This document shows, one piece after another, positions 1 to 19,718 of a stretch of DNA of 19,718 bases. The notes beneath the pieces are model-generated. The model ran no database searches, was not told where the DNA came from, and saw only the letters and a list, made by a program, of their open reading frames with translations. The position numbers and the translations under genes are program-made. The first letter of the stretch is position 1. Each line of letters starts with the position of its first letter. The stretch lies in contig JABXJU010000069.1 of NCBI GenBank assembly GCA_013375405.1, positions 1 through 19,718 of the forward strand, read 5' to 3'. The DNA comes from Candidatus Helarchaeota archaeon. Its GTDB lineage: Archaea; Asgardarchaeota; Lokiarchaeia; Helarchaeales; HEL-GB-A.

Positions 1-990
1 CGAGATATAAACTAAATCGGGTGGTGTATCAGGAACATTTTTGGGTGGGCGAATAGCCTTCCGAAGACGAATCATTCGTTTTCGGGTACCAGGTATAGAT
101 CCTAAAACAAGTAAATAATCTCCACGAATTAATCCATAATTCAAAAAACCACCTGCTGGAATAATTTCTTTAGGGTCAATCCCAATTTTTAGGATTCGCT
201 TATTATATTCCACCCGTTGATGGAACCCCATTTGACCAGAGCGTGCAATTGTCCACATTGTACGGCCAGGTGTCCATGGTCCAATAGATCCAACACCGCG
301 GACGGTTTTTCGCGATTTTCGAGGGAGCTTTTTTATCCCAAATTTTTTCATTGGTCCCTGAAATCCCTTTCCTTTTGTCACCGCAGAGACATCTATAAAA
401 TCTCCTTCTTTCAAAGTGCTACTCACTTTAAGTTCATTTCCCAATAACTCTTTCGCAAATTTCCACTGATCTGTGATGGATCCACCTTCAATTTTACTCT
501 CAAATATATCAGGTTTTTTCTTTGAGAGTGATGTGAGGCGTGGCTGAGTATGAAGAATTAATCGTAATTCTGTAGCATTCTTAATTTGCTTTTCTAATTC
601 TAAAAGTGCCTTATCCATGCTATATTCTTTTGGAGTGGGAAATTTTCGTCGCAAATCTTCTGATAATTCACCTGCCCAGACCTCCCCTAGTACTTTTAAT
701 GCACTATTAGTAAATCTATAGGCTCGAATAGCACAAACAATTGTTGGGGGTGTATCAAGTACCGTAGCTGCTCTACTCACTTCATGTCCATAGTAGGGGC
801 TGGTTTTTTTATCCTCAACCAAGATAACATGAGTCATTCCAGCCTTATAGGCTGCAAATCCCAAAATAGTTGGCTCTGCATAAGAAATGTTGCCCCAACT
901 ACGCCATCGCCCTGTAAAATTACTTGCTCTCTTTCGTGGATGATACGCTAAGCTTCCATGGCGCGGCGCTGAATGTTTTCGATGTCCCAT
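1..990 (-). CDS. rpl3: Large ribosomal subunit protein uL3 (3' end beyond window)
   Basis: Translating the minus strand gives an uninterrupted uL3 of about 330 residues that runs to the left edge without a stop codon. uL3 binds 23S rRNA near the peptidyl-transferase centre. The N-terminus GHRKHSAPRHGSLAYHPRKR resembles eukaryotic RPL3 (MSHRKFSAPRHGSLGF) more than most archaeal versions. Further landmarks are AYKAGMTH, VTKGKGFQGPMKKFG and GPWTPGRTMWTIARSGQMG, all typical uL3 signatures. I chose the ATG at 990 because it begins the conserved part. An in-frame ATG at 1005 would add MVVET; neither has a clear Shine-Dalgarno. Archaeal uL3 is about 330-350 residues, so only a few residues should be missing. 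uL4, which normally follows, would lie to the left. Identity is certain; the exact start is not. Confidence 0.95.
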   Translation of the reverse strand, partial: MGHRKHSAPRHGSLAYHPRKRASNFTGRWRSWGNISYAEPTILGFAAYKAGMTHVILVEDKKTSPYYGHEVSRAATVLDTPPTIVCAIRAYRFTNSALKVLGEVWAGELSEDLRRKFPTPKEYSMDKALLELEKQIKNATELRLILHTQPRLTSLSKKKPDIFESKIEGGSITDQWKFAKELLGNELKVSSTLKEGDFIDVSAVTKGKGFQGPMKKFGIKKLPRKSRKTVRGVGSIGPWTPGRTMWTIARSGQMGFHQRVEYNKRILKIGIDPKEIIPAGGFLNYGLIRGDYLLVLGSIPGTRKRMIRLRKAIRPPKNVPDTPPDLVYIS

Positions 991-1005
991 TGTTTCAACA
1001 ACCAT

Positions 1006-1221
1006 AATTTCGTAATATACTTTCAATGATGTATATTTCACATTAAAATCTAATTAATTGAACCCCGATTTCATCTCATCGGGAGAATTTAGCAAGAAAA
1101 TAACAATTACAATCTATAAAAATCTTTCTTGTAAACGGAAATAAATAAATTAATGTAACAACCTTGTTTTAGCATTACGTTAAATTGAACTTTAAATATT
1201 TTACTTGAAGGGAGAATTGAA
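1006..1221. promoter_or_regulatory. Divergent promoter region between uL3 and the EndoQ-like gene
   Basis: This AT-rich spacer separates two genes reading away from each other. On the plus strand, TTTAAATA at 1191-1198 lies 24-31 bases before the ATG at 1222 and is a good archaeal TATA candidate. A purine-rich GAAGGGAG at 1207-1214 is a Shine-Dalgarno candidate. The two fit poorly together: the TATA position predicts a leaderless transcript, so either a more distal promoter or leaderless initiation is used. A short hairpin (CCCGAT at 1064-1069 with ATCGGG at 1078-1083) falls in the likely leader of uL3. No gene is visible. Confidence 0.5.
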
Positions 1222-2535
1222 ATGAAAATAAATGCTGATTTACATTGCCATTCTGGCGCATCTGGTGGGGTAGGTGACTTAAATATCGAAAAAGTAGCCG
1301 AAACTATGCCCTTAAAAGGGATTGAGTTATTAGGTACTGGCGATGTTCTGCATCCGGGATGGAACGCAACCCTGAAACAGCTTTTGAATGAATCATCTGA
1401 TGGAGTTTTTTCTCCCACATTTGAGAGTGCTATTAAATTTATTTTACAGACAGAATTAATATTTACCTGTGCTATTAGAACTGGTCGAAAATCAGTTCAT
1501 ATCGTATTTTTATTCCCCTCATTTGAAGTGACAGAGAAAATTATCTCTCTATTTGAGAAGTGGGGTGTCAAGAATACAATAGGACGTCCTTTCGTGAAAT
1601 GCGAGGATAGAAAAGATGTTGCTAACAAAATATTCCAAATTAATAAGATAAATGATCTAATTGAAATCATTCCTGCCCATGTCATGACTCCACAAGGTGT
1701 ATTTGGATCAAATAACCCGATAAATCATCTTGATGAATTTTTTGGAGATAGTACAGAGATCATTCATTCAATTGAAACTGGATTGAGTGCGGATCCCATA
1801 ATTTTAGGATTAATTCCTGAACTAGATAATTTTACACTACTCTCAAATAGTGATGCCCACTCTCATCACCTAGCGCGGTTAGGACGAGAGTTTACTACAT
1901 TTAATATTAAAAGTTTAACTTATCCCGCAATAATAAAAGCCATTAGAACCAACAGTATCGTTCGGACTGCTGAATTCAATCCTGCAGAGGGGCGGTATTT
2001 CTTATCCGGGCATCGCGCTGGTAAGCAAGGGCATGGGGATAAATTTTGTGTATTTTCCCCAAAATATACACCAAAAAATAGAAAATGCCCTATTTGCGGG
2101 AAAAAATTAACTATAGGTGTCCTTGAACGGGCCCTCGAATTAACTATCGCACAAGGTGGTGATCGTGAAATGGGCTATCTGCCTTCAAACTCACGTGACT
2201 TTGTGCATATGGTGCCTTTAGTTGAAATTGTAGCGGAATATTATAAAATAAAAAGTACAACTTCTAAAAAAGTCTCCAAAGTATATCAGAATATAGTCGC
2301 CGCCTTAGAGAATGAGTGCGAGATGTGGTTCATGGAGCCTCCACAAATTGAGGCAAAATTAGACGGAATAATTGAAGAAGATCTTATTAAAGCCATTATT
2401 GAAGTCCGGAAAGGAAATTTTTCCTTCCAACCTTTTGGATTCGATGGAACTTATGGACATCTACAGATTGGTCAGAAAAATGATTTTTTTAATGTGAATA
2501 TATCTCCGAAAGCTCCTCAAAAAACATTAATTTGA
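1222..2535 (+). CDS. endoQ: Endonuclease Q-like PHP-domain DNA repair nuclease
   Basis: The 437-residue product resembles EndoQ of Thermococcales (the TIGR00375/YqxK family). That enzyme nicks DNA 5' of deaminated bases (uracil, hypoxanthine, xanthine) and abasic sites. The PHP metal-binding motifs are intact: DLHCHS (residues 6-11), GTGD (38-41), E78, H93, AH at 152-153 and NSDAHS (209-214). The family signature ETGLSAD (185-191) and RLGREF (219-224) are also present. A zinc module follows with C276, C289 and C292 (CPICGKKLTIGV). Its first ligand region, GHRAGKQGHGDKFC, differs from the CxxC of the Pyrococcus enzyme as I recall it. The ATG at 1222 has a purine-rich Shine-Dalgarno 7-14 bases upstream. 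The gene ends 17 bases before the convergent NfeD gene. Family assignment is strong; substrate range is inferred from the family. Confidence 0.9.
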   Translation: MKINADLHCHSGASGGVGDLNIEKVAETMPLKGIELLGTGDVLHPGWNATLKQLLNESSDGVFSPTFESAIKFILQTELIFTCAIRTGRKSVHIVFLFPSFEVTEKIISLFEKWGVKNTIGRPFVKCEDRKDVANKIFQINKINDLIEIIPAHVMTPQGVFGSNNPINHLDEFFGDSTEIIHSIETGLSADPIILGLIPELDNFTLLSNSDAHSHHLARLGREFTTFNIKSLTYPAIIKAIRTNSIVRTAEFNPAEGRYFLSGHRAGKQGHGDKFCVFSPKYTPKNRKCPICGKKLTIGVLERALELTIAQGGDREMGYLPSNSRDFVHMVPLVEIVAEYYKIKSTTSKKVSKVYQNIVAALENECEMWFMEPPQIEAKLDGIIEEDLIKAIIEVRKGNFSFQPFGFDGTYGHLQIGQKNDFFNVNISPKAPQKTLI

Positions 2536-2552
2536 ACTTTTAATGTATTAAC

Positions 2553-3944
2553 TTAATCCTTGATTGGTTTCACAATAAGTCGTAGGCCATCGACTTTTAC
2601 CACTTCAATATCTTTCCCTTCATGAATGGGCCATGTGCCTTCAACGGCAATTGCACTCCATTGTTCTGCCTTTACAATGACTTGCCCTTCCGGCTTCAGT
2701 TCTTTCTTTACATATCCCTGACTACCAACTAATTGGTCCACATCTAGGTCTGATTTTAAGTATTTAGTCTGAAGTACTTTAATAGCAATAAGTGAAAAGA
2801 AGGCGATAAATGCAACGCTGATTCCGAAAGCAGCCCATTTTGCGCCTAATAGAAAACCTGGCTCTGTCCAATAATTTTCAGAAGGAATAATAAATAAACT
2901 TGCGATCGCGATACATACTCCACCCCCAATTGCAAGAGATCCGTTAAATCCTACATCATATTCAATTTCTGCGATGAAAAAGGCCAACCCAATCACGAAT
3001 AATATTATTGCTCCTACTGCAATTCCGATTATTCCAACCCCAATTAAACCTATAACCAAGGCAATCCCACCTACTATCTCATCGAGATGAGTGTTGGTTG
3101 TGGTCAACCCAATTATTAAACCAAATGATCCAATCGTTAAAAAGATGGAAACAACCATTGGATTTGTAATGAAGCGGATAAAATAGTAGGAAATACTGGG
3201 ATTATACTCGGTGATATCAGCGGACTCGATTGCCAGTTCCGTAAAATTTGCTATAAGTGAACCAGTAAAACTAACCCCACTAGACGTTTCCACTAAAGTT
3301 GTATAATTTTCCCCTCCTGTTTGATTCCACACCAGCGAATAATTGTTTAATTGAGCTAATAAGGATGATACACTGTTTGCTATAAACTCGATCACATGAT
3401 TATTAAGTCCATCAACTGCCCCTACATTAGTATTTTCAGTGATAAAATCTTCTGCTAGCGTTTCATTACGATTATGGAGTTTAGCATGTTCAACCATTAA
3501 TGAAACAACTGCATTGATATGTTTACTATCGGTTATAGGTTGTCCATCATTCCCTACAGGCTGGCAACTCCCAATCGTTGCCCCTGAAGCCATTCCTGCA
3601 AGCTGGGAAGCCATTAGAAGGTAAGTCCCGCCGGACCATGCCACTCCCCCAACAGAAATCCATGTAAAAACAGGAATGGGTGAATTAGCAAATTTTATCA
3701 TAATTTCTGTTACTGAATCTACTGTTCCTCCTGGAGTATTAAGTTCTAATAATATAAGATCAACACCTGTTTGCTGTGCGGTACTAATCACATCATCAAA
3801 CATTGTCTCCTCTGCAAGCCCTATATCATTATCTAGCGTTACTTTTAAGACAGAGGAGTCGCCCTGAGCGTTTACATGTTGCGAAATCGCAAATATGACG
3901 ATTGGCATAAGAATGAGTAATAAGAGTAATCGCGATTTTTGCAT
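2553..3944 (-). CDS. NfeD-type membrane-bound ClpP-class serine protease
   Basis: The 463-residue protein has the full NfeD1b layout: signal peptide or membrane anchor (residues 1-26), ClpP/SDH-class protease domain (about 30-200), several membrane segments (about 255-390) and a C-terminal NfeD OB-fold (about 400-463, with VGSQGYVKKELKPEGQV). In the protease domain NTPGG (69-73) forms the oxyanion region, S104 in AWSGGTY is the nucleophile, and K141 is the expected general base. K141 lies 19 residues before RN at 159-160, matching my memory of Pyrococcus PH1510 (Ser97/Lys138). PH1510 cleaves stomatin C-termini, so membrane quality control is likely, but no stomatin gene is adjacent. The gene is convergent with EndoQ and divergent from the UPF0280 gene. 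Confidence 0.93.
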   Translation of the reverse strand: MQKSRLLLLLILMPIVIFAISQHVNAQGDSSVLKVTLDNDIGLAEETMFDDVISTAQQTGVDLILLELNTPGGTVDSVTEIMIKFANSPIPVFTWISVGGVAWSGGTYLLMASQLAGMASGATIGSCQPVGNDGQPITDSKHINAVVSLMVEHAKLHNRNETLAEDFITENTNVGAVDGLNNHVIEFIANSVSSLLAQLNNYSLVWNQTGGENYTTLVETSSGVSFTGSLIANFTELAIESADITEYNPSISYYFIRFITNPMVVSIFLTIGSFGLIIGLTTTNTHLDEIVGGIALVIGLIGVGIIGIAVGAIILFVIGLAFFIAEIEYDVGFNGSLAIGGGVCIAIASLFIIPSENYWTEPGFLLGAKWAAFGISVAFIAFFSLIAIKVLQTKYLKSDLDVDQLVGSQGYVKKELKPEGQVIVKAEQWSAIAVEGTWPIHEGKDIEVVKVDGLRLIVKPIKD

Positions 3945-4027
3945 AATGTGTTTAAAATAATTTACTCATAAAAAGTTTTAGAACTTTTAAATGGGACGGA
4001 CAAATATAAAATTTAAGCAGAATTGGT
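3945..4027. promoter_or_regulatory. Short divergent promoter region
   Basis: Only 83 bases separate the start codons of the NfeD gene (minus) and the UPF0280 gene (plus), so both promoters must be packed here. TTTTAAAT around 3985-3993 and ATAAAATTTAA around 4006-4016 are TATA-like. No strong Shine-Dalgarno precedes the plus-strand GTG, so leaderless initiation is possible. Confidence 0.4.
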
Positions 4028-4810
4028 GTGAAAAAGAATTTGCCATTAGTTCAGCATCGAGAGATAATAAAAGAATCAGATATTTTCTTTAAGACGGATA
4101 AGGCGAAGACTATTCGTGCAGCTATTTTAATTATTAAACATCATCGAAATCAATTGGAACTGTATATTGCTCAGCATCCTCAAATCCTAAAAACCCTCGA
4201 ACCGATTAGAATAGAAAAAGATGCGCCTGAAATAATTTCATTAATGGCTGAAGCGGGAGAAATTGCGGGAGTGGGACCTATGGCCGCAGTTGCTGGTGCG
4301 CTCGCGGATCTTGGGGTTAAACAAATGGTCAAATTTGGGGCAAAAGTAGCCCTCATCGAGGACGGTGGGGAAATTGCAGGTATCTCCAATATCTCCATAA
4401 ATGTGGGTATTTTTGCAGGAAATTCTCCATTATCAGGTAAAATTGGTTTCAGGTTTGAAACTGAGGACTTCCCAATTGGACTTGGAACAAGTTCGGGCAC
4501 CGTTGGCCATGCATTGAGTTTTGGAGAAGCAGATGCCGCCACTGTCCTAACAAATAATGCAGCGCTTGGTGATGCTGCTGCCACAGCTGTGGCAAATATG
4601 GTAAAAGGTCCTGATTTAGAAAAATCCGTTCAAAATGGATTAGAAATTGCAGAAACCATTGAAGGTGTCCGCGGCGCGTTAATTATTCGAGGAAAATTTG
4701 CTGGAATTGTTGGAAAATTACCCCAGTTGCTGAAAATAACTGGCAAATCTTGGAAAATTCTAACCCAGCGATATGCAAATATCCTTCCTCCCGACTTCAT
4801 AATTCTATAA
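4028..4810 (+). CDS. UPF0280 family protein (ApbE-related)
   Basis: This 260-residue protein belongs to the UPF0280 family common in archaea, a relative of ApbE flavin transferases; its reaction is not established. Signature segments are GVGPMAAVAGALAD (residues 81-94), EDGGEI (111-116), GTSSGTVGHALSFGEADAAT (153-172) and GDAAATAVANM (181-191). EDGGEI sits where ApbE has its glycine-rich binding loop. The start is a GTG at 4028; the next in-frame ATG lies inside the conserved region at residue 73, so GTG is needed. The gene shares a promoter region with the divergent NfeD gene, and 163 bases separate it from the next gene, so an operon with asd is uncertain. No signal peptide or membrane segment is seen, so the protein is probably cytosolic. 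Family membership is secure, function is not. Confidence 0.85.
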   Translation: MKKNLPLVQHREIIKESDIFFKTDKAKTIRAAILIIKHHRNQLELYIAQHPQILKTLEPIRIEKDAPEIISLMAEAGEIAGVGPMAAVAGALADLGVKQMVKFGAKVALIEDGGEIAGISNISINVGIFAGNSPLSGKIGFRFETEDFPIGLGTSSGTVGHALSFGEADAATVLTNNAALGDAAATAVANMVKGPDLEKSVQNGLEIAETIEGVRGALIIRGKFAGIVGKLPQLLKITGKSWKILTQRYANILPPDFIIL

Positions 4811-4973
4811 ATTGTAAATTAAATACAAAATCAAAATCATTTTTATTATTAAGTCTGCAATCTCAGAGATTATACATTGTGAATTAATATCAAAAAACAT
4901 TAAAATTATTGCAAAACCTAAACAAGTAAAATTTAAAAGACTTGAATTCATTTCCATTTCTAATTAAACCTCA

Positions 4974-6056
4974 ATGGTTGGTATAGTTAAAATGCATAAA
5001 AAGTCATGTGTAATACTTGGATGTACCGGCACAGTAGGTCAGCGGCTGATAGAAGCCCTATACCCACATCCGTGGTTTGATATTGTGGATATTGCAGCTT
5101 CAAAACGTTCTGCAGATCAGAAATACAAGGATCGCATGCGAGATTCGTGGTACCTTAGTTCTAACATTCCTGAAGAAATTTCTGAAATGGTTATCAAACC
5201 GATGGACCCAAATGCTGTAGAACAAGCAGATCTTGCATTTTCAGCTCTTCCCTCTGGTGTTGCAAAGGAAGTAGAGCCTCAATTTGCAAAAGCAGGATAT
5301 GTTATAACGAGCAATGCCAGTGCATTTCGTATGGTAGAAGATGTTCCTTTAATGATTCCCGAAATAAATGCTGATCATTTACAATTAATTGAAATTCAAA
5401 AAGAGAAACGAAATTGGTCAGGCGCGATTTGTACAGACCCAAACTGCACTACGATCGGTTTAGCGATGGTATTTAAACCTATAAATGACCGATTTGGAAT
5501 TGAACAAGCTATTATGAATACATGGCAAGCGATTTCAGGTGCGGGTCTTCCGGGAGTTCCAGGATTATTGATTACAGATAATGTCATCCCTTACATTGGT
5601 GGTGAAGAGGAAAAAGTCATTTCTGAAGTACAGAAGATCCTAGGAAAGTTTGAGAACGATCATATAAAGAAAGCTGATTTTAAAATGGCGGCTACTTGTA
5701 CTAGAGTCCCCTCTGTTGATGGACATTTCGAAACGGCATATATTAAGACAAAAGAACCGGTTGACATTGACGAAGTAAAAAAAGTCATAAGGGAATTCCC
5801 AGGTTTGGATTCACTTGGGTTACCTTACGCTCCAAAAGATCCCCTTATCGTGCGTGAAGAAACAAATCGGCCACAACCTCGATTAGACCGTATGGCTGGG
5901 TCAGTACCTGGAATGGCTGTATCAGTTGGGCGAATTCGGCAAGGGCTCGATGAAAAATCTATTAACTTATGTTTAATTAGTCATAATACTATTCGAGGCG
6001 CCGCAGGTGCGGTAATATTAAATGCCGAGTTGATGTGCGTCAAAAACTACGTCTGA
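4974..6056 (+). CDS. asd: Aspartate-semialdehyde dehydrogenase
   Basis: The enzyme makes aspartate semialdehyde from aspartyl phosphate with NADPH, the branch point to lysine, threonine and methionine. The 360 residues match the archaeal/fungal-type family. GCTGTVGQRLIEAL near the N-terminus is the dinucleotide-binding loop, SALPSGVA and SNASAFRM follow, and C158 in TDPNCTTIGLA is the catalytic cysteine. ATCTRVPSVDGHFE and the C-terminal GRIRQG are also typical. Two starts are possible, ATG at 4974 and ATG at 4992 (MHKKSCVILG); the second begins nearer the conserved core, and neither has a strong Shine-Dalgarno. Malonyl-CoA reductase is a close relative, but nothing in the neighbourhood suggests autotrophy, so the amino-acid role is preferred. 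No other genes of the pathway are adjacent. Confidence 0.93.
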   Translation: MVGIVKMHKKSCVILGCTGTVGQRLIEALYPHPWFDIVDIAASKRSADQKYKDRMRDSWYLSSNIPEEISEMVIKPMDPNAVEQADLAFSALPSGVAKEVEPQFAKAGYVITSNASAFRMVEDVPLMIPEINADHLQLIEIQKEKRNWSGAICTDPNCTTIGLAMVFKPINDRFGIEQAIMNTWQAISGAGLPGVPGLLITDNVIPYIGGEEEKVISEVQKILGKFENDHIKKADFKMAATCTRVPSVDGHFETAYIKTKEPVDIDEVKKVIREFPGLDSLGLPYAPKDPLIVREETNRPQPRLDRMAGSVPGMAVSVGRIRQGLDEKSINLCLISHNTIRGAAGAVILNAELMCVKNYV

Positions 6057-6094
6057 TTTCAAAATTTGTATCCATATTCTCATATATCTTTATG

Positions 6095-6119
6095 TTTTAT
6101 TGAATTTTCTTCTTTTTCC
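6095..6119 (+). terminator. Oligo-T termination region after asd
   Basis: Several T-runs (TTTTAT, TTTTCT, TTTTTCC) lie 40-60 bases after the asd stop, without a preceding hairpin. This is the usual form of archaeal intrinsic termination. The next gene begins at 6178. Confidence 0.4.
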
Positions 6120-6177
6120 AATTCCTTTTAAATTATAAGAAGTATTGATTTTAATAGAGAATTACTTTTGAAGGGCA

Positions 6178-7311
6178 ATGGAGCTGAAGCAAGTTTTAAA
6201 AAAGAAGATTAAAATAAAGCTGGAAAGTTCTGTTGACGATACACCACAATTAATAGAACCACTGCTTCAAGATTATAAAGGAGCAGAACTTCATTTTCAG
6301 AAACAAAATAATGGGGCATATCTTGAATTTAATATTGGAAGTGATGCAATTAAAAATAAAGCATCGATTTTTATCGCCCCAGATTCTGATGAAACAACAA
6401 ATATGATTCTAGAAGTCATATCAATTGATGACCCAACCCAACTAAGGAATCCTGATCAAATTCTCAAAAGACTTGATATCATAATTGAAGATATTTTATT
6501 TCATCTAATGTCCGTCTTAAAAATAAAAGATAAAGCCAAAATTATAGAACAAGGAAAAATTTGTCCTGATTGCAAATTAATAAATGATGTTGATGCAAAG
6601 TTTTGTAAAGAATGCGGATTTAATTTTTCAGAGAAATCGCCCCCATTGCCTCAGCAGCCGCAACAACCTATAATGAGTACCTCACTTCCATCTGCTAAGG
6701 GAATTAGAATGCCCACAGAATCGAAGGGAAAAAATCCGAAACCTGAAGTGGACTTGATAAAGCAAATTGATGTAAAATACCCCAACCAATACGAATGCGA
6801 ACTATGCGAAATGAAGTGCGCATATAAAGACCCCTTCATTTTACTTTTAAGTGATATTAAAAATCTTGGAGAACCCTTCCAAAAATTCGATGACTTCCTT
6901 CGCACAAAAGATTTGACTGTTTTTGCAGATTATATCTATGATTATGCTTTGGCACAATTAAAGCAATATCCTAACTTAACAAATGGTGAAATTAGAAATA
7001 TTGCCTATTGCATCTTCAGTATTTTAAGTTTTCATATATTAGAGAAAGCTCCCAAAAATATTCGCCTTACTTTTGCTGAAAAGTTGAAAGATCATATTAA
7101 TACACGATTCAAGAAAGAACACCCCTCCACCACCAGTAAAGGGATAGTTGAAGGTAGCATAGATTCTCCTTATACTGCTTTTAAAACCGGTTCCTTGCAT
7201 ATTGAAACAAATAGATGCCCTTATTGCTATAAAAAATTTGATGAAAAAACTCTAAGACTGAAAACCAAAGGGTATATGGTTCGATGCCCTGCTTGCGATA
7301 CTCTTTTATAG
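6178..7311 (+). CDS. Unknown protein with three cysteine-rich zinc-binding modules
   Basis: I do not recognise a named family for this 377-residue protein. Residues 1-115 form an alpha/beta domain without an obvious motif. A zinc ribbon follows (C129, C132, C143, C146, in CPDC and CKECG), then a proline/glutamine-rich linker (about 155-190). A second cysteine cluster (C207, C210, C214, in CELCEMKC) leads into a mostly helical region. The C-terminus is another zinc ribbon (C347, C350, C370, C373). No signal peptide or membrane segment is visible, so the protein is probably cytosolic. The ATG at 6178 is preceded by GAAGGG at 6170-6175, unusually close to the start codon; no other in-frame ATG is near. 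Zinc ribbons commonly bind nucleic acids or proteins, but the role here is open. Confidence 0.75.
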   Translation: MELKQVLKKKIKIKLESSVDDTPQLIEPLLQDYKGAELHFQKQNNGAYLEFNIGSDAIKNKASIFIAPDSDETTNMILEVISIDDPTQLRNPDQILKRLDIIIEDILFHLMSVLKIKDKAKIIEQGKICPDCKLINDVDAKFCKECGFNFSEKSPPLPQQPQQPIMSTSLPSAKGIRMPTESKGKNPKPEVDLIKQIDVKYPNQYECELCEMKCAYKDPFILLLSDIKNLGEPFQKFDDFLRTKDLTVFADYIYDYALAQLKQYPNLTNGEIRNIAYCIFSILSFHILEKAPKNIRLTFAEKLKDHINTRFKKEHPSTTSKGIVEGSIDSPYTAFKTGSLHIETNRCPYCYKKFDEKTLRLKTKGYMVRCPACDTLL

Positions 7312-7527
7312 TGGGCATTGCGAGATAGCCAATTTTTTTAAATGGATTCTTTATTTTTACTTGATTTTACTGAATCGCTTAAATTTATTAATAATTGCAA
7401 TGAGTTATCATGGCAATGTATTTAAAAGAATTCTAATATCGAATAAATTAAAATACAAATAAAAATTTTAAGGAGCAAGAAAAAAGAGTTCAGAGAAAAA
7501 ATAAATTAAACGGAGAGTCGAAATGGA

Positions 7528-8418
7528 ATGTCAATAGATCCAGAAAAATTACTCAATCAAGCAGATGATGCATTTGATTCAGAGAATTGGGAACTCGCTC
7601 GGAAAAAATTTAACCAGGCATTGAAAATTTTTAAAAAAGAAAAAGATGGCAAGGGCAAATGCATGTGTTTAATAGGAATAGCAGAAACCTATTCATCTGT
7701 CGGTAATTGGGAAGAATCAATGAAATTTTATGAGAAATGCCTAAAAATTGCAACTGAATTGAAAAATGAAGACGATATTTATGCATGCTATGAGGGATTA
7801 GGCGATTCTTATTGTACCCTAGAACAATGGAATAAAGCGAAAGAATATTATGAAAAAGGATTAGAACTCGCTAAGAAACTAAATGATAAAGAAGGTGAAT
7901 TTTCTTGTTTAATCAATATTGGACATACATATTCTTCTCTCCAAGAGTGGGATAAAGCAATTAAATTTTTTAATCAATCGATGGAAATCGTCAAATCTCT
8001 AGACAATTCAGAACTTGAATTTCTTTGTTTAATAGGAATTGGCGACGCATATTTTGGATCTCAGAAATGGAAAAACGCCTTAGACTATTATGAAAACGCA
8101 AAAAATATTGCCCTCTCTCTTAAGAATAAAGATGATGAGGCTTCTTCTTTAGAAGGCATTGGTGATTGTTTAATGGGTCTTAAAAACATTCCTGAGGCGA
8201 TTGAAAAATATCAAGCAGCTTTAAAATTAGTCAAACAATCTAAAAATCTAGAGTTCCAATTTACTTATCTTATTAAAATTGGTGAAGCTTACGAATCTCT
8301 CAACGAAAAATCCACTGCACTCGATTATTACAAAAAAGCTCAGAGTCTTGCTAAAAGTATTAGAATCCCTGAGTATATCGAATTAGTTGAGGACTATGTA
8401 AAGAAATTATCTGATTAA
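7528..8418 (+). CDS. Tetratricopeptide (TPR) repeat protein
   Basis: The 296 residues consist almost entirely of TPR units with a spacing of about 40 residues rather than 34, each built on the pattern LIGIADAY...WxxAxxYYExAL. At least six repeats can be seen, for example GIAETYSSVGNWEESMKFYE, GLGDSYCTLEQWNKAKEYYE, and similar blocks ending in KIGEAYESLNEKSTALDYYK. No enzymatic domain, signal peptide or membrane segment is present, so it is a protein-protein scaffold of unknown partner. The ATG at 7528 follows CGGAGAG (7511-7517) at normal spacing. A second ATG at 7523 is out of frame and meets a stop after four codons. The gene is convergent with uL2, with only 9 bases between the stops. Confidence 0.9.
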   Translation: MSIDPEKLLNQADDAFDSENWELARKKFNQALKIFKKEKDGKGKCMCLIGIAETYSSVGNWEESMKFYEKCLKIATELKNEDDIYACYEGLGDSYCTLEQWNKAKEYYEKGLELAKKLNDKEGEFSCLINIGHTYSSLQEWDKAIKFFNQSMEIVKSLDNSELEFLCLIGIGDAYFGSQKWKNALDYYENAKNIALSLKNKDDEASSLEGIGDCLMGLKNIPEAIEKYQAALKLVKQSKNLEFQFTYLIKIGEAYESLNEKSTALDYYKKAQSLAKSIRIPEYIELVEDYVKKLSD

Positions 8419-8427
8419 TATTATTAT

Positions 8428-9153
8428 TTATTTTTTCTTTCTTCCAGTTCGTCTTGCTGCAATAAGCCCTACTTTTCGGCCTGGTGGAGCATTTCGAGAT
8501 ACACAAGAACTTTTCTTTCCAATGTGTTGCTTTTGCCCGCCACCGTGCGGATGTGATGCCGCGATCATTGCCACACCGCGATTAACCGGCCATTTCTGGT
8601 TTTTTGCCCGACAATGATGAAATTTATTACCTGCCTTCACAAATGGCTTTTCTGTCCGTCCACCACCTGCTACAACACCAATCGATGCCCGACATTCTGG
8701 ATTACATTGTTTTGATTTTCCGGAAGGTAATTTAACTATAACCTTGCTTGGATCACGAGTAACGACAGTCGCATAAGTTCCACCGGCGCGAACAAATTTA
8801 CCACCATCACCCGGTTGAGATTCGATATTAAAGATAGAAGTCCCCTCAGGAATATCTTTTAAGGGTAACGTATTGCCAATTTTAATTTCAGGAGACCCAA
8901 TTCTAATTTCTTCTCCAATTGAAATTCCTTCAGGAGCGATCATATACGATTTTTTCCCATTTTCGTATTGTATTCGTGCAAGAGGCGCACTACGTCCTCG
9001 TTCATGTTCTAAATCAATTATTTCTCCTTCGAGCGGCTTATCCTTATGAGTCGAAAGAGTGGGATGTTTAACGGTACCTCTTTTTCTTTTCTTTGTAGCT
9101 CGGAATGTAGGACTTCCTCGTCCCCGTCTTTGAACTTTAATTCTTTTACCCAT
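8428..9153 (-). CDS. rpl2: Large ribosomal subunit protein uL2
   Basis: uL2 is a core 23S rRNA-binding protein near the peptidyl-transferase centre and inter-subunit bridges. The 241 residues show archaeal/eukaryotic features: GKRIKVQRRGRGSPTFRA at the N-terminus, ESQPGDGGKFVRAGGTYA (111-128), KLPSGKSKQ and CRASIGVVAGGGRTEKPFVKAG in the middle. The C-terminal part, QHIGKKS and NAPPGRKVGLIAARRTGR, is close to human RPL8. The otherwise near-universal segment GVAMNPVxHP reads GVAMIAASHP here (193-202), while HPHGGG is kept. The ATG has AGGAG about 10 bases upstream and follows the uL23 stop by 19 bases, so the two form an operon. No uS19 follows; the next gene is convergent. Confidence 0.97.
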   Translation of the reverse strand: MGKRIKVQRRGRGSPTFRATKKRKRGTVKHPTLSTHKDKPLEGEIIDLEHERGRSAPLARIQYENGKKSYMIAPEGISIGEEIRIGSPEIKIGNTLPLKDIPEGTSIFNIESQPGDGGKFVRAGGTYATVVTRDPSKVIVKLPSGKSKQCNPECRASIGVVAGGGRTEKPFVKAGNKFHHCRAKNQKWPVNRGVAMIAASHPHGGGQKQHIGKKSSCVSRNAPPGRKVGLIAARRTGRKKK

Positions 9154-9172
9154 TATTTTCCGCTCCTAATTC

Positions 9173-9436
9173 TTAGAAGATATTAAGTTTAGTGGCTAAA
9201 TCTACAGCATTTGATTCAGGTGCAAGCCGTACATACGCCTTTTTGCGTCCATCGGGCAGTATCAAGGTATTCACCTTCACTACCCTGACTTCATACAGTT
9301 TTTGGACAGCCCATCTGATTAAATGCTTATTAGCAGTCCGACGTACAATAAAGGTCAGCTTATTCTCTCGTTCCAGCATTTCAAATGATGCTTCTGACAT
9401 TACTGGCTGAACAATTATAGAATGCGGTTCGACCAT
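9173..9436 (-). CDS. rpl23: Large ribosomal subunit protein uL23
   Basis: uL23 sits at the exit of the ribosomal tunnel, where it docks SRP and other nascent-chain factors. The conserved protein starts at the ATG ending at 9436 (MVEPHSIIVQPVMSEASFEM) and gives 87 residues, the usual archaeal length. The reading frame is open for 27 more codons to an upstream ATG at 9517, but that extension (rich in I, K, N) is not uL23-like and is probably leader. Landmarks are NKLTFIVRRTANKHLIRWAVQKLYEVRVVKVNTL and PDGRKKAYVRL. It is the first gene of a two-gene operon with uL2. uL3 and uL4, its usual upstream neighbours, are not in front of it. Confidence 0.95.
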   Translation of the reverse strand: MVEPHSIIVQPVMSEASFEMLERENKLTFIVRRTANKHLIRWAVQKLYEVRVVKVNTLILPDGRKKAYVRLAPESNAVDLATKLNIF

Positions 9437-9903
9437 TGATAGAGACCTTCTAATCTCGTTTTTTTCCTGAAATATTTCGTTTGTAAATTTAATACTTTTA
9501 TTAATAATCACAATCAAAATTGATTAATTAAATTTTATGAAAGTATCATTTCCTTAAAAATTTTTAACAGATCAATTTTTTCTTCTTCATCAATTAATAA
9601 ACAGCGAAAGATATGCTAACTACCTAAAATTAGCACAAATTTAATCCCCTAAAACTAAAATAGAAAGTATTTAGGCGGTGATTATCACCGCCCTTTAAAT
9701 AGAGGAAATCGAGATAGGTATTATTAAAGAGGTTTTGTTTTGGTTTATTATCGATACCATACAATACCCAAAAGCTCGCTAAAGAACTATCCAGCCCGAA
9801 GGTATTCATAAAGACCATTAGCCTATGAAAACGCATCAATAAACGGGCTTATTATCTATGCCATGCATTAGCTGGATATTTTTCTTTGAGCTCTTGAGCC
9901 ATA
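9437..9903. other. Gene-poor stretch between uL23 and the RAMP operon
   Basis: This 467-base stretch must hold the uL23-uL2 promoter and the end of the RAMP operon. It has no ORF I trust. A 69-codon minus-strand frame (9630-9839) has no family features. A 16-codon minus-strand ORF (MAQELKEKYPANAWHR, 9852-9902) starts one base after the stop of the 231-aa protein gene. Two stops separate it from the 69-codon frame, with which it is in phase, so this could be a decayed gene. TATCCAGC (9788-9795) pairs with GCTGGATA (9871-9878). An 18-base imperfect direct repeat (15 of 18 identical) lies at 9742-9759 and 9846-9863. A structured RNA is the alternative. Confidence 0.4.
9674..9692. repeat. Perfect GC-rich palindrome
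   Basis: GGCGGTGAT-T-ATCACCGCC is a 9-base perfect inverted repeat around one base, GC-rich inside AT-rich DNA. It could be the stem of a terminator or leader RNA for the flanking minus-strand transcripts, or a dimeric protein-binding site. CCTTTAAATAG follows directly at 9692-9702. On the minus strand its complement (CTATTTAAAGG) is TATA-like and lies upstream of uL23, about 260 bases from its start. Confidence 0.5.
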
Positions 9904-10599
9904 TTAAAATTTAATAAATTGGAAGAAATCTTCGATAGCTGCCAGTGCTGTGGTCCAACTCCCGATAGTGGTTAGTAATTCGTCAAAAATCTTGTGATCA
10001 CCTCCAAAACTTAATTTTCTGCGACACTCCCAGGAAGTATAGAACTTTGAGTAGACTTTTGTCATTCCCTCCTTCTGTTGAGGAAGAATTGACCAAATTC
10101 GAGCTTCATCCTGATAAATAATTTGGAAGGGGCTTTCGACAGGGAAATTTTCGCAGAGATACAAATCTTTTAACTGATATCCATTCTTTAAATTATAATA
10201 AAGCGCACAGGACAACAAAATGTGATATTTAAGTGAGGTATAGGGGAAAGATCGAGCTTCAGAATAGAGATTCAATAATTTAGAATTCACAATGGCTTTA
10301 TGTAACTGTTTTGCATCTGATTCCTCAAAAAATTTTGCCGCTTCCAAGCGATGTTGACTAATTTGGCTACGCGGTTGCTTAAAGTTACGTTCCTGAAAGA
10401 TGAGTGATTTTCTATGAAGTTCCTTTTCAAATTTCTTCCTTAAAAAATTTCGACTAATCCAAGCGGCGGTTGCATCCGCTTTTTGGGCAATTGTATCTAG
10501 AAGCGCATCTTTATGACGTGGTGCTCCTGCAATCTGAATTTTATGCATATCATGACGCAAAATCTGTAAAATCTCTTTTTCAGTGATCATAATTTTCAT
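9904..10599 (-). CDS. Unknown third gene of the Cas7/Cas5-like operon
   Basis: I do not recognise this 231-residue protein. It is mostly helical and polar with no signal peptide or membrane segment. The N-terminal half is basic (RKKFEKELHRKS around residue 55; KQPRSQ further on). The second half has a compact conserved-looking core: FPYTSLKYHILLSCALYYNL (about 117-136), YLCENFPVESPF, YQDEARIWSIL and a C-terminal helix with TIGSWTTALAAIEDFF. No nuclease triad is obvious; YQDEARIW could hold acidic ligands, but this is guesswork. The gene starts 3 bases after the Cas5-like stop, so translation is probably coupled. ATG at 10590 is an alternative start. Position suggests a small effector subunit (Cas11-like) or an accessory nuclease; neither is shown. 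Confidence 0.7.
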   Translation of the reverse strand: MKIMITEKEILQILRHDMHKIQIAGAPRHKDALLDTIAQKADATAAWISRNFLRKKFEKELHRKSLIFQERNFKQPRSQISQHRLEAAKFFEESDAKQLHKAIVNSKLLNLYSEARSFPYTSLKYHILLSCALYYNLKNGYQLKDLYLCENFPVESPFQIIYQDEARIWSILPQQKEGMTKVYSKFYTSWECRRKLSFGGDHKIFDELLTTIGSWTTALAAIEDFFQFIKF

Positions 10600-10602
10600 C
10601 CA

Positions 10603-11295
10603 TTAATTATTTTTCCAATCATGAACAATATATTCCCCGAGACCGAGTTTTCCAAGTGCAGCCTTCCTTAATATCCCTTTTTTCGCTATGCTTTGTATAT
10701 TTTTCCCGTTCCTTATTCGAAAAAACTGTCCTGGTGCAATTACATTGACGACATTTACATTATTATGATTCCAAATCTCCACCTGCTTGTGTCTACAATC
10801 ATAAAGCTCTACAAATGACGGAAGATATATTGCAGGAGAAATTAGCGTTAGATGTGAGGCTTTTTTTGGATAATCCAATTCATCAAGATTAATCTCGATG
10901 TGATCTTGGAGAGAGACGATTCCAAATCCAACATTCCGCATACCTCCGAGTTGAAGCAATTCTATATTCTTAATAATTTTGATGAAATTTTCTGGTGGAT
11001 TAATTATATCGAAAGTGACAAATTGAGGGAGAAAAAAGCACCTATAAGCTTTTTTTTGTTGTATTTTATCCCACCAGATTTCAAAATATGGACGTAAAAA
11101 ATATTTTCTGGTTCGAAGTAAAAAAAAGTCATTATAAGATTGGGATTTAGTAAGCTTTCCCTTTGCAGTAAATATTCCTATTGAAGAATTCACTTGTAAA
11201 GATAATGCATGTCGAAGCGCATTTCCCGAAATATACTGGGGCGAACCTGCATATTCTGACTCGAATTTAAAGAGAATTCGAATTATTTTTGACAT
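10603..11295 (-). CDS. Cas5-like RAMP protein
   Basis: The 230-residue protein looks like a RAMP (RRM-fold) subunit of the Cas5 group. It opens with a beta-strand, IIRILFKFES, then YISGNALRHAL (21-31), where RAMP proteins have their first helix. The mid-protein glycine-rich loop LGGMRNVGFG (116-125) resembles that of Csm4/Csc1-type proteins. A second half (about 145-230) ends in a further glycine-rich KAALGKLGLGEYIVHDW, as expected for a second RRM-like unit. In known complexes Cas5 caps the 5' end of crRNA next to Cas7. A Cas6-like RNase is the main alternative, but I see no convincing catalytic histidine. The ATG is preceded by GGTGGA and lies 26 bases after the Cas7-like stop. The RAMP call is firmer than the Cas5 call. 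Confidence 0.7.
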   Translation of the reverse strand: MSKIIRILFKFESEYAGSPQYISGNALRHALSLQVNSSIGIFTAKGKLTKSQSYNDFFLLRTRKYFLRPYFEIWWDKIQQKKAYRCFFLPQFVTFDIINPPENFIKIIKNIELLQLGGMRNVGFGIVSLQDHIEINLDELDYPKKASHLTLISPAIYLPSFVELYDCRHKQVEIWNHNNVNVVNVIAPGQFFRIRNGKNIQSIAKKGILRKAALGKLGLGEYIVHDWKNN

Positions 11296-11321
11296 ATGTA
11301 TGTATCCACCACTTTAGAATC

Positions 11322-12248
11322 TTATGAATCCTTCTCTTCTTTCTCAATGATTGGAAATTTCTCCTTCTCCTTTTCTATTATTTTCTGAAATTTCTTCTCA
11401 AGATCCTTGGCGACTTCCTTCTCTAATTTGAACTGAATCTTGAAGCCTTTGAGATTTTCTTCTTCTAATTCAAGCGCTATATTTTCATTTTCCAATAAGC
11501 TCGCATTTTTCTGCTTTTTCTTTTTCCTTTTCGGCTCTAACAAGAGAATATTGGCTCGCCCATACCCTGAAGTTCTCATACCGCCAAGTAAGTAGTCAAA
11601 TTTTTCATTTTGTACCATAGTATTCAGAAAATTAAGTGTGTTCAGCAAAACAACCTCTTGATCTGGAGTAGAATTTCGTAAAATTAATTTCAAAGGTGCC
11701 TCGATCGCAACCCCTGAAATATGTTCTACTGTCATATATACTTGGTGGCTTTCGCTTTGGCAACGGGGACTGCTATTAATCACCTCAAGCCGACCCCTTC
11801 CCACAGTTCCAAAAGCCCGATTAATATTTCTTGTGGCATTTGAATTCCCTGAGATTGTCGGATAGAAATATACAGATTTCGTCATTAAATTAGCAGGCTT
11901 ATCAAGATCTCCAAACATATGATAAAGTAAACACCCCCCATTATTGGCGCACTCACCTCTTGAATGATACCCCAAAGCTAGATCCTTCTTGAAATACTCT
12001 TTATTGCGATCACCTGTAATACTTATTTTCGATAATGGATGACACACGCTTATTCCGTGGCTAATCAAAAGTTTTGCCATCGCATGTCTTATCCAACCTT
12101 TGATCGTATGTCCACCAATTCTTCCAATCTTCGTAAATGGGGAGACCTTTTTTCTATCCCTCTCATTCTTAGGATGTGTTATCATCACCAAATTGTTTGC
12201 TCTGGTAGTTACTGATTCCGCTAAGAAGACCGTATCAAATATTTTCAT
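11322..12248 (-). CDS. cas7: Cas7-like RAMP protein (Csc2-like) with charged tail
   Basis: The 308-residue protein shows Cas7 backbone features: an early strand, KIGRIGGHTIKGWIRHAMAKLL (40-61) as the substrate-loop/helix region, a cysteine-containing ECANNGGCLLYHMFGD (99-114) recalling the C/LFG segment of RAMP proteins, and the C-terminal glycine-rich loop GGMRTSGYGR (222-231). Cas7 subunits form the filament that holds the guide RNA. Csc2 of type I-D is the closest type I can suggest, by motif impression only. After residue 235 comes a tail of about 70 residues made of Lys/Glu runs, probably helical or disordered and unusual for Cas7. It is the first gene of a three-gene operon, with GGAG (complement of 12261-12264) upstream of the ATG. 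It reads divergently from the helicase-Cas1 gene. Confidence 0.78.
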   Translation of the reverse strand: MKIFDTVFLAESVTTRANNLVMITHPKNERDRKKVSPFTKIGRIGGHTIKGWIRHAMAKLLISHGISVCHPLSKISITGDRNKEYFKKDLALGYHSRGECANNGGCLLYHMFGDLDKPANLMTKSVYFYPTISGNSNATRNINRAFGTVGRGRLEVINSSPRCQSESHQVYMTVEHISGVAIEAPLKLILRNSTPDQEVVLLNTLNFLNTMVQNEKFDYLLGGMRTSGYGRANILLLEPKRKKKKQKNASLLENENIALELEEENLKGFKIQFKLEKEVAKDLEKKFQKIIEKEKEKFPIIEKEEKDS

Positions 12249-12552
12249 CTTTCTTCATCACTCCAAAAATTCTTTCTAAAAGCACTATTTAACCTCATAT
12301 CAAATTTTTTCATTTTTATCCACTTCAACTTTTTTGTTAAAATGATTATATTATTCTTAAATACTTTTCTCCATTATCCTATATAAACTCATCATAAACT
12401 GGCTTCTTTTCTAGCCCGACATCTTTAAATCCCTCCTAATTCTACATTTCTCGATCCTAATATAAAGCATAAATAATTTATACCTCAATCTATTTGAATC
12501 TTTATAAGATAATCTTTCAATAGAATCCCTAGAACTTTAAAAGTGATAATTG
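12249..12552. promoter_or_regulatory. Divergent promoter region of the Cas-like locus
   Basis: This AT-rich spacer separates the RAMP operon from the helicase-Cas1 gene. For the plus strand, TTTATAAG at 12501-12508 is a TATA candidate, about 45 bases before the ATG, and AGTGAT (12542-12547) is a weak Shine-Dalgarno. For the minus strand, GGAG (complement of 12261-12264) is a good Shine-Dalgarno. TATATAAA around 12380-12387 is TATA-like and close to symmetric, so it could serve either direction. I looked for CRISPR repeats, long palindromes and tRNA-like folds here and found none. Confidence 0.5.
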
Positions 12553-15500
12553 ATGACTAAAGTTTGGCAGGAGGTGATTCAGCATCCGGACTGGACGAAA
12601 ACAGATATCCCACTGCGATATGGAAGCTTCTATGGATATTTAGGGCGGTATGGAAAATATAAAAGGAGCTTTGATGTATCAAACTTATATGGTTTCCAAG
12701 TAGATGGAGCACGAATTATTTTTAGTGGGGGAAGTGTTTTATTGATCGCAAATACTGGGGGAGGGAAAACGAATGTTGCCTTTGCCGCCTTATTTGATTC
12801 CTTAGTCCAACAAAAGATTGGAGTATACCTTGTGCCGACAACTGCACTATTAAGCCAGAAAAAGAAACAGATTGAGAAATTTTTTGGGAACATCGAAATC
12901 GAAAGTAGTGATATAGGAATTAGGAGCGCTGTTCTGGTTCCAATTCTAGTTAAATTCGATGAGAAAGAGGTTGGGCAAAATGAGGCGGATATCCTCCTGA
13001 CGGCAACTGGGGAGAACACTATCACCGAAATATGCTATAGAGTGAAGAGGACGGAACATGAAGTACTGGATATTTTACGAAAATATCATAAGATCGGTTG
13101 GGTTAAGCTTAAAAAGCTGACTGTCAAAGTGATTTCGGTGTCTGGGGAGAACCACCCCCGAAAGAAGGATTTGGAGCGTTATCGGAAGCGTTTAATCATT
13201 ATTGCTACCTATGAAGCATTTCGTGCCTTCTTATTCCAAATACAAGGACGTCATTACTTCAAAACTAAGAAACCATTTGGAACGGTCGTGGTAGATGAGA
13301 CGCATAGAATTAAGGACCAAGAGCGCGGATGGAAACTAGAGACTTTACTTTACAAATTGCGGGAAGAATTTAAGTGCAAACTCTGCCTTCTTAGTGCCTC
13401 ATTTGATATAAAATCGGCGCAAGATTGGGCCGAACGTTTGGATTGCGAATTGTTATACTGTAAGGAGGAGCGGACATTCGCCTACCATGAAATTTTAAAG
13501 AAATTTCCCCCGTTCCCTCCAGATAAGGATGAGGCGAAAAAGGCTCGAAAGGAAAAGGTAGGACACGTCGTGGACATTTGTCAAACAATTGCAGAAGAGG
13601 CCGTAACGCCGCAAGGGGAAGTTAATCCCGTGAAAGTGCTTATCTTCTGCCACTCGCGCCCACAAACTTATGCTATTCATAGAGCACTCAATAGGGTGGT
13701 CAAACAAAAGGATTATCTTGGAGAAAAATTTTATATTGAAGTGGATTACATCCATGCCGGACGCTCTCTAGATGCACGGGAGAAGGTAATGTCATTGTTT
13801 GAAAAACAGAGGGGAATCCAGTTCCTCTGCTGTTCCCCGCTTCTCGAGGTCGGTGTGGATGTTAATAATATTGAGCATATTATAATAACAGATCCAGAAC
13901 TTTATTCTCCAGCCCAATTAGAGCAAATGTGCGGGCGGTCCCGCGAAGAAGTTCCGAACGTGTATTTTCTCATATCAGAGGAAATGCGTTACGAGCTGTA
14001 TGAGGAGAAAATCATCGTGGACCCAGATCCCCGTGAATCATGGGGAAAAGGAGAACTTAAAGGATTCCGCTTAGCTAATGACCCAGTCATCAGTCAGATC
14101 ACGGTAAAGGGGCTTAAACTTAAAGAACTTGAACATACCGTGAAAAAATACAACGTAAGACTGCATACTAGGCTAGCGCGTCATAATCTTAACCAAGTAC
14201 TGAAACAGCTCATATTGGAAGAACTTTATGCTCATCAACGCACTAAAGCGGAGCTAGAAGAAAGTTTGGAGCGATTTGAAGTTCCGTATCGTATTATTAA
14301 TCTTCTAAAGTACTTAGAGGGAAAAATGTTTCTTCGGAAACACAAAGGATATTATGCATTGACACATCTTGGACGGACGGTAGTCGAAATGGGGTTGAAT
14401 CCAGGAGTTGCGGCGAGGATGCTCCACTTTTTCCAACGGCATGGGCTACACACGCCTGACTTTCAAACAAAATATAGGCAAAAGCTAGGAGAACTTATTG
14501 TTTATACTATTACCCCAAAACCAGGTGAAGAGGTCGGGTACTACGATCCTAAATGGCTTGCTGAGAAGCGGCGAAATATCCGTGCCTTCATGGAGGAAAT
14601 AGACATCAGCGGTGTGAAGAACCGAAAAGCTTTGCAATCTATTATTCTGCCATGTGCGGCGAAAAATTTTCTTTCTGAGGGAGATGCCAACGCTTATATG
14701 AAGACCGCTATCTGGCTTGCCATAAGTATGTACGCTGTCTGGAAGGCGTACAAAGCTCATCTTCAGACGGATGGTGAAATTGCGACTGTGCCACCTCCTT
14801 CTGGCATTACTCAACGTAATAACGCAATGTACAAACGATTAATTAAAGTAGTTCATTGCTATCAGGACCCTGATGCGCAGTGGCAGTGGAAACCTGCGCG
14901 CCGATCTTGGCGTAAGGTCCCGCAGAAATCCATCTATGCGGCCCCTGTACATGGAGTTCTCCAAAAGGTGGGTGAGAAGGGTGCCACGATTGAAGAAATT
15001 CAATCCAAATTGCGTGAAGTCATGCCCGAAGCTGATACACCTCTCAAGTTCTCACGGAAAATGATTCACGCGGTTTTGAACTCTATATTAAAAGATGAGG
15101 TTAGCAAGATTGCCGATTATGATAGTGAGGGTACTCGTCCTCCCGACCGTTATTGGTTGAAGGAATTCACTCCCGAAGTATCCTTCGATGAGTGCGGGAC
15201 TTGTGAGCAGTTCCGCTGGGCTCCGCAAGATCGCCCTCAAGGGTATAGGGGATGTGGGGAATGTAAATTGTATAAAAAATGGATTCGTCGGAGGCATCCA
15301 GCATGCATGTCCTATAAGCGCAAAATCCTCAACATGGCATTCCTTCACGACCTTCAGCGGGATGCCAATGATAAGGTACGCTGTCCGCGTTGTGGGGAAT
15401 CCGACACTATGCTCATTCCGACCTTCGAGCGTGCATCCGTTTGTAACAATTCTCAGTGTGAAGCCCTCGTGTTGCGAGCGCGCCAAGCGCGGTATGTTCT

Positions 15501-17430
15501 AAAGGGAAATGTTCTTATCCCCGATCATCGAATTTTGAAGACGGACAAATATAAATATATCAAGAAGCATGAGCGGATTCGGAACATCTACTTGAAGTAT
15601 GGTGAAACACTACACTTAGTTACGAAAGGTTCTGGCATTCCCGTATTCACAATTGAGGGACGTGGGTGGGAGCGCAACTTCGTCGACCAAGTAGAATATG
15701 TTTATCTGGCAGGAGGGTCTTTGACTATGGACCCTGAAAGCCTGAGAATCTACGGAGTTAAAGTCGAACCAGTACCAAAGGAGAAAATTGCCGCGGATCA
15801 GCAACGCTATATGAAAGAGAGGCGGCTCCGACAACTTCTCGAACAGCATGGGCTGGATCTCTACCAGCGGGCAAAGTTAAGAAAGGCATGCGATCTAGTA
15901 AAGGCAAAAATCCAGTCGAATATCTTATTCTGCCTCCAAATTGCTGATACACGCATGCAAAAATTAAGTAAAATTCTGGATTCCTCTCCGCCTAATGAAG
16001 TCGGGGTGGAGTACCTATGGGATAAGCGGAAGTGTCCTGACTGGTTGCGTCCCCTACGACAACAGTTAATAAATCTAAATAAAGTTCGTGATATTATTAT
16101 TCAACAGCTCGACCACATGTACTTCTGCCACCAAATTCTACAAAAACAAGTTGATGAGCGTAAATACTTGCTAGAGTTATTAATTAGTGAAGTTGTAGCG
16201 GATGATGAAACGGGTGATGATGCTCTGGATGATGAAAAAAACGATGACAAATTGCGCTCCAAATTGAATAAGAACCTCCACCAAATGTTCTACCTACTTC
16301 CACAAATTATACAAAAAGAGCAACAGAAAATCCAAATCTCACCGAACCTTAACCCAGGTCGGATTCTCAACAAGCTCCGCAGTCATGAGGGCGATGCCGA
16401 GCGAGGAGTATGGGAACTTTTAAAGCAGGCACTTCCGAAAAAATTTCATTTTGTATCGCGTCAAATTGACCGCTTCGTGCGGACAGACCTCTATTGGGGA
16501 GCTAAGGCCCTTGATCCATATAACGCCGCCTTGAACTATATGTATTATTTATTAAAGGGTAGAGTTCAACTGGCCTTACAGAGAGCAGGATTTTCTTTCT
16601 ATTACCCAGGCCCTGGATTGATCCATCAACGGGATACCGTATATAGTCCCCGTACCTTCGAAAATAAGCGTAATCAAGAAATTATTTATGATGTGATGGA
16701 TACATACCGTCCAGTGTTCCGTTATTATCTATTATGTGCGTTCCAACCATCAGTTCTCACTCAGGAGGAACCTTCTGAATTGAAGAGTTGGCTTGAACAA
16801 CAGCAATTCTCTATTCAAGACTTCTACTCGGGCATAGATGAAAATGAGGATCGCGTGTATTACCCCAATCCTACTACTCGTAAAGTGTTGGATCATTTCT
16901 ATAATTTGATTTGTCAACATACTTATAGATATAACATCGATGGAAAACTGGAATCTTTAACACTAGAGGAAATTATGGATGCTGAAGCACAATTTTTCGC
17001 CAAATTCTTACAAGAACCAGAAAAGATTATATATCTCCCATTTAGCGCATTCAATTTTCCTCTTCTTCTCGATCCAAGAGTATCCTGCTATATAAAGATG
17101 GAACATATTCTCAGCTCCCACGATCTTACTAAGCTTCCAGCTCTACCACCATCAACTACTGAAGTGAAACCTGAAAAAGAGATAATCACAATCGAGACAT
17201 TTAAGCTGGATTCGCAACTTACAGACATTACCTTTTTTAAGGAATATATCAAGAACACCTTTGCTGAAGAATATGTTGGGATTTTGGTAGATAAAGAAGT
17301 TGATACCCTCTACAAACTTGCCCAAGTCGATCCAAACGCGCTAATACGTCTGGGCATACCTGCCGATACAGCGCAGGATCTCGTGGGAACAGCTCAAGAG
17401 TTTTGTAAATTTAAAAATGTGTTCCTTTAA
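12553..17430 (+). CDS. cas1: Ski2/Hel308-like helicase fused to Cas1 integrase
   Basis: A single 1625-residue frame joins two enzymes. Residues about 40-500 are an SF2 helicase: TGGGKT (68-73), DETH (248-251), LSAS near 283, FCHSR (365-369) and QMCGRSRE (458-465). A winged helix (about 550-612, ending in LGRTVV) and a ratchet-like helical region follow, as in Hel308. Another winged helix lies near 795-860. Then come a Cys cluster (C881, C884, C901, C904) and a zinc ribbon (C944, C947, C964, C969). Residues about 975-1076 look like the Cas1 beta-domain (VEYVYLAGGSLTMDPESLRI) and 1095-1440 like the Cas1 helical domain: E1279 (RSHEGDAERG), H1358 (LIHQRD), D1380 and D1383 (IYDVMD), aligning with E141, H208, D218 and D221 of E. 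coli Cas1. The tail (about 1575-1620) is helix-hairpin-helix-like. The ATG at 12553 is preferred over an upstream TTG. Confidence 0.88.
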   Translation: MTKVWQEVIQHPDWTKTDIPLRYGSFYGYLGRYGKYKRSFDVSNLYGFQVDGARIIFSGGSVLLIANTGGGKTNVAFAALFDSLVQQKIGVYLVPTTALLSQKKKQIEKFFGNIEIESSDIGIRSAVLVPILVKFDEKEVGQNEADILLTATGENTITEICYRVKRTEHEVLDILRKYHKIGWVKLKKLTVKVISVSGENHPRKKDLERYRKRLIIIATYEAFRAFLFQIQGRHYFKTKKPFGTVVVDETHRIKDQERGWKLETLLYKLREEFKCKLCLLSASFDIKSAQDWAERLDCELLYCKEERTFAYHEILKKFPPFPPDKDEAKKARKEKVGHVVDICQTIAEEAVTPQGEVNPVKVLIFCHSRPQTYAIHRALNRVVKQKDYLGEKFYIEVDYIHAGRSLDAREKVMSLFEKQRGIQFLCCSPLLEVGVDVNNIEHIIITDPELYSPAQLEQMCGRSREEVPNVYFLISEEMRYELYEEKIIVDPDPRESWGKGELKGFRLANDPVISQITVKGLKLKELEHTVKKYNVRLHTRLARHNLNQVLKQLILEELYAHQRTKAELEESLERFEVPYRIINLLKYLEGKMFLRKHKGYYALTHLGRTVVEMGLNPGVAARMLHFFQRHGLHTPDFQTKYRQKLGELIVYTITPKPGEEVGYYDPKWLAEKRRNIRAFMEEIDISGVKNRKALQSIILPCAAKNFLSEGDANAYMKTAIWLAISMYAVWKAYKAHLQTDGEIATVPPPSGITQRNNAMYKRLIKVVHCYQDPDAQWQWKPARRSWRKVPQKSIYAAPVHGVLQKVGEKGATIEEIQSKLREVMPEADTPLKFSRKMIHAVLNSILKDEVSKIADYDSEGTRPPDRYWLKEFTPEVSFDECGTCEQFRWAPQDRPQGYRGCGECKLYKKWIRRRHPACMSYKRKILNMAFLHDLQRDANDKVRCPRCGESDTMLIPTFERASVCNNSQCEALVLRARQARYVLKGNVLIPDHRILKTDKYKYIKKHERIRNIYLKYGETLHLVTKGSGIPVFTIEGRGWERNFVDQVEYVYLAGGSLTMDPESLRIYGVKVEPVPKEKIAADQQRYMKERRLRQLLEQHGLDLYQRAKLRKACDLVKAKIQSNILFCLQIADTRMQKLSKILDSSPPNEVGVEYLWDKRKCPDWLRPLRQQLINLNKVRDIIIQQLDHMYFCHQILQKQVDERKYLLELLISEVVADDETGDDALDDEKNDDKLRSKLNKNLHQMFYLLPQIIQKEQQKIQISPNLNPGRILNKLRSHEGDAERGVWELLKQALPKKFHFVSRQIDRFVRTDLYWGAKALDPYNAALNYMYYLLKGRVQLALQRAGFSFYYPGPGLIHQRDTVYSPRTFENKRNQEIIYDVMDTYRPVFRYYLLCAFQPSVLTQEEPSELKSWLEQQQFSIQDFYSGIDENEDRVYYPNPTTRKVLDHFYNLICQHTYRYNIDGKLESLTLEEIMDAEAQFFAKFLQEPEKIIYLPFSAFNFPLLLDPRVSCYIKMEHILSSHDLTKLPALPPSTTEVKPEKEIITIETFKLDSQLTDITFFKEYIKNTFAEEYVGILVDKEVDTLYKLAQVDPNALIRLGIPADTAQDLVGTAQEFCKFKNVFL

Positions 17431-17447
17431 AATTTTTTCTAGTTTTT
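17431..17447 (+). terminator. Oligo-T terminator after helicase-Cas1
   Basis: Two T-runs (TTTTTT and TTTTT) start right after the stop codon at 17428-17430, a typical archaeal intrinsic terminator. It lies in a 61-base convergent gap with the M28 peptidase gene. Confidence 0.45.
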
Positions 17448-17491
17448 ACGGGTTATGAAGGCTCACCCCAAGTTATTCCAACGAAACTGTG

Positions 17492-18766
17492 TTAATCATA
17501 TTCTTGATCAACAATCTCAACAAAGTTTAAGCAAATTTCTAGAATACTGTGAAGAACATCTTTATCGAGGTTTTCTGGGATATCCTTAACAGAATGCCAA
17601 TATTTGGGTTTCTTTAATGCGGCATCACGTACTATAATTGTCGCTGCTTTGTACCCTGCATGAACATATCGACAGGCATCTGAAGATCCCAGAGGAATTC
17701 TCCCAAAATCGATGCCCATAATATCAGGGTTTTCCTTTTTAAGCATTTCATGCGCCTTTTGAATTCGTGTAATGATTTCCATACTATAAGTTGCGTGATG
17801 CATCGTATCTTTATGAATTAAGAAAATTTCACTTCCCGCTCCACAAGCATCTAATACAACAGCGTAGGCGTTATCTAACAAACCTTTTTCCTTTCCATAT
17901 TTTTTTACAAAGTACCTCGCTCCTTGGTCCCCTACTTCTTCACTACCCTGAGACCCAACCCAAACCTCTATATTTCGGGGTCGATTTTTGCTTAGATATT
18001 TGCCGACAGCTGCACTAATTGCACTTGCAGCCAAATTATCATTAGCCCCTAAAACTACTGTGTCTCCAATAAAGCCACTGATAAACCAGAGAAATAAAGG
18101 ATATAAAACAATAAATGGAAGAAAATAGATCCAATCAATTGTTGTCCAAGAGAAAATCCCCCAATCAACACCAGTGGCTAATGGTCCTGAGTTTATCTGA
18201 CCAATGAACTTCATAATTGAACAAATAATTGTATGCGCAATAAAGTATATACCTAAACCAATCCTCAGATATGGTGGCTTATCTGTAAAACTTGCAATCT
18301 TCATTTCAATAGCGCTATCCGTATGCCCTTCAAAAATAATTCGGAACTTAGTTTCTCCAGTTGGTTTTATTATTCCGAACGCATTACTTGATGTTCCTTT
18401 TTTAAAGAAAACTCTAATCGATTCCTTCATCCCAAAAAGATCGAAGTAAAAAACCATCAAGCCTAATATCACGCAAATTGCGGAAAAAATTGGACCTGGA
18501 TATTTGAGAGGCATAAAAATAAATGAAATTCCTCCTAAAATTCGAATTGTTTTAAATATTCCTAATGGATAGAGTTTAGGATAAGTCTCGAATTCATCAA
18601 TAAAGGTCTCATCACAAAATTGGTCTAATTCATCTTTAATCCAAACATTTGCTTTCTTTTCTGCTTCGCTACATGAGTATCGCGGTCCGAATTTCTTACA
18701 AATAGTATCAACGAAATCGTACATATACTCGGTCAAGATATTTAATTCGTCTTCTTTTGATGGCAT
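17492..18766 (-). CDS. Membrane-embedded M28-family metallopeptidase
   Basis: The 424-residue protein carries the full zinc aminopeptidase set of family M28. H148 and D150 lie in EGHTDS, D243 in GANDN bridges the two metals, and E276 with E277 in GSEEVGDQG supply the catalytic base and a ligand. D306 in VLDACG and H391 in YWHSVKD complete the set. Two hydrophobic segments lie between about residues 70 and 112. Two more lie between about 170 and 235, inserted between the first ligand and D243, where soluble members have only a short loop. No cleavable signal peptide is evident. Probable role: membrane-bound peptide or amino-acid release, substrate unknown. The gene is convergent with helicase-Cas1 and shows no functional tie to it. 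Confidence 0.9.
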   Translation of the reverse strand: MPSKEDELNILTEYMYDFVDTICKKFGPRYSCSEAEKKANVWIKDELDQFCDETFIDEFETYPKLYPLGIFKTIRILGGISFIFMPLKYPGPIFSAICVILGLMVFYFDLFGMKESIRVFFKKGTSSNAFGIIKPTGETKFRIIFEGHTDSAIEMKIASFTDKPPYLRIGLGIYFIAHTIICSIMKFIGQINSGPLATGVDWGIFSWTTIDWIYFLPFIVLYPLFLWFISGFIGDTVVLGANDNLAASAISAAVGKYLSKNRPRNIEVWVGSQGSEEVGDQGARYFVKKYGKEKGLLDNAYAVVLDACGAGSEIFLIHKDTMHHATYSMEIITRIQKAHEMLKKENPDIMGIDFGRIPLGSSDACRYVHAGYKAATIIVRDAALKKPKYWHSVKDIPENLDKDVLHSILEICLNFVEIVDQEYD

Positions 18767-18910
18767 TTATTAATTTCCTGAAGGGTGAGTTATTTAGAGT
18801 TAACGCTTTGAATTTCCATTATTTATACATAATTGTATGCTAATTTGAAAATCTAGCTCTATTCCATTTTTGGCTAGGTTCTGGAGGAATAGCCGTCTAA
18901 TATTTCAGGT
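18767..18910. other. Spacer between surface-protein gene and M28 gene
   Basis: This 144-base AT-rich spacer carries the promoter and leader of the M28 gene and the 3' end of the surface-protein transcript, both on the minus strand. On the minus strand, CAGGAAAT about 10 bases before the M28 ATG is a weak Shine-Dalgarno. I see no gene. Confidence 0.35.
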
Positions 18911-19718
18911 TCAAAAACCTTTCTTAACAGATTTCGCTTTCGATGGAGCTGGTCGTTCTTCTTGTCTTACAATTCGAATTATTACGCCTGTTACTATTAT
19001 ACCACATACTAGTTCGAGTATTAAGAGCAGCCTCCCAATCAGGGGATCATTTGGATCGAGCGGATCTGAGCCCTTAGCGATTTCTTCGCTATCGGAAAGC
19101 CCATCCCCATCCGTATCGCGGGTAGTCGGATTCGTCCCATAGGTCCATACCTCAAGCCCATCCGCAAGGCCGTCCCCGTCCGTATCCGGATTGAAGGCAT
19201 CGGATCCATGCCCGTAGATTTCAGCGGCATTCGTTAGCCCGTCGCTATCATAATCCGTATCATTGGCTAACAAGTACACCGTCACATTTTGGGCGGTCCC
19301 ATTATTGCCAACGGCATCGACGGCTCGATAAAAGATGACATGCGGACCATCTGAAATCCCTGCAAGAGAAAAACTGGACGCCGTCAGCCACTCGCCGGTA
19401 TCAACTTTATATTGATAGTGGCTAATCCCTGCTCCGCCAACATCATTCCCTCCCCATATTTCGAATAACGTGTCCTCTAACACGAAATTCGGGGGAAATG
19501 GAAAGGAAACATTTAGTTCACACGCCCCAGGGCTGAGGCCATCTAGGACGGTCTTTTTATAGAAGATATCCCAATCCGTGCCCGCGCCTTTGTAATCAGT
19601 CGCATCCTCCCACGCGACGTGCACGTGTCCAGATCCATCCACCGCGATGGTGGGACTAAAAGACCACGAGGTCTCGGTGGTTATCTTTTTCATGGAAGTC
19701 CAATTCCCGGTGGTGGTA
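18911..19718 (-). CDS. Cell-surface protein with thrombospondin type-3 repeats (5' end beyond window)
   Basis: The frame is open to the right edge; the codons before the ATG at 19693 continue in frame as TTTGNWTS. That ATG is therefore probably internal, and only the C-terminal 269 or so residues are visible. The order is: a beta-propeller-like repeat (SFSPTIAVDGSGHVHVAWED), an Ig-like/fibronectin-like domain ending in RAVDAVGNNG, and three calcium-binding thrombospondin type-3 units (DTDYDSDGLTNAAE, DTDGDGLADGLE, DTDGDGLSDSEE). After these come one hydrophobic helix (LLLILELVCGIIVTGVIIRI) and a basic cytosolic tail (RQEERPAPSKAKSVKKGF). This is a secreted, membrane-anchored archaeal surface protein, probably for adhesion or cell-envelope structure. 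Locally the gene is GC-rich: 19141-19200 counts 36 of 60 G+C. Confidence 0.88.
   Translation of the reverse strand, partial: TTTGNWTSMKKITTETSWSFSPTIAVDGSGHVHVAWEDATDYKGAGTDWDIFYKKTVLDGLSPGACELNVSFPFPPNFVLEDTLFEIWGGNDVGGAGISHYQYKVDTGEWLTASSFSLAGISDGPHVIFYRAVDAVGNNGTAQNVTVYLLANDTDYDSDGLTNAAEIYGHGSDAFNPDTDGDGLADGLEVWTYGTNPTTRDTDGDGLSDSEEIAKGSDPLDPNDPLIGRLLLILELVCGIIVTGVIIRIVRQEERPAPSKAKSVKKGF

Follow-up and report, generated by a model that had tools for sequence, protein, structure and literature searches.

What does a Cas1 do when it shares a polypeptide with a helicase, and what kind of system does such a protein belong to? Cas1 nicks and joins DNA ends; in CRISPR it is the integrase that writes the memory, and in casposons it acts as the transposase. 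SF2 helicases use ATP to move along nucleic acid, and Cas7-type RAMP proteins bind RNA. Domains that resemble all three are predicted side by side in a stretch of DNA from a Candidatus Helarchaeota archaeon, analysed here over its whole length of 19,718 nucleotides (the window), and the features discussed below are collected in Table 1.

A helicase and a Cas1 domain in one reading frame

In the numbering that starts from the ATG, which is used here unless stated otherwise, the helicase motifs TGGGKT, DETH and QMCGRSRE of the fusion protein stand at residues 68, 248 and 458 and its Cas1 residues are E1279, H1358, D1380 and D1383, with every motif present as a single copy. An alternative start, the TTG at 12550, would give a protein of 1,626 residues. 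The helicase occupies the first third of the fusion (residues 41-471 in TTG numbering, as placed by a family HMM whose training set included the window) and matches Pfam DEAD at 1.8e-21 and Helicase_C at 6.5e-14. Its best NCBIfam model is PRK02362 (ATP-dependent DNA helicase) at 2.5e-15, and its best matches in the PDB are Mtr4/Dob1 (2.5e-6) and Hel308 (3.8e-5). The first-pass annotation of this DNA had called the domain a Ski2/Hel308-like helicase, and these matches agree with it; the domain is taken to be a related SF2 helicase rather than Hel308 itself, since the full-length equivalog score of PRK02362 is missed by a wide margin (55.8 bits against a cut-off of 887).

Table 1. Features of the window, in order of position (start and end within the 19,718 nucleotides).
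Feature	Start	End	Strand	Basis or remark
Block of 8,058 bp missing from Hel_GB_A between M28 peptidase and rpl23	9434	17491		ten neighbouring genes match L001
16-nt AT-rich direct repeat, left copy	9550	9565	+	right copy 17422-17437, 15/16 match
Perfect palindrome, terminator-like hairpin	9674	9692	-	by eye
Candidate structured RNA, directly downstream of operon	9735	9905	-	z -3.5; 0/200 shuffles as stable
Third conserved operon protein, 231 aa	9904	10599	-	precomputed Pfam PF26506; 45% identical homologue in same place in L055
Second conserved operon protein, 230 aa	10603	11295	-	50% identical homologue in same place in L055
Cas7-like RAMP protein, 308 aa	11322	12248	-	Csm3 model 4e-4; Pfam RAMPs only 0.044
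Divergent intergenic region, operon/fusion	12249	12549		unstructured on + strand, z -0.18
Helicase–Cys clusters–Cas1 fusion protein	12553	17430	+	ATG start, 1,625 aa; single ORF
SF2 (Ski2/Hel308-type) helicase core	12670	13962	+	Pfam DEAD/Helicase_C; family HMM
Two Cys clusters, zinc-ribbon-like (C881 C884 C904 C918; C944 C947 C964 C969)	15193	15459	+	invariant in 8/8 rows of A1
Cas1 domain, N- and C-terminal parts with insertion	15502	17055	+	Pfam, profile matches, family HMM
Putative catalytic E1279 codon	16387	16389	+	alignments
Putative catalytic H1358 codon	16624	16626	+	alignments
Putative catalytic D1380 codon	16690	16692	+	alignments
Putative catalytic D1383 codon (E in some relatives)	16699	16701	+	alignments

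The Cas1 domain spans approximately residues 985-1502 (TTG numbering, from an HMM trained with the window in its set). Within it Pfam PF01867 (Cas_Cas1) matches at 7.1e-8 over residues 1254-1389 in the same numbering, its 32.4 bits lying above the cut-off of 22.3, and as such the presence of a helicase and a Cas1 in one 1,625-residue frame, which had been proposed from the letters of the sequence, is upheld by both Pfam assignments. The Cas1 models of PADLOC and NCBIfam match at 4.4e-13 and 1.7e-12, respectively, although in the latter case the score of 47.1 falls below that equivalog model's own cut-off of 71.7. The Cas1 part of the window alone, compared with PDB sequences, reaches no better than 0.37, for 4n06, and the evidence for Cas1 from the single sequence is moderate. 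The profile evidence is strong: a profile built from seven fusion Cas1 regions (A2) matches Cas1 chains exclusively in the PDB at E <= 0.01, the best being A. fulgidus Cas1 4n06 at 1e-10 over residues 20-343, nearly the whole chain, followed by 6opm, the Cas6-RT-Cas1 7kft, and 7cr6. It is this profile that bears out the Cas1 match predicted earlier for the C-terminal region, and its alignment to 4n06 is the sequence-profile basis on which an N-terminal beta domain and a helical C-terminal domain are assigned. The coverage of PF01867 is likewise broader in a relative from Asgard genome G082 (14-258 of 283) than in the window alone (128-240).

All four of the Cas1 residues picked out by the first-pass annotation are present. 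E1279, H1358 and D1380 are invariant in 12/12 rows of alignment A6, the residue at D1383 is D or E across wider sets, and the set E/H/D/(D or E) is complete in 36 of the 37 Cas1 domains that were aligned, the remaining row (L066) being truncated at the E; judged from these alignments, the Cas1 domain of the fusion keeps its full catalytic residue set. The cysteine clusters that lie between the two domains presumably bind zinc.

A single frame that joins the two domains was found in 16 proteins in total. Asgard genomes account for 12 of these, namely the window protein itself, five from G082, five from G177 and one from G178, and a protein search adds four more (P0005-P0008). Domains of these last four are precomputed Pfam assignments; P0006 lists the helicase only, and its Cas1 residues were read from the 37-row alignment. 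Left out of the 16 are P0003 (a Helarchaeota protein named Cas1 by NCBI, predicted without a helicase), L102, which is ended by a contig edge, and L083, a 782-aa frame at G177 contig 4:420284. The search for the same domain order in Asgard genomes, which had been suggested with the original observation, was therefore successful in G082, G177 and G178. As the window is a metagenome contig, one might suppose that an error of assembly or annotation had joined two genes; but 15 other, independent proteins have the two domains in this order within a single frame, and all eight rows of A1 conserve the intervening cysteine clusters. This rules the error out, and the chance of such an artefact is negligible.

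The wider distribution is patchy. The window protein matches 104 of 227 Asgard genomes at E <= 1e-5 (at most two candidates per genome were scored), and among the matches listed nearly all are helicase-only; that of G166 is Cas1-only, and G082 alone shows both parts. Profile A2 gives 38 matches in 18 of the 227 genomes, stand-alone Cas1 among them. Domain order was examined in detail in 26 sources including the window, and at six loci of G056, G060, G061 and G062 (L087, L088, L090, L091, L093 and L101) a large Cas1-containing frame (1,190-1,378 aa) adjoins a separate helicase frame; the helicase match of L087 is weak, and the frames of L101 (644 aa) and L091 (1,190 aa) reach a contig end. L089, L092, L094 and L100 are incomplete or ambiguous. 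The Cas1 tree, which carries a long-branch warning for L066, L070 and L100, separates fusions of the window/G082 type (support 99/98), fusions of the G177/G178 type (100/99), the large Cas1 of the other genomes (100/100) and nine stand-alone Asgard Cas1 (100/99). Residues 1100-1560, compared with 5.8 billion proteins, returned the window itself only, and a protein search from the G082 relative returned seven matches with the window not among them, from which it follows that such protein searches miss distant members. Among viral contigs, neither the Cas7-like protein nor the C-terminal 859 residues of the fusion found a relative, genome contigs searched with the same 859 residues gave no match, and plasmid records gave none for the fusion.

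The RAMP operon and the structured RNAs

The first-pass annotation had missed three conserved genes adjacent to the fusion, as well as the precedent of the ARAMPs. The 308-aa product of the first of these is Cas7-like by profile comparison, weakly so when taken alone and more clearly through its homologues, which reach 5.7e-7 and 2.8e-9 with the RAMPs model and 1.2e-7 and 5e-11 with Csm3; the best PDB match of its profile (A5) is also Csm3, at 0.0058. For the 230-aa protein, a glycine-rich loop discerned by eye suggests a Cas5-like RAMP. Neither this protein nor its profile has a significant match in Pfam, PADLOC or the PDB, and its L055 homologue reaches only 0.015 with Cas5_IIId. The 231-aa protein is one of 108 family members at E <= 1e-3 (the window and G082 copies included) and has no significant match in the PDB (best 0.5). 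Where the source names the organism, members of this family are mostly from Helarchaeota.

The association of these genes with the fusion extends beyond the window. On contig 1 of G082 (L055) the operon order is repeated at 45-50% identity, approximately 4 kb from a 1,439-aa fusion and separated from it by one other gene, and a contig of 99,288 bp, presumably one and the same, is given as the source of both a relative of the third protein (P0057) and the fusion P0008. All seven loci read in G177 and G178 show the same succession, namely a Cas1 frame, a Cas7-like gene and a 269-275-aa protein with a C-terminus like that of the third protein; the Cas1 is helicase-fused in six of these, and the seventh (L102) runs off the contig end. 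The association is not strict, however. Four G082 fusions have no adjoining RAMP gene, the single RAMP match of that genome being on contig 1; in G177 a Cas1 domain is adjacent at only 6 of 11 RAMP genes; and Hel_GB_A (G001) has a Cas7-like gene with no fusion match to profile A2, its two operon copies being one ended by a contig edge and one internally deleted remnant (L054). A 273-aa gene adjoining the Cas7-like gene of Hel_GB_A appears PD-(D/E)xK-like, by eye only.

The four G082 forms without an adjoining RAMP gene are of particular relevance to a different interpretation, in which the fusion is a cellular recombination or repair enzyme and its RAMP neighbours are a separate system. These proteins are 2,090-2,766 aa in length and have a long C-terminal extension in which DHH-phosphoesterase-like motifs can be seen by eye, which would suit such an enzyme. 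Yet a profile of that region finds no PDB chain at E <= 0.1, the spread of the A2 matches is patchy even with stand-alone Cas1 counted, and RAMP genes accompany Cas1 in the window, in L055 and at the seven G177/G178 loci; we regard a repair enzyme as unlikely.

The seven G177/G178 loci also hold a noncoding element of approximately 120 nt, in two to four copies per locus. Over 19 copies (one from L083) and 25 pairs, 95.4% of cells are paired and 13 pairs have changes on both sides, and 0/500 shuffles reach either the pairing or the covariation value; when the pairing partners are slid, pairing falls to 54% or less. Because the copies are relatives of one another and also supplied the structure, the shuffles make the case look somewhat stronger than it is. 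Covariation shows the elements of the G177/G178 loci to encode an RNA with this predicted structure. Rfam gives no family at its gathering score for this RNA, and no match in the window and three loci. Of 227 Asgard genomes, the RNA model (at most 15 candidates scored per genome) finds matches in 5, and neither Hel_GB_A nor G082 is one of these. Each of the 15 copies listed for G177 has one of the genome's 11 RAMP genes no more than 2 kb away; of the 15 listed for G178, 8 lie within 3 kb of a RAMP gene and 7 lie away from any RAMP match. Copies are also present in G175, G176 and G179, which have no match to profile A2, and as such the occurrence of the RNA is not bound to the fusion alone.

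In the window, the region directly downstream of the operon folds more stably than its shuffles (Table 1) and has a 47-nt match downstream of the Hel_GB_A remnant L054 (0/500 shuffles). The L054 counterpart shows no unusual folding (z -0.02), and the two rows hold no compensatory pair; with one fold and one alignment behind it, this RNA is a candidate only. It has no match to the model of the G177/G178 RNA and was rejected as a copy of it, and two similar motifs within the region were also set aside, as 4/500 shuffles equal them.

Arrays, Cas2 and the possible mobility of the locus

The generation of spacers was one of two functions proposed when the fusion was first described, and the loci do not bear it out. 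A screen for exact 18-mers in at least three copies, which covers the loci, detected no CRISPR array in the window or in the other fusion loci read; it flags L014, L065, L066 and L068 only, none of which is a fusion locus. As L065, L066 and L068 carry stand-alone Cas1, the screen is evidently able to see arrays, while a degenerate array could escape its requirement for exact 18-mers. With no array of exact repeats at the fusion loci read, an ordinary CRISPR locus was rejected. Cas2 (E <= 1e-3) was not found in G082, G178, G001 or G062 and was found in G177 and G060, two of the six genomes checked (the control was positive in 7 of 14 genomes); verified fusions occur in G082, G177 and G178. One could still imagine that the fusion serves adaptation at ordinary CRISPR arrays in other parts of the genome, given that its Cas1 residues are complete and that the fusion-bearing G177 does have Cas2. 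Set against this are the failure to find Cas2 in G082 and G178, and in G001 and G062, the lack of an array at the fusion loci read, and the separate, supported clades of the fusion Cas1 and the nine stand-alone Asgard Cas1, and we consider an adaptation role to be quite improbable.

The other proposed function, the mobilisation of DNA, is harder to judge. The rpl2 protein of the window is 84% identical to that of Helarchaeota Hel_GB_A, and ten window genes match that genome in order. In Hel_GB_A rpl23 comes directly after the M28 peptidase, whereas in the window these two are separated by the fusion and by three genes on the minus strand, a difference that defines a discrete 8.1-kb block, gained in the window lineage or lost in Hel_GB_A, the exact ends of which cannot be placed at the divergence between the two. 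A window gene at 18911-19693, beyond the M28 peptidase, has no counterpart in Hel_GB_A. Near both ends of the block lies the 16-nt direct repeat, the 15 matches of which are reached by 0/40 shuffles, which hints weakly that a target or attachment site was duplicated. The longer direct repeat has a third copy, of lower quality, inside a gene at 10436. Inverted repeats at the ends of the window block are no better than those of shuffles, an AT-rich 25-nt pair included, and the block contains no PolB.

A second block, of 10.56 kb, is present in G177 and missing from G178, with flanks that are 93.9 and 96.1% identical. It contains a fusion, a Cas7-like gene, a relative of the third protein, RNAs and three further genes, has neither inverted ends nor a target duplication, and agrees with a defence island no less well than with a transposon. 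Two of the five fusions in one genome are 81% identical over 8.1 kb of DNA, and in four comparisons of paralogous units (L096/L097, L036/L102, L035/L036 and L095/L096) the shared DNA ends approximately 10 nt or less from the 3' end of the RNA. The RNA 3' end was nonetheless rejected as a precise element end, as the G177 empty-site boundary lies approximately 46 nt further out, and classical transposon ends were rejected as well, as no inverted repeats stand out at the window or the G177 block.

Taken together, these observations bear upon the idea that the module is itself a casposon-like mobile element, in which Cas1 would be the integrase, the helicase would aid excision or insertion, and the RAMP proteins with their RNA would aim or repress the process. 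Casposon Cas1 is an established transposase, and five fusions in one genome, two of them similar over a long stretch of DNA, blocks missing from relatives, shared DNA that stops near the RNA and a direct repeat close to each end of the window block are all what such an element might leave behind. However, neither block has inverted repeats that stand out, the G177 block lacks a target duplication, carries three other genes and extends past the RNA end, the window block is without PolB, and defence islands likewise come and go. We hold a mobile element to be possible, if doubtful. The mobilisation claim has in its favour the blocks missing from relatives; no inverted ends stand out, and a weak flanking direct repeat is seen in the window only.

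Known systems and a proposed mode of action

In the available portions of PMC8730458, ARAMPs are described as Asgard derivatives of CRISPR and distant relatives of HRAMP, most of which include a distinct form of Cas1, and the available portions of PMC12669027 describe both HRAMP and ARAMP as array-less and type III-derived. As far as these portions extend, the window is like an ARAMP in its Asgard host, its Cas7-like RAMP, the lack of an array, the presence of a Cas1 and its type III-like affinity (Csm3), such that an array-less Asgard locus, a Cas7 homologue and a distinct form of Cas1 are all found together. It differs from the ARAMPs as described in these portions, where no helicase joined to Cas1 is mentioned, and the HNH or PD-(D/E)xK nuclease that is typical of ARAMPs there, though not universal, is not recognised in the window block. 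HRAMP is similarly array-less with diverged RAMP proteins, but is haloarchaeal and accompanied by nucleases, and in the accessible text of PMC8730458 Cas1 is named for ARAMP and not for HRAMP.

Other systems share single features with the window. Casposons use Cas1 outside CRISPR, and according to the parts of PMC9939771 at hand some casposon families have helicase genes, or HTH or zinc-binding fusions; the window block, unlike these elements, has no inverted repeats and no PolB, and its flanking direct repeat is weak at best. In RT-Cas1, Cas6-RT-Cas1 and Cas4/1, Cas1 is likewise fused to a nucleic-acid enzyme, whereas the partner in the window is an SF2 helicase and no array is present at the loci read. 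Type IV CRISPR resembles the window in having a small RAMP operon with a helicase (DinG in IV-A, in the available text of PMC8730458), and a type IV Cas7 model reaches 1.5e-5 for the G177 homologue of the Cas7-like protein. The helicase is a different one, however, Csm3 outscores Csf2 for the L035 and L055 homologues, and there is no match to Csf1. The helicase-Cas1 fusion may already be described in the founding paper of the ARAMPs, which is reportedly Makarova et al. 2020, CRISPR J 3:156. It is not mentioned in the available portions of PMC8730458, PMC12669027, PMC9939771 and PMC12770985, nor did it show up among the titles and abstract openings that literature searches listed.

The occurrence of a helicase and a Cas1 in one polypeptide beside a RAMP operon suggests an aimed opening of DNA that is followed by cutting or joining by Cas1. 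The reading that we tentatively favor, and for which the case falls just short of evenly balanced, is that the fusion and the RAMP operon constitute an array-less, CRISPR-derived module akin to the ARAMPs, in which the helicase would open foreign DNA, leaving it to Cas1 to nick or join. The Cas7-like protein and its two operon partners would form one complex, which would presumably hold a structured RNA encoded at the locus and bring the helicase-Cas1 enzyme to DNA, the opening being aimed by the RNA or by the proteins. There, the helicase part would open the DNA in an ATP-driven manner, and the Cas1 part would then nick or join what has been opened. The target would most plausibly be mobile DNA, and the purpose would be defence rather than the spread of the module itself; we infer every step beyond the domain assignments. 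A more specific proposal, which we think rather unlikely, is that the RAMP complexes assemble on dispersed, locus-encoded RNAs instead of array transcripts, that the unrelated 3' flanks of these RNAs act as fixed guides, and that the helicase-Cas1 integrase is the effector, opening the target DNA and then cutting it or inserting into it.

A Cas1 that is tied to a helicase, without an array at the loci read and without Cas2 in two of the three genomes with fusions that were checked, would suggest that Cas1 is put to use in a third way, and the covarying RNA that adjoins the RAMP genes makes the binding partner of array-less RAMP systems directly testable.

Giant fusions and a remnant of the RAMP operon

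The giant forms of the helicase-Cas1 fusion in G082, an Asgard genome, are encoded at L031/L032, L033, L098 and L099 and span 2,090-2,766 aa, the form at L099 being open at the contig end. Their C-terminal extension amounts to approximately 800-1,400 aa, and within it we noted by eye motifs resembling those of DHH phosphoesterases (HxDxDG and W[FY]DHH), as well as a stretch of RecA-like appearance. A search of the PDB with the DHH-like part returned no match.

In Hel_GB_A, a related Helarchaeota genome, the joined gene at L054 is a remnant of the three-gene RAMP operon that has suffered an internal deletion. The 273-aa gene at L053, in the same genome, resembles a PD-(D/E)xK nuclease by eye, and Pfam gave no support for this assignment. 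The two repeat copies that bracket the operon at L055, in G082, are 89% identical.

Positions of features at the fusion and RAMP-operon loci
Feature	Genome	Locus	Positions
273-aa gene overlapping start of Cas7-like gene	Hel_GB_A	L053	1229-2050
Cas7-like gene start fused to end of 231-aa gene	Hel_GB_A	L054	3194-3733
Contig-1 fusion, leucine-rich repeats at its end	G082	L055	4418-8737
46-nt direct repeats on both sides of three-gene RAMP operon	G082	L055	12687-12732 and 15053-15098
16-nt AT-rich direct repeat, close to each end of the block (fusion plus operon)	Helarchaeota (window)	window	9550-9565 and 17422-17437
Gene read as leucine-rich repeat protein, beside fusion locus	G177	L035	3816-6161
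Gene read as leucine-rich repeat protein, beside fusion locus	G177	L036	10447-15070
PolB and TnpB genes, immediately upstream of a giant fusion	G082	L031	12169-16348
2,543-aa open frame, HEAT-type repeats as read, near another giant fusion	G082	L033	502-8133
Tandem pair of G177/G178-type structured RNA	G176	L109	1182-1481
Tandem pair of G177/G178-type structured RNA	G176	L112	1343-1626

A structured RNA at the RAMP loci

In G177 and G178, the RAMP loci L035, L036, L037, L095-L097 and L102 each carry 2-4 copies of a structured RNA of approximately 120 nt, for which Rfam gave no match. The sequence 3' of further copies, across G175-G179, is unrelated, and an apparent gene start lies within a few bases downstream of a few of them. 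The tandem copies in G176 are separated by approximately 30-42 nt, a gap of spacer-like length.

Large unfused Cas1 proteins

At L088, L090, L091, L093 and L101, large unfused Cas1 proteins adjoin helicases. Both of the helicases scanned (L088 and L091) possess the zinc-binding domain of MrfA, together with an end that resembles a metallophosphoesterase. The unfused Cas1 and its neighbouring helicase at these five loci constitute a related arrangement of two genes.
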